The translations under genes and the position numbers were made by a program. This document shows positions 1-64,000 of a DNA stretch of 64,000 bases, piece by piece. The notes beneath the pieces were generated by a model. The model saw only the letters and a list, made by a program, of their open reading frames with translations. It did not search any database and was not told the origin of the DNA. Position 1 is the first letter of the stretch. Each line of letters opens with the position of its first letter. The stretch comes from Nitrosomonadales bacterium. Its GTDB lineage: Bacteria; Pseudomonadota; Gammaproteobacteria; Burkholderiales; Gallionellaceae. Location: contig JACRAT010000005.1 of assembly GCA_016234685.1 (NCBI GenBank), positions 1 to 64,000 of the forward strand, read 5' to 3'.

Positions 1-139
1 ATTCATCGCTTGACGACAAAACGCCGGATGAGTTCTACTTCGACAACCTGCCGGCACTGCCAAAAGCAGCGTAGGCATTAACCGCAAGGCTTCCACTTAA
101 GAAATGGGGAATACTGTCCAACTAAGCGGAGCCACCTCT
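1..139 (+). mobile_element. IS3-family insertion sequence, right end only
   Basis: The window opens in the last codons of a transposase and the right terminal region of an insertion sequence. The transposase stop at 72-74 is followed by about 65 bp that end in GCGGAGCCACCTCTG, which resembles the right inverted repeats of IS3-family elements. The left end and most of the transposase lie outside the window, so the target duplication cannot be checked. The exact last base is uncertain by a few bases. Confidence 0.6.
3..74 (+). CDS. IS3-family transposase (OrfB), C-terminal fragment
   Basis: Only the last 23 codons are visible. They end in DEFYFDNLPALPKAA, a tail typical of IS3-type DDE transposases (OrfB, integrase-core domain). 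The gene runs in from the left edge of the window. Whether the full copy is intact cannot be judged here. The identification rests on the tail sequence and on the IS-like terminal repeat directly downstream. Confidence 0.6.
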   Translation, partial: SSLDDKTPDEFYFDNLPALPKAA

Positions 140-276
140 GAACCTGAATCGAGAGCTAGCTCCACATAATTTGCGTCCGAGAAAGTTATGGGCAATAACG
201 ACACGCCCTGTCGCCCTGCCTCTTTATGATGCCCTCACTTGGTCAATTCGACCAAGCCACGAAGGAGGGAATCAAA

Positions 277-489
277 ATGATCTGGATTATCGGCTTGCTC
301 ATGGCATTCGTGTTTATCAAACTCGGGATGCTCATCATCATGGTTAAGTTGCTGGCGGTTGCGCTACAACTGGCTTTACTGGCTCTTGCCGCTCTGGGAG
401 TCATCTATGTTTGGCGCAAGGTGTTCGGAGCCAAGCCTAATCCGCAGGTGGTTTGGCATTCCAAACAAATCAACACTAAAGGGGAATGA
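277..489 (+). CDS. small two-helix membrane protein, unknown function
   Basis: This gene encodes 70 residues. The ATG at 277 has a strong ribosome-binding site (GAAGGAGGG, 261-269), so it is preferred over an in-frame ATG at 226. The protein is almost entirely hydrophobic: one segment covers about residues 1-22 and a second about 24-46. A short basic, hydrophilic tail (WRKVFGAKPN onward) follows. I recognise no family. The stop overlaps the next gene's region, so the two are surely cotranscribed. Its position next to an IS end suggests an accessory region. Confidence 0.6.
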   Translation: MIWIIGLLMAFVFIKLGMLIIMVKLLAVALQLALLALAALGVIYVWRKVFGAKPNPQVVWHSKQINTKGE

Positions 490-491
490 AC

Positions 492-914
492 ATGTCATGG
501 CTTATGTGGCTGTTGGCTGCCCTTGTTATTTTGGGGATGTTTGGTAGCAGTGCCGAAAAGAAGAAAAAGGTGGAGGCCGAGCAGGAGGTGCTGCGGCGGC
601 GTAAAGAGGCTGAGGACTACATCATGAATAGCGGTGACCCCGAAGCAATCAAAACCCTGATGCTTGCCCGAGCCAATCCTGCGAATTACAGTCAGGTCAT
701 GTCAGGCGGAATGAATCGAGGCAACGATACGCTTAAGACGGCACTTGGGGTAATGGCCGGCGTTGCGGCTGGGAATCTGATTGCGAATGCCATTACCACA
801 TCTGCCATTTCGAGCGCGTTGGATGATATGCAGTCAGAGTTGAATACTGCTGAACATCAGTCTTTGGGTGACTCAGCGTGGGGTGGCGATGACGATACTT
901 CAACCGATATCTGA
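492..914 (+). CDS. hypothetical membrane-anchored protein
   Basis: This gene encodes 140 residues of unknown function. The ATG at 492 lies 7 bp after AAAGGGG. An alternative ATG at 486 overlaps the upstream stop but is too close to that ribosome-binding site. An N-terminal hydrophobic helix (residues 3-18) is followed by a lysine/glutamate-rich stretch likely to be a short coiled coil (about 22-45). A Gly/Ala-rich hydrophobic segment (about 88-112) follows, and the tail is acidic (GGDDDTSTDI). It forms a two-gene unit with the preceding membrane protein. No family recognised. Confidence 0.6.
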   Translation: MSWLMWLLAALVILGMFGSSAEKKKKVEAEQEVLRRRKEAEDYIMNSGDPEAIKTLMLARANPANYSQVMSGGMNRGNDTLKTALGVMAGVAAGNLIANAITTSAISSALDDMQSELNTAEHQSLGDSAWGGDDDTSTDI

Positions 915-1289
915 GGCGAGCGATAAGCACATTATTCAATAGCCATTTTCGATCCAGAACAAGGATGTTAGCCGCTAAAGCTGAAGACTACGAAAGATCT
1001 GCGGAGTAACAGCGCGGTAGGTAGGGGTGAGGCACGAACCCCAGCTTTCATCTTTTCACCCTTCTTCTTCGCATTCCGCCGCCATTGCTGTGATGGCTTC
1101 GATTGCGGCTCGATGTGGGGGGGGGCGCTGTGCTGGGGTTGGTGCCTCACCCCTGCCTACGCGGACTGTACTTCCGCCCATCCTTCGGCTTCGTTACGCT
1201 ACGCTCAGGACGAACGGATAATTTTCGCAAAAACCGGGGATCACGGTTTTGCCCGCGATGCCGGGTTCAAACCTCCCTCAACCTACATT
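915..1289. other. intergenic region, 375 bp, no gene seen
   Basis: There is no convincing coding sequence here. The open frames lack ribosome-binding sites and run through repeat sequence. The stretch contains an imperfect inverted repeat (1017-1160, listed separately). A sequence at about 1165-1225 has the look of a dispersed repeat (CCATCCTTCGGCTTCG... CTCAGGACGAACGG). The regulatory sites of the next gene begin at 1290. Confidence 0.5.
1017..1160. repeat. imperfect long inverted repeat
   Basis: The left arm at 1017-1044 (GTAGGTAGGGGTGAGGCACG...) is nearly complementary to the right arm at 1133-1160 (...GGTGCCTCACCCCTGCCTAC). The arms are about 28 bp with a few mismatches and an 88-bp spacer. 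It probably belongs to one of the small non-autonomous palindromic repeat families of this genome. Confidence 0.6.
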
Positions 1290-1305
1290 TGTCGCACTTC
1301 CAACA
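1290..1305 (+). promoter_or_regulatory. NifA upstream activator sequence (TGT-N10-ACA)
   Basis: TGT at 1290-1292, ten bases, ACA at 1303-1305: an exact match to the NifA enhancer motif. It lies 55 bp upstream of the sigma-54 promoter at 1360. Together they indicate NifA-dependent expression of the LRV gene. Confidence 0.7.
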
Positions 1306-1359
1306 ATCCATTGTGTGGCTGAACGGCAGCCAGACGGCCTCGGCGCGCCATTTGTCGCA

Positions 1360-1375
1360 TGGCACATAAGTTGCT
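1360..1375 (+). promoter_or_regulatory. sigma-54 promoter of the LRV gene
   Basis: TGGCACA-TAAG-TTGCT matches the -24/-12 consensus TGGCACR-N4-TTGCW exactly. The -12 element ends 35 bp before the chosen ATG at 1411. This also supports that start over longer upstream frames, which would place the promoter inside the gene. Confidence 0.85.
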
Positions 1376-1410
1376 GCATATCGGCTGGATTTCATTGGAG
1401 TGGGGTGGCT

Positions 1411-2178
1411 ATGGCGGAGCGGCGGGTTGGGGCGTCGCCGTTGGTGGAGGTGGTGAGCGCGGATTGCGCGCGCTGTCCGCATCGGGCGCTGCTGGCGGCG
1501 GAGGGTTGTGCGCCGGGCGATGTGTGTCTGATAGCGCAGAGCGGGCGGCAGATCGACCGTTTTTTGCGCCGCAATCCCGAGTTCGCCGAAGGCTGCTTGG
1601 CGGATGGTTTTTGGGAGCGGCGCGCCATCGCGGCGCGTTATGCGCCGTTGGAGGTGTTGCGCCAGTTGCCGCCCGATGCCGACGAAGTGGTGCGCCGCGT
1701 GGTGGCGAGCCGTTTGCCTATCGACGAACTGGAGGTTTATCTGCATGATGCCGACCGCGAGGTGCGCATGACGGTGGCCAACCGCATCGCGCCGGAGCGA
1801 TTGGTGGCTTTGTTGGATGATGCGGATTATCTGGTGCGGATGCAGGTGGCGAAGCGTTTGCCGCACGGCCAGTTGCGCCGCATGGTGCACGACGATGACC
1901 GTGAGGTGCGCAAGGAAGTGGCGCGCCGTTTGCCGCCGTTCGCGCTGAGTCTGCTGGCGAAGGACGAGGATGCCGAGGTGCGTCGCTTGGTAGCGGCGCG
2001 CATGTTGCCGGACGATGCGGCGAAGATGTTGGTCGACGAGGATTGGGTGGTGCGGCTGGAGGCGGTGCAGCGCGCGGCGGTCGAGACCATCGCTGGCTTG
2101 GTGAATGATGCCGAGCCGGATGTGAGTGCGGTGGTGCGCCGCCGCTTGAACGAGTTTTTGCATGAGGGTGAGGCATGA
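1411..2178 (+). CDS. nif-associated 4Fe-4S leucine-rich repeat variant (LRV) protein
   Basis: This gene encodes 255 residues. The N-terminus carries the LRV_FeS4 cysteine pattern (C19, C22, C33, C39 in CARCPHR...GCAPGDVC). The family-typical SGRQIDRF and FWERRAIAARYAP blocks follow. The rest is a row of about eight 24-residue repeats of the type LPxxxLxxLxxDxDxEVRxxVAxR, an LRV right-handed superhelix. Proteins of this family are known from nif clusters (first seen in Azotobacter vinelandii), where their biochemical role is not settled. A sigma-54 promoter and NifA site directly upstream place it in the nif regulon. The frame extends further upstream, but the promoter position rules that out. 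Confidence 0.85.
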   Translation: MAERRVGASPLVEVVSADCARCPHRALLAAEGCAPGDVCLIAQSGRQIDRFLRRNPEFAEGCLADGFWERRAIAARYAPLEVLRQLPPDADEVVRRVVASRLPIDELEVYLHDADREVRMTVANRIAPERLVALLDDADYLVRMQVAKRLPHGQLRRMVHDDDREVRKEVARRLPPFALSLLAKDEDAEVRRLVAARMLPDDAAKMLVDEDWVVRLEAVQRAAVETIAGLVNDAEPDVSAVVRRRLNEFLHEGEA

Positions 2179-2207
2179 AGAAGCCATCAATGGGGGCTTC
2201 AACACCT

Positions 2208-2281
2208 AAATCCCCTCTAACTCCCCCTTGACTGGGGGAGCACCTGAGCAGCTCATTCCCAGTGAAGGGGGAGGTTGGGAT
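2208..2281. repeat. C-rich palindromic repeat between LRV gene and next gene
   Basis: AAATCCCCTCTAACTCCCCC on the left and GGGGGAGGTTGGGAT on the right form an inverted repeat. A small internal hairpin (CTCCCCC-TTGACT-GGGGGAG) is nested inside. It belongs to the same family as the pair at 9449-9547. Confidence 0.65.
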
Positions 2282-2413
2282 AACCAGCGACTTATCCATC
2301 GTTTCGGGATGGCCTAGTCGAAAGGCTAGTTGTTTCATCAGGGGTTGGGGTGGCTGCACTCTAGCGGATTAGAGGGCTTTAACCGGTTTCCCTGCGTTTT
2401 AACGAGGACAAAA

Positions 2414-3367
2414 ATGAGCATCTACACACCAGACGAGAGCGCCTTGCGCCAGCTTGCCGCCGAGATCGAAGCCTTGCCGCCGCGTCCGCATCATGCGGCG
2501 TTGCTGGAGGTTGCCAACCGCATCCGCCCCGGCTGTGGTTTTCGCTACGCGCTGAATCGCGGCGGCTGGTATCGCCCCGGCGGGGTGATCGCGGCGGATG
2601 GCACGCGCCTCGCCGACAATCTTGAGGCTTGGGCGCAGGCCGAGTTGCGGGCGTGCGCTGGCGACATCGGTGAGTTGGTCGAGCGCCATGCCGATGCCGG
2701 GCTGCTGGTGACGCGCCATTCCGGGCGCACGCATTACTTCGTCGCCGCTTACGGCCCGGCCCCGGCGGGCTTTTTGCAGCTTGAGGTGGAAGAGTTGCAG
2801 GAGGTGCTGGACCGTCAGTTGATCGACCCCGGCAGTCCGCCGGAAGATCTGCAAGAACTCACCGAGCCGATCACGCCTGCGGTGCTGGATGCGCAGCCGG
2901 TGGCCGCGCCACGTTACCGTTTTCGCCGCCTGATCGACATGCGTCAGACCGTCGCCAAGTTGCCCGGCAATGCTGGATTGGCGCGCCTGCTCTACGAATG
3001 GGCGCACAGCAGCGCCGCCGCACGCGGCCATTTCAGCGACCATTGGATAGTCGCTCTGCGTGAACATCAGGATCGTTATCGCAACGCTGCGGTGTCGATC
3101 TCGCTGGTGTCGCGCCATGCCCGCGAACTCAAACCGTTCCAGTGGAATCAGGCGGCCTCGGGCGTGGAGCTGGCGTCCCAGCTGCAATCCTTCGACCGCG
3201 CCGCTGGTTATCCCGCTGCTTGGTACTTCCATCTTGTGGCAGGAACCATCACGCCGCCCAAGATCGCTTACGGCATCGTGCGTGATCTGGATGCCGGGTT
3301 CAGCTACCTGCCCGACAGCGAAGTGGCGCTGGTCAGAGGCTGGGTGGACGCGGCGTATTCGGTGTGA
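2414..3367 (+). CDS. conserved hypothetical protein of the nif region
   Basis: This gene encodes 317 mostly hydrophilic residues with no signal peptide or membrane segment. The ATG at 2414 follows ACGAGGAC; an in-frame ATG at 2330 lacks a ribosome-binding site. I recognise no domain. It has a slightly acidic middle (about 135-165) and a Trp/Tyr-rich C-terminal half. Its location between a NifA-regulated LRV gene and kup-nifE suggests a nif accessory role, but that is inference from position. A weak sigma-54-like match (TGGCTGC-ACTC-TAGC, 2351-2365) precedes it. A clear terminator follows. Confidence 0.6.
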   Translation: MSIYTPDESALRQLAAEIEALPPRPHHAALLEVANRIRPGCGFRYALNRGGWYRPGGVIAADGTRLADNLEAWAQAELRACAGDIGELVERHADAGLLVTRHSGRTHYFVAAYGPAPAGFLQLEVEELQEVLDRQLIDPGSPPEDLQELTEPITPAVLDAQPVAAPRYRFRRLIDMRQTVAKLPGNAGLARLLYEWAHSSAAARGHFSDHWIVALREHQDRYRNAAVSISLVSRHARELKPFQWNQAASGVELASQLQSFDRAAGYPAAWYFHLVAGTITPPKIAYGIVRDLDAGFSYLPDSEVALVRGWVDAAYSV

Positions 3368-3374
3368 TGAGCTG

Positions 3375-3417
3375 GGGCTACTCGGCATCGAGCAGCCCAT
3401 TTTTATAATTTTTTTAT
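3375..3417 (+). terminator. Rho-independent terminator
   Basis: GGGCT-A-CTCG (3375-3384), loop GCAT, CGAG-C-AGCCC (3389-3398) forms a 9-bp stem with one mismatch. It is followed by ATTTTTATAATTTTTTT. It closes the transcription unit ending at 3367 and separates it from kup. Confidence 0.8.
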
Positions 3418-3643
3418 CGTGCGGCTGGAATAATGCCGCCGCATGAATCTCGCGCAATCCATCAAGAGCGATGCTGCAGCCCGTGTATCGCATGGGGCGC
3501 AGCGACTCTCATCGTTGATCCGGTCCCCGCACCCGAGCTGGCCCCCCCCTCACCATCGTGTCGCTGCATCCTCCCTCGCTGCCAGACGTTGCCTGCGGCG
3601 TGCTGTGTTGATTCGCTGCTATCCAATCTGAAAGAGAACACTC

Positions 3644-5515
3644 ATGGAACTCAAAAACAAAACCGCCACCAGCGCACTGACGCTCGCTGCGCTGGGCGTG
3701 GTGTACGGCGACATCGGCACTAGCCCGCTGTACGCTTTCAAAGAAGCCTTCGCCGAAGGGCATGGGCTCGCCCCCAGCGAGCCGAATGTGCTGGCGACCT
3801 TGTCGGCTTTGTTCTGGGCGATGATGCTCATCATCTCGCTCAAATATGTGTGGGTGATGCTCCGTTTCGATAACAACGGCGAGGGCGGGGTGCTGGCTTT
3901 GACTGCGTTGGCGAACCGCGCGATCCAGGGTGATTCGCGCTGGAAGTTGCTGATCGCCACTGCCGGTATCTTTGCCGCTGCGCTGTTTTACGGTGACGCG
4001 CTCATCACGCCTGCGATCTCGGTGTTGTCTGCCGTCGAAGGCATCAGCGTGGCCGCGCCCTCGCTGGAAAAACTCATCCTGCCGATCACGGTCGGCGTGC
4101 TCACCGGCCTGTTCGTCATCCAGCGCCACGGCACGGGCAGCATGGGCAAACTGTTCGGTCCGGTGACGCTGGTATGGTTCGCTGCGCTGGCGGGCTTGGG
4201 GGCGATGAGCATCGCCGAGACGCCGAGCGTGTTGCGCGCGATCAATCCGATGTACGCCATCGACTTCGCCATCGCGCATCCGGCAGGCATGTTCCTGCTG
4301 CTGTCGGCGGTGTTCTTGGCGCTTACCGGCGGCGAAGCGCTGTATGCCGATATGGGCCACTTCGGCGCGAAGCCGGTGCGCTTGGCTTGGTTCGGGCTGG
4401 TGTGCCCGGCGCTGCTCATCAATTATTTCGGGCAGGGAGCGCTGGTGCTGCGCTCGGCGGACGCTATCCAGAACCCGTTCTATCTGCTGTCGCCGGATTG
4501 GTTCATGCTGCCCTTGGTGGCGCTCGCCACCGCCGCCACGGTGATTGCCTCGCAGGCCACCATCTCCGGTGCGTACTCCATCACTTTGCAGGCGATGCGC
4601 ATGGGCTATCTGCCGCGCTTGTTCATCCGCCACACCTCGGATTCGCAGCGCGGTCAGATCTACATCCCCGCTGTGAATTGGATGATGCTGGTCGGCGTGG
4701 TCGTGCTGGTGTTCGAGTTCGGCTCGTCCGGCGCGTTGGCCTCGGCCTACGGCATCGCGGTGTCGGGCACGATGATCATCACCACCCTGCTCAGCGCCTT
4801 CGTCACCCTGACGATGTTGCCGAAGCGTGCGCAGTTACCGCTGTTGTCTGTTCTGGCGGTGTTCGTTTTGTTGGAGTTCTTGTTCCTGAGTTCGAACCTG
4901 ACCAAGGTGGCGACTGGCGGGTGGATGCCGCTGGCGCTCGGTCTGGTGCTGTTCACGCTGCTTTCGACTTGGAAACGCGGCAGTACGCTGGTGGCCGTGC
5001 AGCGTCGAAAACTGGACATCCCGATGGCGGCTTTCATCGCCGGTGCGCCGCTGGATGTGCCGCGCGTGGAGGGTACGGCGATCTATCTGAGTGCCGACCC
5101 AGCGGTCGTGCCGAGTGCCTTGTTCCACAACCTGAAACACTTCAAGGTGCTGCACGAGCAGACGCTCTTCCTGCATGTGGTGACGGCGGATGTGCCGCTC
5201 ATCGCGGCGGAGCAGCGGCTGAAAGTCAGCCGACTCAGTGCCGGGATGTATAACGTCGCGCTGCATTTTGGCTTCCGACAAGAGGTTGACATCCCCAAGG
5301 CGCTTGAAGCGTTGAGCGAGCATGGCATCACGCTGGAAGCCATGAGTACGACCTACTTCATTGCGCGCTCCAATGTCGCAGACGGCCCCGGAGGCATGGC
5401 GACTTGGCGCTGTTCGCTGTTCTCGTGGATGACGCGCCAATCGGAAGGCGCAGCGAGCTTCTTCAACTTGCCGCCGAATCAGGTGGTGGAGCTGGGCACC
5501 AAGGTCGTGTTGTAG
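3644..5515 (+). CDS. kup: Kup-family low-affinity potassium uptake protein
   Basis: This gene encodes 623 residues, the normal length for KUP/HAK/KT transporters. The N-terminal signature ALGVVYGDIGTSPLYAFKEAF is present, followed by about 12 membrane segments to roughly residue 430 and a cytoplasmic C-terminal domain. The ATG at 3644 follows AAAGAGAA. Kup imports potassium with protons across the inner membrane. It sits between a nif-type gene and nifE, and the NifA enhancer of nifE touches its stop codon. It has its own upstream region after a terminator, so a regulatory link to nitrogen fixation is not shown. The 226 bp of leader (3418-3643) hold no clear gene. Confidence 0.92.
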   Translation: MELKNKTATSALTLAALGVVYGDIGTSPLYAFKEAFAEGHGLAPSEPNVLATLSALFWAMMLIISLKYVWVMLRFDNNGEGGVLALTALANRAIQGDSRWKLLIATAGIFAAALFYGDALITPAISVLSAVEGISVAAPSLEKLILPITVGVLTGLFVIQRHGTGSMGKLFGPVTLVWFAALAGLGAMSIAETPSVLRAINPMYAIDFAIAHPAGMFLLLSAVFLALTGGEALYADMGHFGAKPVRLAWFGLVCPALLINYFGQGALVLRSADAIQNPFYLLSPDWFMLPLVALATAATVIASQATISGAYSITLQAMRMGYLPRLFIRHTSDSQRGQIYIPAVNWMMLVGVVVLVFEFGSSGALASAYGIAVSGTMIITTLLSAFVTLTMLPKRAQLPLLSVLAVFVLLEFLFLSSNLTKVATGGWMPLALGLVLFTLLSTWKRGSTLVAVQRRKLDIPMAAFIAGAPLDVPRVEGTAIYLSADPAVVPSALFHNLKHFKVLHEQTLFLHVVTADVPLIAAEQRLKVSRLSAGMYNVALHFGFRQEVDIPKALEALSEHGITLEAMSTTYFIARSNVADGPGGMATWRCSLFSWMTRQSEGAASFFNLPPNQVVELGTKVVL

Positions 5516-5518
5516 TTT

Positions 5519-5534
5519 TGTTGGGTTTGCTACA
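5519..5534 (+). promoter_or_regulatory. NifA upstream activator sequence (TGT-N10-ACA)
   Basis: TGT at 5519-5521 and ACA at 5532-5534 with exactly ten bases between match the NifA enhancer. It lies three bases after the kup stop and 43 bp upstream of the nifE -24 element. Confidence 0.7.
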
Positions 5535-5577
5535 CGGCGCTACTTTGTAAATCCATTAGGAATCAATCAGCTGTTCT

Positions 5578-5593
5578 TGGCACGTCAATTGCA
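5578..5593 (+). promoter_or_regulatory. sigma-54 promoter of nifE
   Basis: TGGCACG-TCAA-TTGCA is a perfect -24/-12 sigma-54 promoter. The -12 element ends 35 bp upstream of the nifE ATG at 5628. The same spacing is seen at the LRV gene. Confidence 0.9.
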
Positions 5594-5627
5594 ACGCTAA
5601 GCATGTCATCACTCACGAGTGCCTGCC

Positions 5628-7037
5628 ATGCAAGCCAAGGACATCGCCGAACTACTGAACGAACCGGCCTGCGCGCATAACAAGAAGGAGAAATCCGGTT
5701 GTGCGCGACCCAAGCCGGGGGCGACGGCGGGCGGGTGTTCGTTCGATGGGGCGCAGATCGCGCTGCTGCCCATCGCCGATGTGGCGCATATCGTGCACGG
5801 GCCGATCGCTTGTGCGGGTAGCTCTTGGGACAATCGCGGCACGCGCTCATCCGGCCCGACGCTGTACCGCATCGGCATGACCACCGACCTGACCGAGCAG
5901 GATGTCATCATGGGGCGCGGCGAAAAGCGGCTGTTCCATGCTATCAAGCAGGCCGTCGATAGCTATGCGCCGAAAGCGGTGTTCATCTACAACACCTGCG
6001 TGCCTGCGCTCACCGGCGACGACATCAGTGCGGTGTGCAAGGCCGCTGCCGAAAAGACCGGTGTGCCGGTGGTGCCGGTGGACTGTGCAGGTTTCTACGG
6101 TACCAAGAATCTGGGCAACCGCATCGCGGGCGAGGCGATGTTCAAGTATGTGATCGGCACGGGCGAACCGCTGCCTGTTTCCGCCGATATGCAACGCCCC
6201 GGCATCACTGTGCATGACGTGAACCTGATCGGCGAATACAACATCGCGGGCGAGTTCTGGAACGTGTTGCCGCTGTTCGACGAACTCGGCCTGCGCATCC
6301 TGTGCACCCTGTCGGGCGATGCGCGTTTCCACGAGGTGCAGACCATGCACCGCGCCCAGGCCAACATGGTGGTGTGTGCCAAAGCCTTGCTCAACGTGGC
6401 GCGCAAGCTGGAGACCGACTACAAGATCCCCTACTTCGAGGGCAGTTTCTACGGCGTTACCGACACCTCGATGGCGTTCCGCGAGTTCGCCCGTCTGCTG
6501 AATGACCCCTCGCTCACCGCACGCACCGAAGCGCTCATCGCCCGCGAAGAAGCCAAGATCAACGCCGCGCTCGACCCGTGGCGCGACAAGCTGCGCGGCA
6601 AGCGCGTGCTGCTCTATACCGGCGGCGTGAAATCCTGGTCCATCGTGTCGGCCTTGCAGGATCTGGGGCTGGAAGTGGTGGCCACCGGCACCAATAAATC
6701 CACCGAAGAAGACAAAGCGCGCATCCGCGAGATCATGGGCGACAAGACCCGCATGATCACCGATGGCAGCCCCAAGGCGCTGCTCGGTGCGGTGAAGGAA
6801 TATCAGGCCGACATCCTCATCGCGGGCGGTCGCAACATGTACACCGCGCTCAAGGCGCGCATCCCTTTCCTCGACATCAATCAAGAACGCGAATTCGGCT
6901 ACGAAGGCTACGGCGGCATGACCGAACTGGCGCGCCAACTGGCGCTGACCATGCAGAGCCCGGTGTGGGCGGCAGTGCGGAAACCTGCGCCTTGGGCCAA
7001 GTCGGCGGGGCTGGGTGTGGAGTTGGGGGGGGGATGA
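5628..7037 (+). CDS. nifE: nitrogenase iron-molybdenum cofactor biosynthesis protein NifE
   Basis: This gene encodes 469 residues. NifE with NifN forms the alpha2beta2 scaffold on which the NifB product is turned into FeMo-cofactor before transfer to NifDK. Recognisable blocks are [47 protein letters not shown] and the C-terminal [12 protein letters not shown]. The conserved cofactor-region cysteines are present (CSFDG, CAGSS, NTCV). The ATG at 5628 is chosen (weak ACGAG upstream). A GTG at 5619 is an alternative. It is driven by the sigma-54 promoter at 5578. The last few codons run into G-rich sequence at the edge of a repeat. Confidence 0.95.
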
Positions 7038-7064
7038 TGAATTTATATTTCGTATTGAGCACTC

Positions 7065-7182
7065 ACTCCCTTCTCCCGCAGGCGGGAGAAGGGTTGGGGA
7101 TGAGGGGCTGTGAATGTTCGCAAATTGCGTTCATGCGCAACATCCCTCACCCCAACCCCTCTCCCGCTTGCGGGCGAGGGGC
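7065..7182. repeat. palindromic repeat pair between nifE and nifN
   Basis: Two copies of a GC-rich hairpin unit face each other: 7065-7107 (CTTCTCCCGC-AG-GCGGGAGAAG then TTGGGGATGAGGGG) and 7143-7182 (CCTCACCCCAACCCCTCTCC... GCGGGCGAGGGG). The spacer is about 35 bp. The same composite arrangement recurs around the DUF559 gene at 19119-19239 and 19607-19718. Confidence 0.75.
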
Positions 7183-7202
7183 TTGTGTGGCGGGAGCACA
7201 CC

Positions 7203-8612
7203 ATGGCTGAGATCCTAAAGCGCAACAAAGCCCTCGCAGTGAATCCGCTGAAAGCCAGCCAGCCTATCGGCGCATCGCTGGCCTTTCTGGGCATCAACAA
7301 AGCCATACCGATGCTGCACGGTTCGCAGGGTTGCACGGCTTTCGGCAAGGTGTATTTCGTGCGCCATTTCCGCGAACCCATCCCCTTGCAGACCACGGCG
7401 ATGGATCAGGTCTCTACGGTGATGAGCGCCGACGAGAACGTGATCGAAGGCTTGCGGGCGATCTGCGAGAAGAGCAAACCGGCGCTGATCGGCCTGCCGA
7501 CGACGGGGCTATCGGAGACGCAAGGCACGGACATCAAGCGGCTGGTGAGGGATTTCTACGCGGCGCATCCTGAGTATGCGCACATCCCGGTGGTGCCGGT
7601 GAACACGCCGGATTTCACCGGCTGTCTGGAGAGTGGGTATGCGCTGGCGGTGAAGGCAGTATTTGAAACATTGCTCCCCACGATCGCTCCCCCCCCCGCA
7701 AGCGGGGGCGCTGTCGGTAAGCGCAAAAAACAAATCAACATCCTCGCCGGCTCCTTCCTTACCCCCGGCGACATCGAGCATATCAAGGAGTTGGTCGAGG
7801 CTTTCGGTTTGCGTCCGCTGGTGTTGCCGGACATCGCCGATTCGCTGGACGGCCATCTGACCGAGCAGGAGAGCAGTCCACTGACCTTGGGCGGCACGCC
7901 GGTCGGCGAGATCGCCAGCATGGGCGAGTCCATCGCCACGCTGGTGCTAGGCGATTCTCTGAACGAGGCGGCAGACGTGTTGCAGGCGCGCACTGGCGTG
8001 CCGGACTATCGCTTTGCCAGTCTGATGGGGCTGGATGCGGTGGATTCCTTCGTTGCGGCACTGGCCGAGATCAGCGGCAAGCCTGTACCGGAGAAGATCG
8101 AGCGCCAGCGCGCGCAGTTGCAGGACGCGATGGTGGATGCGCATTTCATGCTGGGCTTCGCCCGCGTCGCCATCGCCGCCGATCCTGATCTGCTCTACGG
8201 TTTTGCGCGGTTGGTGGCCGAGATGGGCGGCGAAGTGGTGGCCGCCGTCGCACCCGCCCGCGCCAATATCCTCAGCGAAGTGACGGCGGACAAGGTCGCC
8301 ATCGGCGATCTGGAAGACTTGGAGACTGCGGCGCGCAGCCAGCACGCCCAACTGGTCATCAGCAACTCGCACGCCGTGGAGACGGCGCGCCGCCTCGGTG
8401 TGCCGCTGCTGCGCGCGGGCTTCCCGCAATACGACCTGCTGGGCGGCTATCAGCGCCTGTGGGTGGGCTATCGCGGCACACGGCAGACGCTGTTCGATCT
8501 GGCCAATCTGCTGGTTGAACACGGTCAGCACGAGCCTGCGCCTTACGTTTCCATCTACAACCAGCGATCAGGAGAAGTCCGTGCGACATCTGCGGCTGGT
8601 TCAACCCATTGA
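7203..8612 (+). CDS. nifN: nitrogenase iron-molybdenum cofactor biosynthesis protein NifN
   Basis: This gene encodes 469 residues and is the partner of NifE in the FeMo-cofactor scaffold. Conserved blocks are [80 protein letters not shown] and [20 protein letters not shown]. The ATG at 7203 follows GGGAG and starts [17 protein letters not shown], as in other NifN. The linker around residues 157-177 (APPPASGGA) is encoded by a palindrome of C and G runs (7687-7711). It looks like the remnant of a repeat that settled in frame in a variable loop. Confidence 0.95.
7687..7711. repeat. palindrome remnant inside nifN
   Basis: CCCCCGC-AA-GCGGGGG, with extra C residues on the left, is the core of the repeat seen at 19119-19161. 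It encodes APPPASGGA in the inter-domain linker of NifN and keeps the frame open. Confidence 0.5.
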
Positions 8613-8622
8613 AGGAGCGGAC

Positions 8623-9036
8623 ATGACGGTGAAGATCGCTTTCGCCACCAGCGACCGGCGCGCGGTGGATCAGCATTTCGGTGCGGCGGAGTCCTTTGCC
8701 ATCTATGAACTTGGCGCGGATAGCGTGCGCCTGATCGAAGTGGTCGAGTTCATGGAGACGGCGATGGACGGTCACGAGGGCAAGCTGGCGGCCAAGGTGG
8801 CGCTGCTGGTCGATTGCGCGGCGGTGTATTGCAACGCGGCAGGTGCGTCCGCCATCCAGCAGTTGCTGGCCAAGGGTATCCAGCCGATGCGGGTGGACGA
8901 AGGTTCGCTGATCGACGGTTTGTTGAGCGGCTTGCAAGCCAATCTGGCGAACGATCCGCCGCTGTGGCTGGCGAAACATCTCAAGAAGCAGTCCGCCGCG
9001 AGCCGCTTCGCAGACGACGAGGAGTGGCAGGAATGA
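8623..9036 (+). CDS. nifX: nitrogen fixation protein NifX
   Basis: This gene encodes 137 residues of the NifX/NifY/dinitrogenase iron-molybdenum cofactor-binding family. NifX binds NifB-co and FeMo-co precursors and hands them to the NifEN scaffold. The family pattern is visible from the start: MTVKIAFATSDRRAVDQHFG, then the YELG...VEFMET strand and the CAAVYCNAAGASAIQQL block. The ATG at 8623 follows GAAGGAGCGG and lies 10 bp after the nifN stop. Its stop overlaps the next start (ATGA), so the two are translationally coupled. Confidence 0.92.
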   Translation: MTVKIAFATSDRRAVDQHFGAAESFAIYELGADSVRLIEVVEFMETAMDGHEGKLAAKVALLVDCAAVYCNAAGASAIQQLLAKGIQPMRVDEGSLIDGLLSGLQANLANDPPLWLAKHLKKQSAASRFADDEEWQE

Positions 9037-9461
9037 TAGAGACCTCCGCCCGTGTGGTGTCCGCCGACAAGGGCACGATATTGATCCAGCCGACCAGCCA
9101 ATCCGGCTGTGGTGGCTGCCAGTCGCGCAGCGTGTGCGGTGTGTCCGGCTTGGGAAAATATTTCTCCGGCAACCGCCAGCCCATCGCGGTGCAGTGCGAC
9201 AGCAGCGTGCAGTCCGGCGATGAATTGCAGCTCATCCTGAACGAAGCCGACCTGCTCAAGGCTGGGCTGCTGGCCTACCTGCTGCCTTGCGTTACCACTT
9301 TGATCGGCGCGGGTCTGGCCTCGGGCTGGGGGAATGTCGCAGCGGTGGTCGGGGCGGTGGCGGGCTTCGGTGCAGGCTTCGGATTGGCGCGGGTGTCGGG
9401 TTGGGTGCCGAGGATGGAAGCGCGCAAGGTGTCTGTCCCTCGCGGCAGTTCCCCCCTTTGA
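9033..9461 (+). CDS. RseC/MucC-like membrane protein (SoxR-reducing system RseC family)
   Basis: This gene encodes 142 residues. The N-terminal part has the RseC pattern ETSARVVS...CGGCQSRSVCG with three closely spaced cysteines (CGGCQSRSVC), probably a metal or Fe-S site. Two membrane helices follow (about 78-95 and 100-120). RseC-family proteins occur with Rnf-type electron transport. A copy inside a nif operon suggests a role in electron delivery to nitrogenase, which is inference. The start overlaps the nifX stop. The last residues (RGSSPL) and the stop codon come from the repeat at 9449. Confidence 0.8.
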   Translation: MIETSARVVSADKGTILIQPTSQSGCGGCQSRSVCGVSGLGKYFSGNRQPIAVQCDSSVQSGDELQLILNEADLLKAGLLAYLLPCVTTLIGAGLASGWGNVAAVVGAVAGFGAGFGLARVSGWVPRMEARKVSVPRGSSPL

Positions 9462-9547
9462 AAAAGGGGGGTTAGGGGGATTTAAGGCAGCAGGCAAATC
9501 CGCCGTTCGCAAAATCCCCCTCTATCCCCCTTTGTTAAAGGGGGACG
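9449..9547. repeat. C/G-run inverted repeat pair in the nif operon
   Basis: The left unit CCCCCCTTTGAAAAAGGGGGG (9451-9471) is a hairpin, followed by TTAGGGGGATTT. A second unit lies at 9512-9546 (AAAATCCCCCTCTATCCCCC then a TTTGTTAAAGGGGG hairpin). The two face each other across about 25 bp, as in a small MITE. The unit supplies the stop codon of the RseC-like gene. Confidence 0.7.
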
Positions 9548-9593
9548 CAGTCAGGCGGTGTGCGGTACCAAACGGATTATTTGAGTGATTTTG

Positions 9594-9612
9594 TAGGGTG
9601 CGCTCGCGCACC
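9594..9612. repeat. small palindrome TAGGGTGCG/CGCACC
   Basis: TAGGGTGCGCTCGCGCACC is a member of the short palindrome family also present at 11351-11372, 39944-39971 and (with a longer spacer) 63798-63881. Confidence 0.55.
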
Positions 9613-9648
9613 AGTGTATTGGGCTTTATTCAAACAAGGAGTGACACC

Positions 9649-10110
9649 ATGAACCAAGCAGTTGAGCAAGACCCGTTATTGAGCACCGATTTCATCAAAG
9701 AGATGGTCAAGCAGATGCGTGCGATGGATAGCTACGGCACATATGACGGCTGGCCGGTAGAGCGCATCCTCGCACCTTACGTGCTGACCAAGGAACAGCG
9801 CCGTGCCATCCCCGTGATCGGCGACCCGGACGAAGTGCTGCTGGCGCGCATCAAGGCGTTCTACAACGCCATCTCCTGTCTGGTGGAGAAAGAGTGCGGC
9901 CAGATGGCTGTGCCTATCATCAACATCACCCACGAAGGTTTTGGCCGCGTGATGATCACAGTCGGCAAGCTGGTGGTACTGGATCGCACCCTGCGCGACG
10001 TGCATCGCTACGGCTACGAGAGCTTGTCGAAGATGAAGGACGAGGCCGACAAATATCTGTCGGTGGCGCTGGGCTTGGTCGGCAAGTATCCAGAGGTGGC
10101 GGGACTTTAG
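9649..10110 (+). CDS. NifX-associated nitrogen fixation protein (DUF269)
   Basis: This gene encodes 153 residues of the NifX-associated family (DUF269/PF03270), found almost only in nif clusters between nifX and the small DUF683 gene. Typical blocks are FIKEMVKQMRAMDSYGTYDGW, AIPVIGDPDEVLLARIKAFYNA and HEGFGRVMITVGKLVVLDRTLRDVHRYG. Its biochemical role is unknown; the genomic link to FeMo-co synthesis is strong. The ATG at 9649 follows AAGGAGTGACACC. The gene lies about 190 bp after the RseC-like gene, the gap being filled with repeats. Confidence 0.9.
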   Translation: MNQAVEQDPLLSTDFIKEMVKQMRAMDSYGTYDGWPVERILAPYVLTKEQRRAIPVIGDPDEVLLARIKAFYNAISCLVEKECGQMAVPIINITHEGFGRVMITVGKLVVLDRTLRDVHRYGYESLSKMKDEADKYLSVALGLVGKYPEVAGL

Positions 10111-10120
10111 GGCGTAGTGG

Positions 10121-10152
10121 CTAGTCGTTAGTTAAGGCAACTAGCGACTAAC
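10121..10152. repeat. inverted repeat between DUF269 and DUF683 genes
   Basis: CTAGTCGTTAGTT (10121-10133) and AACTAGCGACTAAC (10139-10152) are complementary apart from small mismatches. They form a hairpin just upstream of the next gene. Confidence 0.55.
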
Positions 10153-10179
10153 GTCCCCAACTGACAACTGAGGCAAACC

Positions 10180-10392
10180 ATGACCGAAGAAGAACTGAAG
10201 GCCCTAGATAAGGAAGTGAAGAAGTTGAAGCGCATCTCCAGCGAGTGGGCATCGCAACTGCACGACCTGGTCGAGGACAAATTACCTGCCGGCTATGAAC
10301 AGATACCCGGCATCGCACAATCCACTTACGACGCGTGTCAGGCATGGGCCGAGGCGAGCGCGCGTCTGGCAGCGGCACAGAAAGGAGACTGA
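10180..10392 (+). CDS. NifX-associated small helical protein (DUF683, CCE_0567-type)
   Basis: This gene encodes 70 residues, predicted to be a helical hairpin. The pattern EEELKALDKEVKKLKRISSE...LHDLVEDKLPAGYEQIPGIAQ is characteristic of the DUF683 family (Rop-like fold, metal-binding in the characterised CCE_0567). It is nearly always adjacent to the DUF269 gene in nif operons. The ATG at 10180 follows CTGAGGCAAACC. It is spaced one base from the next ATG and is clearly cotranscribed. Confidence 0.88.
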   Translation: MTEEELKALDKEVKKLKRISSEWASQLHDLVEDKLPAGYEQIPGIAQSTYDACQAWAEASARLAAAQKGD

Positions 10393-10393
10393 C

Positions 10394-10684
10394 ATGAGCA
10401 ACATCACCGGCATCACCCGAGGCGGCACGCCTTACGAACCCACTTTCGTCACCGACTTGAACGCGGCCAACTGCATCGGCTGCGGGCGCTGTTTCAAGGT
10501 CTGCCCGCGCAATGTGTTCGATCTGGTCGAGCGTGGCGAAGACGATGAGGGCTATGACGAGGACGAAGACAACGCGATGGTGATGACGCTGGCGAATGCA
10601 CTGGACTGCATCGGCTGCGGCTCCTGCGCGCGCGTCTGCCCCAAGCAGTGCCACACCCATCAACCCTTGCCAGCCGGAGCTTGA
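10394..10684 (+). CDS. fdxB: nif-specific ferredoxin III (2[4Fe-4S])
   Basis: This gene encodes 96 residues. Two clusters are ligated by C27-x2-C30-x2-C33-x3-CP (NCIGCGRCFKVCP) and C72-x2-C75-x2-C78-x3-CP (DCIGCGSCARVCP). The acidic insert between them (EDDEGYDEDEDN) is typical of FdxB, the ferredoxin III of nif clusters. It is a candidate electron donor for FeMo-co biosynthesis or nitrogenase. The ATG at 10394 follows AAAGGAGACTGAC. The next gene begins one base after its stop. Confidence 0.92.
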   Translation: MSNITGITRGGTPYEPTFVTDLNAANCIGCGRCFKVCPRNVFDLVERGEDDEGYDEDEDNAMVMTLANALDCIGCGSCARVCPKQCHTHQPLPAGA

Positions 10685-10685
10685 T

Positions 10686-11009
10686 ATGCCGAGACCAGCC
10701 CGACACGTTTTCGTCTGCTCACAAGCCCGGCCTGCCGGGCATCCGCGTGGCTCGTGTGGCGAGCGCGGTTGCCGTGCCGTGGTGGACGAGTTCACCAAAC
10801 AGTGGCAACAGCGCCAGTTGTTCACCCAAGTCGCGGTCACCCCGACCGGCTGTCTCGGCCCGTGCGGCATGGGGCCCAGCGTGCTGGTCTACCCGGAAGG
10901 CGTGATGTACGGCAATGTCACGGTGGCGGATGTGAGCGAGATCTTCGAAGAACATCTGCTGGGCGGCAAGCCGGTCGAGCGGCTGATCGTACCGGCCAGC
11001 GTGTGGTAG
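10686..11009 (+). CDS. thioredoxin-like [2Fe-2S] ferredoxin
   Basis: This gene encodes 107 residues. The N-terminal RHVFVCSQARPAGHPRGSCGERG and the later GCLGPCGMGPSVLVYPEGVMY give the four-cysteine pattern of thioredoxin-fold [2Fe-2S] ferredoxins, the type found in the nif cluster of Azotobacter. The expected C-x12-C and C-x3-C spacings are present. A role as a nitrogen-fixation electron carrier is inferred from the operon. The start at 10686 overlaps no other gene and lies one base after the fdxB stop. Confidence 0.88.
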   Translation: MPRPARHVFVCSQARPAGHPRGSCGERGCRAVVDEFTKQWQQRQLFTQVAVTPTGCLGPCGMGPSVLVYPEGVMYGNVTVADVSEIFEEHLLGGKPVERLIVPASVW

Positions 11010-11011
11010 CC

Positions 11012-11353
11012 ATGCTGCCGCCTGAGTTAATGACGCAGGCGGAGCGCATTGTCCTCGCCATGCAGCAGGAGGCGGCGCGTTACACCAGCGCAGCGAAGAT
11101 AGAGCTCGCTGCCGTGCAGTTCGTCTGCGTCACCGATCCTGTCAACCAGCAGCCGGGCTATGAAGGTATCTGGCGCAACGAGCGGGCCGCGCGCTGCGGC
11201 AGTTTTAACCTCAACAGCGACGGCAGTTTCTACGCCGAGTTCGATTTGTTCTGCCCGCACCCGCACGATGTACGCTGGTTCGTCGAGATGGTCACGGCTT
11301 GGGGGCGGGGAGAGTCGCTGCGCTGCGAAACGACGTTGATCCCCAGTTTGTAG
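11012..11353 (+). CDS. hypothetical protein of the nif operon
   Basis: This gene encodes 113 residues and no family is recognised. It starts two bases after the ferredoxin stop, so it belongs to the nif operon. The sequence is a small soluble alpha/beta type, with a helix about 5-25 and strands AAVQFVCVTDP, GSFNLNSDGSFYAEFDLFCP and RCETTLIPSL. It contains cysteines at CVTD, RCGSF, LFCPHPHD and RCETT. The CPHPHDVRW stretch could be metal-binding. Its stop codon (11351-11353) lies in the small palindrome that follows. Confidence 0.7.
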   Translation: MLPPELMTQAERIVLAMQQEAARYTSAAKIELAAVQFVCVTDPVNQQPGYEGIWRNERAARCGSFNLNSDGSFYAEFDLFCPHPHDVRWFVEMVTAWGRGESLRCETTLIPSL

Positions 11354-11372
11354 GGTGCGCAAGCGCACCTTA
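11351..11372. repeat. small palindrome TAGGGTGCGC/GCGCACC
   Basis: TAGGGTGCGC-AA-GCGCACCTTA is a short hairpin of the same family as 9594-9612 and 39944-39971. It supplies the stop codon of the upstream gene. Confidence 0.6.
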
Positions 11373-11396
11373 CGATGTCACTAAAGGAGTACGAAA

Positions 11397-11669
11397 ATGA
11401 GCAGATTCCAGATGGGCGACATGGTGTTCGCAGCAGTTGATCTTTACAACGAAGCGCTGGATGAGGGCGGTGCGAGCGCCATTCCCGACCTCGCTCCAGA
11501 CGAGTTGCTGGCAGCGCAAGGCACGCGCGGCGTGGTGGTCAATGTCGGTCACGCCCAAGAGTCGCCACGGGAAGAGATCTATCTGGTGCGCTTCGAGTTG
11601 GATGCGGAAGGCATGCTGAGTGAGCCGATAGGCTGCTTGGTGGAGGAGTTGAGCGAGACGCGGGGCTGA
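11397..11669 (+). CDS. nifZ: nitrogen fixation protein NifZ
   Basis: This gene encodes 90 residues of the NifZ family. Diagnostic blocks are FQMGDMVFAAVDLYNE, GTRGVVVNVGHAQESP, EIYLVRFELDAEG and PIGCLVEEL. NifZ acts on nitrogenase MoFe protein maturation, helping form the P-clusters. The ATG at 11397 follows AAAGGAGTACGAAA, a strong ribosome-binding site. It is the last recognisable nif gene in this direction. Convergent genes begin after about 120 bp. Confidence 0.9.
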   Translation: MSRFQMGDMVFAAVDLYNEALDEGGASAIPDLAPDELLAAQGTRGVVVNVGHAQESPREEIYLVRFELDAEGMLSEPIGCLVEELSETRG

Positions 11670-11709
11670 GACTTCGCGCTATCGAGCGATAGGGAGTCGC
11701 TGATCTATT

Positions 11710-11748
11710 CCGTTCCTGGTGAGTCCCTCGATACCTCAGTGCGAACGG
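11710..11748. repeat. degenerate CCGTTCGTGGTGAG-type repeat
   Basis: CCGTTCCTGGTGAG... and ...CTCAGTGCGAACGG form a diverged copy of the palindromic unit seen at 25538, 45802 and 54510. It lies between the convergent ends of nifZ and the Anbu gene. Confidence 0.45.
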
Positions 11749-11790
11749 TTTGAGTAACTCAGCGTTTCCCTAGTCGAGTTTGATGCGCGC

Positions 11791-12519
11791 TCACTCCTCC
11801 CAAGGGAATCTGGGCAGGTTCTCCAGCGCTTGAACCAGCCCTTGATTCCACGATTCGGAAAGGTTCTTGGCGAAAGGGTCGTTCTCGGTCAGGGTCATGC
11901 GCTGGCCGAAATTCAGGCTGTCTTTCTGGTAGATCAGCAGGTCGATGGGCGGGCCGACGGTGAGGTTGCTGCGTACGGTGGAATTCATCGAGACTAGGGC
12001 GCAGCGGGCGGCGTGGGTGAGTGGCGTGCCGCGTTTGATGACGCGGTCGAGGATGGGTTTGCCGTATTTGACTTCGCCGATCTGCAGGAAAGGATGCTCG
12101 TCCGATTCATGGATGTAATTGCCTTGCGGGTAGATCAGCAGGGTCTCGGGACGGCCATTGCCGATCTGTCCACCGAAGATGAAGGTGGCCTCGAAGTTGG
12201 TGTTCGAGGTGTCGCGGGTGGTGTGTTGTTTTTGCACCCCGGCACTGATGCTGGCGATGTAGTCGGACGCGCCCAGCATGTTCGCCACGTTATGCAGGTT
12301 CACCGGCGCGGCGCTTTCGATGTCGCTCCACAGGCGTTTGACCACCGATTGCGTGGTGGCGAGATTGCCCGCCGACAGCAGAACGAAGGAGCGTTCACCC
12401 GGCCAGACGAAGGTGTGCATCTTCGAGTAGGTCGAGATGTTGTCGAAGCCTGCATTGGTGCGGGAGTCAGAGCAGAACACCAGCCCTTGCTGGGTGTTGA
12501 TGGCGATGCAGTAGGTCAT
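11791..12519 (-). CDS. Anbu-type proteasome-like protease
   Basis: This gene encodes 242 residues of the Ntn-hydrolase fold. MTYCIAINTQQGLVFCSDSRTNAGFDNISTYSKM is the N-terminal Anbu pattern, in which removal of Met1 exposes the catalytic Thr2 (known for the family). The longer frame from 12591 would bury that threonine, so the start at 12519 is chosen. Anbu is the ancestral beta-subunit homologue of the bacterial HslV/proteasome line. It usually travels with the alpha-E and ATP-grasp genes, as here. Its substrate is not established. It is the third gene of the operon starting at 15042. Confidence 0.9.
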   Translation of the reverse strand: MTYCIAINTQQGLVFCSDSRTNAGFDNISTYSKMHTFVWPGERSFVLLSAGNLATTQSVVKRLWSDIESAAPVNLHNVANMLGASDYIASISAGVQKQHTTRDTSNTNFEATFIFGGQIGNGRPETLLIYPQGNYIHESDEHPFLQIGEVKYGKPILDRVIKRGTPLTHAARCALVSMNSTVRSNLTVGPPIDLLIYQKDSLNFGQRMTLTENDPFAKNLSESWNQGLVQALENLPRFPWEE

Positions 12520-12577
12520 GTCGATACGCTGGGTGTAGAGACTGCGGTGGATGGATGACGAGACACTAGCACGCGCG

Positions 12578-13594
12578 TCATTGCTGGGCAAACTCGATTT
12601 CCGCCTGTGTGCTGGCGTGGACTGTCGCGCTGTCCTGATAGGCGTGGAAATACTGTTGCGTCAAGGCATTGTGGATCTCGCCCAGTTCGGCTTGCAGGTG
12701 GTCGAGGTATTCGTGCAGGGCCAGCGCATCCAGTTCGCTGGTGTGGTGCTGGGCGATCTTGTGGCGCAATTGGGCGGTGAGCTGTTGCAGTTGTTTCGAT
12801 TTGGGCAACAGCTTGGCGCAAGACTCTATCTCGCACAAACAATGTTCGACACTGCGCGGGAAGCGCATGTCGTGCAGCAGGAAGTCGATCACGTCGCGGC
12901 TGCATACGTGCATGGAGATCAGTTGCCGGTAGGTTTGGTAGGCGGAGAGCGAGTTCAGCGTACTCATCCAGATGCGTTCCATCAGCGCCTCATGCAGCAC
13001 GCCATCCTTGGGGAATTCCACTGCGGAATTGAGGTCGAGGATGCGCGTGGTCATGTCGGCGCGCTCCACGTTGCGCCCCAGTTTGATGATCTGATAGGCC
13101 GTGTCGTGCGCCATCGTGCCCGAGACCAGGCCGACGATGGCGTGGCGCTGTTCGATGATGTGATTCAGCACCATGTAGCGTTCGCGCCGACTGCGGCAAG
13201 CGCCAGCGGCGTTGTCGCGCACGTATAGATACAAGCTGTTGATGCGCTCCCACATCTCGGCGGGCAACATCTCGCGCAGGGTGCGGGTGTTCTCGCGGGC
13301 GTATTGCACGCAAGAGAAGATCGAGCTTGGGTTGCGGCTATCCTCGATGAGGAAGCGCATGATGGCTTCCTCCGAGGGAGGAGAGGGGCGATCCGTATCC
13401 GCCTCGACATAGAGTTGCTGAAATCGCTCGTCCAGCCCCGCCACCTCGATGAGGTTGGCCCAGCCGAAGGTCGCCCCCAGTGGCAGGTCGAGCAGCACAT
13501 GCGTGGTGCTGTTGATGAGCCGGGCGGTGTTCTCGGCGCGCTCCAGATAGCGCGCCATCCAGTAAAGATTCTCTGCTGCTCGGGCCAACATCAT
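12578..13594 (-). CDS. alpha-E domain protein (DUF403)
   Basis: This gene encodes 338 residues, all-helical, beginning MMLARAAENLYWMARYLERAENTARL, the DUF403/alpha-E signature. Other family blocks are CVQYARENTRTLREMLPAEMWE and the HAIVGLVSGTMAHDTAYQIIKLGRNVERADMTTRILDL stretch. Alpha-E proteins occur with circularly permuted ATP-grasp enzymes, Anbu and transglutaminases, and are proposed to take part in making or breaking an amide-linked peptide product. The start at 13594 overlaps the upstream stop (ATGA), so it is coupled to the ATP-grasp gene. An in-frame ATG at 13618 lies inside that gene and is less likely. Confidence 0.9.
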   Translation of the reverse strand: MMLARAAENLYWMARYLERAENTARLINSTTHVLLDLPLGATFGWANLIEVAGLDERFQQLYVEADTDRPSPPSEEAIMRFLIEDSRNPSSIFSCVQYARENTRTLREMLPAEMWERINSLYLYVRDNAAGACRSRRERYMVLNHIIEQRHAIVGLVSGTMAHDTAYQIIKLGRNVERADMTTRILDLNSAVEFPKDGVLHEALMERIWMSTLNSLSAYQTYRQLISMHVCSRDVIDFLLHDMRFPRSVEHCLCEIESCAKLLPKSKQLQQLTAQLRHKIAQHHTSELDALALHEYLDHLQAELGEIHNALTQQYFHAYQDSATVHASTQAEIEFAQQ

Positions 13595-15042
13595 TGTTCT
13601 CCATCCTCTACGATCCATGTGTCTTTGCTGCCGCCGCCCTGCGATGAGTTCACCACCAGCGAACCCTGCCTGAGCGCGACCCGCGTCAGTCCGCCGGTGG
13701 TGGCGTAGAACTGGTCGGATTGCAGCACGAAGGGACGCAGGTCGAGATGGCGCGGCGCGAGTCTGCCGTCGATCAGCGTCGGCGCGGTGGAGATGTCCAG
13801 CGTCGGTTGCGCCATGTAATTGCGCGGGTTGGCGCGGATCAGCGCGGCGAACTCGGCGCGCTCTTCGGGTGTGGCACGCGGGCCGATCAACATGCCGTAA
13901 CCGCCCGATTCGTTGGCTGGCTTGACCACCAGCTTGTCCAGATTGGCCAGCACGTAGTCGCGCTGCTCGTCAACCATGCACAGATAGCTGGGCACGTTGG
14001 CGAGGATGGGTTCTTCGTTCAGATAGTAACGGATGATCTGCGGCACGAAGGCATACACCACCTTGTCGTCTGCTACGCCCGCGCCCGGCGCGTTGGCGAT
14101 GCCCACCTTGCCGCTGCGCCATGCGCGCATCAGGCCGGGCACGCCCAGTTGCGAGTCGGGGTTGAACACCTCCGGGTCGAGGAAGGCATCGTCGATGCGC
14201 CGGTAGATCACGTCCACCTGCTGCAAGCCGTCTATGCTCTTCATGTAGACCACATCATCGCTGCCCACCAGCAAGTCCGAGCCTTCCACTAGGAACGCGC
14301 CCATCTGCTGCGCCAGATAGCTGTGCTCGAAATAGGCCGAATTGTAGATGCCGGGCGTCAGCACCGCGATCACCGGCTGCCCCTCGGTGCGCGGCGACAA
14401 CGCTGCCAGCGTCTGATAAAGCTGGGTCGGATAATCGTCCACCGGCAGGATGTTGGTGGTGCGGAACACCTCGGGGAAGATGCGCTTCATGATCTGCCGG
14501 TTCTCCAGCATGTAGGAGACACCGGACGGCACGCGCAGATTGTCTTCCAGCACATACACCGTGCCGTCGCGGTCGCGCACCAGGTCGGTGCCGCAGATGT
14601 GCGCCCACACGCCAAAGCGGGGCGTGATGCCGACACACTGCGGGCGGAAGTTGCCCGAGCCAGCCAACACCTCGGCGGGGAACACGCCGTCCTTGATGAT
14701 GCGCTGCTCGTTGTAGAGGTCGTTGATGAACAGGTTCAGCGCCGCCAGCCGCTGCTTCAAGCCTTTTTGTATCTGCTCCCACTCGCTGCGCGCCATCACG
14801 CGCGGGATCGGGTCGAACGGCCAGGCGCGGTCTATGTTGCCGGATTCGCTATAGATTGTGAACGTGATGCCCATCGCCATGATGGTCGCATCCACCGCCT
14901 GCCGCCGCGCGGCCAGCTCGTCGGGCGACAGCGTGTCGAGATAGTCGAACAAAGGCTGCGCCGCCGCGCGCGGCAACAAATCCGGCTGCAATAATTCGTC
15001 GTAGGCAGTGTTGGCGAGATATTCGGATGAAGCGAGTTCCAT
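13591..15042 (-). CDS. circularly permuted type-2 ATP-grasp protein (DUF404/DUF407)
   Basis: This gene encodes 483 residues, the usual length. Family blocks include GITFTIYSESGNIDRAWPFDPIPRV, FINDLYNEQRIIKDGVFP, VYVLEDNLRVPSGVSYMLENR and LDKLVVKPANESGGYGMLIGP, the last carrying the permuted ATP-grasp lysine and glycine loop. ATP-grasp enzymes ligate carboxylates to amines. The substrate here is unknown. It heads a three-gene operon (this gene, alpha-E, Anbu). A near-perfect sigma-54 promoter lies 35 bp upstream of its ATG, which is unexpected for this module and suggests control by nitrogen status. Confidence 0.9.
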   Translation of the reverse strand: MELASSEYLANTAYDELLQPDLLPRAAAQPLFDYLDTLSPDELAARRQAVDATIMAMGITFTIYSESGNIDRAWPFDPIPRVMARSEWEQIQKGLKQRLAALNLFINDLYNEQRIIKDGVFPAEVLAGSGNFRPQCVGITPRFGVWAHICGTDLVRDRDGTVYVLEDNLRVPSGVSYMLENRQIMKRIFPEVFRTTNILPVDDYPTQLYQTLAALSPRTEGQPVIAVLTPGIYNSAYFEHSYLAQQMGAFLVEGSDLLVGSDDVVYMKSIDGLQQVDVIYRRIDDAFLDPEVFNPDSQLGVPGLMRAWRSGKVGIANAPGAGVADDKVVYAFVPQIIRYYLNEEPILANVPSYLCMVDEQRDYVLANLDKLVVKPANESGGYGMLIGPRATPEERAEFAALIRANPRNYMAQPTLDISTAPTLIDGRLAPRHLDLRPFVLQSDQFYATTGGLTRVALRQGSLVVNSSQGGGSKDTWIVEDGEQ

Positions 15043-15076
15043 GGCGGTGTTCTGTAGTTTTTCCTACAAAACACCA

Positions 15077-15092
15077 AGCGATAAGCGTGCCA
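15077..15092 (-). promoter_or_regulatory. sigma-54 promoter of the ATP-grasp/alpha-E/Anbu operon
   Basis: Read on the minus strand, TGGCACG-CTTA-TCGCT has a perfect -24 element, correct spacing and a single mismatch in the -12 element (TCGC for TTGC). It ends 34 bp before the ATG at 15042, the same geometry as the nif promoters in this window. No TGT-N10-ACA was seen in the 150 bp upstream. Confidence 0.65.
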
Positions 15093-15098
15093 GTGGGT

Positions 15099-15860
15099 TC
15101 AGGCGGTCTTGGTCAGCCAGTCCAGACAGATGCCTGCTGCGGCCAAGCCCATCGTCGCGGTGACCGTCACCGACGAGCCGTAGCCCGCGCAGTTGAGGCC
15201 ACCGCTGACGCAGGTGGTGCTTTTGACCGAGGGCTCTTCCAGATACACGCACAGCACGCCGAACTTGCCGTTCTTGCGCGGAAGCAGTTTGTGCTCTTTG
15301 CGCAGCATCCCGCGTATGCGCGCCAGCAGCGCATCCTGCGTGGTGTGTCCGATGTCGGCCTGACGCAGCTTGAGCGGATCGTGTTTGCCCCCCGCCGCGC
15401 CGCACACCACCAGCCGCATCTTGTTCCAGTGGGCGTGGGCGATCAGCGCGGCTTTGACGCGGGCGTTGTCGCAAGCGTCGATGACGACATCGTAGCCACC
15501 GGCGGGGATCAGTTGCTTGAGATTCTCCAGCGTCAGGAAATCTTCGATGGCGCTCACTTGGCAGTCCGGGTTGATGTCGCGGATGCGCGCCTGCAAGGCC
15601 AGCACCTTGGCTTGCCCATAAGTGCTGCTCAGCGCCTGTATCTGGCGATTGACGTTGGACAGCGCGATCTGGTCGAAGTCGATCAGGGTGAGCTGGCCGA
15701 TGCCGCTACGCGCCAAGGCTTCGACTGCCCAAGAGCCGACACCGCCCACGCCGACCACGGCCACCCGCGCACCATGCAGCGCAAGCCGCGCGCCGTCTCC
15801 ATACAGGCGATCCAGTCCGCCAAAGCGCCGCCCGTGGTCATCGTCTAGACTGTTGGTCAT
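15099..15860 (-). CDS. tcdA: tRNA threonylcarbamoyladenosine dehydratase (TcdA/CsdL)
   Basis: This gene encodes 253 residues of the E1-like ThiF/MoeB superfamily. The N-terminal RFGGLDRLYGDGARLALHGA and the nucleotide-binding loop VAVVGVGGVGSWAVEALARSGIG are diagnostic. They are followed by DFDQIALSNVNRQIQAL and the CVSGGLNCAGYGSSVTVTATMG C-terminal block. TcdA uses ATP to cyclise t6A37 in tRNAs to ct6A. The ATG at 15860 is the only reasonable start. It is separated from the ATP-grasp operon by a sigma-54 promoter and is probably an independent unit. Confidence 0.9.
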   Translation of the reverse strand: MTNSLDDDHGRRFGGLDRLYGDGARLALHGARVAVVGVGGVGSWAVEALARSGIGQLTLIDFDQIALSNVNRQIQALSSTYGQAKVLALQARIRDINPDCQVSAIEDFLTLENLKQLIPAGGYDVVIDACDNARVKAALIAHAHWNKMRLVVCGAAGGKHDPLKLRQADIGHTTQDALLARIRGMLRKEHKLLPRKNGKFGVLCVYLEEPSVKSTTCVSGGLNCAGYGSSVTVTATMGLAAAGICLDWLTKTA

Positions 15861-15994
15861 TCGTATCGAGATCCCGCGAAGTTAGAGCGTGTTAACGCGC
15901 TCTAAGAAGCGACTGACGCTCAGCGAGCGACTCCGCCAAACTCAGTCTGGGCGCGCATTCTAGCGTGAATCGAGGCGCGACTCCTCGGCTTCCC

Positions 15995-17207
<1,213 letters not shown>

Positions 17208-17247
17208 GATGCACCTTGTCGTGGTTGGTAGAAGATGCCGCACTAGC

Positions 17248-17263
17248 AGCAATATCCATACCA
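17248..17263 (-). promoter_or_regulatory. sigma-54 promoter
   Basis: On the minus strand TGGTATG-GATA-TTGCT fits the degenerate consensus TGGYRYR-N4-TTGCW fully, with correct spacing. It lies 41 bp upstream of the ATG at 17207 and overlaps the end of the nickel permease gene by no more than the intergenic bases. No perfect TGT-N10-ACA was seen within 100 bp upstream. Confidence 0.65.
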
Positions 17264-17265
17264 CG

Positions 17266-18042
17266 TCAGGTGGGGCGGGCAGCGAGTCGTGTCGTCAGCA
17301 GATAAGCGCCCAGCAGGGCAAGCAGCAATCCGGCGCTGAGCCACAGGCCGTCGGCCTGTTTCGGCAGCGGCAGTTCGTTCAGTCTGGCGATGCCCAGCAG
17401 TGCCACGCTCAGGCTGGACAACGCCACGACCCAGCCCATCACCCGCGAAGCATGCGCCGCACGCTGGTCGGCGCGGCGCATCAGCCAAGTCGCCCATGCG
17501 CCGTTGAGCGCGTCGGTGCTTATCATGCCCAACATGAACACGCCGCTCAGCAGCAATGCGGCTTCGATACTGCCGCTGCCGCGTGCCGCTAGGGAGAACA
17601 GCAGAGCTTGGCTCAGCGTGTCGAAGGAGAGGGCGAACAAGGCACCGGTGGCGATGATGAAGGCTGGGGCGGACGAGGTGCGGGCGAAGAAGCGAGAGCG
17701 CAAGCCGAGCGGCGCGATGGTTTGAGTGGGCGGCGTGGTCAGCACCTGATGCAGATTCGCGCCACCCAGCCAGAGTAAGAACACGATAGAGATCGACGCG
17801 CCGAGCAGCTCTAGGCTGGGCGGCAAGTCGTGGTTGCCAGTGAACGCCGCCGCCAGTGCGGCGACCAGCATCACCACCAGTCCGTGCCCCAGCGAGAACC
17901 ACAGTCCGCACAGCCGTGCACGGCGCGGGTCAGGCTGGCGGCGCACGAAGCCGTCGATGGTCGCCAGATGGTCGGCGTCCACGCCGTGACGCATCCCCCA
18001 CAAAAATGCCAGCCCGGCATAACCCAATAATTCAAGGTTCAT
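17266..18042 (-). CDS. NiCoT-family nickel/cobalt permease
   Basis: This gene encodes 258 residues with about six to seven membrane helices. The signature RHGVDADHLATID (HX4DH) in the first helix region is the metal-recognition motif of the HoxN/NixA family. A second family block, LGHGLVVMLVAALAA, follows. It sits at the end of the hyp operon, 19 bp after hypE, so its job is most likely nickel import for hydrogenase maturation. At 258 residues it is shorter than classical NiCoT proteins (about 330-350). It resembles the compact HupE/RcnA-sized members. Confidence 0.85.
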   Translation of the reverse strand: MNLELLGYAGLAFLWGMRHGVDADHLATIDGFVRRQPDPRRARLCGLWFSLGHGLVVMLVAALAAAFTGNHDLPPSLELLGASISIVFLLWLGGANLHQVLTTPPTQTIAPLGLRSRFFARTSSAPAFIIATGALFALSFDTLSQALLFSLAARGSGSIEAALLLSGVFMLGMISTDALNGAWATWLMRRADQRAAHASRVMGWVVALSSLSVALLGIARLNELPLPKQADGLWLSAGLLLALLGAYLLTTRLAARPT

Positions 18043-18061
18043 CGCGTTGCTCTCGTGTGCA

Positions 18062-19111
18062 TCAGCAGATCCTCGGTAGTTGTTCGCCGGTCAGCCAGTC
18101 CACTACGCGGCGACCGCCCATGCGGGTGACCATCTGCACGAAGCCGTGCGCATCGGCGATCACTTCGCCGATGTCGGCGGCGTCTGTTCCCAGCGGATGG
18201 GCGCGCAGCGCGGCGAGCAGGCGTGGCGCGTCTGCGGGCGCGCAGATGGCGATGAGCTTGCCCTCGTTGGCGACGTAGAGCGGGTCGAGTCCCAGCAATT
18301 CGCAGGCGGCATCCACTGCCGGGCGCACCGGGATGGCGGACTCTTGCAGCACCATGCCCACGCCGGACTGGCTGGCGATCTCGTTGAGCGTGGTCGCCAG
18401 CCCGCCGCGCGTCGGGTCGCGCAGTACACGTAGTTGCCCGCCACAATCCAGCAGGGCGGCGGTGAGGGTGTGCAGCGCGGTGCTGTCCGAGACGATGGAC
18501 GCGTCGAACTGCAAGCCTTCGCGCTGCGACAGGATGGCCATGCCGTGGTCGCCGATGTGGCCGGAGAGCAAAATCCGGTCGCCCGGCCGGGCGAGGTCGC
18601 CGGACAGCGTCACCCCGTCGCGCACCACGCCCACCCCGGTGGTGGTGATGAACACGCCGTCGCCCTTGCCCTGCTCCACTACCTTGGTGTCACCGGTGAC
18701 CACCAGCACCCCCGCGTCGCGCGAGGCCTGCGCCATCGAGCGCACGATGCGCTGCAAGTCCGCCAGCGGAAAGCCTTCTTCGAGGATGAAACCCGCCGCC
18801 AGATACAGCGGGGTCGCCCCCATCATCGCCACATCGTTGATCGTGCCATGCACCGCCAGCGCGCCGATGTCGCCACCGGGAAAGAACAGCGGCGACACCA
18901 CATGGCTGTCGGTCGCCATCACCAGCCGACCGCCCGGCGGCGGCAACAACGCGCCATCATTACCCTGCGCCAGATACGGATTGCCCAGTTCGGCGGCGAA
19001 CAGCTCGGCGATCAACTGCGCCATCGCCCGCCCGCCGCTGCCGTGGGACATATCGACTCGACCATTTTTCAGGTCTAGGGGGCGGATGTAGTTCGGTTTT
19101 TTCAAGCTCAT
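18062..19111 (-). CDS. hypE: hydrogenase maturation protein HypE
   Basis: This gene encodes 349 residues. HypE dehydrates the carbamoyl group transferred by HypF to its C-terminal cysteine, giving the thiocyanate used as CN- ligand of the [NiFe] centre. The protein ends in PRIC, the required C-terminal cysteine. The PurM-like ATP-binding blocks DMSHGSGGRAMAQLI, GDIGALAVHGTINDVAMMGA and DPTRGGLATTLNEIA are intact. The start at 19111 (MSLKKPNYIRPLDL) is chosen because longer frames begin inside the upstream repeat. It is separated from hypD by the DUF559 gene and repeats. Confidence 0.95.
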   Translation of the reverse strand: MSLKKPNYIRPLDLKNGRVDMSHGSGGRAMAQLIAELFAAELGNPYLAQGNDGALLPPPGGRLVMATDSHVVSPLFFPGGDIGALAVHGTINDVAMMGATPLYLAAGFILEEGFPLADLQRIVRSMAQASRDAGVLVVTGDTKVVEQGKGDGVFITTTGVGVVRDGVTLSGDLARPGDRILLSGHIGDHGMAILSQREGLQFDASIVSDSTALHTLTAALLDCGGQLRVLRDPTRGGLATTLNEIASQSGVGMVLQESAIPVRPAVDAACELLGLDPLYVANEGKLIAICAPADAPRLLAALRAHPLGTDAADIGEVIADAHGFVQMVTRMGGRRVVDWLTGEQLPRIC

Positions 19112-19118
19112 GGTTTTC

Positions 19119-19239
19119 TCCCCCTTCCCCCGCAAGCGGGGGAAGGGCTGGGGATGAGGGGTGTTGCGCACATAAAATCGAGGTTCATTTCTCCAAACCC
19201 CTCACCCCCAACCCCTCTCCCGCTTGCGGGAGAGGGGGG
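19119..19239. repeat. composite palindromic repeat, copy left of DUF559 gene
   Basis: One hairpin unit at 19119-19161 (CTTCCCCCGC-AA-GCGGGGGAAG then GGCTGGGGATGAGGGG), a 35-bp spacer containing GAGGTTCATTTCTCC, and a second, inverted unit at 19197-19239 (CTCTCCCGC-TT-GCGGGAGAG core). The second unit overlaps the 3' end of the DUF559 gene. The same composite recurs in direct orientation at 19607-19718. Confidence 0.8.
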
Positions 19240-19595
19240 CTGGTACAGCATCGGTAGACCTCTTCCATTACTTCCTCTGTTTCTGTGAGCATCTGGTTAT
19301 TCCAGAAGCGTAACACCCGTATTCCTCGGGCGCGCAGCCACGCATCCCGCTGCTGATCGTAGTTCAGCTGTTCGCCATGCTGACCGCCATCCAGCTCAAC
19401 CGCCAGTTTCTTTTCATCGCAATAAAAATCCAGGATGTAGCGCCCTTCCGGGTGTTGCCGCCTGAACTTCACACCTGCCATACGGCGATTACGCAACAGC
19501 ATCCACAACAAGGATTCCGCATCCGTCATTCGCCCCCGCATCTCCCGTGCATAAGCCCGAATATCGTCCGGCAGCTTGTCTGGATAGTGAGGCAT
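19185..19595 (-). CDS. DUF559 endonuclease-domain protein inserted in the hyp operon
   Basis: This gene encodes 136 residues of the DUF559 family, related to Vsr-type PD-(D/E)XK nucleases. Core blocks are MTDAESLLWMLLRNRRMAGVKFRRQ, GRYILDFYCDEKKLAVELDGGQH and RDAWLRARGIRVLRFWNNQ, with the probable catalytic D and ExD residues in DFYC and VELDGGQH. The start at 19595 (MPHYPDKL) is chosen, because upstream codons lie in the repeat. The C-terminal tail ([17 protein letters not shown]) is encoded by the repeat copy. The gene is bracketed by two direct composite repeats and splits hypD from hypE. This suggests that gene and repeat move as a unit. Confidence 0.82.
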   Translation of the reverse strand: MPHYPDKLPDDIRAYAREMRGRMTDAESLLWMLLRNRRMAGVKFRRQHPEGRYILDFYCDEKKLAVELDGGQHGEQLNYDQQRDAWLRARGIRVLRFWNNQMLTETEEVMEEVYRCCTSPPLPQAGEGLGVRGLEK

Positions 19596-19606
19596 AGCGC
19601 GCTCTA

Positions 19607-19718
19607 CGCCCTTCCCCCGCAAGCGGGGGAAGGGCTGGGGATGAGGGGCGGCGCGTGCCTGACAGTGAGGTTCATTTCTCCTAACCCCTAACCCCTAACC
19701 CGCTTGCGGGAGCGGGGA
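19607..19718. repeat. composite palindromic repeat, copy right of DUF559 gene
   Basis: Unit at 19607-19648 (CTTCCCCCGC-AA-GCGGGGGAAG then GGCTGGGGATGAGGGG), a spacer with TGAGGTTCATTTCTCC, and a second unit at 19681-19718 (CTAACCCCTAACCC... GCGGGAGCGGGG). It matches 19119-19239 in the same orientation. The distal unit supplies the last residues (SPLPQAG) and stop codon of hypD. Confidence 0.8.
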
Positions 19719-20831
19719 ATCACTATGTTCGCGGAACCTCCCATAAGTGTAATGCGCCGCGCACGCCCCTTCTGACGACACCATGCACGCGCCGACCGGG
19801 TTGTCCGGCGTACAGGCGGTGCCGAAGATGCGGCATTGTTGCGGGCGTTTTTCGCCGCGCAGGATGGCGCCGCATTCGCAGGCCTGGTGGTCGGGGACGC
19901 TGCGGTATTCCAGTCCGAAGCGGCGTTCGGCATCGAACTCGGCATACGCCTCGCGCAGCTTCAATGCGCTGTGCGGGATCACGCCCAGCCCGCGCCACTC
20001 GAAGGCGTCGCGCAGCTCGAACACGTCGGCGACCAGCGCCTGCGCCTTGCGGTTGCCCTCCGCCGTCACGGCGCGAGTGAACTCGTTCTCCACTTCGGCG
20101 CGACCCGCGTTGATCTGGCGGATCAGCATCAGGATGGCCTGCATCACGTCCAGCGGCTCGAACCCGGCGATCACCACCGGCTTGCCGTAGTCGCGCGCGA
20201 AGGGTTCGTAGGGTGCGCTGCCGATGACGGTGGAGACGTGCGCCGGGCCGACGAAGCCGTGCAGCAACTTGCCGCCGTCGCCCGCCAGAATCGCGTGCAT
20301 CGCGGCAGGTGTCAGCACGTGGTTGCAGATCACAGAGAAATTCTTCAGCCCCAGCGCCTGCGCCTGTTTGATGGCGACGGCGCTGGGCGGGGTGGTAGTT
20401 TCGAAACCGATGGCGAAGAACACCACTTGCTGGTTCGGGTTGGCTTGCGCCAGCTTCAGCGCGTCCAACGTGGAATACACCATGCGCACGTCCGCCCCGC
20501 GCGCACGGGCCTTGAGCAGCGACAAGCCCTCCGAAGCCGGCACGCGCAGGCAGTCGCCGTAGGTGCACAGCGTCACCTCGTGTTGCAGCGCCAGTTTGAT
20601 GGCGTGATCGACGCGCCCGATCGGCAGCACGCACACCGGGCAGCCGGGGCCGTGGATCAGACGCACATTGGCGGGCAGCAGGTCGGACAGGCCGTAGCGC
20701 GAGATGGCGTGGGTGTGGCCGCCGCAGAACTCCATCAGCCGGTACTCGTGCGTAGGCTCGACCTCGCGGGCAATGGCGGCAGCGAGGCTGCGCGCGAGCT
20801 CGCCGTCGCGGAATTCGGTGATGTATTTCAT
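19695..20831 (-). CDS. hypD: hydrogenase maturation protein HypD
   Basis: This gene encodes 378 residues. HypD carries a [4Fe-4S] cluster and with HypC assembles the Fe(CN)2CO unit. Conserved cysteine blocks are MEFCGGHTHAI, IHGPGCPVCVLP, CTYGDCLRVPAS, CNHVLTPAAM and the C-terminal CECGAILRGEKRPQQC...CTP. The start at 20831 overlaps the hypC stop (ATGA). The last seven residues (SPLPQAG) and the stop come from the palindromic repeat to the left. The natural C-terminus was therefore replaced, apparently without loss of any known motif. Confidence 0.95.
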   Translation of the reverse strand: MKYITEFRDGELARSLAAAIAREVEPTHEYRLMEFCGGHTHAISRYGLSDLLPANVRLIHGPGCPVCVLPIGRVDHAIKLALQHEVTLCTYGDCLRVPASEGLSLLKARARGADVRMVYSTLDALKLAQANPNQQVVFFAIGFETTTPPSAVAIKQAQALGLKNFSVICNHVLTPAAMHAILAGDGGKLLHGFVGPAHVSTVIGSAPYEPFARDYGKPVVIAGFEPLDVMQAILMLIRQINAGRAEVENEFTRAVTAEGNRKAQALVADVFELRDAFEWRGLGVIPHSALKLREAYAEFDAERRFGLEYRSVPDHQACECGAILRGEKRPQQCRIFGTACTPDNPVGACMVSSEGACAAHYTYGRFREHSDSPLPQAG

Positions 20832-21082
20832 GCGACGCCTCCCGCCAGCTCCTCGCGCGCCGCCTCCAGCTCGCCCAACTCGGCGAATGCCGCTAAGGTG
20901 CGCTGCGCCTCTTCTTCGTCCAGCTTCTGCAAGGCGTAGCCGACATGCACGATGACGTAGTCGCCCACGTCGACATTTTCCACCAGCGCCAGCGAGATCT
21001 CTTTGCGCAGGCCAGCGAGGTCGATCAGCGCCATGTCGGCGGGGCGCAACTCGATCACTTGTGCGGGGATGGCGAGGCACAT
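20828..21082 (-). CDS. hypC: hydrogenase maturation chaperone HypC
   Basis: This gene encodes 84 residues beginning MCLAIPAQVIEL, with the essential N-terminal Cys2. GDYVIVHVGYALQKLDEEEA is the conserved C-terminal block. HypC carries the iron-cyano ligand precursor with HypD and delivers it to the large subunit. The stop overlaps the hypD start. The ORF6N gene lies just upstream, separating it from hypF. Confidence 0.94.
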   Translation of the reverse strand: MCLAIPAQVIELRPADMALIDLAGLRKEISLALVENVDVGDYVIVHVGYALQKLDEEEAQRTLAAFAELGELEAAREELAGGVA

Positions 21083-21105
21083 TCAGCGATTCACCAAGAA
21101 CAGCA

Positions 21106-21639
21106 TCATTTCTTTTTCCAAGGTGCAAAGCCGATGGGGCGCGCTTTTTCGGCTTCGGGTGACGACATCAGTTGGCGGATGGCGTGGAGCAGGCCGGTGA
21201 TGGCTTGGTCGTGGCTGGTGACTTTGCGCTCTAGTTCGTCGAATTTGCGAGAGAGCTCCTTGTGCGTGCCTATCAGTTCGCGTAGATGCACGAAAGCGCG
21301 CACCACGCTCAGGCTGGCTTCGATAGCGCGGGGAGATTTCAGCACATTGCCCAGCATCAGCGCGCCGTGCTCGGTAAAGGCGTAGGGCAGGGTCGATGAA
21401 TACTTGAGTCGGGCGAGGTGGTCACAAATTGTGACCACCTCGACTTTCTCTTCTGCGCTGAGCTGGAACATGAAGTCGTCCGGGAATCGCTCGGCGTTGC
21501 GCTTGACGGCTTGATTCAAGACTTTGGTCTCGACCCCGTAAAGCTCGGCCAGATCGGCATCCAGCATGACTTTTTGGCTGCGCAGATGGAGGATGCGGGC
21601 TTCGATATTCGCTGTGGTTATCAACGGGTAGTTGCTCAT
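21106..21639 (-). CDS. ORF6N-domain protein
   Basis: This gene encodes 177 residues. The N-terminal ORF6N domain covers about residues 5-90: IEARILHLRSQKVMLDADLAELYGVETKVLNQAVKRNAERFPDDFMFQL. A helical C-terminal region follows, with a coiled-coil-like part (HKELSRKFDELERKV). The domain is common in phage antirepressors and in small chromosomal genes. The start at 21639 follows CAGGAGGTGGAC, a strong ribosome-binding site. It is inserted between hypC and hypF in the same direction and is not part of any known hyp operon. Its role is unknown and it is probably acquired. Confidence 0.85.
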   Translation of the reverse strand: MSNYPLITTANIEARILHLRSQKVMLDADLAELYGVETKVLNQAVKRNAERFPDDFMFQLSAEEKVEVVTICDHLARLKYSSTLPYAFTEHGALMLGNVLKSPRAIEASLSVVRAFVHLRELIGTHKELSRKFDELERKVTSHDQAITGLLHAIRQLMSSPEAEKARPIGFAPWKKK

Positions 21640-21673
21640 GTCCACCTCCTGCGGGTTGCGAAGTTGATGAATG

Positions 21674-22783
21674 CTAGCGGCTTTCATATTGTCGCGCCAC
21701 CCAGGCCTGCCCCAGTGCGATGCCGCCGTCGTGGGGGGAGACGCGGTGTGGCAGCAGTACGCGCAGGCTGTGGGTTCGCAGCCGCGCATTCAAGTTTTCG
21801 GCCAGCACTCGGTTCAGCAGACAGCCGCCGGACAGCACGACCGTATCGACGTGATGCGTGGCGGTGGCCTGCGCCAGCCAGTGCGCCAGAGCTTCCGCCA
21901 GCGTGGCATGGAACAGCGCGGCGCCGTAAGCGGCATCGCGGCAATCGGCCAGCTTGGCCAGCAACGGCGACATATCCAGTTGCGCCTCCGCCAATTGCCA
22001 GCCGTCCTTCAGCGCCGCCACCGCCCCATATTTCTCCGCCCATTCTTGCAACGCCATCGCGGCTTCCGCTTCGAAACTCTGCACGGCGCACACGCCCAGC
22101 AGCCCGGCAGCAGCATCGAAGCAGCGTCCGGCGCTGCTGGTGAATGGGGTATTCAGCTTGCGTTCCAGCACGGTCGCCAGTTGCGCTGCGCCCGGCTGGC
22201 TGGCGTAACGGCTGGCAATCTCGTCGCTGCGACCGAGCCGGTGCAGCACCGCAGCGGCCATGCGCCATGGTTCGCGTGCCGCGCGGTCACCGCCGGGCAG
22301 GGCAAGGGGGGCGAGGTGGCCGAGTCGCTGGAACGCTGCGCCGTCAAGTCGCAGTAACTCGCCGCCCCAGATCGTGCCGTCGCTGCCCCAGCCTGTGCCG
22401 TCCAGCGCCAGTCCCAGCACGGGCTCGTTTACATCGTATTCGGCGCACACCGCCGCGAGGTGGGCGTGGTGATGTTGCACCGCCAGCGTCGGCACGCCGA
22501 GTTGCGCCGCCAACTCGGCGGCGAGTCGGCTGCTGTAGTAATCGGGATGCAGGTCGTGGGCGACCCAGCGCGGCGGATCGCTCATCTGGTCTAGCAGATG
22601 GCAGGCGGCGGCGTGCAGCGCGTGGCGTGCCGCTGGCTGATCGAGGTCGCCGATGGGCGCGCTGAGTCGAGCCGTGTCGCCGTGGACTAGACACAGCGCG
22701 CTTTTCAGATGCGCGCCGCAGGCGATACCTGCCGTGCCGGGGCGACTCAGATGGAATGTGGTTGTCGGCAGAGCGTTGCTCAT
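21674..22783 (-). CDS. hypF: HypF carbamoyltransferase, short form (Kae1-like domain only)
   Basis: This gene encodes 369 residues that correspond to the C-terminal Kae1-like half of HypF. Blocks are HHHAHLAAVCAEY, LALDGTGWGSDGTIWGGELL and VVLSGGCLLNRVLAENLNARL. The acylphosphatase, zinc-finger and YrdC domains of full-length HypF (about 750 residues) are missing. The upstream frame carries hypB on the opposite phase, so nothing larger can be encoded here. Shortened HypF proteins are known from Ralstonia (HypF1), so this may be functional. Alternatively a full-length HypF acts elsewhere in the genome. The start overlaps the hypB stop (ATGA). Confidence 0.88.
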   Translation of the reverse strand: MSNALPTTTFHLSRPGTAGIACGAHLKSALCLVHGDTARLSAPIGDLDQPAARHALHAAACHLLDQMSDPPRWVAHDLHPDYYSSRLAAELAAQLGVPTLAVQHHHAHLAAVCAEYDVNEPVLGLALDGTGWGSDGTIWGGELLRLDGAAFQRLGHLAPLALPGGDRAAREPWRMAAAVLHRLGRSDEIASRYASQPGAAQLATVLERKLNTPFTSSAGRCFDAAAGLLGVCAVQSFEAEAAMALQEWAEKYGAVAALKDGWQLAEAQLDMSPLLAKLADCRDAAYGAALFHATLAEALAHWLAQATATHHVDTVVLSGGCLLNRVLAENLNARLRTHSLRVLLPHRVSPHDGGIALGQAWVARQYESR

Positions 22784-23580
22784 CAGCCCGCCGAATGCGC
22801 CCGTGCTGCGCCCGCCAGCAGCCAGTCCAGCCAATCCGGCATCCCCGCACCGTTGGTGGCGGAAAGGCGCAGCACTTGCAATTTGGGGTTGATGCGGCGG
22901 GCGTAGGCCTCGGCGCGTTCGGCGTCGAACTCGACGTAGGGCAGCAGATCGCACTTGTTGAGGATCATCAGGTCGGCGGCGCGGAACATGTCCGGGTATT
23001 TCAGCGGTTTGTCCTCGCCCTCGGTGACGGAGAGCACTACCACCTTGTGCGCCTCGCCCAGATCGAAGGCGGCAGGGCAGACCAGATTGCCGACGTTCTC
23101 GATGAACAGCAGGCTGTCGTGGGGCGGGGCGAGTCGCTCCAGTGCCTGAGCGACCATGCGTGCGTCGAGGTGGCAACCACGGCCAGTGTTGATCTGCACG
23201 GCGGGTGCGCCGGTGGCGCGGATGCGCTCGGCGTCGAACTCGGTCTGCTGGTCGCCCTCGATCACGCTGACCGGCAGCCGCCCGGCGAGCTGTTCGATGC
23301 TGCGCACCAGCAGCGTGGTCTTGCCCGAGCCGGGGCTGGAGACCAGATTCAGCGCGAAGATGCCGCGTGCGGACAGCCAAGCGCGGTTGGCTGCCGCCTG
23401 TGTATCGTTGCGCGCCAGCAGGTCACGTTCGACCTCGACGACGCGCGATTCCGCCAGTTCCGCGCTGGCAGGCGCGGCTTCCGCTGGACGATAAGTCAGC
23501 GGCGTCGCGCGTGGCTCTCGCCGCATCGCCCGTCCACTGATCAACGCGGCATGTCCGCCGCAACCGCAGGTGCTGCACAT
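22783..23580 (-). CDS. hypB: hydrogenase nickel incorporation GTPase HypB
   Basis: This gene encodes 265 residues. The N-terminus [10 protein letters not shown] is a nickel-binding motif like the CxxCGC of E. coli HypB. The G domain has the P-loop [11 protein letters not shown], the [12 protein letters not shown] metal-site region, [16 protein letters not shown] and the NKCDLLPY guanine motif. HypB with HypA inserts nickel into the hydrogenase large subunit using GTP. It lies 9 bp after hypA and its stop overlaps hypF. It lacks the long polyhistidine stretch seen in some HypB. Confidence 0.95.
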
Positions 23581-23589
23581 GGTTCTCTC

Positions 23590-23931
23590 CTATTCGACTT
23601 CCAGTTCTTTCACCCGCATCCTGTCGCCCGCGACGATCTGCAAGGCTGCACTGCCGCACGCCGGGCACAATCCGTAGAGCACCGCCATCGCCACAGTCTG
23701 GCCGCAGTCGGCGCAACGTCCCAGCCCCGGCGTCGAGATGATCTCCAGCCGGGCTGATTCGGCGAGGCTGCCGCGTGCGACGGATTCGAAGGCGAAGGCC
23801 AACGCCTCGGGTTCGACGCAAGCCAGTTGGCCGATCTCCAGCTGCACCGTCTTCACCCGGCTGAATCCCTCGTTGCGGGCGGCATCGGTTATCAGTTGTA
23901 ACACGTTTTCCGCCAATGACAGCTCGTGCAT
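23590..23931 (-). CDS. hypA: hydrogenase nickel incorporation protein HypA
   Basis: This gene encodes 113 residues. MHELSLAENVLQLI carries the nickel-ligand His2. The zinc site is CADCGQT and CPACGSA, the expected paired CxxC motifs. HypA is the nickel metallochaperone that works with HypB. The ATG at 23931 follows AACGAGGTGAACG. It is the first gene of the hyp operon. A sigma-54-like motif lies 53 bp upstream on the same strand. Confidence 0.95.
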   Translation of the reverse strand: MHELSLAENVLQLITDAARNEGFSRVKTVQLEIGQLACVEPEALAFAFESVARGSLAESARLEIISTPGLGRCADCGQTVAMAVLYGLCPACGSAALQIVAGDRMRVKELEVE

Positions 23932-23983
23932 CGTTCACCTCGTTGTTGACTCAGGCCGGAGTTTCGCCCGTGCGGGGCGTAGA

Positions 23984-23999
23984 TGCAATGCCGTTTCCA
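23984..23999 (-). promoter_or_regulatory. possible sigma-54 promoter of the hyp operon
   Basis: On the minus strand TGGAAAC-GGCA-TTGCA keeps the invariant GG and GC at the right spacing and a perfect -12 element, but the -24 element is weak (GGAAAC for GGCACG). It lies 52 bp upstream of hypA. No enhancer of the NifA type was seen upstream. Confidence 0.45.
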
Positions 24000-24091
24000 G
24001 TACAATGCCCGACCATAGCAAAGGGCGATGGATTGAAGAGTATGGGCGGGTCAGAGCGATTGAGGGCAGGGCAGGGCGGAGGGGGGGCGGC

Positions 24092-25510
24092 ATGATGCCG
24101 GTCATCCTGTGGACCGATGCGCTGATCTTCGTGCTGATCGCCGTGGCGATGGCGTCCGCCTTCTGGGTGCGCCGTCGTCCGCATCTCATGCTGCCCTGGC
24201 AGCGCGTGGCGCAGAGTCGGGTCGGCATGGTCTCGCTGCTGGTGCTGTCGTTGTTCCTTGCCGTCGGCTTGCTTGACTCTTTGCACTACCGTGCCGCCTT
24301 GGCTGACAAGAATAACGGCGAGACGGTATATTCGCCCGAGGTGCTGAGCGCCTTCGATCATCTGGTGGACGAGCTGCGCACCCACACCGAAAAGACCTAC
24401 TCCGCACCGCTGTCGGCCTATCTCTACGCCAAGGAGACCATCGCTCAGCCCGACGGCTCGACCCAGCGCGACTTCCCTAGGCTGAAGTTCGGCGGTGCGC
24501 ATCTGGCTGATCCGGCACAGGAATGGGCGGGAGATGTGGTGCGGCGCGGGCTGGTCGGCGCGGCGGACGGGGTACTGCTGGCTGGGCTGCTCGCCGTATC
24601 TTTATCGTCATTCCTGCGCAAGCGGAAATCCGGTGGGGTTGAGTCTAGGCCTTTTTTGAATGGCTGGATCCCCGCTTTTGCGGGAATGACGAAAGTGACT
24701 CGTGACGTAGTGGTCGCCACCCTCATCCTCGCCGCGTTGCTCGGCGCACTCGTCAATCTCGCCGCAGCCTACCACGTCCTCGGCACGGACAAAGTCGGGC
24801 AGGACGTGCTGTATCTGTCGCTGAAAAGCATCCGCACCGGGCTGGTGATCGGCACCGTCACTACGCTGGTGATGCTGCCGTTCGCGTTGTTCCTCGGCGT
24901 GGCGGCGGGCTATTTCCGGGGCTGGGTGGACGATGTCATCCAGTACGTCTACACCGTGCTGAGTTCCATCCCCAGCGTGCTGCTGATCGCGGCGGCGGTG
25001 CTGATGATGCAGGTGGTGATCGAACAGCACGCCGACTGGTTCGAGACTGCCGCCGAGCGCGCCGATGTGCGGCTGCTGGCGCTGTGCCTGATCCTCGGCG
25101 TGACCAGTTGGAGCGGGCTGTGCCGCTTGCTGCGCGGCGAGACGCTCAAGCTGCGCGAGCTGGAATACATCCAGGCGGCGCAAGCCTTCGGTGTGTCCAG
25201 CTTGCGCATCCTTGCCCGCCACATCGTGCCCAACGTGATGCACATCGTGCTGATCTCGGTGGTGATGGAATTCTCCGCACTGGTGCTGGCCGAGGCCGTG
25301 CTGTCCTACGTCGGCGTCGGTGTCGATCCTTCCACCATCAGCTTCGGTACTATGATCAACGCCGCCCGGCTGGAGATGGGGCGCGAACCGATGGTGTGGT
25401 GGACGCTGGCGGCGGCGTTCAGCTTCATGCTGGTTCTGGTGCTGGCGGCGAACCTGTTCGCCGATGCGGTGCGGGATGCGTTCGACCCGAGATTGAACCG
25501 GACGGCATGA
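24092..25510 (+). CDS. ABC transporter permease, DppC/OppC type, with repeat-encoded insert
   Basis: This gene encodes 472 residues. The C-terminal 270 residues form a typical BPD_transp_1 permease: GTDKVGQDVLYLSLKSIRTGL, several helices and the EAA loop EYIQAAQAFGVSSLRILARHIVPN. The N-terminus has two hydrophobic helices and a periplasmic region (about 60-145). Residues about 171-200 (RKRKSGGVESRPFLNGWIPAFAGM) are encoded by an inverted repeat that landed between a membrane segment and the next helix and kept the frame. The start at 24092 has a G-rich ribosome-binding region. No partner permease, ATPase or binding protein is adjacent, so the substrate is unknown. Confidence 0.82.
   Translation: MMPVILWTDALIFVLIAVAMASAFWVRRRPHLMLPWQRVAQSRVGMVSLLVLSLFLAVGLLDSLHYRAALADKNNGETVYSPEVLSAFDHLVDELRTHTEKTYSAPLSAYLYAKETIAQPDGSTQRDFPRLKFGGAHLADPAQEWAGDVVRRGLVGAADGVLLAGLLAVSLSSFLRKRKSGGVESRPFLNGWIPAFAGMTKVTRDVVVATLILAALLGALVNLAAAYHVLGTDKVGQDVLYLSLKSIRTGLVIGTVTTLVMLPFALFLGVAAGYFRGWVDDVIQYVYTVLSSIPSVLLIAAAVLMMQVVIEQHADWFETAAERADVRLLALCLILGVTSWSGLCRLLRGETLKLRELEYIQAAQAFGVSSLRILARHIVPNVMHIVLISVVMEFSALVLAEAVLSYVGVGVDPSTISFGTMINAARLEMGREPMVWWTLAAAFSFMLVLVLAANLFADAVRDAFDPRLNRTA
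24606..24691. repeat. dRS3-like inverted repeat inside the ABC permease gene
   Basis: CGTCATTCCTGCGCAAGCGG (24606-24625) and GCTTTTGCGGGAATGACG (24674-24691) are complementary ends of an 86-bp element, 27-28 bp per arm counting the ATCC/GGAT ends. It is the same family as 53460-53584. It lies in frame in the coding sequence. Confidence 0.8.
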
Positions 25511-25537
25511 GATCTGTCGCGTACCCGCACCTCCCCT

Positions 25538-25570
25538 CCGTTCGTGGTGAGCTTGTCGAACTATGAACGG
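25538..25570. repeat. CCGTTCGTGGTGAG repeat at the earP start
   Basis: CCGTTCGTGGTGAGCTTGTC followed by GAACTATGAACGG is a palindromic unit of the family at 45802 and 54510. The earP start codon (25563) is inside it, and the GGTGAG within it may act as ribosome-binding site. Confidence 0.7.
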
Positions 25571-26849
25571 TATCACCTGCGACCTGTTCTGCACCGTCGT
25601 CGATAACTACGGCGACATCGGCGTGTGCTGGCGGCTGGCCAAGAATCTTAGCGCCGAAGGCGTGGCAGTCAGACTGTGGGTGGACGATCTGGTGAGCTTC
25701 GGCAAGCTGTGCCCGGAGTTGGAGGTGACGCTGGAGCGGCAGCAGTGTAAAGGGGTGGAGGTGGTGTGCTGGATCCCTCACCCGACCTGTCGGCCACCCT
25801 CTCCCGCTAGCGGGAGAGGGGCTGGGGGTGAGGGGCTCGGAAGCGAGCGCCCATACGCGAAAGTCACTCCCGCTCAACTCGTCATCGAAGCCTTCGCCTG
25901 CGAGCTGCCGCCAGATTACATCGCGGCGATGGCGATGCTGGCGGAGCCGCCGCTATGGATCAACCTCGAATATCTCTCCGCTGAAGACTGGGTGGAAGGC
26001 TGTCACGGACTGCCTTCGCCGCATCCGACCTTGCCGCTGACCAAGCACTTCTTCTTTCCCGGCTTCACACCGAAGACGGGCGGCTTGTTGCTGGAGCGCG
26101 ATCTGCTGGCACGCCGCGATGCCTTTCAGCGCGACCCGCAAGCCATCGTGGACTACTGGCAGTCGCTCGATCTGCCAGCGCCGCAGCCGGACGAATTGCG
26201 CATCTCACTGTTCGGTTACGAGAATGCTGCCGTGGGCGAGCTGTTGCAAGTCTGGAGTGTGGGCGCGACGCTGGTCACCTGTCTGGTGCCGGAAGGGCGC
26301 ATCCTGCCGCAGGTGGCGCAGTTCTTTGAAACTACCCCCTTCGATGCACTCAGGGTGAGCGGCAGGTTCGTGGGTCGGCACTGGCGGCGTGGCAACTTGC
26401 GCGTGGCGGTGTTGCCCTTCGTCGAACAGGAGCGCTACGACTACTTGTTGTGGGCGTGCGACGTGAATTTCGTGCGCGGCGAGGATTCTTGCGTGCGGGC
26501 GCAATGGGCGGCGAAGCCTTTCGTCTGGCAGATCTATCCGCAACACGACGGCGTGCATCTGGAAAAGTTACAGGCGCTGGCGGCGCGTTACTGCGCAGGC
26601 TTGTCGCCCGAGGCGGCGGAGGCGCTGACACAGTTGTGGCAGGCCTGGAATGTGGAACAGGGGGCGGCGCTGGCCTGGGGGCGATTCGCCGCGCAGCGCG
26701 AGGGGCTGACGCAGCACGCCATGCGCTGGTCCGGGCAGTTGGCGGGCAACAATCTGGCTTTGAATTTGCTGGATTTTTGTCGCAAAGCGGGTAGAATGCG
26801 CGCCTTCGAATTTAGCCCCTTAAACCCTTTTCAAGGACAGATGAAATGA
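25563..26849 (+). CDS. earP: EF-P arginine rhamnosyltransferase EarP, with repeat-encoded insert
   Basis: This gene encodes 428 residues, against about 370-390 for the family. EarP transfers rhamnose from dTDP-rhamnose to Arg32 of EF-P, which relieves ribosome stalling at polyproline. The N-terminal [17 protein letters not shown] (with the catalytic-region aspartates) and the C-terminal [20 protein letters not shown] (nucleotide-sugar site, E about residue 306) are intact. Residues about 72-92 ([18 protein letters not shown]) are encoded by a palindromic repeat at 25776-25835. The start codon lies in another repeat. Its stop overlaps efp (ATGA), so the modifier and its target are coupled. Confidence 0.93.
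25776..25835. repeat. palindromic repeat inside earP
   Basis: CCTCACCC... on the left and GGGGGTGAGGGG on the right flank the core CTCTCCCGC-TA-GCGGGAGAG. It is the same family as the repeats around the DUF559 gene. The whole element is read in frame in earP. Confidence 0.75.
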
Positions 26850-27409
26850 AGATCGCACAGGAATTGCGCGCTGGTAACGTGGTGATGGTCAACAACCAGC
26901 CGCTGGTGGTGCAGAAGGCTGAGTACAGTCGTTCTGGCCGTAACGGCTCGGTAGTGAAGATGAAGTTCAAGAACCTGTTGACCGATGCGCCCAGCGAAGC
27001 GGTCTACAAGGCCGATGACAAGTTCGATCAGGTCATCCTCGACAAGAAGGAGTGCACCTACTCCTACTTTGCGGATCCGATGTACGTGTTCATGGACGAA
27101 GAGTACAACCAGTACGAAGTCGAGAAGGACAACGTCGGCGACGCGCTGAACTTTCTGGTGGACGGCATGGAAGACAAGTGCGAAGTGACTTTCTACGACG
27201 GCAAGGCCATCTCCGTGGAGCTGCCCACCACCATCGTGCGCGAGATCGAGTACACCGAGCCAGCTGTGCGCGGCGACACTTCCGGCAAGGTGATGAAGCC
27301 TGCCCGCCTGAAGGGATCTGGCTTCGAACTGCCAGTGGCCGCTTTCATCGACATCGGCGACAAGATCGAGATCGACACCCGCACCTGCGAATTCCGCAAG
27401 CGCGCCTGA
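26846..27409 (+). CDS. efp: elongation factor P
   Basis: This gene encodes 187 residues in three beta-barrel domains. EF-P binds between the P and E sites and promotes peptide bond formation at consecutive prolines. The modified loop reads [11 protein letters not shown] with arginine at position 32, the residue rhamnosylated by EarP. This fits the adjacent earP gene and rules out the EpmA-lysine system. The ATG at 26846 overlaps the earP stop. It ends in a clear terminator. Confidence 0.97.
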
Positions 27410-27426
27410 TCGTTTCCGGTCATCAG

Positions 27427-27456
27427 CAAAAGGGGAGCTTCGGCTCCCTTTTTTGT
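27427..27456 (+). terminator. Rho-independent terminator after efp
   Basis: AAAAGGGGAGC, loop TTCG, GCTCCCTTTTTT: a strong stem with a UUCG loop and T-run. It closes the earP-efp unit. Confidence 0.88.
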
Positions 27457-27480
27457 TGGCGCTGTCAGATTAATCGCGGC

Positions 27481-27495
27481 GCACCTTTCTGGTGC
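27481..27495 (+). promoter_or_regulatory. NtrC-like binding site
   Basis: GCACC-TTTCT-GGTGC is a perfect dyad matching the NtrC consensus TGCACC-N5-GGTGCA. It lies about 109 bp upstream of the amt sigma-54 promoter, a usual enhancer distance. Confidence 0.65.
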
Positions 27496-27501
27496 TAACT
27501 A

Positions 27502-27528
27502 TGGTGCACAAGGAGAATATGCGCACCA
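27502..27528 (+). promoter_or_regulatory. second NtrC-like dyad, wide spacing
   Basis: TGGTGCA (27502-27508) and GCACCA (27523-27528) are NtrC half-sites in inverted order. They may pair with the half-sites of 27481-27495 as strong and weak sites. Confidence 0.4.
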
Positions 27529-27603
27529 TTAACAAGCGCGTGCGTGTGCGGATAGCTGTCGTTTAAAAGTATGATTTCTTTTATAACAAGTCATTACGGT
27601 TTT

Positions 27604-27619
27604 AGGCACGCCGTTTGCT
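27604..27619 (+). promoter_or_regulatory. sigma-54 promoter of amt
   Basis: AGGCACG-CCGT-TTGCT keeps the GG/GC invariants, spacing and all but the first base of the consensus. It lies 32 bp before the amt ATG. Confidence 0.8.
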
Positions 27620-27651
27620 AGATGAGTGCGGTTTGCACTACGGAGAGAAAT

Positions 27652-28854
27652 ATGGAAAACCTGAAAGTCAGTAACGACGCCCTGTTCATCTTGCTGGGCG
27701 CGATCATGGTGTTGGCGATGCACGCCGGATTCGCTTTTCTGGAGCTGGGCACGGTGCGCAAGAAGAATCAAGTCAACGCGCTGGTCAAGATCTTGGGCGA
27801 TTTCGCCGTTTCGACCATAGCCTACTTCTTCGTCGGCTACAGCATCGCTTACGGTATCAACTTCTTTAGCGGCGCAGACGTGCTGGCAGAAAAGAATGGT
27901 TACGAGCTGGTGAAGTTCTTCTTCCTGCTCACCTTCGCTGCCGCCATCCCCGCCATCGTCTCCGGCGGCGTGGCCGAACGGGCGCGCTTCAATCCCATGC
28001 TGGCGGCGACCTTCGTGCTGGTCGGCTTCATCTATCCCTTCTTCGAAGGCATCGCTTGGAACCATCGCTTCGGCGTGCAGGACTGGCTCAATGCCAGCTT
28101 CGGCGCTGAGTTCCATGATTTCGCCGGATCGGTGGTGGTTCATGCTGTGGGCGGTTGGGTCGCATTGGCGGCGGTGTTGTTGCTGGGCGCGCGCCGTGGC
28201 CGCTATGGCAAGGAGGGCCAGATCTCCGGCCATCCGCCTTCCAGTATCCCCTTCCTGGCTTTGGGCGCCTGGATCCTGACCGTCGGCTGGTTCGGCTTCA
28301 ACGTAATGTCGGCCCAGACCATAGACAAGATCAGCGGGCTGGTTGCCGTCAACTCTTTGATGGCGATGGTCGGAGGCACGTTGGTCGCCCTGTGGGTCGG
28401 CAAGAACGACCCCGGCTTCGTGCATAACGGCCCGCTGGCGGGTCTGGTCGCGGTGTGTGCCGGCTCTGACGTGATGCATCCGCTGGGTGCGCTGTTCACT
28501 GGCGGCGTAGCGGGCGGACTGTTCGTCTGGATGTTCACCCTGACGCAGAACCGCTGGAAGATCGACGACGTGCTGGGCGTCTGGCCGCTGCATGGCCTGT
28601 GCGGCGCATGGGGTGGTATCGCCGCAGGCATCTTCGGTCTGAAAGCCTTCGGCGGACTGGGCGGCATCAGCTTTACCTCGCAACTGCTGGGCACGCTGCT
28701 CGGCATCGTCATTGCCTTCATCGGCGGCTACCTCGTCTATGCCACCGTCAAGAAATTCGTCGGTATCCGCCTCGACGCTGAGGAAGAGTTCAACGGTGCC
28801 GACCTCTCCATCCACAAGATCAGCGCCACGCCCGAGCGTGAATCGGGCTGGTAG
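27652..28854 (+). CDS. amt: ammonium transporter Amt
   Basis: This gene encodes 400 residues with about 11 membrane helices. Amt/Mep/Rh features include AIPAIVSGGVAERARFNPMLAA, DFAGSVVVHAVGGWVALAAVLLLGARRGRY (first pore histidine) and WPLHGLCGAWGGIAAGIFG (second pore histidine). It conducts ammonium uptake when nitrogen is scarce. The start at 27652 follows CGGAGAGAAAT; a frame from 27622 is rejected because it begins too near the promoter. No glnK gene is adjacent, which is unusual for bacterial amt. NtrC sites and a sigma-54 promoter upstream place it under nitrogen control. Confidence 0.95.
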   Translation: MENLKVSNDALFILLGAIMVLAMHAGFAFLELGTVRKKNQVNALVKILGDFAVSTIAYFFVGYSIAYGINFFSGADVLAEKNGYELVKFFFLLTFAAAIPAIVSGGVAERARFNPMLAATFVLVGFIYPFFEGIAWNHRFGVQDWLNASFGAEFHDFAGSVVVHAVGGWVALAAVLLLGARRGRYGKEGQISGHPPSSIPFLALGAWILTVGWFGFNVMSAQTIDKISGLVAVNSLMAMVGGTLVALWVGKNDPGFVHNGPLAGLVAVCAGSDVMHPLGALFTGGVAGGLFVWMFTLTQNRWKIDDVLGVWPLHGLCGAWGGIAAGIFGLKAFGGLGGISFTSQLLGTLLGIVIAFIGGYLVYATVKKFVGIRLDAEEEFNGADLSIHKISATPERESGW

Positions 28855-28954
28855 CAAGCCACGCGCCGCGCTGGATCGCAGCGCGGCGTTCGTGGGTCGG
28901 ACACTTATCCCTCGTTCATGGCGCGCCAGCGCTCTATGAATGGGGGATTTTTAG

Positions 28955-29341
28955 TTATTCCGGGTTCGCCAGCGTTGCGCCGGTCAGAATTACTAAACCG
29001 CGCACGAACAGTAGCGCTTTGCCTTGGCTGCGATGTTCTTGGCGGGCTTCCGGGTCACCTTGCAAGAGTTTCTTGGCGGTGAGTACCTGCAACACGTCCA
29101 GCGTGTACATGGCGATGAACAGGCCGAAATGCATCCACACCAAGAACGAGAAAATGTCTTCCTGTTCGATCAGCCGATGCCACCAGTCGCGGTGGGTGTA
29201 GAGGTAGAAGGGCACGCTCACGTCGAAGGCGATGATGGCGGCCATGGTAGGGATGTGGAGCCAGCGTAGGCGCGGGAGGAAATAGCCGACCAGCATCAGC
29301 AGGTAAGTGCTGGCGGCGACGAGGGAGATAGTGGTCTGCAT
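28955..29341 (-). CDS. small membrane protein with four helices, unknown
   Basis: This gene encodes 128 residues with four predicted membrane segments (about 5-22, 28-46, 64-86, 105-125). It has several histidines near membrane edges (LHIPTM, THRDWWHRL, WMHFGLF), an arrangement reminiscent of small heme or quinone proteins, but no family is recognised. A TATAAT on the minus strand at 29350-29355 ends only 8 bp before the ATG, so the transcript may be nearly leaderless. The gene stands alone, convergent with amt and divergent from a diguanylate cyclase. Confidence 0.65.
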   Translation of the reverse strand: MQTTISLVAASTYLLMLVGYFLPRLRWLHIPTMAAIIAFDVSVPFYLYTHRDWWHRLIEQEDIFSFLVWMHFGLFIAMYTLDVLQVLTAKKLLQGDPEARQEHRSQGKALLFVRGLVILTGATLANPE

Positions 29342-29459
29342 GGGGGCGATTATATAGAGCTTCCTGTGCCGATTATCGACTGAATCACTGTGGCTATTTA
29401 TGACAGTGCGACGGGTGTATCATCGGGCAAAGGCCGCGCCTCAGGGATGTACGTTGACG

Positions 29460-31229
29460 ATGATGCAGATCAAGCCACAGCGAAATTTCACACTCATGCT
29501 CTTGATGGGCGTGTTCGTGTGCACGGCGGTTTTCGCCTATTTCGTCATCAAGAGCGCCGTCAGAGAGACAATCGAGAGCCAAGCTGTCGCTTTCGCCGAG
29601 ATCGCTGCCGTGCAGGCGACCACGGCCCGTTCCGTTTATGCCAAGGAAGTCGCTGAAAAACTCAGGCAAGACGGCTTCGGCCCGCATGTCGATTCGGCCA
29701 ATATGAAGGGCTACGTACCCATCCCCGCGCAATTCTTGAAGTTGCTCGGTCAGGCGTCGAGCGCGAACACCTCCCACCTTTTTCAATACAAACCCGTCAG
29801 CAAGTGGAATCTGGAAGCCAGTCAGGGGCTTTCCGACGACTTCTTGCGCTGGGCTTGGCCGCAGATCGAGCAGCAGGATAAAGCCAGCCCCGCCCAGCCG
29901 ATAGTTTGGCAGCCGATCTGGCGTTTTGAGGAGCAGGGCGGGCAGCGGGTATTGCGCTACCTGAGTCCCGATGCCGCTTCGCAGCCATCTTGCGTCGCCT
30001 GTCACAACGCTTACGAGAATTCGCCTGAGATCATCGCGCGGCGCAAGGCCGAGCATATCCCCTCCGGGAAGCAATGGAGGCAGAACCAATTGTTGGGCGC
30101 GATTTCCATCACCATTCCGTTGAGCAAGGTCGAGGGCATGGCGGCGACGCGAGTGCGGCAAACCAGTGTGCTGATCTTTGGCATTTTGTTTGCGGGTCTG
30201 GCATTGGCGATTTGGTTCAGCCGACGGCTGGCCAAGCAGGAAGTCAGATTGAAGGAAGTCGCCCGCGATCTGCGTCGCTCGGAAAAAGAGGCGCAGGATG
30301 CGAAGGAGTTGTTGCACGCCAAACAGAATGTGGAGCGTGCTTTCAGCGAACTCTCGGCCTATCTTCAGGCGATAGATCAGCACGCCATCGTTTCGGTGAC
30401 CGATCCGCAGGGAGGTATCCTTCAGGTCAATCAGAAATTCTGCGAGGTCAGTGGCTATAGCGAGGAAGAGCTGTTGGGCAACGACCACCGCATCGTGAGT
30501 TCCGGTCATCATCCGAAAAGCTTCTTCGCCGAGATGTGGCGCACCATTTCGCGCGGCGATACTTGGCGTGGCGAATGCTGCAACCGGGCCAAGTCGGGCG
30601 CGCAATACTGGGTCGATTCCACCATCGTGCCGCTCAAGGATGCGGAGGGGCATATCGTCCGCTACATCTCGATCCGCCTCGACATCACCGAGCGCAAACT
30701 GGCCGAACTGCGCATGTCGCACCTTGCCAATCACGATGCACTGACCGGCCTGCCCAACCGCTATCTGCTACAGGATCGTTTCCAGACCGTGCTGGCGCGT
30801 TGCCGGCGCAGCCATACCCAGACGGCGGTGATGTTCATCGACTTGGATAAGTTCAAACCCATCAACGATACGCTGGGCCACAAGGTCGGCGACCTGCTGC
30901 TGATCGAAGTGACACAGCGGCTGCTGTCCGGTATTCGCGAAGTCGATACCGTGTCGCGCCACGGTGGTGACGAGTTCATCATCCTGCTGGCGGGCATCGC
31001 CAGCGCCGAAGACGCAGGTGTGCTGGCGCAGAAACTGCTGGAATCGGTGATCCAGCCTTATGAGATATTGGGGAATACGCTGTCCATCAGCGCCAGCATC
31101 GGCATCGCCGTGTTCCCAGACGATGGCGACGATATGGATACTTTGCTCAAGCACGGCGACATCGCCATGTACTACGCCAAGGAGCATGGCGGCAACAACT
31201 GCCAGTTTTACCAGCCGGAAATGGGGTAG
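29460..31229 (+). CDS. diguanylate cyclase with heme-type DUF3365 sensor and PAS domain
   Basis: This gene encodes 589 residues. A membrane helix (about 9-29) leads to a periplasmic DUF3365 (Tll0287-like) domain that contains C178-VA-C181-H182, a c-type heme motif. A second helix lies at about 240-258, then a PAS domain (about 305-415) and a GGDEF domain. The active site is GGDEF at 502-506 and the inhibitory site RxxD at 493-496, so it should make cyclic di-GMP and be product-inhibited. No EAL domain is present. The start at 29460 is preferred over 29400. Redox or gas sensing through the heme is inference. Confidence 0.87.
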   Translation: MMQIKPQRNFTLMLLMGVFVCTAVFAYFVIKSAVRETIESQAVAFAEIAAVQATTARSVYAKEVAEKLRQDGFGPHVDSANMKGYVPIPAQFLKLLGQASSANTSHLFQYKPVSKWNLEASQGLSDDFLRWAWPQIEQQDKASPAQPIVWQPIWRFEEQGGQRVLRYLSPDAASQPSCVACHNAYENSPEIIARRKAEHIPSGKQWRQNQLLGAISITIPLSKVEGMAATRVRQTSVLIFGILFAGLALAIWFSRRLAKQEVRLKEVARDLRRSEKEAQDAKELLHAKQNVERAFSELSAYLQAIDQHAIVSVTDPQGGILQVNQKFCEVSGYSEEELLGNDHRIVSSGHHPKSFFAEMWRTISRGDTWRGECCNRAKSGAQYWVDSTIVPLKDAEGHIVRYISIRLDITERKLAELRMSHLANHDALTGLPNRYLLQDRFQTVLARCRRSHTQTAVMFIDLDKFKPINDTLGHKVGDLLLIEVTQRLLSGIREVDTVSRHGGDEFIILLAGIASAEDAGVLAQKLLESVIQPYEILGNTLSISASIGIAVFPDDGDDMDTLLKHGDIAMYYAKEHGGNNCQFYQPEMG

Positions 31230-31341
31230 GGCGTGTTAGCGCGCCCTATCGATTCAGCCTATCCATTCGAACCGCCCCACCCGCCTGCCTGCTCGGGAAT
31301 GAGCATAGGGGGTTAATGGATAGTCCGGGTTTTACGTTTAC

Positions 31342-34300
31342 TCAGTAGACGATCCGTACGTTTTCCTTACCAACCAGTTCGCTCAATCCGCGCAGCAGAT
31401 CATCCGTCAGCGACAGGTTCCAGCTTTCGCCCAGCTTGAGTTGGGCGCTGCCGACGGCGTTGCGGTAATGGATGGCGACCGGGCAGCGGCCCTCGCGCCA
31501 GGGCGAGATCGCTGTTTTCAACTGGGCGACGCTAATGCCACTGTCTGCCGTGACGGCGATGTCCAGCCGTTTGGCGAAGGTCGAGCGCGCCGAGGCCAGA
31601 TCGAATAACTCTTCGCCGTTCACCCGCATCCCGCCTGAGTATTCGTCCATGCCAGCCTTGCCGCGCACTACCAGCAATTCATCTTCGCGTATCCACGGGC
31701 GGCTGCGCTCGAATTCTTCGTTGAACACCGTCACTTCCAGTTGCGCCGAACCGTCGTCCAGCGTCACCGCCGCCATGCGTCCGCGCCGGGTTTGCAGGAT
31801 GCGGATGCCGGCGACGATGCCGGCCAGCGTCACCGCCACGCCGGGGTTGCGCCGCCCACCGCCGCCTTCGCCATAGCTGTTGGTGCTGCGGCCCGAGCTG
31901 GCCATCTGCGGGGTGACATCGCCCAGCTTCAGCTTGATGAACTGCGCCAACTCCGGCGCGTATTCGTGATACGGGTGACCGCTGAGGTAGAAGCCCAGCG
32001 CGGTCTTCTCGTGCTGTAATTTTTCGCGCAAGCCCCAGGGCTCGACATCCGCCATCGTCACCGGCAAGTCCGCGCCGTCATCATCGCCGAACAGGCTGTT
32101 CTGGTTGGCGTGGCGGGCGTGTTGGTCGGCGGCTTCCAGTGCCGCATCCAGCGAGGCCATCAGTTGATGACGGTGGTCGTTGATGCTGTCGAACGCGCCG
32201 CCCCGGATCAGCGCCTCGATGGTGCGCCGGTTGACGATGCGTTTATCCACGCGGCGGCAGAAATCGAACAGGTCTTTGAACGGGCCGCTCTTGCGCACGG
32301 CAGAGATGCTCTCGATCGCTGCCTGCCCCGTGCCTTTGATCGCGCCCAAACCGTAGGCGATGGTCTTTTCGTCCATCGGCGCGAAGCGATAGTTCGACGA
32401 ATTGATGTCCGGCGGCAAGATGGTCAGGCCCTGTTGCAGCGTGTCCTGATAGAAGAAACTCACCTTGTCGGTGTTGTCCATTTCCGAAGTCATGGTCGAA
32501 GCCATGAACGCGGCAGGATGGTGGCACTTGAGATAGGCGGTCTGGTAGGCCACCAGCGAATAGGCGGCGGCGTGCGATTTGTTGAAGCCGTAGCCCGCGA
32601 ACTTCTCCATCACGTCGAAGATCTCGTTGGCTTGGCCCGCCTCGATGTTGTTCTTGGCCGCGCCTTCGACGAACTTGGCGCGCTCCTTCGCCATCTCGTC
32701 GGCCTTCTTCTTGCCCATCGCCCGGCGCAGCATGTCTGCGCCGCCCAAGCTATAGCCCGCCGCCACCTGCGCCGCCTGCATCACCTGCTCTTGATACACC
32801 ATGATGCCGTAAGTGTGGATCAGCACTTTTTCCAGACACGGGTGCGGATAGACCACCGACTCGCGGCCATGCTTGCGGTTGATGAAGTCGGGGATGAAGT
32901 CCATCGGGTCGGGGCGGTACAGCGCATTCAGCGCGATCAAATCTTCCAGACAGTCTGGTTTGGCCTTGACCAGCGTGTCCTTCATGCCGCGCGACTCGAA
33001 CTGGAACACCGCCGTGGTGTTGGCGGTCTTGAAGATGCGGTCGTAGGTCGGCTTGTCGTCCAGCGGGATGGTCTCTATTGAGAAGGGAGAAGGAGGAAGG
33101 GGGAAGGGTAACAGCGGGGCCGTGGTTTTTTCCCCTTCTCCCTTGAGCGCCGCAGGCGCGTTCCCTTCCCCCTTCCCCTTAAGGTCGTTCACATACCGCA
33201 CCGCCCAGTCGATGATGGTCAGCGTGCGCAGGCCCAGAAAGTCGAACTTCACCAGACCGATGGCTTCTACGTCGTCCTTGTCGAGCTGGCTCACCGGGTT
33301 GCTGCCGTCGGCGATGTAGAGCGGGCAGAAGTCGGTGAGCTGGCCGGGGGCGATCAACACGCCACCGGCGTGCATCCCGATGTTGCGGGTGAGGTCTTCC
33401 AGCCGCTCGGCCAGCTCCATCAGCTCGTCCACGCCCTCTTCGCTGGCGATGATGGCGTTGAACTCCGGCTCCATCTCGCGCGCTTTCTTCAGTGAGACCG
33501 GTTTCACGCCTTCGATCGGGATCAGCTTGGAGAGCTTGTCGCACAGGCCGTAGGGGAAATCCATCACCCGTCCCACGTCGCGGATCACGCCTTTGGAGGC
33601 CATGGTGCCGAAGGTGGCGATCTGCGAGACGCAGTGTGCGCCGTAGTTGTCGCGCACGTAGCGGATCACCAGTTCGCGTCCGTCCTGACAGAAATCCACG
33701 TCGAAGTCGGGCATGGAGACCCGCTCTGGATTCAGGAAACGCTCGAACAGCAGGTCGTAGCGCAACGGATCGAGATCGGTGATGCCGAGCGAATAGGCCA
33801 CCAGTGAGCCTGCGCCGGAACCTCGGCCCGGCCCGACCGGCACGCCGTAGGGGAAACGCTCGTGGCGGTAGGCCTTGGCCCAGCGGATGAAGTCGGCCAC
33901 GATGAGGAAGTAGCCGGGGAAGCCCATCTTGACGATGGTGTCGGCCTCGAACACCAGCCGCGCCATGTATTCCGGCAACTTGGCGGCGCGCTCGGTCTCG
34001 TCCGGGTAGAGCTGCGCCATGCGCTGCATCAGGCCGCGTTCCGACTCGCTGCGCAGGAAATCATCTAGGCCGATGCCCTCGGGCGTGGGGAAGTCTGGCA
34101 GTTGCGGGCGGCCCAGATTCAGCGTCAGATTGCAGCGGCGGGCGATCTCCACGCTGTTCTCCAGCGCCTCGGGCAGATCGCGGAACAGCTGGCGCATCTC
34201 CGCCTGTGTCTTGAAATATTGCTGCTCGGTGAATACCTTGGCGCGGCGCTTGTCGTTCAGCACATAGCCCTCGGCGATGCACACGCGCGCCTCGTGCGCT

Positions 34301-34986
34301 TTGAATTCGTCGCGCTGCATGAACTGCACCGGATGCGTCGCCACCAGCGGCAGATCGAGCTCGGTCGCCAGCGCCGTCGCTCCGCGCACGTTGTCTTCCT
34401 CGCGCGGGTAGCCGGTGCGCTGCACTTCCAGATAGTAGCGATCCGGGAACAGCGCCGCCCAGCCCAGCGCGAACTGCCGAGCCGAATTCTTGTTGCCGTT
34501 CAGCAGTGCTGTGCCGACATCGCCCAGATGTGCGCCGGACAGTGCGATCAGCCCTTCGGTGCTGTCGCGCAGCCACTCGCGCCGTACTTCGGGGCGACCC
34601 CGGTGCTGGTTCTCCAGAAAGGCGCGCGTCAGCAAACGACACAGCAGCAGATAGCCCGCGTTGGACTGGCACAGCAGCAGCAAGCGGTAAGGCTTGTCGC
34701 GCTCGGCATCGTTGCTGATGAACACATCGCAGCCGATCAAAGGCTTCACCCCCGCGCCGCGCGCCGCCTTGTAGAACTTGATCATGCCGAACACGTTGGA
34801 CAGGTCGGTCAGCGCCAGCGCCGGCATCCCGTCTTCGCGCGCGCGCGCCACCGGCGGGCAGACATGCTCTTTGTAGGAGTTGCCCTCCGCATCCTGCTTT
34901 TTGACCTCGACATCAAGGCGCACGATGCCATCGAGGACGGAATATTCGCTGTGCAGGCGGAGGTGGATGAAGGCTGGCTGGGACAT
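31342..34986 (-). CDS. dnaE: DNA polymerase III alpha subunit, with repeat-encoded insert
   Basis: This gene encodes 1214 residues (E. coli DnaE 1160). It is the replicative polymerase. The N-terminal PHP domain begins FIHLRLHSEYSVLDGIV. The polymerase core has GPGRGSGAGSLVAYSLGITDLDPL and PDFDVDFCQDGRE with the catalytic aspartates. The fingers/C-terminal blocks YGIMVYQEQVMQAAQ and KSHAAAYSLVAYQTAYLK follow, and an OB domain ends the protein. Residues about 601-635 (GKGEGNAPAALKGEGE... PLPPSPFS) match no DnaE and are encoded by a 102-bp inverted repeat. They fall in the linker before IPLDDKPTYD. The start at 34986 gives MSQPAFIHL. Confidence 0.95.
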   Translation of the reverse strand: MSQPAFIHLRLHSEYSVLDGIVRLDVEVKKQDAEGNSYKEHVCPPVARAREDGMPALALTDLSNVFGMIKFYKAARGAGVKPLIGCDVFISNDAERDKPYRLLLLCQSNAGYLLLCRLLTRAFLENQHRGRPEVRREWLRDSTEGLIALSGAHLGDVGTALLNGNKNSARQFALGWAALFPDRYYLEVQRTGYPREEDNVRGATALATELDLPLVATHPVQFMQRDEFKAHEARVCIAEGYVLNDKRRAKVFTEQQYFKTQAEMRQLFRDLPEALENSVEIARRCNLTLNLGRPQLPDFPTPEGIGLDDFLRSESERGLMQRMAQLYPDETERAAKLPEYMARLVFEADTIVKMGFPGYFLIVADFIRWAKAYRHERFPYGVPVGPGRGSGAGSLVAYSLGITDLDPLRYDLLFERFLNPERVSMPDFDVDFCQDGRELVIRYVRDNYGAHCVSQIATFGTMASKGVIRDVGRVMDFPYGLCDKLSKLIPIEGVKPVSLKKAREMEPEFNAIIASEEGVDELMELAERLEDLTRNIGMHAGGVLIAPGQLTDFCPLYIADGSNPVSQLDKDDVEAIGLVKFDFLGLRTLTIIDWAVRYVNDLKGKGEGNAPAALKGEGEKTTAPLLPFPLPPSPFSIETIPLDDKPTYDRIFKTANTTAVFQFESRGMKDTLVKAKPDCLEDLIALNALYRPDPMDFIPDFINRKHGRESVVYPHPCLEKVLIHTYGIMVYQEQVMQAAQVAAGYSLGGADMLRRAMGKKKADEMAKERAKFVEGAAKNNIEAGQANEIFDVMEKFAGYGFNKSHAAAYSLVAYQTAYLKCHHPAAFMASTMTSEMDNTDKVSFFYQDTLQQGLTILPPDINSSNYRFAPMDEKTIAYGLGAIKGTGQAAIESISAVRKSGPFKDLFDFCRRVDKRIVNRRTIEALIRGGAFDSINDHRHQLMASLDAALEAADQHARHANQNSLFGDDDGADLPVTMADVEPWGLREKLQHEKTALGFYLSGHPYHEYAPELAQFIKLKLGDVTPQMASSGRSTNSYGEGGGGRRNPGVAVTLAGIVAGIRILQTRRGRMAAVTLDDGSAQLEVTVFNEEFERSRPWIREDELLVVRGKAGMDEYSGGMRVNGEELFDLASARSTFAKRLDIAVTADSGISVAQLKTAISPWREGRCPVAIHYRNAVGSAQLKLGESWNLSLTDDLLRGLSELVGKENVRIVY
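33081..33182. repeat. purine/pyrimidine inverted repeat inside dnaE
   Basis: AGAAGGGAGAAGGAGGAAGG on the plus strand at 33081-33100 is answered by CCCTTCCCCCTTCCCCTT at 33163-33180. The inner part has CCCCTTCTCCCTTGAGCGCC. The element is 102 bp, in frame in dnaE, adding about 26-34 residues. Confidence 0.7.
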
Positions 34987-35149
34987 GGCGGAACGGAGAA
35001 AAATCAGGCCGGATTCTACCATCGCAGTCTCGCGCAGGAGCGCCAGTTTTCCTGAGCGTCGCTAAGCGATGCGGCCTATAATCAGGCCGGGGTGGTGTGG
35101 ACGGGGGTGTGGCGTGTCGAGCGATAAACGAGGGGTTCCGGCCGGAGAT

Positions 35150-36706
35150 ATGCGAGAGCGAGAGCGGGCGGTCGTCGCTCACGTTCCGCTCCCCCGCATC
35201 TGGCAGTCCCCCTTGTTGCTCCTTTCCTTTCTTGTTCTATCCGTTTTCCTGACCGAAGCTCTGGTGATGGGGCTGTTGCGCTATTTGCCTAGCCTGTCGC
35301 CCGCGACGGAGGCGGTCGTGGATGCCGTGCTGCTGATCGTGTTGCTCCTGCCGGTGCTCTACTTGCTGTTGTTTCGCCCTATGAAGGCCCATATTCAGGA
35401 GCATCAGCGCATAGAGGATGCGCTGCGTGAAAATGAAGAAGAACAGTATCGGGTCATGGTTCATCACTCGCTGGACGGGTTCTGGGTCGCTGATGTCCAA
35501 GGACGCTTTCTGGAGGTGAACGACGCTTACTGCCAGATGATGGGTTACCGCCGGGATGAGTTGCTGTCGATGTGCGTCTCGGATGTGGAGGCGATGGAAA
35601 CGCCGGAAGAGACGGCCCGCCATATCCAGAAAGTCATCGAGTCGGGCGGGGATTATTTCGAAACCCGCCATCGCCGCAAGGATGGACGGCTGGTCGATGT
35701 CGAAGCCAGCGTCAATTTCAGTCCCTTCCACGGCGGTCGGTTCTATTGTTTCCTGCGCAATATTTCAGAGCGCAAGCGGATTGACGAGCAGTTGCGTGAG
35801 GACGAGGCGCGCCTGAAAGAGATGTTCGAGAATCTGCGTAGCGGGGTGGCGGTGTACCGTCCGTCTGAGGACGGCGGCGAGTTCGTTTTCACGGCATTCA
35901 ATCGGGCGGCTGAGCTGATCGAGAATATTTCTCGTCAGGATGTGCTGGGCAGGAGTGTGGTCGAATTATTCCCCGGCATCATCGAATTCGGCCTGCTCGA
36001 CGTGCTCAGGCGAGTGTGGCAGAGCGGCAATGCCGAGCATTTTCCTCAGGCCTTCTACAAGGATGGACGTATCTCGGGCTGGCGCGAGAACTACATCTAC
36101 AAGCTGCCCAATGGCGAGATCGTGGCGATCTATGACGATGTCACCAAGGAGAAGCAGGTCGAAGAGCAGATGCAATATCTGGCACACCATGACATCCTCA
36201 CCGGCTTGTCCAACCGCACCCTGTTCATCGACCGCTGCCGTCAGGCGCTGGCATCAGCGAAGCGCAGCAAGGCACATCTAGCGCTGTTGTTTCTTGATCT
36301 GGATCGTTTCAAACCCGTGAACGACTCGCTAGGTCACGAGGCCGGTGATCTGGTGCTGCGCGAGGTCGCCCGACGCTTGCAGGTCTGTGTGCGGGAGTCT
36401 GATACTGTTGCGCGCATGGGCGGCGATGAGTTCGTGGTTCTGCTGGCGACAGTCGAGTCGACGCAGGACGCCCTGCTCGTGGCGGAAAAGATCATGTTCA
36501 CCATCGCCCAGCCTTACGAATTCGACGGACATGCCATCCACATCTCGTCGAGTGTCGGCGTGGCGCTGTATCCCGAGCATGGCGGCGACAAGAAGACCTT
36601 GCTGAAGAACGCCGACATCGCCATGTATTACGCCAAGGCCAGCGGGCGCAACAATGTGCAGATCTACCAGCCGGAAATGGTGAGCAGTCGGGGCGATGCG
36701 GGATAG
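35150..36706 (+). CDS. membrane diguanylate cyclase with PAS domains
   Basis: This gene encodes 518 residues from the chosen ATG (a GTG at 35114 is an alternative start). Two membrane helices (about 20-45 and 55-75) precede a PAS domain (about 100-210), a second PAS-like region (about 225-335) and a GGDEF domain. GGDEF lies at 424-428 and the inhibitory RxxD at 415-418, so an active, feedback-inhibited cyclase is expected. No EAL domain. It lies divergent from dnaE and its product probably controls attachment or matrix production; that is family knowledge only. Confidence 0.87.
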   Translation: MRERERAVVAHVPLPRIWQSPLLLLSFLVLSVFLTEALVMGLLRYLPSLSPATEAVVDAVLLIVLLLPVLYLLLFRPMKAHIQEHQRIEDALRENEEEQYRVMVHHSLDGFWVADVQGRFLEVNDAYCQMMGYRRDELLSMCVSDVEAMETPEETARHIQKVIESGGDYFETRHRRKDGRLVDVEASVNFSPFHGGRFYCFLRNISERKRIDEQLREDEARLKEMFENLRSGVAVYRPSEDGGEFVFTAFNRAAELIENISRQDVLGRSVVELFPGIIEFGLLDVLRRVWQSGNAEHFPQAFYKDGRISGWRENYIYKLPNGEIVAIYDDVTKEKQVEEQMQYLAHHDILTGLSNRTLFIDRCRQALASAKRSKAHLALLFLDLDRFKPVNDSLGHEAGDLVLREVARRLQVCVRESDTVARMGGDEFVVLLATVESTQDALLVAEKIMFTIAQPYEFDGHAIHISSSVGVALYPEHGGDKKTLLKNADIAMYYAKASGRNNVQIYQPEMVSSRGDAG

Positions 36707-36727
36707 GCCATCAGCGCCCCGTTTCTT

Positions 36728-37174
36728 CTAGCCGACCAGCTTCTTGCACTCCTTGTAACACGCCGCACAGGCTTCGCCGCAGGCCTTGCACTCGGGGTGC
36801 TTGTCAGTCTTCTTGCATTCCTCTTCGCAATCCTTGCATACCTCCATGGCGACTCTGGCCAGCGCGGCCAAGTGCTTGGAATCGGCGGTGGCCAAGCCTT
36901 GCAGGGCGGCGCACAGGGTGGCGGTCTCGCTGGCGCTGCGGGCGCAGGCGGCCAGTTCGGTCTCGCCGCGTCCCATCGAAACCAGACAGTGTTGCAGGCA
37001 GAACTGCGCCTTCAGCACGCAGTCTGCCGCCGCCTCGGCCAGCTTCTGGTTGGGGTTGCCGTGATGGTGTTCGTGGCTCATTGCGGCATGGTCGTGTTCT
37101 GCGGCGAAGGACTGACCTGCGGTGAGGGCGGCAGCCGCAGCGACCGTGCCCAACAACATCTCTCTGCGATTCAT
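36728..37174 (-). CDS. Csp1-like four-helix copper storage protein, Tat-exported
   Basis: This gene encodes 148 residues. NRREMLLGTVAAAAALTAG is a twin-arginine signal peptide, followed by a His-rich stretch (AEHDHAAMSHEHHHGN). The mature protein is a cysteine-rich helical bundle with 13 cysteines (DCVLKAQFCLQHC, VCKDCEEECKK, CKACGEACAACYKEC). This is the pattern of Csp1, which stores many Cu(I) ions inside its bundle. It is the last gene of the tonB-exbB-exbD unit, which points to copper as the metal handled here. Confidence 0.85.
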   Translation of the reverse strand: MNRREMLLGTVAAAAALTAGQSFAAEHDHAAMSHEHHHGNPNQKLAEAAADCVLKAQFCLQHCLVSMGRGETELAACARSASETATLCAALQGLATADSKHLAALARVAMEVCKDCEEECKKTDKHPECKACGEACAACYKECKKLVG

Positions 37175-37188
37175 TCTGGTCTCCTCGA

Positions 37189-37332
37189 TTATTTGGTCGG
37201 AGCAGTCGGCGTGCCGGAGGAGGTCGTTCCAGCGGTCGATTGCTTCGCCTTGTGCTCACTGGTTTCGCAAGCGACGGCGATTGTCACAGCAAAGCTGCTC
37301 ATCAGAAATAGTGCCATCAATACTTTTTTCAT
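37189..37332 (-). CDS. 47-residue secreted or lipid-anchored peptide
   Basis: A short gene between exbD and the Csp1-like gene, same strand. It has a very strong ribosome-binding site (AAGGAGGTGTGTG) before the ATG at 37332. The product starts MKKVLMALFLMSSFAVTIAVAC, a signal peptide with AVA-C at its end, either an imperfect lipobox or a signal peptidase I site. A polar Ser/Thr/Pro tail (STAGTTSSGTPTAPTK) follows. No family is recognised. Coding is supported by the ribosome-binding site, signal peptide and spacing (14 bp before the next gene). Confidence 0.7.
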   Translation of the reverse strand: MKKVLMALFLMSSFAVTIAVACETSEHKAKQSTAGTTSSGTPTAPTK

Positions 37333-37385
37333 CACACACCTCCTTGGTTAAATGGCAACTGGGTTGCCGGGAATGGAAATAGAAC

Positions 37386-37793
37386 TTACTTGCCCGCTAT
37401 CGTGATGAACGAGAGCCTAGCGACCCCCGCCTCTTGCGCGATGGCCATCATCTCGGCGACGCGGCCATAAGGCACGGTCTTGTCGGCCTCGACCTGCACT
37501 TGGAATTGCGGATCAACGGCGCGCTGCTTCAGCGTCTCGGCCAGTTTCGCATCGTCCATCGTCACGCCGTCCAGTTCGATGTTGCCTGACGCATCGACCG
37601 TAAGATGCACATGCTGCGGCTTGTCGTTCTGTGCCACGGCGGTGGTCTTGGGCAGGTTGATCTTGAGCGCCTGCGGGGCCAGCAGCGGCGCGGTGATGAT
37701 GAACACCACCAGCAGCACCAGCATCACGTCCACCAACGGCGTGACGTTGATCTCGCTCATCATGTTTTGCTCGGACTTCGAATTGAAAGCCAC
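37386..37793 (-). CDS. exbD: ExbD/TolR-family biopolymer transport protein
   Basis: This gene encodes 135 residues: a short cytoplasmic N-terminus, one membrane helix (about 18-40) and a periplasmic domain. INVTPLVDVMLVLLVVFIIT has the proton-path aspartate (VDVMLVLL) essential for ExbD. With ExbB it powers TonB using the proton gradient. It follows exbB by 2 bp and is the third gene of the unit. Confidence 0.92.
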   Translation of the reverse strand: MAFNSKSEQNMMSEINVTPLVDVMLVLLVVFIITAPLLAPQALKINLPKTTAVAQNDKPQHVHLTVDASGNIELDGVTMDDAKLAETLKQRAVDPQFQVQVEADKTVPYGRVAEMMAIAQEAGVARLSFITIAGK

Positions 37794-37795
37794 GC

Positions 37796-38452
37796 TTACC
37801 CCCGGATGTTCTGCTTGAGCGCCAGACGCAGGAAGTCGTGTGCGAAGTTCTCCAGCTCGGTCATCTGCACGCGCAGGCGGCGCAGGAAGAAATTGTAGGC
37901 CAGCACGGCGGGCAGGGCGGTGGCGATGCCGATGGCGGTCGCGATCAGCGCCTCGCCGATCGGCCCGGCCACCACGTCCAGCGTGGCAGCGCCGCTACGG
38001 CCTATGTCCTGCAAGGCGTGCATGATGCCCCACACCGTGCCGAACAGGCCGACGAAAGGGGCGGTCGAACCGATGGTGGCCAACTCCGCCAAGCCGCGCT
38101 CATGGTAGCGCTGGATGTTCTGGATCTGTTGGCGTAAGGTACTTTCCAGAATCTCCTGCGGTGCGCCCAGATGCTTCAGATCCTGCGGCTCTCCGCTCAG
38201 CGTCTGAACCTCGGCGAATCCGGCCTGAGCCAAGTGCGCCAAGTCGCCTTGCCCGGAATGAGCGATGCCAGCCGCATCCTGCCAGTTGCGCGCCGCCCAG
38301 AAAGCTGCGCTGAAAGCCCGGTTCTGCCGGATCGCCTGTCGCTGTTGCCACAGCTTGAACAGCGCGATAGACCAAGTGACGATGGACAGCAGCACCAGCA
38401 CCAGCAGGGTGACGGAGACCACAGTCGAGTTCACGGAAAACAGATTGCTCAT
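37796..38452 (-). CDS. exbB: ExbB/TolQ-family proton channel protein
   Basis: This gene encodes 218 residues with three membrane helices (about 8-30, 125-147, 165-188). Diagnostic: LATIGSTAPFVGLFGTVWGIMHAL and GPIGEALIATAIGIATALPAVLAYN. It forms the pentameric motor with ExbD. Its start overlaps the tonB stop (ATGA), so the order tonB-exbB-exbD is translationally coupled. Confidence 0.93.
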   Translation of the reverse strand: MSNLFSVNSTVVSVTLLVLVLLSIVTWSIALFKLWQQRQAIRQNRAFSAAFWAARNWQDAAGIAHSGQGDLAHLAQAGFAEVQTLSGEPQDLKHLGAPQEILESTLRQQIQNIQRYHERGLAELATIGSTAPFVGLFGTVWGIMHALQDIGRSGAATLDVVAGPIGEALIATAIGIATALPAVLAYNFFLRRLRVQMTELENFAHDFLRLALKQNIRG

Positions 38453-39192
38453 GCTTCATTGTCCTTCAGGGTGAATTGGATGGGGATGCGGAACCACTTG
38501 GTGACGGACTGCCCGGCCTGCCGCGCCGGGATGAAGCGCCAGCTCCGCACCGTTTGCAGCGCGGAATTGTCCAGCATGGCGTAACCGCTGCTTTGCTGGA
38601 CGAGTGCCTGACCGCACGAACCTTCGGCCAGCACTTCGACGTTCAGCACCACGCGGCCCTGTATTCCCATGCGCCGCGCCGATAGCGGGTAGGGCGGTGT
38701 CGGATTGTTCAGATACGCTGCTTTGTAATCCGGCTCGGTATCCGGGATCACTGGCGCACTTGGCACGATCACCGGTGCAGCCGCCTGAGTCGGCACGGGA
38801 GCTGCGACCGTCGCTGGTGACGGTGGTGTCGGGGTCGCTGCCAGCGGGATGATCGCCCGCTCAGCCACCGGGGCAGGCGGCGCAGTCTTCTTCGGCGGTG
38901 GAGTCTTCACCGGCTCGGGAACCGGCGTCGGCGCAGCAGCGGGAGCCGGGCTGGGCGCAACGATCTCCACCGCCACCTGCATCTCGCTCGCCAGCACCTG
39001 CGCTGGCTCAGGCTTCATCAGCCAAAATCCCAGCGCCCCGGCATGGACGGACAGCACCACGCTCAGCGCAACCAGCCGAGCCGTGTTTGCGCCAGCAGGC
39101 TGGTATGGCGCGGCAAAGATCGCGGGCGACAGCCCTCGTCCATCACCAATGGCGGGGGACTTTGCGAGTGCGGGGAGCGGAAGGTCGGTCAT
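38449..39192 (-). CDS. tonB: energy transducer TonB
   Basis: This gene encodes 247 residues. One N-terminal membrane helix (about 40-58, LVALSVVLSVHAGALGFWL) is followed by a long Pro/Ala-rich periplasmic spacer (about 75-150, with PVPEPVKTPPPKKTAPP). The C-terminal TonB domain holds NPTPPYPLSARRMGIQGRVV and the VRSWRFIPARQ block. It couples ExbBD to the outer membrane receptor. The start at 39192 is chosen, as upstream codons belong to the next gene's 3' region. A 15-bp palindrome shared with the receptor promoter lies 39 bp upstream. Confidence 0.93.
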   Translation of the reverse strand: MTDLPLPALAKSPAIGDGRGLSPAIFAAPYQPAGANTARLVALSVVLSVHAGALGFWLMKPEPAQVLASEMQVAVEIVAPSPAPAAAPTPVPEPVKTPPPKKTAPPAPVAERAIIPLAATPTPPSPATVAAPVPTQAAAPVIVPSAPVIPDTEPDYKAAYLNNPTPPYPLSARRMGIQGRVVLNVEVLAEGSCGQALVQQSSGYAMLDNSALQTVRSWRFIPARQAGQSVTKWFRIPIQFTLKDNEA

Positions 39193-39230
39193 GGTGCGGG
39201 ATAGTAGGCGAGATGAGCCGAATTGGGAAT

Positions 39231-39245
39231 GCGGCAATTTGCCGC
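39231..39245. promoter_or_regulatory. palindromic operator upstream of tonB
   Basis: GCGGCA-ATT-TGCCGC is a perfect 15-bp dyad between the tonB start and the preceding gene. The form GCGRCA-N3-TGYCGC occurs twice in tandem before the TonB-dependent receptor (44224-44253). Probably the binding site of a metal- or redox-responsive repressor. The regulator is not identified in the window. Confidence 0.6.
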
Positions 39246-39260
39246 AGAGCGACGTCGGCA

Positions 39261-39917
39261 TTACGCCGCCAGCAATATCCGCCTGATTCCGATGGCGATC
39301 AGCACCAGCGCCGCGCCGTAGCGTATCCAGCGTGTCAGCCATTCGCGGTTGTCGCGCAGCAGTTGACCGAACAGGCCGATCAGCGGCAGCAGGATCAGCA
39401 GCGGAGTGAGCGCGGCACCCAACCCGAAGGCTAGGCCGAACTGCGCGCCGTTGCCGATCTCGCCTGCGGCGGCGCACAGGGCGAGCAGCGAGGCGAGCGG
39501 GGCGCAGGGAGTGAAGCTGAGCGAGAATCCCAGCAATAGCGGCGGCGTGCCGCCTGCTGCACGGGCTACGCCGCAGGGGGCGTGCGGGCGGGCGCGCAGC
39601 AGCCAAAGCCCGGCGGCGATGCTGGCTGCGCCGATAAGTCCGTTGCCGAGGCCGCTCTTCAGCGTCTGTCCCAGCCAGACGCCTGCGCCGCCAGCCAGTC
39701 CGCCGAGCAGGGCGTAAGCCAGAATCCTGCCGCCGATGAACAGGCCGGTGTCGCGCAACACCAGCGCCCGCGCGCCGCCGCGCCCCAACACCCAACTGCT
39801 CATAAAAGGCAGGCAAGTGGCGGTGCAGGCAGTCAGCCCCATCGACAGGCCGAGCAGCCAGACGCTGAAAAAGGTTACCTCGCGCGGCAACAGGGCGGGG
39901 TTGAATAGGTCGGTCAT
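39261..39917 (-). CDS. DsbD/CcdA-like or TauE/SafE-family membrane protein
   Basis: This gene encodes 218 residues with six membrane helices in two similar halves. Cysteine-containing LTACTATCLPF in the first half and SFTPCAPLASLLALC in the second match the sulfite exporter/DsbD_2 (PF13386-like) group, often next to copper oxidase assembly genes. Thiol-disulfide electron transfer or copper export are the two plausible jobs. It follows the NapH-like gene by about 55 bp, with a palindrome between. Confidence 0.72.
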   Translation of the reverse strand: MTDLFNPALLPREVTFFSVWLLGLSMGLTACTATCLPFMSSWVLGRGGARALVLRDTGLFIGGRILAYALLGGLAGGAGVWLGQTLKSGLGNGLIGAASIAAGLWLLRARPHAPCGVARAAGGTPPLLLGFSLSFTPCAPLASLLALCAAAGEIGNGAQFGLAFGLGAALTPLLILLPLIGLFGQLLRDNREWLTRWIRYGAALVLIAIGIRRILLAA

Positions 39918-39943
39918 GATTCTGTTTCCCTAGAGTGGAATAG

Positions 39944-39971
39944 CCGTAGGGTGCGATTGCGCACCCTACGG
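39944..39971. repeat. small palindrome CCGTAGGGTGC
   Basis: CCGTAGGGTGC (39944-39954) and GCACCCTACGG (39961-39971) form an 11-bp stem. It is the cleanest member of the TAGGGTGCG family and lies between two genes of the receptor operon. Confidence 0.7.
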
Positions 39972-39972
39972 C

Positions 39973-41028
39973 TTACTCCGCTTTCAACTTGGTATCTGCC
40001 GGTTTCAGCCAGATCACTTTTCCCTTCGGCATTCCTTCCGGTGTTTCGCTCTTCACCCGCGCTTTGTAGTAGTCACGCGAGGATTTGAACAGCGGCAGGC
40101 CGAAGAACTTGATCTGGATCACGCCGTCGTCGGGGCAGTATTCGGCGCAGCGGCCACACAGGGTGCAGTCTTCGTTGAAGGCTTTGTGGCCGCTTTTCTT
40201 CCATATCTCGTGGATGTCCATCGGGCAGGCTTTGGTGCAGATGCCGCACTTTTCGCATTTCTCATGCGGCTGCTTGCTCAATCGCATCGGCGAGAGTTTC
40301 TGGAAGGCGGCGTTGAGCGAGAGCAGCGGGCAGATGCGGCAGAACGGCTGGCGGGCGGCCAGTGCGGCGATGAGAATGAAGCCGAACAGCGCGTTGCCGA
40401 GTGCGCCCAGCGCGAAGTTGATCGGGTGGCCGGTGCGCACGGCGATCTGCTCGGTGTCCGCCGTTAGCAGGGTGGTCGCCAGCCGCGACGGGCAGACCTG
40501 ACAGAACGGGTCGCCGACTTGATCGGGCGCGATGCCCATCCCGGCCAGCAGTGGCAGGCCCAGCACCAGCACCAGCAACATCAGCCATTTCACCGGGCGC
40601 GCCTTGTGCGCCTGCGTTTCCTTCAGGCGGTGGAAGGGCCGGTTGAAGCGTCGGCCTAGGCGGAACAACAGCTCCTGCATCGTGCCCAGCGGGCAGATCC
40701 AGCCGCAGAACGCTTTGTTCAGCACCACGAAGAAGGTGAAGAACGACAGCAGCAAAAAGAACAGCGGCAGCACCACAGTGTTGAACACCTGCTGGCCTTG
40801 CACCAGCGCTTCGCCGATGCGGTGGTGCATCTGGTGCTGCAAGGGAACCAGCACGCAGTACGCGCCGTTCTGCTTGTCGAAGGCGCAGGAGAGCGCGGGC
40901 AGCGTGTTGGAAACTTTTTCCGCTGCGTAATGGCCGATCAGTGCGCTGCCGTACACGGTGAACAGCAGCATCAGCAATTGGATGGCGAAGCGGAAACGCC
41001 CGAGCGTGGGGAATATCTTTTTCAGCAT
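39973..41028 (-). CDS. NapH/CcoG-like membrane 4Fe-4S protein
   Basis: This gene encodes 351 residues with four to five membrane helices. CGWICPLG, CQVCPSR and CRICPLL are the cysteine loops of NapH/NosR/CcoG-type proteins. The C-terminal part has two [4Fe-4S] ferredoxin motifs (CEKCGICTKACP, CTLCGRCAEYCP). Such proteins pass quinol electrons to the periplasmic side. CcoG reduces Cu(II) to Cu(I). Its operon (receptor, periplasmic protein, this protein, DsbD-like) suggests reductive metal uptake, which is inference. Confidence 0.82.
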   Translation of the reverse strand: MLKKIFPTLGRFRFAIQLLMLLFTVYGSALIGHYAAEKVSNTLPALSCAFDKQNGAYCVLVPLQHQMHHRIGEALVQGQQVFNTVVLPLFFLLLSFFTFFVVLNKAFCGWICPLGTMQELLFRLGRRFNRPFHRLKETQAHKARPVKWLMLLVLVLGLPLLAGMGIAPDQVGDPFCQVCPSRLATTLLTADTEQIAVRTGHPINFALGALGNALFGFILIAALAARQPFCRICPLLSLNAAFQKLSPMRLSKQPHEKCEKCGICTKACPMDIHEIWKKSGHKAFNEDCTLCGRCAEYCPDDGVIQIKFFGLPLFKSSRDYYKARVKSETPEGMPKGKVIWLKPADTKLKAE

Positions 41029-41029
41029 G

Positions 41030-41932
41030 TCAGACTCCGGTAGGCGTTTGAGGCGTGTCGCTGGCAGGGGAGGCTTTGCGTTTGTGCCGCAGCAAGGGCG
41101 CGCCGCAGGCCATGCCCAGCAAGGTGAAACCCAGCCCCAGCGCCAGATTGCGGTCGGTGTAGGCATCCGGCCCGTAGCTGGCATTGAAGCTGGTGAGGTA
41201 GTGGACGCTGCCGTTGTGATGCTCGGTCGCCAGCACGAAGCTGGCGCGGCGCGGGCCGTGGCTGTGCTCTCCGCTGACAGGCTTTTCCTCGGTTTCCGGC
41301 TTGAAGTCGTCGGGGAAACGCACTTCGGCGTAGCCTTGTGCATCGCTGGTGAAACGGAGCGTGCTGCCGTTCTGCGTCTCCAGCGTCAGCGGCTGATTGG
41401 CCAGCGGCACACCGTCGAAGCGCAGCAGGAACAGCCATTTTTCCTTGGCCCGGTAGCTGTTGTGTTCGCGCGGTAAGGGCTGTGGGATCAACTCTAGCTC
41501 GTGTTTTTTGCTCAGCAGCATCTTGGTCGGCGCAGGGCCGGGGTTGCTGAAATAGTAGCTGGTCGAGGCGACAATCACTTGCTCGGGTGTCGCCTCGCGG
41601 GCCGTCACCCAGTAGTAGTTGCCGACCTTGGGCAGGGCTTCCAGCTTTGCGCCAGCCATGGTCAGCTCCAACTCGTGCGGCACGGCATCGCTGGGGGCGT
41701 AGGTGTACAGATGATCGGCCTGCATGTTGCTGGCGTTCATCAGCACCGTGCCGCGCCCGTCCATGCCTTTGCTCATGCTGCGCTGGATGAGCGGATAGTT
41801 GGTCCAGCCATGAGTGTGTCTGCTCGCATGTCCGGCGTGTTCTGCCGCTGGGGCGCTGGCCGCCAGCGGCATCTCGGCAGCGCTGGCAGCAAGGCTGATC
41901 GCCAGCGCCAGTATCGTGAAAGTGCTGCGCAT
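41030..41932 (-). CDS. periplasmic metal-related protein with C-terminal membrane anchor
   Basis: This gene encodes 300 residues. An N-terminal signal peptide (MRSTFTILALAISLAASAA) is followed by a His/Met-rich segment (EHAGHASRHTHGWTN... MSKGMDGRG). The middle region is beta-rich and resembles DUF4198-like proteins found beside TonB-dependent receptors, but I am not certain of the family. A membrane helix lies near the C-terminus (LALGLGFTLLGMACGAPLL) with a basic tail. It lies between the receptor and the NapH-like gene with 1-2 bp and 10 bp spacings, so it is one operon. Confidence 0.68.
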   Translation of the reverse strand: MRSTFTILALAISLAASAAEMPLAASAPAAEHAGHASRHTHGWTNYPLIQRSMSKGMDGRGTVLMNASNMQADHLYTYAPSDAVPHELELTMAGAKLEALPKVGNYYWVTAREATPEQVIVASTSYYFSNPGPAPTKMLLSKKHELELIPQPLPREHNSYRAKEKWLFLLRFDGVPLANQPLTLETQNGSTLRFTSDAQGYAEVRFPDDFKPETEEKPVSGEHSHGPRRASFVLATEHHNGSVHYLTSFNASYGPDAYTDRNLALGLGFTLLGMACGAPLLRHKRKASPASDTPQTPTGV

Positions 41933-41942
41933 GTCCGCCCCT

Positions 41943-44159
41943 TTAGAAAGTCGCCGTGAGGCCTGCAGTCAGTACGCGCCCTTGGTTGACGGTGATGGAG
42001 AGGTCTTCCGCGTTGAATTTGCCGTCGGCGTTGGCGTCGCCCGAACCACGTACCGTGCTGTAGTAATAGCGGTTGAATAGGTTGTCGGCGCGGGCGAACA
42101 CCGACCATTTGCTGCTCGGGCCGCTCTTCACGTCGTAGCTCGCCATCAGGTTGGTGATGGCGCGGCCACCGATCCACATCCAGTTCAACTCGTCGGCGTA
42201 GAGGCCGGACTGGGCGTTGATCTCTGTGGTCAGCGTCAGACCGGGCAGGGGCGAGTAGTGTCCGGCGAGGTTGAGCTTGTGGCGCGGCGAGCGTGGCACG
42301 ACGTGGCCGGTGTTGTTGTAAGGGGTGTAGGTGAACGCGCCGCGTGCGCCGGTTTGCAGGAAGAAAGAGTCGTACTTGGTGAACTTGGCGTCCAGATAGG
42401 TGTAAGCGACGTCCACGGAGAACGGCAGCTTGCGGTCGGTCTTCACTGCCAGCTCCAGCCCCCGGTTGCGCACGCCGCCGATGTTCTGGTATTGGTCGCT
42501 GCCGACGGCGGTTCCCGGTGCGGCATATTGCCCGCCCACGTTGAGGATGAAATTCTTGCGGTCGATCTGGAACAGCGCAGTTTCCACATCCACGCCGATG
42601 CCGAACCATTCCGATTTCACTCGTGCGCCGATCTCCTGATTCCACGCGCGTTCAGGGCGCAGATTGGGATTGGAGGCGACCACGTTGGTCGGCGTGATCG
42701 TGCCGGCATAAAGCTGCTGGACCGTGGGGGTGCGGAAGCCGTTGGAGAGGTTGGCGTAGATCTCGCGCTGTGCATCCAGCGCGTAGCTCGCACCGACGCG
42801 CTCGGACCAGACGCGGAAATTGGTGCCCAGCTCCAGCGCATTCAGATAGTCGGAGTAGCGCATCCCGATGTCGTCGTAACGGGCGTTGACGGTCAGAGTC
42901 AGCGGATCGGTCAGGCGGAACTTGCCCTCGCCGTAAGCGGCGTTGGTCTTGGTGCGCATCATGAAATCGGAGGTGGTGGTGCCAGCCGTTCTCAGCACGC
43001 CGCCGACCGGGGAGGTGTAATAGTCGATCAGGTTGTGGATGTTCTGCCGGTCGTTGTTCTGGCCGATGTCCAGCCCGGCCAGATAGCCGAAACGCTCACT
43101 GTCCTTGCGCAGTTCGGCCTTGATGCCTCGTTGCAGCTGGTTCTGGTCGTTCTGCGAGGTGTAGGCGTCGAGCAAGGTGGACATGTTCACGCGGGTCGCC
43201 CCGACGGCGGCATACCCGACCGAGCCGGACCAGAAATTGGTGTGGTCCTTGTAACGATAGGTATTCAGCATCAGGTTGTAGCCGTCGCCCAGATCGTTGG
43301 CGTAGGTCAGGAACATCTTGTCCAGCCCTATGTCGTATTTGCGGGCAAAGTCTTTCGCGCCGGGCGAGTTGAAGCTGCGCGGGTCGATCAGGGCATTGGT
43401 CACGCCGCGTACCGTGCCGTGGCTATCCTTGGCGCGCTTGGATTGCTCGAAGCCGAAGGTCAGGTCGCTATGTTCGTTGACGAGGTATTGCAGTTTGCCG
43501 TCGGTGTAGTCACGGAAATAGCCGCCCTGATAATAGTAGTCGAGCGACTGGGTGTTGCTGGTCTGGATGTGGCCGATCCAGTCGCCTCGGGCGAAACCGG
43601 CGCGCACCACACCCTTGCGATAGCGGAACGTGCCGCCTTCGGTGCTGACGGATAGCCCGGCCATCTTCGCGCCGCGTTTGGTGGTGATGACCACCGCGCC
43701 GGACAGTGCATCTTCGCCGTAGAGGTAAGATGCGCCGCCCTTGATGACCTTGATCGACTCGATGTTGTCGAGGTCGATGTTGACGCGCCCGGTGCGTTCC
43801 TTCACCGGCACGCCGTCGATCACGATGGCCACGCCGGGTGATTCGCCCATGTAGCGCTGGGCTTCGACGCCGCGCAACATGATCTTGACCGAGTCGCCGC
43901 TTTGCAGTTCAGCCGTCACGCCGGGGATGGACTCCAGCACGTCGAGGATGTTCTTGCCGTGCTCGGCTTCCACCGTCTCGCCGCGTATGGTGCTGACGCT
44001 GGAGGCTTCGCCGCGTTTGGCGCTGAAACGGTCGTCGATGGTGGTGGAACTCACGGTCACTTCTTCTAGCACATCGTTCGGGGCGGACATGGCCGGATGG
44101 GCGAATGCTGCCAGCAGCGCCAGTAGTGTGGTGTTTAAAACGAATGGATGTTTTTTCAT
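41943..44159 (-). CDS. TonB-dependent outer membrane receptor
   Basis: This gene encodes 738 residues. The signal peptide is cut after about residue 26 (HPAMSA). A TonB-box-like EEVTVSS comes next, then the plug domain (GKNILDVLESIPGVTAELQSGDSVKIMLRG, INLDN-type block IDNIESIKVIKGGASYLYGEDALSGAVVITTK) and a beta-barrel ending in VLTAGLTATF with the terminal aromatic. The ligand cannot be read from the sequence. The operon partners and the Csp1 gene point to copper or another metal complex. Two tandem palindromes upstream match the tonB operator. Confidence 0.92.
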   Translation of the reverse strand: MKKHPFVLNTTLLALLAAFAHPAMSAPNDVLEEVTVSSTTIDDRFSAKRGEASSVSTIRGETVEAEHGKNILDVLESIPGVTAELQSGDSVKIMLRGVEAQRYMGESPGVAIVIDGVPVKERTGRVNIDLDNIESIKVIKGGASYLYGEDALSGAVVITTKRGAKMAGLSVSTEGGTFRYRKGVVRAGFARGDWIGHIQTSNTQSLDYYYQGGYFRDYTDGKLQYLVNEHSDLTFGFEQSKRAKDSHGTVRGVTNALIDPRSFNSPGAKDFARKYDIGLDKMFLTYANDLGDGYNLMLNTYRYKDHTNFWSGSVGYAAVGATRVNMSTLLDAYTSQNDQNQLQRGIKAELRKDSERFGYLAGLDIGQNNDRQNIHNLIDYYTSPVGGVLRTAGTTTSDFMMRTKTNAAYGEGKFRLTDPLTLTVNARYDDIGMRYSDYLNALELGTNFRVWSERVGASYALDAQREIYANLSNGFRTPTVQQLYAGTITPTNVVASNPNLRPERAWNQEIGARVKSEWFGIGVDVETALFQIDRKNFILNVGGQYAAPGTAVGSDQYQNIGGVRNRGLELAVKTDRKLPFSVDVAYTYLDAKFTKYDSFFLQTGARGAFTYTPYNNTGHVVPRSPRHKLNLAGHYSPLPGLTLTTEINAQSGLYADELNWMWIGGRAITNLMASYDVKSGPSSKWSVFARADNLFNRYYYSTVRGSGDANADGKFNAEDLSITVNQGRVLTAGLTATF

Positions 44160-44223
44160 GTTGTTCCCTGAGGTGGACAAAAATCAGGGGCGGATGATAT
44201 TCACCGCACAGCAGTGTGGGAAT

Positions 44224-44253
44224 GCGACATGATGTCGCGCGGCAAATTGTCGC
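44224..44253. promoter_or_regulatory. two tandem 15-bp palindromes (operator) at the receptor promoter
   Basis: GCGACA-TGA-TGTCGC (44224-44238) is directly abutted by GCGGCA-AAT-TGTCGC (44239-44253). Both fit GCGRCA-N3-TGYCGC, the pattern upstream of tonB. They lie 65-94 bp upstream of the receptor start and about 120 bp from the divergent U32 gene. Confidence 0.65.
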
Positions 44254-44359
44254 AGTGCCAGGCAGGACGCCAATTTTGGCTTGGCGATGCGGCTGGCCGG
44301 GCGAGTCGCCAGAGGCGTGCGATGCGAAATCGCGGTGATTTTCGAGCGAGGGCCTCCGG

Positions 44360-44365
44360 TATAAT
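44360..44365 (+). promoter_or_regulatory. -10 box TATAAT for the U32 gene
   Basis: A perfect TATAAT ends 10 bp before the ATG at 44376. Transcription would then begin about 2-5 bases before the start codon, so the mRNA may be leaderless. No good -35 hexamer was seen. Confidence 0.45.
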
Positions 44366-44375
44366 CCACCGCACT

Positions 44376-46460
44376 ATGCCCGCACACATCCAGACTCTCG
44401 AACTCCTCGCCCCCGCCAAAACTGCCGCCATCGCCCGCGAAGCCATTTTGCATGGCGCGGATGCGGTGTACATCGGCGGGCCGTCGTTCGGTGCGCGCGA
44501 CAAGGCGGGCAACTCGATGGCCGACATCGCCGAACTGGCGAATCTCGCCCATCGCTTCCACGCCCGCGTGTTCGTCACGCTCAACACCATCCTGCACGAG
44601 CACGAGCTGGAAGCCGCGCGCCGTCTGGCTTGGGATTGCCACGAAGCCGGGGTGGACGCGCTCATCATCCAGGACATGGGGCTGCTCGAACTCGATCTGC
44701 CGCCGATAGACCTGCACGCCTCGACCCAGTGCGACATCCGCACGCCGGAGAAGGCGAAGTTCTTGGCCGATGTCGGCTTCTCGCAACTGGTGCTGGCTCG
44801 CGAACTGACCCTCCAGGAGATCGCCAAAGTGCGCGCCGCCGTGCCTGCCGACACCGTGATCGAACACTTCATCCACGGCGCGTTGTGCGTGGCTTACTCC
44901 GGCCAGTGCTACATCAGCCACGCCCACACCGGTCGCTCCGCCAATCGCGGCGATTGTTCGCAGGCCTGCCGTCTGCCTTACACCTTGCAGGATGCGCAAG
45001 GGCGCGTGGTCGCCTACGAGAAGCATCTGCTGTCGGTGAAGGACAACAATCAGAGCGATAACCTGCGCGCGCTGATCGCCGCCGGGGTGCGCAGTTTCAA
45101 GATCGAAGGCCGCTACAAGGACGCGCCCTACGTCAAGAACATCACCGGCCACTACCGCCGCCTGTTGGACGAGATACTGGAGGATCGCCCCGACCTTGCA
45201 CGCTCCTCCAGCGGCAAGACGCGCTTGTTCTTCACCCCCGATCCCGACAAGACCTTCCATCGCGGCGCGACGGATTACTTCTCCAACGGGCGCAAAGCCG
45301 ACATCGGCGCGTTCGACTCGCCCAGCTTCGTCGGTCTGCCGCTGGGCACGGTGAGCCGGCTCGGGCCGGACTGGTTCGAGGTCGAGACCGAGCTAGTGAT
45401 GGCCAACGGCGACGGCCTCAACTACCTACTCAAGCGCGAGACGCGCGGCATCCGCGCCAATAGCGTCAAGCAGATCGGCAAGTTTTGGCGGGTGTGGCCG
45501 AACGAAAAGATGTTCGAGTTGGAAGGCCTGCGCGTCGGCTTGGAGATCAATCGCAACAGCGATCAGACTTGGGAGCAGGCGCTGACCAAGAAATCCGCCG
45601 AACGCAAGATAGGTGTGAGCGCGGTGTTCGAGGAGACGGCGCAGGGTTACGCGCTGACCTTGCAGGACGAAGACGGCATTTGGGTTACCGCCAGTGCGCC
45701 GTTCGACAAACAGCCCGCCAAACAGCCTGACGAGGCCGAAGGCAAGCTGCGCGAGCAGTTGGCGAGGTTCGGGAATACGGATTTCGAGCTGCACAGCAGC
45801 GCCGTTCGTCCCATGAATCTTTTGGTCGGGCACCCGCCTGAGCCCGTCGAAGGATGCGATGCTGCGCAACCCGTGGTTCGACAAGCTCACCAGGAACGGT
45901 TTGGTGGTGTTGGCTCGGAACTCAGTCCGTTCACCCTCCATTGGTCGCAACCCTGGTTCATCCCCAGCTCTCTGCTCAACCAACTCCGCCGGATAGCGGT
46001 CGAAAAGCTAGAAGCTGCGCGCCTCGCCGCTCATGTTCGCCAGCCCCGCAAACCCGCTGTCGAGCCAGCTGCGCCCTACCCGGAAGAGTCACTTTCCTAC
46101 CTCGCCAACGTCAACAACTCTGCCGCGCGCGCTTTTTACGCCAAGCACGGCGTGAAGCTCATCGCCGCCGCTTACGAACAGCACGCAGAGACCGGCGAAG
46201 TCTCGCTGATGATCACCCGCCACTGCATCCGCTACAGCTTGAGCCTGTGCCCGAAACAAGCCAAAGGCGTGGTTGGCGTGCAAGGTCAGGTGCGCGCCGA
46301 GCCGATGACGCTGCTCAATGGCAGCGAGAAGCTGACGCTCAAATTCGACTGTCGCGCCTGCGAGATGCATGTGATGGGGAAAATGAAAAAACAGGTGCTG
46401 AAAGCCACCGCTGTGCCGGTGATGTTTCATCCGAACCACGCTAGGGCACAGGGGTTGTGA
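44376..46460 (+). CDS. U32 family peptidase, RlhA-like (23S rRNA C2501 hydroxylation)
   Basis: This gene encodes 694 residues (E. coli RlhA 667). LELLAPAKTAAIAREAILHGADAVYIGGPSFGAR is the U32 start. HASTQCDIRTPEKAKF and EHFIHGALCVAYSGQCYISHAHTGRSANRGDCSQACR carry the signature and the Fe-S cysteines. The C-terminal half matches RlhA/YdcP up to CRACEMHVMGKMKK. RlhA hydroxylates C2501 of 23S rRNA. Residues about 476-515 (AVRPMNLLVGHPPEPVEGC...) interrupt the line between FGNTDFELH and WSQPWFIPSSLLN and come from a repeat. Confidence 0.85.
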   Translation: MPAHIQTLELLAPAKTAAIAREAILHGADAVYIGGPSFGARDKAGNSMADIAELANLAHRFHARVFVTLNTILHEHELEAARRLAWDCHEAGVDALIIQDMGLLELDLPPIDLHASTQCDIRTPEKAKFLADVGFSQLVLARELTLQEIAKVRAAVPADTVIEHFIHGALCVAYSGQCYISHAHTGRSANRGDCSQACRLPYTLQDAQGRVVAYEKHLLSVKDNNQSDNLRALIAAGVRSFKIEGRYKDAPYVKNITGHYRRLLDEILEDRPDLARSSSGKTRLFFTPDPDKTFHRGATDYFSNGRKADIGAFDSPSFVGLPLGTVSRLGPDWFEVETELVMANGDGLNYLLKRETRGIRANSVKQIGKFWRVWPNEKMFELEGLRVGLEINRNSDQTWEQALTKKSAERKIGVSAVFEETAQGYALTLQDEDGIWVTASAPFDKQPAKQPDEAEGKLREQLARFGNTDFELHSSAVRPMNLLVGHPPEPVEGCDAAQPVVRQAHQERFGGVGSELSPFTLHWSQPWFIPSSLLNQLRRIAVEKLEAARLAAHVRQPRKPAVEPAAPYPEESLSYLANVNNSAARAFYAKHGVKLIAAAYEQHAETGEVSLMITRHCIRYSLSLCPKQAKGVVGVQGQVRAEPMTLLNGSEKLTLKFDCRACEMHVMGKMKKQVLKATAVPVMFHPNHARAQGL
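45802..45899. repeat. CCGTTCG repeat pair inside the U32 gene
   Basis: CCGTTCGTCCCATGAA (left) and TGGTTCGACAAGCTCACCAG then GAACGG (right) are ends of a 98-bp element. The right end is nearly the complement of the unit at 25538. It also contains GAGCCCGTCGAAGG, common in this family. It is read in frame. Confidence 0.7.
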
Positions 46461-46648
46461 GCCTCGCCTAGCTTGGGTTGATAGCCAGTTCATTTTGCTA
46501 AAGTCGATCGTCAATTCCCTGCCGGGAATGCTGAATTAGAATTTGCTAATTTAGTTAATGCAAATATTCGAATTTGGAGGTAACCTTGGCACACTCATCT
46601 GTCGGGTTGCGGGCCTGACGTTTTGCCAAGTCAACTGAAGGAAGTTCC

Positions 46649-47902
46649 ATGTCCACCAGGCAATATCACAATCAAAGACGGCTGGTTCAGATTCTCTCGC
46701 TGGCGGTGTTCATCCTGATCCCGGCATTCGGCTTGTTCCGTATCGACGTGGATACGGGCGATTTCACCATCCTCAATCGGCAGGTGTGGTGGTCGGATTA
46801 TTTCTTGATGCTGGGCAGCACGGTCATGTTGATCGCGGCGGGGGTGATGAGTTACTCCACTATCGGGGCGATTTGGTGTGGCTGGGCCTGTCCGCAGAAC
46901 ACAGTGTCGGAGTGGGCCAACAATCTGACGCGCAGGATGTTGGGCAAGCGGGCCGATGTCAGCGTGGCCGGGGAGGGCATGACGGTCGCCGCCGACAAGA
47001 ACAAATTCGTCAACTGGCTGGTGCTGGCGGTGAGTTTCTTGGGGATCTCGTTGGTCACCGGCATCGTGCCGCTGTTCTACTTCTATCCGCCAGAGCAAGT
47101 GTGGGCGTTGATCACCTTCACGCTAGACCCCAAACTCTCGGAATTCATGTCGCTGCTGTATCTGGTGTTCGTGGTCGGCGTGTTCCTCGACATCGCCGTC
47201 ATCCGTTATTTCTGGTGCGATTACGCCTGCCTGTATCGCTTGGGCTATCGCCTGTTCAGGAACAAGGACGCGCTGCACATCCAGTATGACGAGAGCCGCT
47301 CCGGCGAATGCGCCAAGTGTAATTACTGTGCGACCTCCTGCATCATCGGCATCGACCCGCGCAAATTCACCAATGCCGATACCTGCATCAACTGCGCGGA
47401 GTGCGTGGATGCCTGCACCCGCTTGCATGATCGCAAAGGTGGCGAACTGCCGGGATTGCTGAAGTATGAGTCCAGCCAACAACGCCCGACTTCGATGCTG
47501 GGCCGGATGATGGCGCTGGCGCGCCGCTTCAACTGGGTTGGCGTCATCTTCATCGTGGGAACCGCGCTGTTCGTGTGGGGACTGCACAAATATCAGCCCT
47601 ACGACATCGTCGCCTATCGTGCAGAGCGCGCCACGGCGGCATCGGTGAGCGATTACCGGGTGCGCATCTCCAACAAACTCTACACGCCTGCCGAGCTGAC
47701 CTTGAGCGTGAGCGGCTTGCCCGAAGGTAGCTATCAGTTGGATGCCGATCATCTATCCTTGGGGCCCGCCGAGCGCGCCAGCGTCAACCTGCGCATCAGC
47801 CGAGATCTGCCCAAAGGCCTGCACCGCGTCGATATCCGCGCCCGCGCTGCGGATGGCTGGGAAGGTCATTTCGAGGTGACGCACTTCACGGCCAGCAAGT
47901 AA
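46649..47902 (+). CDS. CcoG/RdxA-like 4Fe-4S membrane protein
   Basis: This gene encodes 417 residues. About five membrane helices carry CGWACPQNTVSEW and CDYACLYRLGYRLF, the cysteine loops of CcoG-type proteins. Then come ferredoxin motifs CAKCNYCATSC and CINCAECVDACTRLHD. A C-terminal periplasmic Ig-like domain (about 325-417, FixG C-type) follows. CcoG supports cbb3 oxidase assembly by reducing Cu(II). No cco genes are adjacent. The ATG at 46649 follows GAAGGAAGTTCC. It is followed by a strong terminator, so it is a single-gene unit. Confidence 0.85.
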   Translation: MSTRQYHNQRRLVQILSLAVFILIPAFGLFRIDVDTGDFTILNRQVWWSDYFLMLGSTVMLIAAGVMSYSTIGAIWCGWACPQNTVSEWANNLTRRMLGKRADVSVAGEGMTVAADKNKFVNWLVLAVSFLGISLVTGIVPLFYFYPPEQVWALITFTLDPKLSEFMSLLYLVFVVGVFLDIAVIRYFWCDYACLYRLGYRLFRNKDALHIQYDESRSGECAKCNYCATSCIIGIDPRKFTNADTCINCAECVDACTRLHDRKGGELPGLLKYESSQQRPTSMLGRMMALARRFNWVGVIFIVGTALFVWGLHKYQPYDIVAYRAERATAASVSDYRVRISNKLYTPAELTLSVSGLPEGSYQLDADHLSLGPAERASVNLRISRDLPKGLHRVDIRARAADGWEGHFEVTHFTASK

Positions 47903-47917
47903 GCAGGCTTGGAACAG

Positions 47918-47964
47918 CCCCGCCAGAGTCTGCTCGCAAGGGCAGGGCTGGCGGGGTTTTTCTT
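47918..47964 (+). terminator. Rho-independent terminator after the CcoG-like gene
   Basis: CCCCGCCAG (47918-47926) pairs with CTGGCGGGG (47948-47956), followed by TTTTTCTTT. The inner loop has a second small GC-rich stem. Confidence 0.85.
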
Positions 47965-48062
47965 TATCCTTCATCTGCATAAACAAAGCAAAATAACTTC
48001 GTTCCGTTGCCGGATACGCCGCTCTACCATCTGCCCACATCAACAAAACGGGGGCAGATACC

Positions 48063-48338
48063 ATGTCAGCATTGATCGTAGGCGGCGACAACATCGAGGC
48101 CATCAAGGGCGAGTTACAGGCGCAGGGCATCGAGCACTTCACCCATTGGACGGGGCGCAAGCATGGCGACAAGAATCACGTCATCCCGCGCGACACCGAA
48201 CTGGTCGTGGTGCTGGTCAATTTCGTCAGCCACAGCCTGTCTACCAAGGTGAAGAAAGAGGCCCGCCGGATGCATCTGCCGGTGGTGTACAGCAAGAACT
48301 CGCGCCATAGTTTCGCTGCCGGCAACGTGGTGCATTGA
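48063..48338 (+). CDS. DUF2325 domain protein
   Basis: This gene encodes 91 residues of a single DUF2325 domain: SALIVGGDNIEAIKGELQAQGI, HWTGRKHGD and DTELVVVLVNFVSHSLSTKVKKEARRMHLPVVY. It is a small Rossmann-like fold of unknown function. It occurs in many betaproteobacteria as a stand-alone gene. The ATG at 48063 follows GGGGGCAGATACC. The 98 bp upstream (47965-48062) include TGCATAAACAAAGC and a stretch like the region before cysT, so sulfur-related control is possible but unproved. Confidence 0.82.
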   Translation: MSALIVGGDNIEAIKGELQAQGIEHFTHWTGRKHGDKNHVIPRDTELVVVLVNFVSHSLSTKVKKEARRMHLPVVYSKNSRHSFAAGNVVH

Positions 48339-48374
48339 GGTACGATGATGCCTTCGATTGATTGAAATCCCGCC

Positions 48375-49115
48375 ATGCCGATAGTCACGCTCGCCCCCAG
48401 TTACCTCGATCCCAGCTACCTCGCCGACGCCGTGCACAACCAAGGCTACGGCGTGCTCAGCCCGGCGGGGCTGAGCACTCTCATCGCGCACCCGCTGGCC
48501 GATCTTGAAGCCCTGCGCGCCGGCTGGGACGATCTGCCGCCGGACAATTTCCTCAAAGACGGCGGGCGCTATCGGCGGCGGCGACACGCCAGCTTCATCG
48601 TCGAGGCCGACGCGGTGACGCAGGTGGCGCATCGCGCCCACTACCAGCCGCTGGAATACAACGCCCTGCACGGCGGCATGTTACGCAGCTTCGAGCCGAT
48701 CACGCCCGCGACCATCGCCCAGCCGGTATGGCACGACCTGCTGCACCGCATCGCTGACACCTGTTCCAGCGTCAAAGGCGCGCGCCCGTGGTTCGTCGAA
48801 GCGCACCAGTTCCGCATCGACACCCGCCACGGCATCGGTCGCCCCACGCCGGAAGGCGCGCACCGCGACGGCGTGGATTTCGTCGCCATCCTATTCGCCG
48901 GACGACACCACATCAGCGGCGGTGAGAGCCGCATCTTCGAGGCCGAAGGCCGTCACGGACAACGCTTCACCCTGTCCGAACCGTGGACGCTGCTGCTACT
49001 CGACGACCAAAAAGTCATCCACGAATCCACCCCGATACAACCCACCGCAGACGGCGGCCACCGCGACACGCTGGTGCTGACCTACCGCTCGGAGGGATTT
49101 CTGGAACCGCATTAG
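48375..49115 (+). CDS. 2-oxoglutarate/Fe(II) dioxygenase family protein
   Basis: This gene encodes 246 residues. The iron triad is H163-x-D165 (AHRDGVDF) and H216 (KVIHEST), with the 2-oxoglutarate arginine probably in HRDTLVLTYRSEG. The family is 2OG-Fe_Oxy_2 (PF10014-like), which includes free L-isoleucine hydroxylase. The substrate is unknown; an amino acid is likely for the family. The ATG at 48375 is preceded by a weak AAATCCCGCC. Alanine dehydrogenase follows after 15 bp, which hints at amino acid metabolism. Confidence 0.82.
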   Translation: MPIVTLAPSYLDPSYLADAVHNQGYGVLSPAGLSTLIAHPLADLEALRAGWDDLPPDNFLKDGGRYRRRRHASFIVEADAVTQVAHRAHYQPLEYNALHGGMLRSFEPITPATIAQPVWHDLLHRIADTCSSVKGARPWFVEAHQFRIDTRHGIGRPTPEGAHRDGVDFVAILFAGRHHISGGESRIFEAEGRHGQRFTLSEPWTLLLLDDQKVIHESTPIQPTADGGHRDTLVLTYRSEGFLEPH

Positions 49116-49130
49116 CCAAGGAGACCACCG

Positions 49131-50243
49131 ATGCAGATCGGCGTACCGAAAGAGATCAAGTCCAACGAACATCGCGTCGCCCTTGTCCCGGCGGGGGCGG
49201 CTGCCTTGGTCGCGGCGGGGCATTCCGTGTGGGTGGAGACTGGCGCGGGTGTGGGCAGCGGCTTCAGCGACGAGCAATATCGGGCGGCGGGCGCACAGAT
49301 CGCGCCGGATGCCGATGCCACTTGGGCGGCGGCGGAGCTGATCGTCAAAGTCAAAGAGCCGATACGCGCCGAGTGGCCGCGCATCCGCGCCGAGCAGACC
49401 CTGTTCACCTACTTCCACTTCGCCGCCGACCGCGAACTGACCGAAGCGCATCTGGCCTCGGGTGCGACCTGCATCGCCTACGAGACCGTGGCCTTGCCCT
49501 CCGGCGAGTTGCCCTTGCTCACACCGATGTCCGAAGTGGCTGGCCGCATGGCCGTGCAGGAAGGCGCGAAATATCTCGAAAGACACTACGGCGGCAGCGG
49601 CGTATTGCTAGGCGGCGTACCCGGCGTGGCCGCCGCGCACGTGCTGGTGATCGGTGGCGGCGTGGTCGGCAGCAACGCCGCGCGCATGGCGGCTGGGCTG
49701 GGTGCGCGCGTCACGCTACTGGATCTGTCGCTGGAACGCCTGCGTCACCTCGCCGACACCTTGCCCGCCAACGTGCAGACGCTGTACTCCAACCGCCACA
49801 ATCTGCTGGAACAACTCGCCAGCGCCGATTTGGTGATCGGCGGCGTACTCATCCCCGGCGCAGCCGCGCCCAAACTCATCCTCCGCGAAGACTTAAAGCT
49901 GATGCGCCCCGGCTCGGTCATCGTCGATGTCGCCGTCGATCAAGGCGGCTGTTTCGAAACCACTCACCCCACCACTCACCAAGAGCCGATCTATCTGGTG
50001 GACGGCATCGTCCACTACGCCGTCGCCAACATGCCCGGCGGCGTCCCCCGCACCTCCACCCTCGCCCTCACCAATGCCACCTTCCCCTATCTGCTGCAAC
50101 TGGCGAACCAAGGCTGGCAGCAAGCCCTGCGCGACAACCCCACCTTGCGGCAAGGACTGAACATCGTCGATGGGAACGTCACTTGTCGCGGGGTGGCGGA
50201 AGCGTTCGGGTTGGCGTTGACGGAGGTGGGGGCGGTGGTTTGA
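49131..50243 (+). CDS. ald: alanine dehydrogenase
   Basis: This gene encodes 370 residues, the standard length. It catalyses NAD-dependent interconversion of L-alanine and pyruvate plus ammonium. [36 protein letters not shown] (catalytic His), [23 protein letters not shown] (NAD site) and [19 protein letters not shown] (catalytic Asp) are the family blocks. The ATG at 49131 follows AAGGAGACCACCG. It may be cotranscribed with the dioxygenase. Its role could be ammonium assimilation or alanine catabolism. Confidence 0.95.
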
Positions 50244-50313
50244 GTGGGTTGATTGACACGCCAGCGGGAGTTGGGGAGTATGTGCGGGATATTTTCAAGT
50301 TGTATAAATCACG

Positions 50314-51572
50314 TTAGCCTTTACATCTAGGAACCGCTTATGCCCAGCCCGAAAATATTCCTCTCGTCCACCTGCTATGACTTGGGCATGGTTCGGGAAC
50401 AGTTACGGTCATTCTTCCTACGTCTAGGATATGACCCGATTCTTAGCGAATACTCTGATGTTCTTTACGATCCACGCACGCACACTCACACGAGCTGCAT
50501 ACAAGAAGTACCGAATGCTGACATCGTTGTAGTTCTGATTGGATCGCGTTTTGGTGGTCGCGCTGTCCCAGAGACGCTCGGATCAATTGACATCGAGAAT
50601 CTCCTTAAATCCAGTTTTGACGTAACCGTGCTGATGGAGCCAGAAAAGCTGTCGATAACTCAGCTTGAAGTTCTTAAGGCTATCGACGCGACAGTTCCTG
50701 TGTTTGCTTTCGTCGATGAAAAAGTAATGCATGATCATTTTGTCTATCAGAAGAACAAAGACATAGCAGACAAAATCAAGTTTCCCTCCATTGAAAAGCC
50801 CGAGAGTGCTCGGTACATATTTGAGTTCATCAGCTTTTTGCTTCAGCGAAACAAAGGAAACTCAGTAATTCCATTCGGGCGAATTGAAGATATTGAAAAC
50901 CACTTATTGAAACAGTGGGGTGCCTTGTTTCAGAAGCTGCTTAAAGAGCAGCGAGATCAAGTTCAAGAAACCAGAAAGCTATTCACTATATCTGAGCAAA
51001 TCGAGGATATTAAAACTGCCATCATTTCGACCATAGGTAATGCTCAGAGCAGAGATGTCGCAAGGAGTGTCATCAAATATCGTCGGCTTTCAGATTTCCT
51101 CTCCGGATTGAGTTTTCCTGACTTCACCATTGTTACCGAAGGACTGTGTGGGTTTGAGGAGCTGCTAGAAACCGCTGGCGTTATCAAAGTAAGAGACATT
51201 CCCGACCCACGAATGTCGTTCGGGCGAGTTGCGCTAATTAAGACTGACGGCACGTTCTATGAGATGAGGATGTCTCAGGAGTTCCTTAGTCGCATCTCCA
51301 TAGATTGGGCCAGCTTCGCAACTCTCTCTCCCGAGGTTCGGAAAATAGTCTTCGAAGCCATATCCGATATGGGTCGCATGGGGCCGGGTCTCTTGCGCTA
51401 TAGACCGGAGCAATTCGATGATTATTTTGCCGAACGGTTAGACAAGGATAGCTCGCCGGAATTAAGCATCAATGAACTACTCCGCCAAGAACCCGCTCAG
51501 GAAGAAAAGGCTAACCCGGCAGTCCACACGGACGCTGCGCGATAAAGCCGCGCAGCGCCGGTGACTTCTACG
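50314..51572 (+). mobile_element. integron gene cassette (DUF4062 gene plus attC-like site)
   Basis: A 1259-bp unit lies between two GTT core sites: G-TTAGCC at 50313-50319 and G-TTGGGC at 51572-51578. It carries one gene in the same direction and ends in a folded attC-like site, as integron cassettes do. Its base composition is visibly AT-richer than the genes around it. No integrase gene is in the window, so this would be an orphan cassette (CALIN type) or an insertion at a secondary site. Confidence 0.65.
50340..51545 (+). CDS. DUF4062 domain protein, cassette-borne
   Basis: This gene encodes 401 residues. The N-terminal DUF4062 domain reads KIFLSSTCYDLGMVREQLRSFF, SEYSDVLYDP, CIQEVPNADIVVVLIGSRFGG and SITQLEVLKAI (about 5-120). 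It is related in fold to TIR-like domains by published classification. The rest is helical, with a coiled-coil-like part at about 200-245, and has no recognised domain. The tail NPAVHTDAAR is encoded by the attC site, which is usual for cassette genes. An anti-phage or stress role is possible because DUF4062 occurs in defence-type proteins, but nothing here shows it. Confidence 0.8.
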   Translation: MPSPKIFLSSTCYDLGMVREQLRSFFLRLGYDPILSEYSDVLYDPRTHTHTSCIQEVPNADIVVVLIGSRFGGRAVPETLGSIDIENLLKSSFDVTVLMEPEKLSITQLEVLKAIDATVPVFAFVDEKVMHDHFVYQKNKDIADKIKFPSIEKPESARYIFEFISFLLQRNKGNSVIPFGRIEDIENHLLKQWGALFQKLLKEQRDQVQETRKLFTISEQIEDIKTAIISTIGNAQSRDVARSVIKYRRLSDFLSGLSFPDFTIVTEGLCGFEELLETAGVIKVRDIPDPRMSFGRVALIKTDGTFYEMRMSQEFLSRISIDWASFATLSPEVRKIVFEAISDMGRMGPGLLRYRPEQFDDYFAERLDKDSSPELSINELLRQEPAQEEKANPAVHTDAAR

Positions 51573-51578
51573 TTGGGC
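51509..51578 (+). other. attC-like recombination site
   Basis: The left core-like GGCTAAC (51509-51515) and right core GTTGGGC (51572-51578) bracket a folded region. The inner stem CGCTGCGCG/CGCGCAGCG has a 7-base loop. The outer arms share AGTC/GACT and CGG/CCG with unpaired bases between. The left core has one mismatch to RYYYAAC, the right core fits GTTRRRY. Length 70 bp. Confidence 0.65.
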
Positions 51579-51621
51579 ATCTTAGTACTTAGCCTACCAA
51601 CCTATTCACGAGGAGGATGAA

Positions 51622-51870
51622 ATGCTCGAATTGAGGCCAAGCTGCGAGTGCTGTGACAAAGACTTGCCACCCGAGTCCACTGAGGCCCGCATCTGCTCAT
51701 TCGAGTGTACTTTCTGCGCGTCATGCGCAGACACCACCCTTGGTGGCAAGTGTCCAAACTGTGGCGGAGAATTGGTCGTCCGTCCTCGGCGACCGGCTAA
51801 CAAGCTCGCTAACAATCCCCCCTCGACCCAGCGCGTTTACAACGCTGCTGGCTGCAATAAGGCTGTGTAG
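51622..51870 (+). CDS. DUF1272 domain protein
   Basis: This gene encodes 82 residues of the DUF1272 family: MLELRPSCECCDKDLPPESTEARICSFECTFCASC, then GKCPNCGGELVVRPRRP. Four CxxC-type pairs suggest a small zinc-binding protein. It follows the attC-like site at once, and DUF1272 genes are common integron cargo. The ATG at 51622 follows CACGAGGAGGATGAA. The last dozen residues (YNAAGCNKAV) differ from what I expect for the family. No second attC was recognised after it, because a repeat begins about 30 bp downstream. Confidence 0.85.
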   Translation: MLELRPSCECCDKDLPPESTEARICSFECTFCASCADTTLGGKCPNCGGELVVRPRRPANKLANNPPSTQRVYNAAGCNKAV

Positions 51871-51900
51871 CATGGCGATCAGAAAACCGGGGACAGCCCG

Positions 51901-51970
51901 CGTAGGATGAGTGGCGCAACACGATACCCATCGGGCGCATATTGGGTATCCTTCGCTCCACCCAACCTAA
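51901..51970. repeat. GTAGGATGAGTGG inverted repeat
   Basis: CGTAGGATGAGTGGCGCAAC and ...CTTCGCTCCACCCAACCTA are imperfect complements, about 70 bp in all, with GATACCCATC/ATTGGGTATC inside. It is a diverged member of a common chromosomal palindromic repeat. Confidence 0.55.
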
Positions 51971-51995
51971 GTCTCTGAGCTACCCGCTTCCCTCT

Positions 51996-52181
51996 TCAAT
52001 GCAGCACATCCGCCGCGATCAGCGGTGCGCCGCGTCGCAGGGCGTGTTGCAGCAAAGCCAATATCCGTCCGTTGGAAAGGTCGCTCAGCCATTCAGGCGT
52101 AGCGCCGAAGCGGCGTTCGTAGTGTTGCACGGCATCTCCGAGCAGAGTTGGTTGGGATGGGGTGTTTACGGTGTTCAACAT
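51996..52181 (-). CDS. small hypothetical protein
   Basis: This gene encodes 61 residues and no family is recognised. The ATG at 52181 follows GCAAGGAGCGACC, a good ribosome-binding site, which supports coding. The product is soluble with a helix around YERRFGATPEWLSDLSNGRI and a C-terminal helix ILALLQHALRRG. It is divergent from the cysT leader, so it may share the regulation of the sulfate genes. Confidence 0.55.
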   Translation of the reverse strand: MLNTVNTPSQPTLLGDAVQHYERRFGATPEWLSDLSNGRILALLQHALRRGAPLIAADVLH

Positions 52182-52619
52182 GGTCGCTCCTTGCCCTCTG
52201 AATGTCTGGCGTAGCCAGCACCGGAGGGATCGGAGCGAGCACGCTTTAGCCGGTATTTGTATCCCGCCCCGGAAAGTTGTCGGTTAAATCCGGCGGTGTT
52301 CGCATACTAGGGGTTGGTCTTATTTCTGTGAACTAACTTGTTCTGCTAACGATAGAAGTAATAGACATATCTGGATGCTGTTGCTCAGTGTCGTGTTGAT
52401 CGCCCTCTCTTGTCGGGAATAGGCAGTGACTTAGTGGCGCTGCCGCTAGGGGAGGCGCTTGGTTTTGGCGGGCTCACTTTGAGCGGCTCTCCAATGAGCC
52501 CCCCCGACTTCGCTGGGAGGTGGTTATTTAAAAACCTGCTAATCAATCCTGTTTTTCTTATTTCCCTGCATAAAAGCCCGCCGCTAGACTGCGTGCCAGT
52601 TCAATTTAAGGGAAAACCA
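52182..52619 (+). other. 438-bp structured leader upstream of cysT
   Basis: No gene is seen. The region can fold locally: hairpin TAGTGGC-GCT-GCCGCTA (52432-52448), a stem GGGCTCA...TGAGCCC (52470-52501) with an inner CTCA-CTT-TGAG, and CCCCCC...GGGAGG just after. It then turns AT-rich (52525-52570). It may be a regulated 5' leader or a small RNA. CysB sites are expected here from family knowledge, but none was assigned. Confidence 0.4.
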
Positions 52620-53450
52620 ATGGCGCAATTCAGGGCGCATAGCGTGCTGCCGGGGTTCAATCTGGCGCTGGGTTTCACGCTGCTTTATTTCTCATTGATC
52701 GTGCTGATCCCGCTGTCCGCGCTGTTCTTCAAGACGGCGACGCTGGGTTGGGACGGTTTCGTCGATGTCGCTTCCAGTGAACGGGTGTTGGCTTCGCTGC
52801 GGGTGACGTTCTTCACTTCGTTCGCGGCGGCGGTCATCAATGCTTTCTTTGGTTTGATCGTGGCTTGGGTGTTGGTGCGCTACAGCTTCCCCGGCAAGAA
52901 GCTGGTCGATGCGTTGGTCGACTTGCCGTTCGCGCTGCCCACGGCGGTGGCGGGCATCGTGCTGGCGACGCTGTATGCGCCGAACGGTTGGCTAGGCCAA
53001 TATTTTGCGGCTTACGACATCAAGGTGGCCTACACGCCGCTGGGCATCGTGGTTGCGCTTACCTTCATCGGCTTGCCCTTCGTGGTGCGCACGGTGCAGC
53101 CGGTGCTGGCCGACGTTGAGGCGGAAGTCGAAGAGGCGGCGGCTAGTCTGGGTGCGGGGCGGTTGGATGTGTTCCGCCGGGTGATCTTTCCAGCCATCTA
53201 TCCGGCGCTGCTCACCGGTTTCGCGCTGGCTTTCGCCCGTGCCATCGGCGAATACGGCTCGGTGATCTTCATCGCGGGCAACATGCCCTACATCTCCGAG
53301 ATCACGCCGCTGCTGATCGTGGCCAAGCTGGAGCAGTATGACTATGCGGGGGCGACCGCCATCGCGGTGCTGATGCTGCTGATCTCGTTCGCGCTGTTGT
53401 TATCCATCAACGCTCTGCAATGGTGGAGCAGTCGCAGGGGGGCGAGATGA
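52620..53450 (+). CDS. cysT: sulfate/thiosulfate ABC transporter permease CysT (CysU)
   Basis: This gene encodes 276 residues with about six membrane helices. VLPGFNLALGFTLLYFSLIVLIPLSALFF is the typical CysT start. VDALVDLPFALPTAVAGIVLATLYAPNGWLG and the EAA loop EEAAASLGAGRLDVFRRVIFPAIYPALL follow. The ATG at 52620 follows AAGGGAAAACCA; the upstream frame is AT-rich leader. It forms the membrane channel with CysW. No sulfate-binding protein gene (sbp/cysP) is adjacent. Confidence 0.93.
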   Translation: MAQFRAHSVLPGFNLALGFTLLYFSLIVLIPLSALFFKTATLGWDGFVDVASSERVLASLRVTFFTSFAAAVINAFFGLIVAWVLVRYSFPGKKLVDALVDLPFALPTAVAGIVLATLYAPNGWLGQYFAAYDIKVAYTPLGIVVALTFIGLPFVVRTVQPVLADVEAEVEEAAASLGAGRLDVFRRVIFPAIYPALLTGFALAFARAIGEYGSVIFIAGNMPYISEITPLLIVAKLEQYDYAGATAIAVLMLLISFALLLSINALQWWSSRRGAR

Positions 53451-53459
53451 CGTTATTGT

Positions 53460-53584
53460 CGTCATTTCGGCGTAGGCCGGAATCCAGTCAATTGGACAAG
53501 TTCCCGCGAAGCGGGGCAACAGCGGTGTGGACTGCTGCGCAGAGTATTGGTGTCTGCTGGATTCCGGCCTACGCCGGAATGACG
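53460..53584. repeat. dRS3-like MITE between cysT and cysW
   Basis: CGTCATTTCGGCGTAGGCCG and GGCCTACGCCGGAATGACG are the outer parts of two 28-bp complementary arms (53460-53487, 53557-53584) around a 69-bp centre. It is the longest copy of the CGTCATTCC family in the window and lies between cotranscribed genes. Confidence 0.8.
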
Positions 53585-53607
53585 GTTAATTCGGAGCGGG
53601 GAGGGGC

Positions 53608-54486
53608 ATGAGCCTTACAACAAACAATCGAATTGCAGTGAATACAAGGATCACCACCACCGAATCCAAGCCGGTGATCGGTCTGCTGCTCATCGTCGCG
53701 CTGACTTATCTGGTGCTGTTCCTCGGCTTGCCGCTGTACGCGGTGTTCCATGAGGCGTTCAGCAAAGGTTCCGAGCTTTACTGGTCGGCGTTGAAGGAGG
53801 CGGATGCGCTGTCGGCGATCAAGCTGACGTTGCTGGTCGCGGTGATCGCCGTGCCTGCCAATCTGGTGTTCGGTATCGCGGCGGCCTGGGCCATCGCCAA
53901 GTTCGAGTTCAAGGGCAAGAGCTTGCTCATCACCCTGATCGACCTGCCGTTCGCGGTCAGTCCGGTGGTGTCGGGCTTGGTCTACGTGCTGTTGTTTGGC
54001 GCGCAGGGCTGGCTCGGGCCGTGGTTGATGGAGCATGACATCAAGCTGATCTTCGCCGTGCCGGGCATTGTGCTGGCGACCATCTTCGTCACCTTCCCGT
54101 TCATCGCCCGCGAGTTGATCCCGCTGATGCAGGCTCAAGGCCGTGACGAGGAAGAGGCAGCGGTGTCGCTCGGCGCTTCCGGCTGGCAGACCTTCTGGCG
54201 CGTGACCCTGCCCAACATCAAGTGGGGGCTGCTGTACGGAGTGATCTTGTGTAACGCACGGGCGATGGGCGAGTTCGGCGCGGTGTCGGTGGTGTCCGGC
54301 CACATCCGGGGGCTGACCAATACCATGCCGCTGCACGTGGAGATTTTGTACAACGAATACAACTTCGTCGCGGCCTTCGCCGTGGCCTCGCTGCTGGCTT
54401 TGCTGGCGCTGGTCACGCTGGGCGTGAAGTCGCTGGTGGAATGGCAGGCGCAACGTAGCGGTGAACCTTTGCACGGCGCGCATTAG
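53608..54486 (+). CDS. cysW: sulfate/thiosulfate ABC transporter permease CysW
   Basis: This gene encodes 292 residues with about six membrane helices. [55 protein letters not shown] (EAA loop) and [19 protein letters not shown] are CysW blocks. The start at 53608 follows GGGGAGGGGC. It pairs with CysT and CysA. The repeat upstream increases the cysT-cysW gap to 157 bp, which is unusual for this operon. Confidence 0.93.
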
Positions 54487-54509
54487 TTTTAAGGGAATGT
54501 AGATTAATT

Positions 54510-54598
54510 CCGTTCGTGGTGAGCCTGTCGAACCATGAGCGGAATTAATCAAATGGAATCAGTGTTGAAACGCCCTTCGACAAGCTCAGGGCGAACGG
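54510..54598. repeat. CCGTTCGTGGTGAG repeat pair between cysW and cysA
   Basis: CCGTTCGTGGTGAGCCTGTC... (54510 on) and ...CCCTTCGACAAGCTCAGGGC, GAACGG (to 54598) face each other. It is the same family as 25538 and 45802. A GCGGGCGAGGGG fragment of another family follows at 54638-54650. Confidence 0.75.
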
Positions 54599-54673
54599 TT
54601 TGAATTGATAGACACGTCCTTTAGCCTCATCCCCCGCCAGCGGGCGAGGGGAGCAAAACCAACGGAGCACAAA

Positions 54674-55687
54674 ATGAGCATCTCTATCGAAAATCTTAAC
54701 AAGCGCTTTGGCGATCACGTCGCGCTGAACGACATCAATCTTGAAGTGAAGAGTGGCGAGTTGCTGGCGCTGCTGGGGCCTTCCGGTTGCGGCAAGACCA
54801 CGCTGCTGCGCATCATCGGCGGGCTGGACGTGGCAGACTCCGGCAAGTTGCTGGTCAACGGGCTGGACATCGCCCAGCGCGATGCGCGTGAGCGCAATGT
54901 CGGCTTCGTGTTCCAGCACTACGCGTTGTTCCGCCACATGACGGTGTTCGAGAACGTCGCCTTTGGTCTGCGCGTCAAGCCGAGGAAAGAGCGGCCCTCG
55001 GATGCTGAGATCAAGCGCCGCGTTACGCATCTGCTGCAACTGGTGCAGCTCGACTGGGTGGCAGATCGTTTCCCCTCGCAGCTCTCCGGCGGGCAGCGTC
55101 AGCGTATCGCTCTGGCCCGCGCACTGGCGGTGGAGCCGAAGATCTTGTTGCTGGACGAGCCGTTCGGCGCGCTAGACGCCAAGGTGCGCAAGGAGTTGCG
55201 CCGCTGGCTGCGCCAGTTGCATGACGAGCTGCACATCACCAGCGTGTTCGTCACCCACGATCAGGAAGAGGCGCTGGAAGTGGCCGACCGCGTGGTGGTG
55301 ATGAACCACGGCAAGGTCGAGCAGATCGGCTCGCCGGATGAGGTGTACGCCACCCCGGCCTCGCCCTTCGTCTACCAGTTCATCGGCAACGTCAATCTGT
55401 TCCACAGCCGGATACACTCGGCTTGGACCGAGCAACACGGCGACGCTGTGGCCTACGTTCGCCCGCACGACATCGACATCAGCCACACCCAGCAGGACAA
55501 TGAGGCGTTGGCAGGAGAGATCAAGCTGATCCGCGCCGTTGGTGCTATCGTGCGCGCGGAGGTGGCGGTGGCGGGCAGCGACGAACTGGTCGAGATCGAG
55601 CTGTCGCGCGAACGCTTCGATGCCGAGCCGATGGTGAACGGCGACCGCGTGTTCATCAGGCCGCGTCAGGTAAGGGTGTTCGAGTGA
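54674..55687 (+). CDS. cysA: sulfate/thiosulfate ABC transporter ATP-binding protein CysA
   Basis: This gene encodes 337 residues. Walker A is [11 protein letters not shown], the signature [15 protein letters not shown], Walker [13 protein letters not shown] and the H-loop [10 protein letters not shown] regulatory C-terminal domain (about 240-337, TOBE-like) follows. It hydrolyses ATP to drive sulfate import through CysTW. The ATG at 54674 follows ACGGAGCACAAA. Confidence 0.95.
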
Positions 55688-55718
55688 TGGCGCAGTTTTG
55701 AAAGATGAAAGGTAGGCT

Positions 55719-56651
55719 ATGAACTTCCAGCAACTGCGCATCATCCGCGAGACGGTGCGGCAGAATTTCAATCTGACCGAGGTGGCCAACGCGCTCTACA
55801 CCTCGCAGTCCGGCGTGTCCAAGCACATCAAGGATCTGGAGGACGAACTGGGCATCGAGTTGTTCGTGCGCCGTGGCAAGCGCTTCCTCGGGTTGACCGA
55901 GCCGGGGCAGGAACTGGCCGAGATCGCCAATCGCATCCTGATGGATGCGGGCAACATCAAGCAACTGGCGGAGAATTTCAACACGCGCGACGAAGGTCGG
56001 CTGACCGTAGTCACCACGCACACGCAGGCGCGCTATGCCTTGCCGCCAGTGGTGGCGAAGTTCAAGCAGGCCTTCCCCAAAGTGCATCTGGTGCTGCATC
56101 AGGCCAGCCCCGGCGAGATCGTCAAGATGCTGCTGGAAGGTCACGCCGACATCGGTCTGGCGACCGAGGCACTGGAGGGGGTGGAGAATCTGGTGTCCTT
56201 CCCTTACTACCAGTGGCATCACGCCGTCATCGTGCCGGTCGGGCATCCGCTGGAATCGGTGCGGCCGCTCACGCTGGAAGCCATCGCCGAATACCCCATC
56301 ATCACCTACCACGAAGGCGTGACCGGGCGGACGCGGGTGGATCGGACTTTCGAGCGCGCCGGGCTGTCGCCGGAGGTGGTGATGTCGGCGCTGGATTCGG
56401 ATGTCATCAAGACTTACGTCGAGCTGGGCATGGGCGTCGGCATCATTGCCTCAATGGCCTTCGAGCCGGAGCGCGACAGCAAGCTGCGCCTGCTGGCCTG
56501 CCCGCACCTGTTCGAGAACAACACCACCCGCATCGCCTTCCGGCGTGGCCATTACCTGCGCGGATTCACTTACCGTTTCATGGAGTATTGCTCGCCAGCA
56601 TTGACCGAAGCCGTAATCGGCGCGGCAAATACGATGCAGGGTGGCGAGTAG
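55719..56651 (+). CDS. cysB: LysR-type sulfur regulator CysB
   Basis: This gene encodes 310 residues. MNFQQLRIIRETVRQNFNLTEVANALYTSQSGVSKHIKDLEDELGIELF is the DNA-binding winged helix of CysB/Cbl. VVTTHTQARYALPPVV and PIITYHEGVTGRTRVDRTFE belong to the effector domain that binds N-acetylserine or related ligands. It activates sulfate assimilation genes. The ATG at 55719 lies 31 bp after the cysA stop, so it may be read from the cys operon. Confidence 0.94.
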   Translation: MNFQQLRIIRETVRQNFNLTEVANALYTSQSGVSKHIKDLEDELGIELFVRRGKRFLGLTEPGQELAEIANRILMDAGNIKQLAENFNTRDEGRLTVVTTHTQARYALPPVVAKFKQAFPKVHLVLHQASPGEIVKMLLEGHADIGLATEALEGVENLVSFPYYQWHHAVIVPVGHPLESVRPLTLEAIAEYPIITYHEGVTGRTRVDRTFERAGLSPEVVMSALDSDVIKTYVELGMGVGIIASMAFEPERDSKLRLLACPHLFENNTTRIAFRRGHYLRGFTYRFMEYCSPALTEAVIGAANTMQGGE

Positions 56652-56809
56652 CACTTGTCCCCTGTGCTCAAGTGATAGATGTTGCTGACGGTGCCTTGTC
56701 TGTCGTTCCTTATGTGTAATAATCGCCCCTCGGGGATCAGGCAGCCTCCCCGCCTCAAGACGATTTTCGTCCAAGGTCTGCTCTGATTGGATATTTCCAA
56801 GGAGGAGTC

Positions 56810-58165
56810 ATGGATGCGCCACAGCAACAAATTCCCGATAACATATCCCCTGCGCCAGTCACGCTGGCTCAGGCTTTCTGGTATTGGTTGAAACTGGGTT
56901 TCATCAGCTTCGGCGGGCCTGCCGGGCAGATTTCCATCATGCATCAGGACTTGGTCGAGCGTAAGCGCTGGATCTCGGAGCGGCGTTTTTTGCATGCGCT
57001 CAACTACTGCATGGTGCTACCCGGCCCGGAAGCGCAGCAGCTTGCCACTTACATCGGCTGGCTGATGCATCGCACCTGGGGCGGTATTCTCGCCGGAACG
57101 CTGTTCGTACTTCCTTCGCTACTCATTCTGATCGCGCTGTCGTGGGTCTATATCGCCTTCGGTGATGTGCCGCTGGTGGCGGGATTGTTCTATGGCATCA
57201 AGCCGGCGGTCACTGCCATCGTGGTGCAGGCGGCTCATCGCATCGGGTCTCGGGCGCTCAAGAACAACGGATTGTGGGCGATCGCTGCGGCTTCATTTGT
57301 GGCGATCTTTGCATTGAATGTGCCGTTCCCGGCCATCGTCGCCAGTGCGGCATTGATAGGCTATATCGGCGGGCGCGTCGCCCCGGACAAGTTCAGGGTG
57401 GAAGGAGGGCATGGCAAAGCGAACCGTTCTTTCGGCACGGCGCTCATCGATGATGACACACCGACACCGGAACATGCGCGCTTTCGCTGGTCTGAACTGG
57501 CTAAAGTGATCGTGATCGGTGGCTTGCTGTGGCTGCTGCCGATGGCATTGCTGACGGTGACTTACGGCTGGGGTCACACGCTGACGCAGATGGGCTGGTT
57601 CTTCACCAAGGCGGCGTTACTGACTTTCGGGGGCGCGTATGCGGTGCTGCCTTACGTCTATCAGGGGGCGGTCGGCCAATACGGTTGGCTCACGCCGACG
57701 CAGATGATCGATGGTTTGGCGCTGGGGGAGACCACGCCGGGGCCGCTCATCATGGTGGTGGCTTTCGTCGGCTTCGTCGGCGGCTACGTCAATGCCATAT
57801 TCGGGCCGGACATGCTGTTTCTGGCGGGCGCGATGGCGGCGATTCTGGTGACTTGGTTCACCTTTCTACCATCGTTCATCTTCATTCTGGCCGGTGGCCC
57901 GCTGGTGGAATCGACGCACGGCGATCTTAAGTTCACCGCACCGCTGACCGCGATCACGGCGGCAGTCGTGGGTGTCATCTTCAATCTGGCTTTGTTCTTC
58001 GGCTACCACGTACTTTGGCCACAAGGCTTTGCGGCGACATTCGACTGGCCATCCGCACTGATCGCGCTGTCTGCCGCTGTCGCACTCTTCCGTTATAAAC
58101 GGAGTGTGATTCAGGTGATCGCAGCCAGCGCGGTGCTTGGACTGATCCTGAAAATCCTGCTTTGA
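56810..58165 (+). CDS. chrA: chromate transporter ChrA (CHR family, long form)
   Basis: This gene encodes 451 residues in two homologous halves, each with about five membrane helices. The first half has FWYWLKLGFISFGGPAGQISIMHQDLV and MVLPGPEAQQLATYIGWLMH, the second FFTKAALLTFGGAYAVLPYV and GLALGETTPGPLIMVVAFVGF. It exports chromate by the proton gradient. A place beside the sulfate transport genes is common because chromate enters as a sulfate analogue. The ATG at 56810 follows CCAAGGAGGAGTC. Confidence 0.93.
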   Translation: MDAPQQQIPDNISPAPVTLAQAFWYWLKLGFISFGGPAGQISIMHQDLVERKRWISERRFLHALNYCMVLPGPEAQQLATYIGWLMHRTWGGILAGTLFVLPSLLILIALSWVYIAFGDVPLVAGLFYGIKPAVTAIVVQAAHRIGSRALKNNGLWAIAAASFVAIFALNVPFPAIVASAALIGYIGGRVAPDKFRVEGGHGKANRSFGTALIDDDTPTPEHARFRWSELAKVIVIGGLLWLLPMALLTVTYGWGHTLTQMGWFFTKAALLTFGGAYAVLPYVYQGAVGQYGWLTPTQMIDGLALGETTPGPLIMVVAFVGFVGGYVNAIFGPDMLFLAGAMAAILVTWFTFLPSFIFILAGGPLVESTHGDLKFTAPLTAITAAVVGVIFNLALFFGYHVLWPQGFAATFDWPSALIALSAAVALFRYKRSVIQVIAASAVLGLILKILL

Positions 58166-58181
58166 GTCGCACGCAGGCGGC

Positions 58182-59441
58182 TTATGCTGCCTGCCGCTCC
58201 AGAACTGCCGCAAAGAAGCCGTCCGTGCCATGCACCTGCGGCAGCAGTTGCAGGCAATCGCCCATCTCCAGCTCGACCTTTTGCTGTTTCAGCACCTCGC
58301 CCGCCGGGAGCAGGGCGAAATCAGGATGGGCGGCGAGGAAGGCATCGACGATGGCGCGGTTCTCGGCTTGCAGCAGGCTGCATGTGGCATAGACCAAGCG
58401 CCCGCCGACCTTGAGCAGCTTGGCGGCGGCGGCGAGGATGGCGGCTTGTTTGGTGGTCAGTTCGTCCACGCTGGCGGGCGACTGGCGGAACTTGAGGTCG
58501 GGATTACGGCGCAGAGTGCCCAGCCCGCTACACGGCGCATCGACCAGCACGCGGTCGATTTTGCCCGCTAGGCGCTTGATTTTTTGGTCGTGCTCATGGG
58601 CGATGAGTTGCGGCTGCACGTTGGAGAGCCCTGAGCGCGCCAGACGTGGCTTCAGGTTCGCCAGTCGCTTTTCCGATACGTCGAAGGCGTACAGCCGCCC
58701 CTGCGAATTCATCAGCGCGCCCAGATGCAGTGTCTTGCCGCCTGCGCCCGCGCAGAAATCCACCACCATGTCGTTGCGTTTGGGCGCGAGCAGCAGGCCC
58801 AGCAACTGGCTGCCTTCGTCTTGCACTTCAAACTTCCCTTCGGCGAATAGCGGGCTCTTGTTCAGCGCAGGTTTACCTTTGACGCGCAGGCCGACGGGCG
58901 AGTAGGGCGTGAGCGTGGCTTCCACCTTTTCGCCCTGCAAGCCTTGCAGTATCTCCTCGCGGCTGGCGCGCAGCGTGTTCACCCGCAGATCGAGCGGAGC
59001 GGCCTGCTGCATGGCGCGGCCCGTAGCGAGGATGTCTTCGTCGGTCATCGACACGCGCAGTTTTTCGATCAGCCAGTCGGGCAACTCAGCCTGGATGGCG
59101 AGCGGCAGTTCGGCCATTTTGATGCCCTTGGCTTGTCCCAGCCATTCCGCTTCGGTGGCCTTCAGCAGCGGGGTCAGCTCACGCAGGTTGTAGCCGCCGA
59201 AGCGCACCCAGTAGGCCAGCGCCATGCGGCGCGGCGTGGGCTGTTCGCCACAGGCGTGTTCGAGGAACAAACGGTGGCGCAGCACGCCGAACACTGTTTC
59301 GGCGATGAGCGCGCGCTCACTTGAGCCGGTGCGTTCGCTACGGAAAAAGTAGCTCAGGGCGGCATCGGCAGGGTGGGCCAGCGGCATGACGGCGCGCAGG
59401 GCTTGGATGACGAGGTCGAGTCGGTATTCGGTAAGCAGCAT
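58182..59441 (-). CDS. RsmB-type RNA (cytosine-5) methyltransferase
   Basis: This gene encodes 419 residues. An N-terminal NusB-like helical domain (about 1-140) is followed by the SAM-dependent NOL1/NOP2/Sun domain. DEGSQLLGLLLAP, DFCAGAGGKTLHLGALM, VDAPCSGLGTLRRNPDLK (first catalytic Cys) and YATCSLLQAENRAIVDAFL (second catalytic Cys) are present. The best guess is the 16S rRNA m5C967 enzyme RsmB or a close paralogue. It is slightly short of E. coli RsmB (429). The start at 59441 is MLLTEYRLDLV, with upstream codons in a less likely frame. Confidence 0.85.
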   Translation of the reverse strand: MLLTEYRLDLVIQALRAVMPLAHPADAALSYFFRSERTGSSERALIAETVFGVLRHRLFLEHACGEQPTPRRMALAYWVRFGGYNLRELTPLLKATEAEWLGQAKGIKMAELPLAIQAELPDWLIEKLRVSMTDEDILATGRAMQQAAPLDLRVNTLRASREEILQGLQGEKVEATLTPYSPVGLRVKGKPALNKSPLFAEGKFEVQDEGSQLLGLLLAPKRNDMVVDFCAGAGGKTLHLGALMNSQGRLYAFDVSEKRLANLKPRLARSGLSNVQPQLIAHEHDQKIKRLAGKIDRVLVDAPCSGLGTLRRNPDLKFRQSPASVDELTTKQAAILAAAAKLLKVGGRLVYATCSLLQAENRAIVDAFLAAHPDFALLPAGEVLKQQKVELEMGDCLQLLPQVHGTDGFFAAVLERQAA

Positions 59442-59457
59442 GGTGGTTTCTTTCAGG

Positions 59458-60459
59458 TTATTCGTCGGAGAGGCGGATCTCGCTGATGAGCATCGCGCCA
59501 TCCTCTTCGCCGTTGCGGTTGATGCGGATCACTTTCACGGGCAGCAGCCGGTATTCCAGCGCCAGCCAGATGTTCAGGCCCTCTTCGCCGGGGCCGTGGA
59601 TCTTGCGCAGCGCTATGGTACGCAACTTGCCCATCGGCGTCATGATTTCTTCCTCCGGGCCGATCTCGACCTGATAGCGCTCCAGCTTGCGGCCATTGGT
59701 CACGGCCAGCGGCAGCGAGGCGCTGCCTAGCTCCAGACGCGAGAGTTGGTAGAGCAGGCTGAGGCGGTCTTGCGCGTCTTCCGGCAGCGCAGTCTCGCCG
59801 CCCAGCGAGAAGCGCAGCCGCTTGGTGTCGCGCTCGAAGAACATCTCGGCGGTCTGGGTGATTCCGTCCACGGCCTTGTCTTCCGTGGCGTATTCTGGCT
59901 GCAAGCCTTGCTTGGAGACGATGCCCCGGCTGAACTGGCTGTAGTCTATGGTCTTGAACAAGCGGGCCAGACCGATGGTGCGGATGCTGGTCTTCAGCTT
60001 GTAATGGCCGTCGCCGATCTCCAAAGTATGGATGGATTCACCCACCGTCACGCCGTCTTCCTTGAGGCGGACGGCGAACTTGAGCCGTGCATTCTTGGGC
60101 AGCGGCGGCGCTTCCTGCGCGATGGCGGCGACAGGCGGAGGAGGGGGCAGAGCGGCGACTTTTTCCTGAGCTTCCGAAGGTTCTTCTGCTGTGCCGGGAG
60201 TCGCTTCGGGCGCTGGTGGCGTAGCCGGAATGACAGGTACTACTGATGGCACGGCGACTGGCGCGGCGGGCTGTTTCGCTTTCGGCGGCTGCACCTTGGG
60301 CGGGGCAGGATGGGCGGGCAGTCGCTCCAGCTTGGCTTCCAGCAGGTGTAACGGTGGCTCGTTGTCGGGCAGTTGCAGCGGCAGCCGCCACAGCAGCAAT
60401 CCGTGTATCAACACGGAAAGCAGCAGGGTAAAGGCGAAGCGGCGGGTATATGGCCTCAC
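59458..60459 (-). CDS. DUF3108 domain protein with TonB-like N-terminus
   Basis: This gene encodes 333 residues. A short N-terminal membrane helix (about 8-25) is followed by a Pro/Ala-rich region (about 45-115, with PPKAKQPAAPVAVP) and a DUF3108 domain (about 125-330, ARLKFAVRLKEDGVTVGESIHTLE onward). The domain has a lipocalin-like beta structure and unknown function. It overlaps the next gene's stop (ATGA). The two DUF3108 genes form a pair that lies downstream of purN. Confidence 0.8.
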   Translation of the reverse strand: MRPYTRRFAFTLLLSVLIHGLLLWRLPLQLPDNEPPLHLLEAKLERLPAHPAPPKVQPPKAKQPAAPVAVPSVVPVIPATPPAPEATPGTAEEPSEAQEKVAALPPPPPVAAIAQEAPPLPKNARLKFAVRLKEDGVTVGESIHTLEIGDGHYKLKTSIRTIGLARLFKTIDYSQFSRGIVSKQGLQPEYATEDKAVDGITQTAEMFFERDTKRLRFSLGGETALPEDAQDRLSLLYQLSRLELGSASLPLAVTNGRKLERYQVEIGPEEEIMTPMGKLRTIALRKIHGPGEEGLNIWLALEYRLLPVKVIRINRNGEEDGAMLISEIRLSDE

Positions 60460-61163
60460 GGGGTGATGGTGAGTTGCGTCAGTACCTGAGTGTAACGATT
60501 GCCGTTGCCTTCAGTGACGACCATCTTGGCGGGGATGTTGCTGTGCTCCGTCGCCAGCCAGATCTCGGTCTTTGCTCCGTTGGGCTGCTGCGGCGTGGTG
60601 ACGTACAGCGTCTTGAACTCGCCCAGCGGCACCTCGATGTGCTGATCGGGCGTGAGCTGATAGTTGTAGATGTCCAGCTTGCTGCCGTTGGTCATGTAGA
60701 AATCCAGCGAGCTTTTTCCCTGCAAGGCCAGAAACATGAACTGGTACATCGCCGAGAGGCGATCTTGCGTGCCTTCGGGCAGATCGACGGTGCGCGTGCC
60801 GTTACGGTCGGTCATCGCCAGATGTTGCCTTTTCCAATCGAACTCGGCGCTGGAGTTGCGCTCGGTCTGCCGGGTGCGCTGCTGCACCACGCGCTGCGGA
60901 TGCAGCCCTTGCGGCGTGATACTGCCTTCGCTCAGGATGTGGATGGTCTCCGGCTTGAACATCGCCAGCACGCCCACTGCCTTGGACACGCTCTCGATGC
61001 GGTAGCTATCGCCGCTGCGGACGTAAGTCTCGCTGATCTGCGCCACGTCGATACCCTCCAGCGACACGCTGTATTCCGCCTGCACCCGGCTGGGCGGCGC
61101 GGCGAATGCCGCATTCATCACGAAACAGGACAACAGGGCCAGCCAGCTCATTGCACGCAACAT
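60456..61163 (-). CDS. DUF3108 domain periplasmic protein
   Basis: This gene encodes 235 residues. The signal peptide MLRAMSWLALLSCFVMNAAFA is cut near AFA-APP. The rest is one DUF3108 domain: VQAEYSVSLEGIDVAQISETY, DWKRQHLAMTDRNGTRTVDLPEGTQDRLSAMYQFMF, EIWLATEHSNIPAKMVVTEGNGN. Function unknown. It starts 3 bp after the purN stop, so purN and both DUF3108 genes are one unit, a common arrangement in betaproteobacteria. Confidence 0.83.
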   Translation of the reverse strand: MLRAMSWLALLSCFVMNAAFAAPPSRVQAEYSVSLEGIDVAQISETYVRSGDSYRIESVSKAVGVLAMFKPETIHILSEGSITPQGLHPQRVVQQRTRQTERNSSAEFDWKRQHLAMTDRNGTRTVDLPEGTQDRLSAMYQFMFLALQGKSSLDFYMTNGSKLDIYNYQLTPDQHIEVPLGEFKTLYVTTPQQPNGAKTEIWLATEHSNIPAKMVVTEGNGNRYTQVLTQLTITP

Positions 61164-61166
61164 GGT

Positions 61167-61805
61167 TCACTCCAGTTCAGGTGCGACGATGAAAGTATCG
61201 TGCGCTTCAGGCCCGTTGGAGGTGACTTTGCCGGATTCGTTCAACCACATCTGGCCGCCACACAACCAAGCCACCGCTTGCGGATAGATGCGATGCTCCA
61301 CTTTCAGGATGCGCGCCGCCAGCGTGTCCGGCGTATCGTCGCGCAACACCGGCACTGCGCCCTGCGCGATGATCGGGCCGTGGTCGAGGTCGGCGGTGAC
61401 GAAATGCACCGTGCAGCCGTGCAGCTTCACGCCGTCATCAATCGCGCGTTGATGCGTGTGCAGGCCGGTGTAAGACGGCAGCAGGGATGGGTGGATGTTG
61501 ATGAGGCGACCAGCGAAATGCTCGACAAAACCCGGTGTGAGGATGCGCATGAAACCGGCCAGCACCACCAAGTCCGGCTGATGGCGGTCGATCTCTGCCG
61601 CCAGCACCGCATCGAACGCCTCGCGCGTGGGATGTTCGCGGTGTGACACCACCGCCGTCGGGATGCCGCGTGCTGCCGCATACTCCAGCCCGCCCGCATC
61701 CGCCCGATTACTGATGACCGCCGCGATACGATGTGGCAAGCCGGCCTCGACGATGGCCTGCATGTTCGATCCGCGCCCGGAGATAAGGATGACGATGTTC
61801 TTCAT
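61167..61805 (-). CDS. purN: phosphoribosylglycinamide formyltransferase PurN
   Basis: This gene encodes 212 residues. It adds the formyl group from 10-formyltetrahydrofolate to GAR in purine synthesis. VILISGRGSNMQAIVE (phosphate loop), VLAGFMRILTPGFVEHF, NIHPSLLPSYTGLHTHQRAI (catalytic Asn-His) and GCTVHFVTADLDHGPIIAQGAVPV (catalytic Asp) are intact. Standard length and start. Confidence 0.96.
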   Translation of the reverse strand: MKNIVILISGRGSNMQAIVEAGLPHRIAAVISNRADAGGLEYAAARGIPTAVVSHREHPTREAFDAVLAAEIDRHQPDLVVLAGFMRILTPGFVEHFAGRLINIHPSLLPSYTGLHTHQRAIDDGVKLHGCTVHFVTADLDHGPIIAQGAVPVLRDDTPDTLAARILKVEHRIYPQAVAWLCGGQMWLNESGKVTSNGPEAHDTFIVAPELE

Positions 61806-61872
61806 GGTGCTCAGTGAGATTCAAGTGCGCGGATTATAACGGATGCGCGGCTCATCCTCGCCGCAGCCTGCG

Positions 61873-62856
61873 TCAACCCGCCACCCGCACCACCACCCGC
61901 CCGCGCACCTTGCCCGCCAGTAGCTCGGCAGCCAGCGGGATCACCTCGTCCAGCCCGATCTCGCGGGTGAAGGATTCCAGCTTGGCGATGTCGAGGTCGC
62001 GCGCCAGCCGCGCCCAGGCTTCATGGCGCAGGGTTTTGGCAGCCATCACGCTGTCGATGCCACAGAGCGTGATGCCGCGCAAGATGAAGGGCGCGACGGT
62101 GGACGGAAAATCCATGCCGCCCGCCAAGCCGCAGGCTGCCACTGCACCGCCGTAACGAGTAGTGGCACAGGCGTTGGCCAACGTGTGGCTGCCCACGCTG
62201 TCGATCACGCCCGCCCAGCGTTCTTTGCCCAGCGGCTTGCTAGGGGATGAAAGCTCGGCGCGGTCTATCACTTCGGCAGCGCCCAGCGCCTTGAGATGGT
62301 AGGCTTCCGCCAAGCGCCCAGTGGAGGCGACCACCTGATAGCCCAGCTTCGCCAGCAGCGCCACCGCCACACTACCCACACCGCCGTTCGCACCCGTCAC
62401 CAGCACCTCGCCCTGCTCGGGGCTAAGCCCGTGTTTTTCCAGCGCCAGCACGCACAACATCGCGGTGTAACCCGCCGTGCCGATCGCCATCGTCTGCCGT
62501 GCAGTGAAGCCCGCCGGACGCGCGATCAGCCAATCGCCACGCACTCGCGCCAACTCCGCCAGTCCGCCGCAATGCGTCTCGCCCACCCTCCAGCCGTTGA
62601 GGATCACCGCATCGCCCACCTGCCAAGCCGGGTCGCGGCTCTCCAGCACCGTCCCCGCCAAGTCGATGCCGGGGATCATCGGAAAGCGCCGCACCACCGG
62701 CGCTTTGCCCGTGATCGCCAGTGCGTCCTTGTAATTGACGGTAGACCACTCCACCCGCACCAACACCTCGCCCTCGGGCAGGATGGAGGCGTCGGTGGAT
62801 CGCAACTCGGCGTGATAGCCGCTGCCGTCTTTGCTGATGAGGATGGCAGGAAACAT
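61873..62856 (-). CDS. YhdH/AcuI-family acryloyl-CoA reductase-like quinone oxidoreductase
   Basis: This gene encodes 327 residues of the MDR superfamily. [43 protein letters not shown]-type [17 protein letters not shown] and [31 protein letters not shown] (NADPH site) match AcuI/YhdH. It reduces acryloyl-CoA to propionyl-CoA in the characterised members. The start at 62856 ([13 protein letters not shown]) follows a CGAGATCCCC region. It is probably a single-gene unit. Confidence 0.88.
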
Positions 62857-62937
62857 GGGGATCTCGCAGGGAGTGCCGCAGCACGATGCTGTCGATTCTA
62901 GCCGCGCGGACGAGTCCGCGCACTCCAAAGGGGGCGG

Positions 62938-63019
62938 TAGCCCGGATGTAACGCAGTGGAATCCGGGGAGGGGCAGCGCTCCGAATCTCCCGGATTTCGC
63001 GGAGCTATATTCGGGCTAC
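62938..63019. repeat. TAGCCCGGATGTA inverted repeat
   Basis: TAGCCCGGATGTAACGCAGT (from 62938) faces ...GGATTTCGCGGAGCTATATT then CGGGCTA (to 63019), with CCGGGG and CCCGGA around the middle. It is a common chromosomal palindromic repeat, lying between AcuI and the MNT gene. Confidence 0.65.
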
Positions 63020-63342
63020 ACAGACTGCACCACCACATAGTTCGCCGCAATTTCGCGATGGAATTCGGCGGGGATGCTGGCCCAATCGACCAGTTGCACG
63101 ATGATGGGCAGATCACTTGCGGAGAACGCCTCGATCACGTCGGGCAGATTGGTCTGTCTGCGGCGCAGATCGTCCGGCTGCCGCACCACGAGATCGAGGT
63201 CGCTGGCGGCGTAGCAATCGCCGTTGACCCGGCTGCCATACGCCCACACCTCCGCTTGCGGAAGATGCGTGCGCAAGATGTCCTGCACCATTTTCAGGTA
63301 AGGCGCGGGCAACTCCAGCCGCGCCGCTTCAGTCGTCGGCAT
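63016..63342 (-). CDS. mntA: MNT-domain antitoxin (MntA type)
   Basis: This gene encodes 108 residues of a minimal nucleotidyltransferase. YGSRVNGDCYAASDLDLVV gives GS (36-37) - x10 - D48-x-D50, the active-site motif. In type VII systems MntA neutralises the HEPN toxin by adding AMP to a tyrosine. The 14-bp overlap with the HEPN gene (63329-63342) shows coupling. The last bases overlap the repeat to the left. Confidence 0.87.
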   Translation of the reverse strand: MPTTEAARLELPAPYLKMVQDILRTHLPQAEVWAYGSRVNGDCYAASDLDLVVRQPDDLRRRQTNLPDVIEAFSASDLPIIVQLVDWASIPAEFHREIAANYVVVQSV

Positions 63343-63775
63343 CGGCGCTTTCCTTGCCCAGCTTGCGTTGCAGCGTATCGGCCAGCGTAGCGATGTCCTG
63401 CAAAAAGGCGGGGATCAGCACCAGCGTCTCCTGCGCGAACTGCTCGCCGTAATCGTGTGCGGTGTTGTTGCGATTATCCCGATAGCGGAACCAGCGCTCT
63501 ACCTCGGCCAAGCTCATCAAGTCATGCACCGCCGCCAGCCGCAGCACATCCTTGATCGGCAACGCCTCCAGCTTGTTGCTGCTGTGACCGTACACCTTGA
63601 GGGATTTCTTCAACAGCTTGAATGCCGTCTCCTGCGTCAGCTCGTAGCTCTTCACGATAGCGTTGCGGAACACCTCTTGGGCTATGCTCCCCGCCTCGGC
63701 CTGCTGGTAAAGCGCCAGCGAAGAAGCCAGCGTCTGCATACAGCGTTGTAGGTGTTCGACGTTCAGATACAGCAT
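63329..63775 (-). CDS. hepT: HEPN-domain toxin (HepT type)
   Basis: This gene encodes 148 residues, all-helical. R102-NNTA-H107-D-Y109 is a complete RX4HXY motif: Arg and His form the RNase site and the Tyr is the AMPylation target of MntA (known for the Shewanella and Aphanizomenon pairs). It precedes the MNT gene in the operon. The start at 63775 is weakly supported by a ribosome-binding site. An internal ATG at codon 13 is a possible start. Confidence 0.87.
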   Translation of the reverse strand: MLYLNVEHLQRCMQTLASSLALYQQAEAGSIAQEVFRNAIVKSYELTQETAFKLLKKSLKVYGHSSNKLEALPIKDVLRLAAVHDLMSLAEVERWFRYRDNRNNTAHDYGEQFAQETLVLIPAFLQDIATLADTLQRKLGKESADADD

Positions 63776-63797
63776 GTAGGTTTCACGGCTTCAGTTT

Positions 63798-63881
63798 GTA
63801 GGGTGCGAAGCGCAGCGCATTGCACCGGATGTTTGGCGTTTATCACATACGGCGCAATGCCAGTTGGTTAGTGCGCCCTAC
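63798..63881. repeat. TAGGGTGCG inverted repeat, long form
   Basis: GTAGGGTGCG (63798-63807) and the complementary CGCCCTAC (63874-63881) are ends of an 84-bp element with GCATTGC/GCAATGC inside. It is the long form of the small palindrome seen at 39944. It supplies the stop codon of the partial gene to its right. Confidence 0.65.
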
Positions 63882-64000
63882 GCTGGCTTACTTTGATAGT
63901 TCGCTTGGTCAGGCAATAACTCAATTGGCGGTTTGACCTCTCGGTCAATGTAATCCTGTGGATCAAGTGACAAGGAGTTGCCGAAAGGGTCGGCGACTTG
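63878..64000 (-). CDS. partial gene, C-terminal 40 residues, unidentified
   Basis: On the minus strand an open frame enters from the right edge and ends at TAG (63878-63880). The tail reads ADPFGNSLSLDPQDYIDREV and is hydrophilic and acidic-to-neutral. I recognise no family; most of the gene lies outside the window. The stop codon and last residue fall in the repeat unit. Confidence 0.5.
   Translation of the reverse strand, partial: QVADPFGNSLSLDPQDYIDREVKPPIELLPDQANYQSKPA

Follow-up and report, generated by a model that had tools for sequence, protein, structure and literature searches.

A DUF559 gene between composite repeats

The window analysed here, a stretch of 64,000 nucleotides, carries a DUF559 gene on the minus strand at 19185–19595, between hypD and hypE (HypD and AIRS domains). 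The gene encodes 136 amino acids from its ATG, in a frame that stays open up to a TTG at 19622; it matches PF04480 (E = 7 × 10−40, Pfam) and is classed as a predicted Vsr-like nuclease of the PD-(D/E)XK/EDxHD type. A reading made from the sequence alone had described its flanks as copies of one hairpin unit with the same spacer and the same orientation, and the description holds. Composite units at 19120–19239 and 19608–19717, each made of two hairpins, repeat one another in direct orientation over 93 nt (86% identity, spacing 487), and both contain the spacer motif GAGGTTCATTTCTCC on the plus strand, at 19180–19194 and, in equal orientation, at 19667–19681. Translation likewise bears out that the repeat encodes the tail of the nuclease (its last approximately 18 residues) and the end of HypD (SPLPQAG).

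In each half-unit a purine tail follows a C/G-rich hairpin and fits the purine-motif rules for a third strand (G on GC; A or T on AT), which makes the half-unit a potential intrastrand triplex. On the 3′ side of the gene, our script finds one perfect purine-motif triplex motif, on the minus strand at 19198–19237 (hairpin CCCCTCTCCC..GGGAGAGGGG, third strand GGGTGAGGG), and one with a single third-strand mismatch, on the plus strand at 19120–19161 (hairpin CCCTTCCCCC..GGGGGAAGGG, tail GGGGATGAGGGG). The plus-strand half-unit 5′ of the gene (19608–19648) is nearly identical to the second of these, and the minus-strand half-unit at 19680–19717, degenerate by eye, encodes the last residues and the stop of HypD. 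Stem sequences differ widely among genomes and the architecture is kept; an A/T-containing stem in another genome (L028; AAAGAGGGG with GGGGAGATTT) obeys the third-strand rule by eye.

E. coli repeats with an intrastrand triplex motif have been on record since the 1990s. BoxC/PIT motifs of this kind were described in E. coli and more than 260 genomes, and the available part of that report gives triplex folding of the E. coli motif in vitro and instability around the motifs by a mechanism that it leaves unclear (Holder et al. 2015, PMC4666352). A Watson–Crick stem with a third strand obeying G*GC, A*AT and T*AT is what we find, window unit included, and on sequence grounds the window repeat is a potential triplex of this known class. 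Rfam yielded no family at the gathering score, and the sub-threshold matches were to microRNA models.

The window holds 7 occurrences of the core CCCGCWWGCGGG, where shuffles give an expectation of 0.07, and the 2.35-Mb genome has it at 23 places (reversed control, 0). Gene-less copies had been claimed for nifE–nifN and earP, and both are there. The first, at 7068–7181 with no strand assigned, lies between two nitrogenase-type genes (nifE–nifN position) and has the order hairpin–tail–spacer–tail–hairpin with inward tails, which is the plan of the gene-bearing unit with a short spacer replacing the gene; the second, on the plus strand at 25775–25834, is in frame within EarP and has a T-type third strand. 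A single plus-strand hairpin at 7687–7710 is also in frame, within the second nitrogenase-type gene.

The source genome (G000) has three DUF559 genes, all three with repeats on both sides. The second (L002) is in frame within a MetG gene, and the third (L003) precedes nadA, named by eye, and has a different palindrome. This locus (G000:C16) and L321 represent another DUF559 subfamily, flanked by the palindrome CCCCCTTT..AAAGGGGG with a possible purine third strand after a long loop. The source genome also has a RAYT gene (L217, G000:C15) with its own, different REP family.

Flanks of DUF559 genes across bacteria

We searched for PF04480 in 232 genomes of the class, of which 76 had a match and 53 a match with E < 10−15, and added 80 named loci from other genomes, out of at least 570 confirmed DUF559 stretches, as well as 6 of the 45 plasmid records with a DUF559 match; three phage records also had a match. 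We left out weak or partial matches (scores under about 44 bits), most of which were fragments or domains within very long frames, and five stronger matches that were partial or near contig ends (G165:C290, G094:C7, G094:C83, G026:C220 and G196:C7). Loci were set aside when their flank was shorter than 120 bp or had many N (1 of 72 in the class sample with the source genome, 0 of 6 from plasmid records and 4 of 80 elsewhere), and 23 of the 30 RAYT loci used for comparison were long enough for the flank test. Two records in the plasmid collection (PLSDB) are chromosome-sized entries from E. coli (L094, 4.9 Mb) and N. gonorrhoeae (L095, 2.2 Mb).

By the sequence-only reading, its model would fall if DUF559 genes in general lacked flanks of this kind, and the reverse is the case. 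Flanks were called paired when their best left–right 250-bp alignment exceeded the 99th percentile of shifted windows, which was the case at 119 of the 153 DUF559 loci and 4 of 391 shifted controls. Both flanks had hairpin stems of 9 bp or longer at 0.61 of the DUF559 loci compared with 0.00 (rounded) of the controls. With a script that requires perfect 8-nt triplets and arms and scores motifs within 250 bp of the gene, a triplex motif lies beside 116 of the 153 loci, on both sides in 69, compared with 9 of 391 and 0 of 391 for the controls; a perfect triplex motif is missing at 37 loci and paired flanks at 34. At YraN, another small nuclease-like gene, neither paired flanks (0/30) nor perfect triplex motifs (0/30, same script) were found, and we rejected a generic effect of small genes. 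As a positive control, RAYT loci do show paired flanks, formed by REPs of their own, in 19 of 23 cases, and the same script found no triplex motif there (0/23).

Within the class sample and the source genome, the motif occurs at 52 of 71 loci, on both sides at 31, and in 35 of 45 families. Among the loci from other genomes it was found in Pseudomonadota (41/53), Nitrospirota (5/5), Chloroflexota (4/4), Thermodesulfobacteriota (3/5) and Myxococcota (1/2), at single loci in Planctomycetota, Nitrospinota and two candidate phyla, and not at the one locus from Actinomycetota (0/1). The DUF559 gene of N. gonorrhoeae (L095) has a long repeat with a CTCTCCCTGTGGGA core on both sides. By eye, five DUF559 units (L061, L062, L065, L068 and L085) seem to lie in frame within restriction-modification-like subunit genes.

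Anatomy of the unit

Of 207 sides, 172 have the third strand pointing towards the gene, and 60 of the 77 two-sided loci have this orientation on both sides. From outer stem to outer stem the units have a median length of 443.5 bp (10–90% range, 406–514; n = 86), which leaves room for the DUF559 gene only and for no recognised transposase. The ends form terminal inverted repeats, as seen in the inward-facing pairs and in the window's congener G232, where they are 26-bp perfect inverted repeats, each of them near-palindromic. In the window copy and its hyp-site relatives, the gene lies between two complete motif pairs with outward tails adjoining it. Outward tails on both sides are found at 5 of the 77 two-sided loci, and this minority arrangement could come from a tandem unit.

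Beyond the outer stems we found weak sequence preferences only, a T before and an A after in about half of the 86 units. No target duplication is visible at the ABC-transporter/FtsX site, where the alleles have diverged. Duplications above the control threshold occur at 12 of 177 loci and 2 of 151 controls, and most consist of spacer or repeat sequence; sequence that looks like a duplicated host gene start flanks the unit at only 2 of the 177 loci, and we rejected a long target-site duplication as a general signature. At those in genomes G243 (L306) and G246 (L315), approximately 30–70 bp of the start of the downstream host gene is doubled and flanks the unit on both sides.

Occupied and empty sites among relatives

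Empty sites in relatives, for which the sequence-only reading had suggested a search, were found at three positions. The junction of an ABC-transporter gene with an FtsX gene is empty in the source genome and holds a unit in its congeners G232 and G233. The hypD–hypE site is occupied in the source genome and in G254 and G255, and hypD lies directly before hypE in other species of the genera of the latter two and in several further genera. Three genomes carry a unit with the gene in the linker of metG, at two different positions, one other genome has an in-frame gene-less motif there, and the congeners G233 and G240 have neither form. In this family the linker (L275–L304) looks like a hot spot: peptides encoded by in-frame triplex motifs, such as PSPLTPLPQAGEG, occur there both with and without a DUF559 domain.

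On a HypE tree, the occupied hyp sites need three changes, and a single clade is rejected (p-AU = 0.0027). Loss and gain are not separable at this site, and either may have produced its pattern, as may transfer of the whole hyp region; site occupancy in general could reflect loss or transfer of a whole region. Within the set compared, the hyp-site and metG-site nucleases are mutual nearest relatives. Across the loci that were read, DUF559 nucleases lie at many unrelated sites and are not confined to one kind of site.

Nuclease type and third-strand letter

One letter of the third strand varies among loci (GGG-A/T-GAGGG). We placed this letter, as read from the flanks of each gene, on a tree of 90 nucleases (63 T, 27 A) drawn from 95 loci with a readable letter, after removal of 3 with mixed flanks and 2 with a broken or short protein; the palindrome type of L003 and L321 was left out. 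The letter needs 2 changes on this tree compared with 23.4 for shuffled letters (0 of 500 shuffles as low). It was built from few columns, leaves many forks open and had a bootstrap that did not settle; the number of changes is also 2 over the bootstrap range. The A side of the tree mixes Pseudomonadota, Planctomycetota and Myxococcota hosts.

Repeat copies in the rest of the genome follow the same division. Among 20 class genomes picked by label (leaving out G143, labelled T by L087, and G192 and G201, which have mixed flanks), the nuclease type predicts the letter of the copies in 17 of the 18 single-type genomes; when only genomes with 10 or more copies are taken, it does so in 11 of 12 (T, 8 of 9; A, 3 of 3). 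At most 3% of the copies are A-type in 12 of the 13 T-labelled genomes, G007 being the exception, and all five A-labelled genomes are mostly A-type (60 of 65 copies). Both genomes with two nuclease types carry both letters (14 of 52 and 47 of 129 copies A-type). Each label rests on those loci whose letter could be read, and further DUF559 genes in these genomes had no readable letter; the copy counts include the gene's own flanks, which dominate where copies are few (all 3 in G114). A-type copies were counted through the reversed-pattern control, since the A motif is mirror-symmetric and matches it; in G070, the only two-type genome for which all rows are listed, this count and the number of A rows agree (14 = 14).

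Close relatives repeat the pattern: copies are T-type in genomes with T-type nucleases (16/16 in G255, 24/28 in the source genome) and A-type in those with A-type nucleases (4/4 in G233, two of them the gene's own flanks; 31/32 in G251, in which two of five DUF559 matches were read), and G232 and G254, with both nuclease types, have mixed letters. Other measures of co-variation gave little: a Mantel test of nucleases against stems by 3-mers was weak (r = 0.17, P = 0.013), and the A fraction of stems by nuclease subclass was not significant (P = 0.52).

Repeat load of genomes

At least three copies of the CTCTCCC..GGGAGAG hairpin occur in 37 of the 53 DUF559 genomes compared with 19 of the 179 others, which are those with no strong DUF559 match (Fisher's exact test, P = 10−16). 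The count covers this one stem type, so that DUF559 genomes with other stems score negative, and 16 of the 53 have fewer than three copies. The expectation that genomes full of the repeat would not be found without the gene is therefore correct for the most part and fails in some cases. The one contig of G071 has 24 hairpin copies and no DUF559 match. G080 (92 copies) and G152 (9 copies) have no strong match; their congeners G190 and G020 have DUF559, a pattern consistent with DUF559 loss. In G043, 61 CTCTCCC hairpins without a DUF559 match, several of them at contig ends, may be part of a longer repeat.

With RAYT presence set at E ≤ 10−25 (90 of the 232 genomes; the curated figure is 107), DUF559 predicts hairpin load both in genomes with RAYT (odds ratio 15.7) and in those without it (odds ratio 22.2). 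Together with the missing triplex motifs at RAYT loci, this led us to reject RAYT as the mover of the repeat.

The enzyme and its E. coli relative

An AlphaFold2 model of the window nuclease (mean pLDDT 87.5) matches NGO0050 of N. gonorrhoeae (3hrl; Z = 16.2, 47% identical), the homing endonuclease I-Bth0305I (Z = 11.9), Vsr (Z = 9.6) and, more weakly, TnsA (Z = 6.6). As modelled, the fold is Vsr-like (PD-(D/E)XK, EDxHD type). Residues E16, D45, E56, D58, H62 and D69 of A1 are invariant in 20 sequences, and these acidic and histidine columns presumably map to the catalytic E, D, H, D motif. PADLOC gave a weak match of DpdF (E = 3 × 10−7) to the nuclease domain. Caulobacter cells lacking a cytosine methyltransferase reportedly depend on the DUF559 protein VsrA for their DNA damage response, and the authors, in the available part of their report, propose mismatch repair (PMC12907096), which would weigh against the mobile-element reading given below. 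This phenotype is consistent with an active nuclease.

In E. coli the DUF559 gene, ycjD, lies between sapF and fabI, beside which box C was probably first named. A 2-kb sapF–ycjD–fabI query was at least 80% covered in 3,362 of 5,426 genomes, and genomes matching it did so at a median of 4 places; one of the listed matches is a 41-nt repeat piece alone. Units of the BoxC plan, one of them with TTA as the second loop, lie 3′ of ycjD and on that side only, and no motif there passes the triplex script. YcjD has been placed in the PD-(D/E)XK superfamily, with a profile that detects Vsr, according to the part of that study available (PMC1189080). We considered E. coli as a source of a clean empty site and rejected it, as the four strains lacking ycjD whose sequence we read carry efflux genes there (compare PMC12817139), which is a replacement and no simple empty site.

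Discussion

The specificity of the flanks, their orientation, the narrow unit size, presence and absence at sites, multiple copies and the matching of nuclease type with third-strand letter are established by comparison of sequences. They suggest that DUF559 genes are probably the coding core of small mobile elements of approximately 0.4–0.5 kb, with triplex-forming ends and nuclease-assisted mobilisation. The sequence-only reading had proposed that the nuclease mobilises the repeat family; association, site polymorphism and co-evolution support this in part, and we infer the cutting and the transfer. That reading had recognised neither the BoxC/PIT class of the repeat nor the wide variation of its stems under a constant architecture.

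The ends of such an element would be inverted on the two sides, with the C/G-rich hairpin outermost and the purine third strand facing the gene. Short gene-less versions, with two motifs and a short spacer or with one motif, would be its non-autonomous relatives, as REPINs are to RAYT. The nuclease would recognise the folded or the duplex end, acting in trans, and would cut at or near the base of the outer hairpin; host repair or replication would then join or copy the unit elsewhere. The joining might follow a transposition-like single-strand route or homing-type break repair, and the nearest folds allow both. A bolder version, tentative and in our judgement rather doubtful, is that DUF559 proteins are structure-specific nucleases that read the A- or T-type third strand of folded ends exposed on single-stranded or supercoiled DNA and so drive a new transposition route; they would then be the movers, so far unrecognised, of BoxC/PIT-type repeats across bacteria, and YcjD would be the E. 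coli representative.

The same enzyme could instead spread by homing, with the nuclease cutting gene-less alleles or repeats and break repair installing the gene and its motifs; no transposition would be involved, and gene-less motifs would be leftovers of repair or deletion. The nearest fold outside DUF559 is indeed that of a homing endonuclease (I-Bth0305I, Z = 11.9), the same sites (hypD–hypE, metG linker and ABC/FtsX) are occupied in several genera, the nucleases at the hyp and metG sites are each other's closest relatives in the set compared, and the occupied hyp sites are not one clade. We nevertheless consider homing unlikely, because the nucleases lie at many unrelated sites and motif copies run to tens per genome in many genomes, and because vertical inheritance with loss could also yield same-site relatives.

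Another agent might move the triplex motifs, with breaks made by DUF559 serving as insertion hot spots and the gene a passenger. The narrow length of the units, their inward orientation and the match between nuclease clade and motif letter are all unexpected from random insertion at breaks, and make this explanation quite improbable even though hairpin-rich genomes without DUF559 exist and VsrA is needed for the DNA damage response of a methyltransferase mutant in the part of that report available (PMC12907096).

The motifs might also be kept for control, as terminators, regulators or recombination-stalling sites of the nuclease gene. C/G-rich hairpins beside genes often are terminators; the in-frame motifs inside metG, earP and, by eye, restriction-type genes, the many copies elsewhere in genomes and the absence of motifs from YraN and RAYT genes nevertheless leave a control role with very little probability. 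That RAYT transposases also mobilise the triplex repeats is scarcely credible: the source genome has a strong RAYT and RAYT genomes are richer in hairpins (odds ratio 3.7), but that RAYT is flanked by a different palindrome, RAYT flanks have their own paired REPs (19/23) and no triplex motif (0/23), and DUF559 predicts hairpin load in genomes without RAYT (odds ratio 22.2).

DUF559 elements, read as small mobile units with triplex-forming ends, share features with several known systems. C/G-rich double palindromes of similar appearance are RIME1 of rhizobia and Bru-RS of Brucella; we know of no link of either with a nuclease gene, and C/G-rich hairpin units flank a DUF559 gene on pSymB of Sinorhizobium. 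Rickettsia palindromic elements also lie in frame within protein genes, as here, and to our knowledge have no association with a nuclease. In RAYT/REPIN systems, too, one enzyme gene lies between palindromic repeats with further copies in its genome, and gene-less paired units exist. However, RAYT is a tyrosine (Y1/HUH) transposase and DUF559 a Vsr-like nuclease, and the DUF559 repeats have a triplex third strand and usually enclose the gene within one pair. With Vsr, I-Bth0305I and, more distantly, TnsA, DUF559 shares its fold and presumably the invariant acidic and histidine columns; unlike them, it appears to stand alone as a small nuclease gene and has terminal repeats of its own.

The closest resemblance is to the BoxC/PIT motifs, which share the hairpin with a purine third strand, some close inverted pairs and multiple copies, and whose type A has the TTA second loop of the BoxC-plan unit 3′ of ycjD (PMC4666352). 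The E. coli motifs are intergenic only in the available part of that report, which mentions near the motifs no transposase or integrase remnants and no mobility functions (PMC4666352), whereas here copies lie in frame within proteins and a nuclease gene lies inside or between the motifs. Our literature search, of open-licence papers, found no earlier description of a link between DUF559 and a repeat. DUF559 elements are not RAYT/REPIN systems, by their enzyme, nor insertion sequences with a recognised transposase, nor a one-site homing element.

These results point to an undescribed kind of mobile DNA. DUF559, a small and widespread family of unknown function, gains a candidate substrate, and a widespread triplex repeat gains a candidate mover. 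If the proposal is true, it would account for the extra in-frame segments in MetG and EarP, and DUF559 would perhaps be a natural enzyme that reads DNA triplexes. As RAYT/REPIN is unrelated in both enzyme and repeat, the pairing of an enzyme with its own palindromic ends would then be an independent invention.
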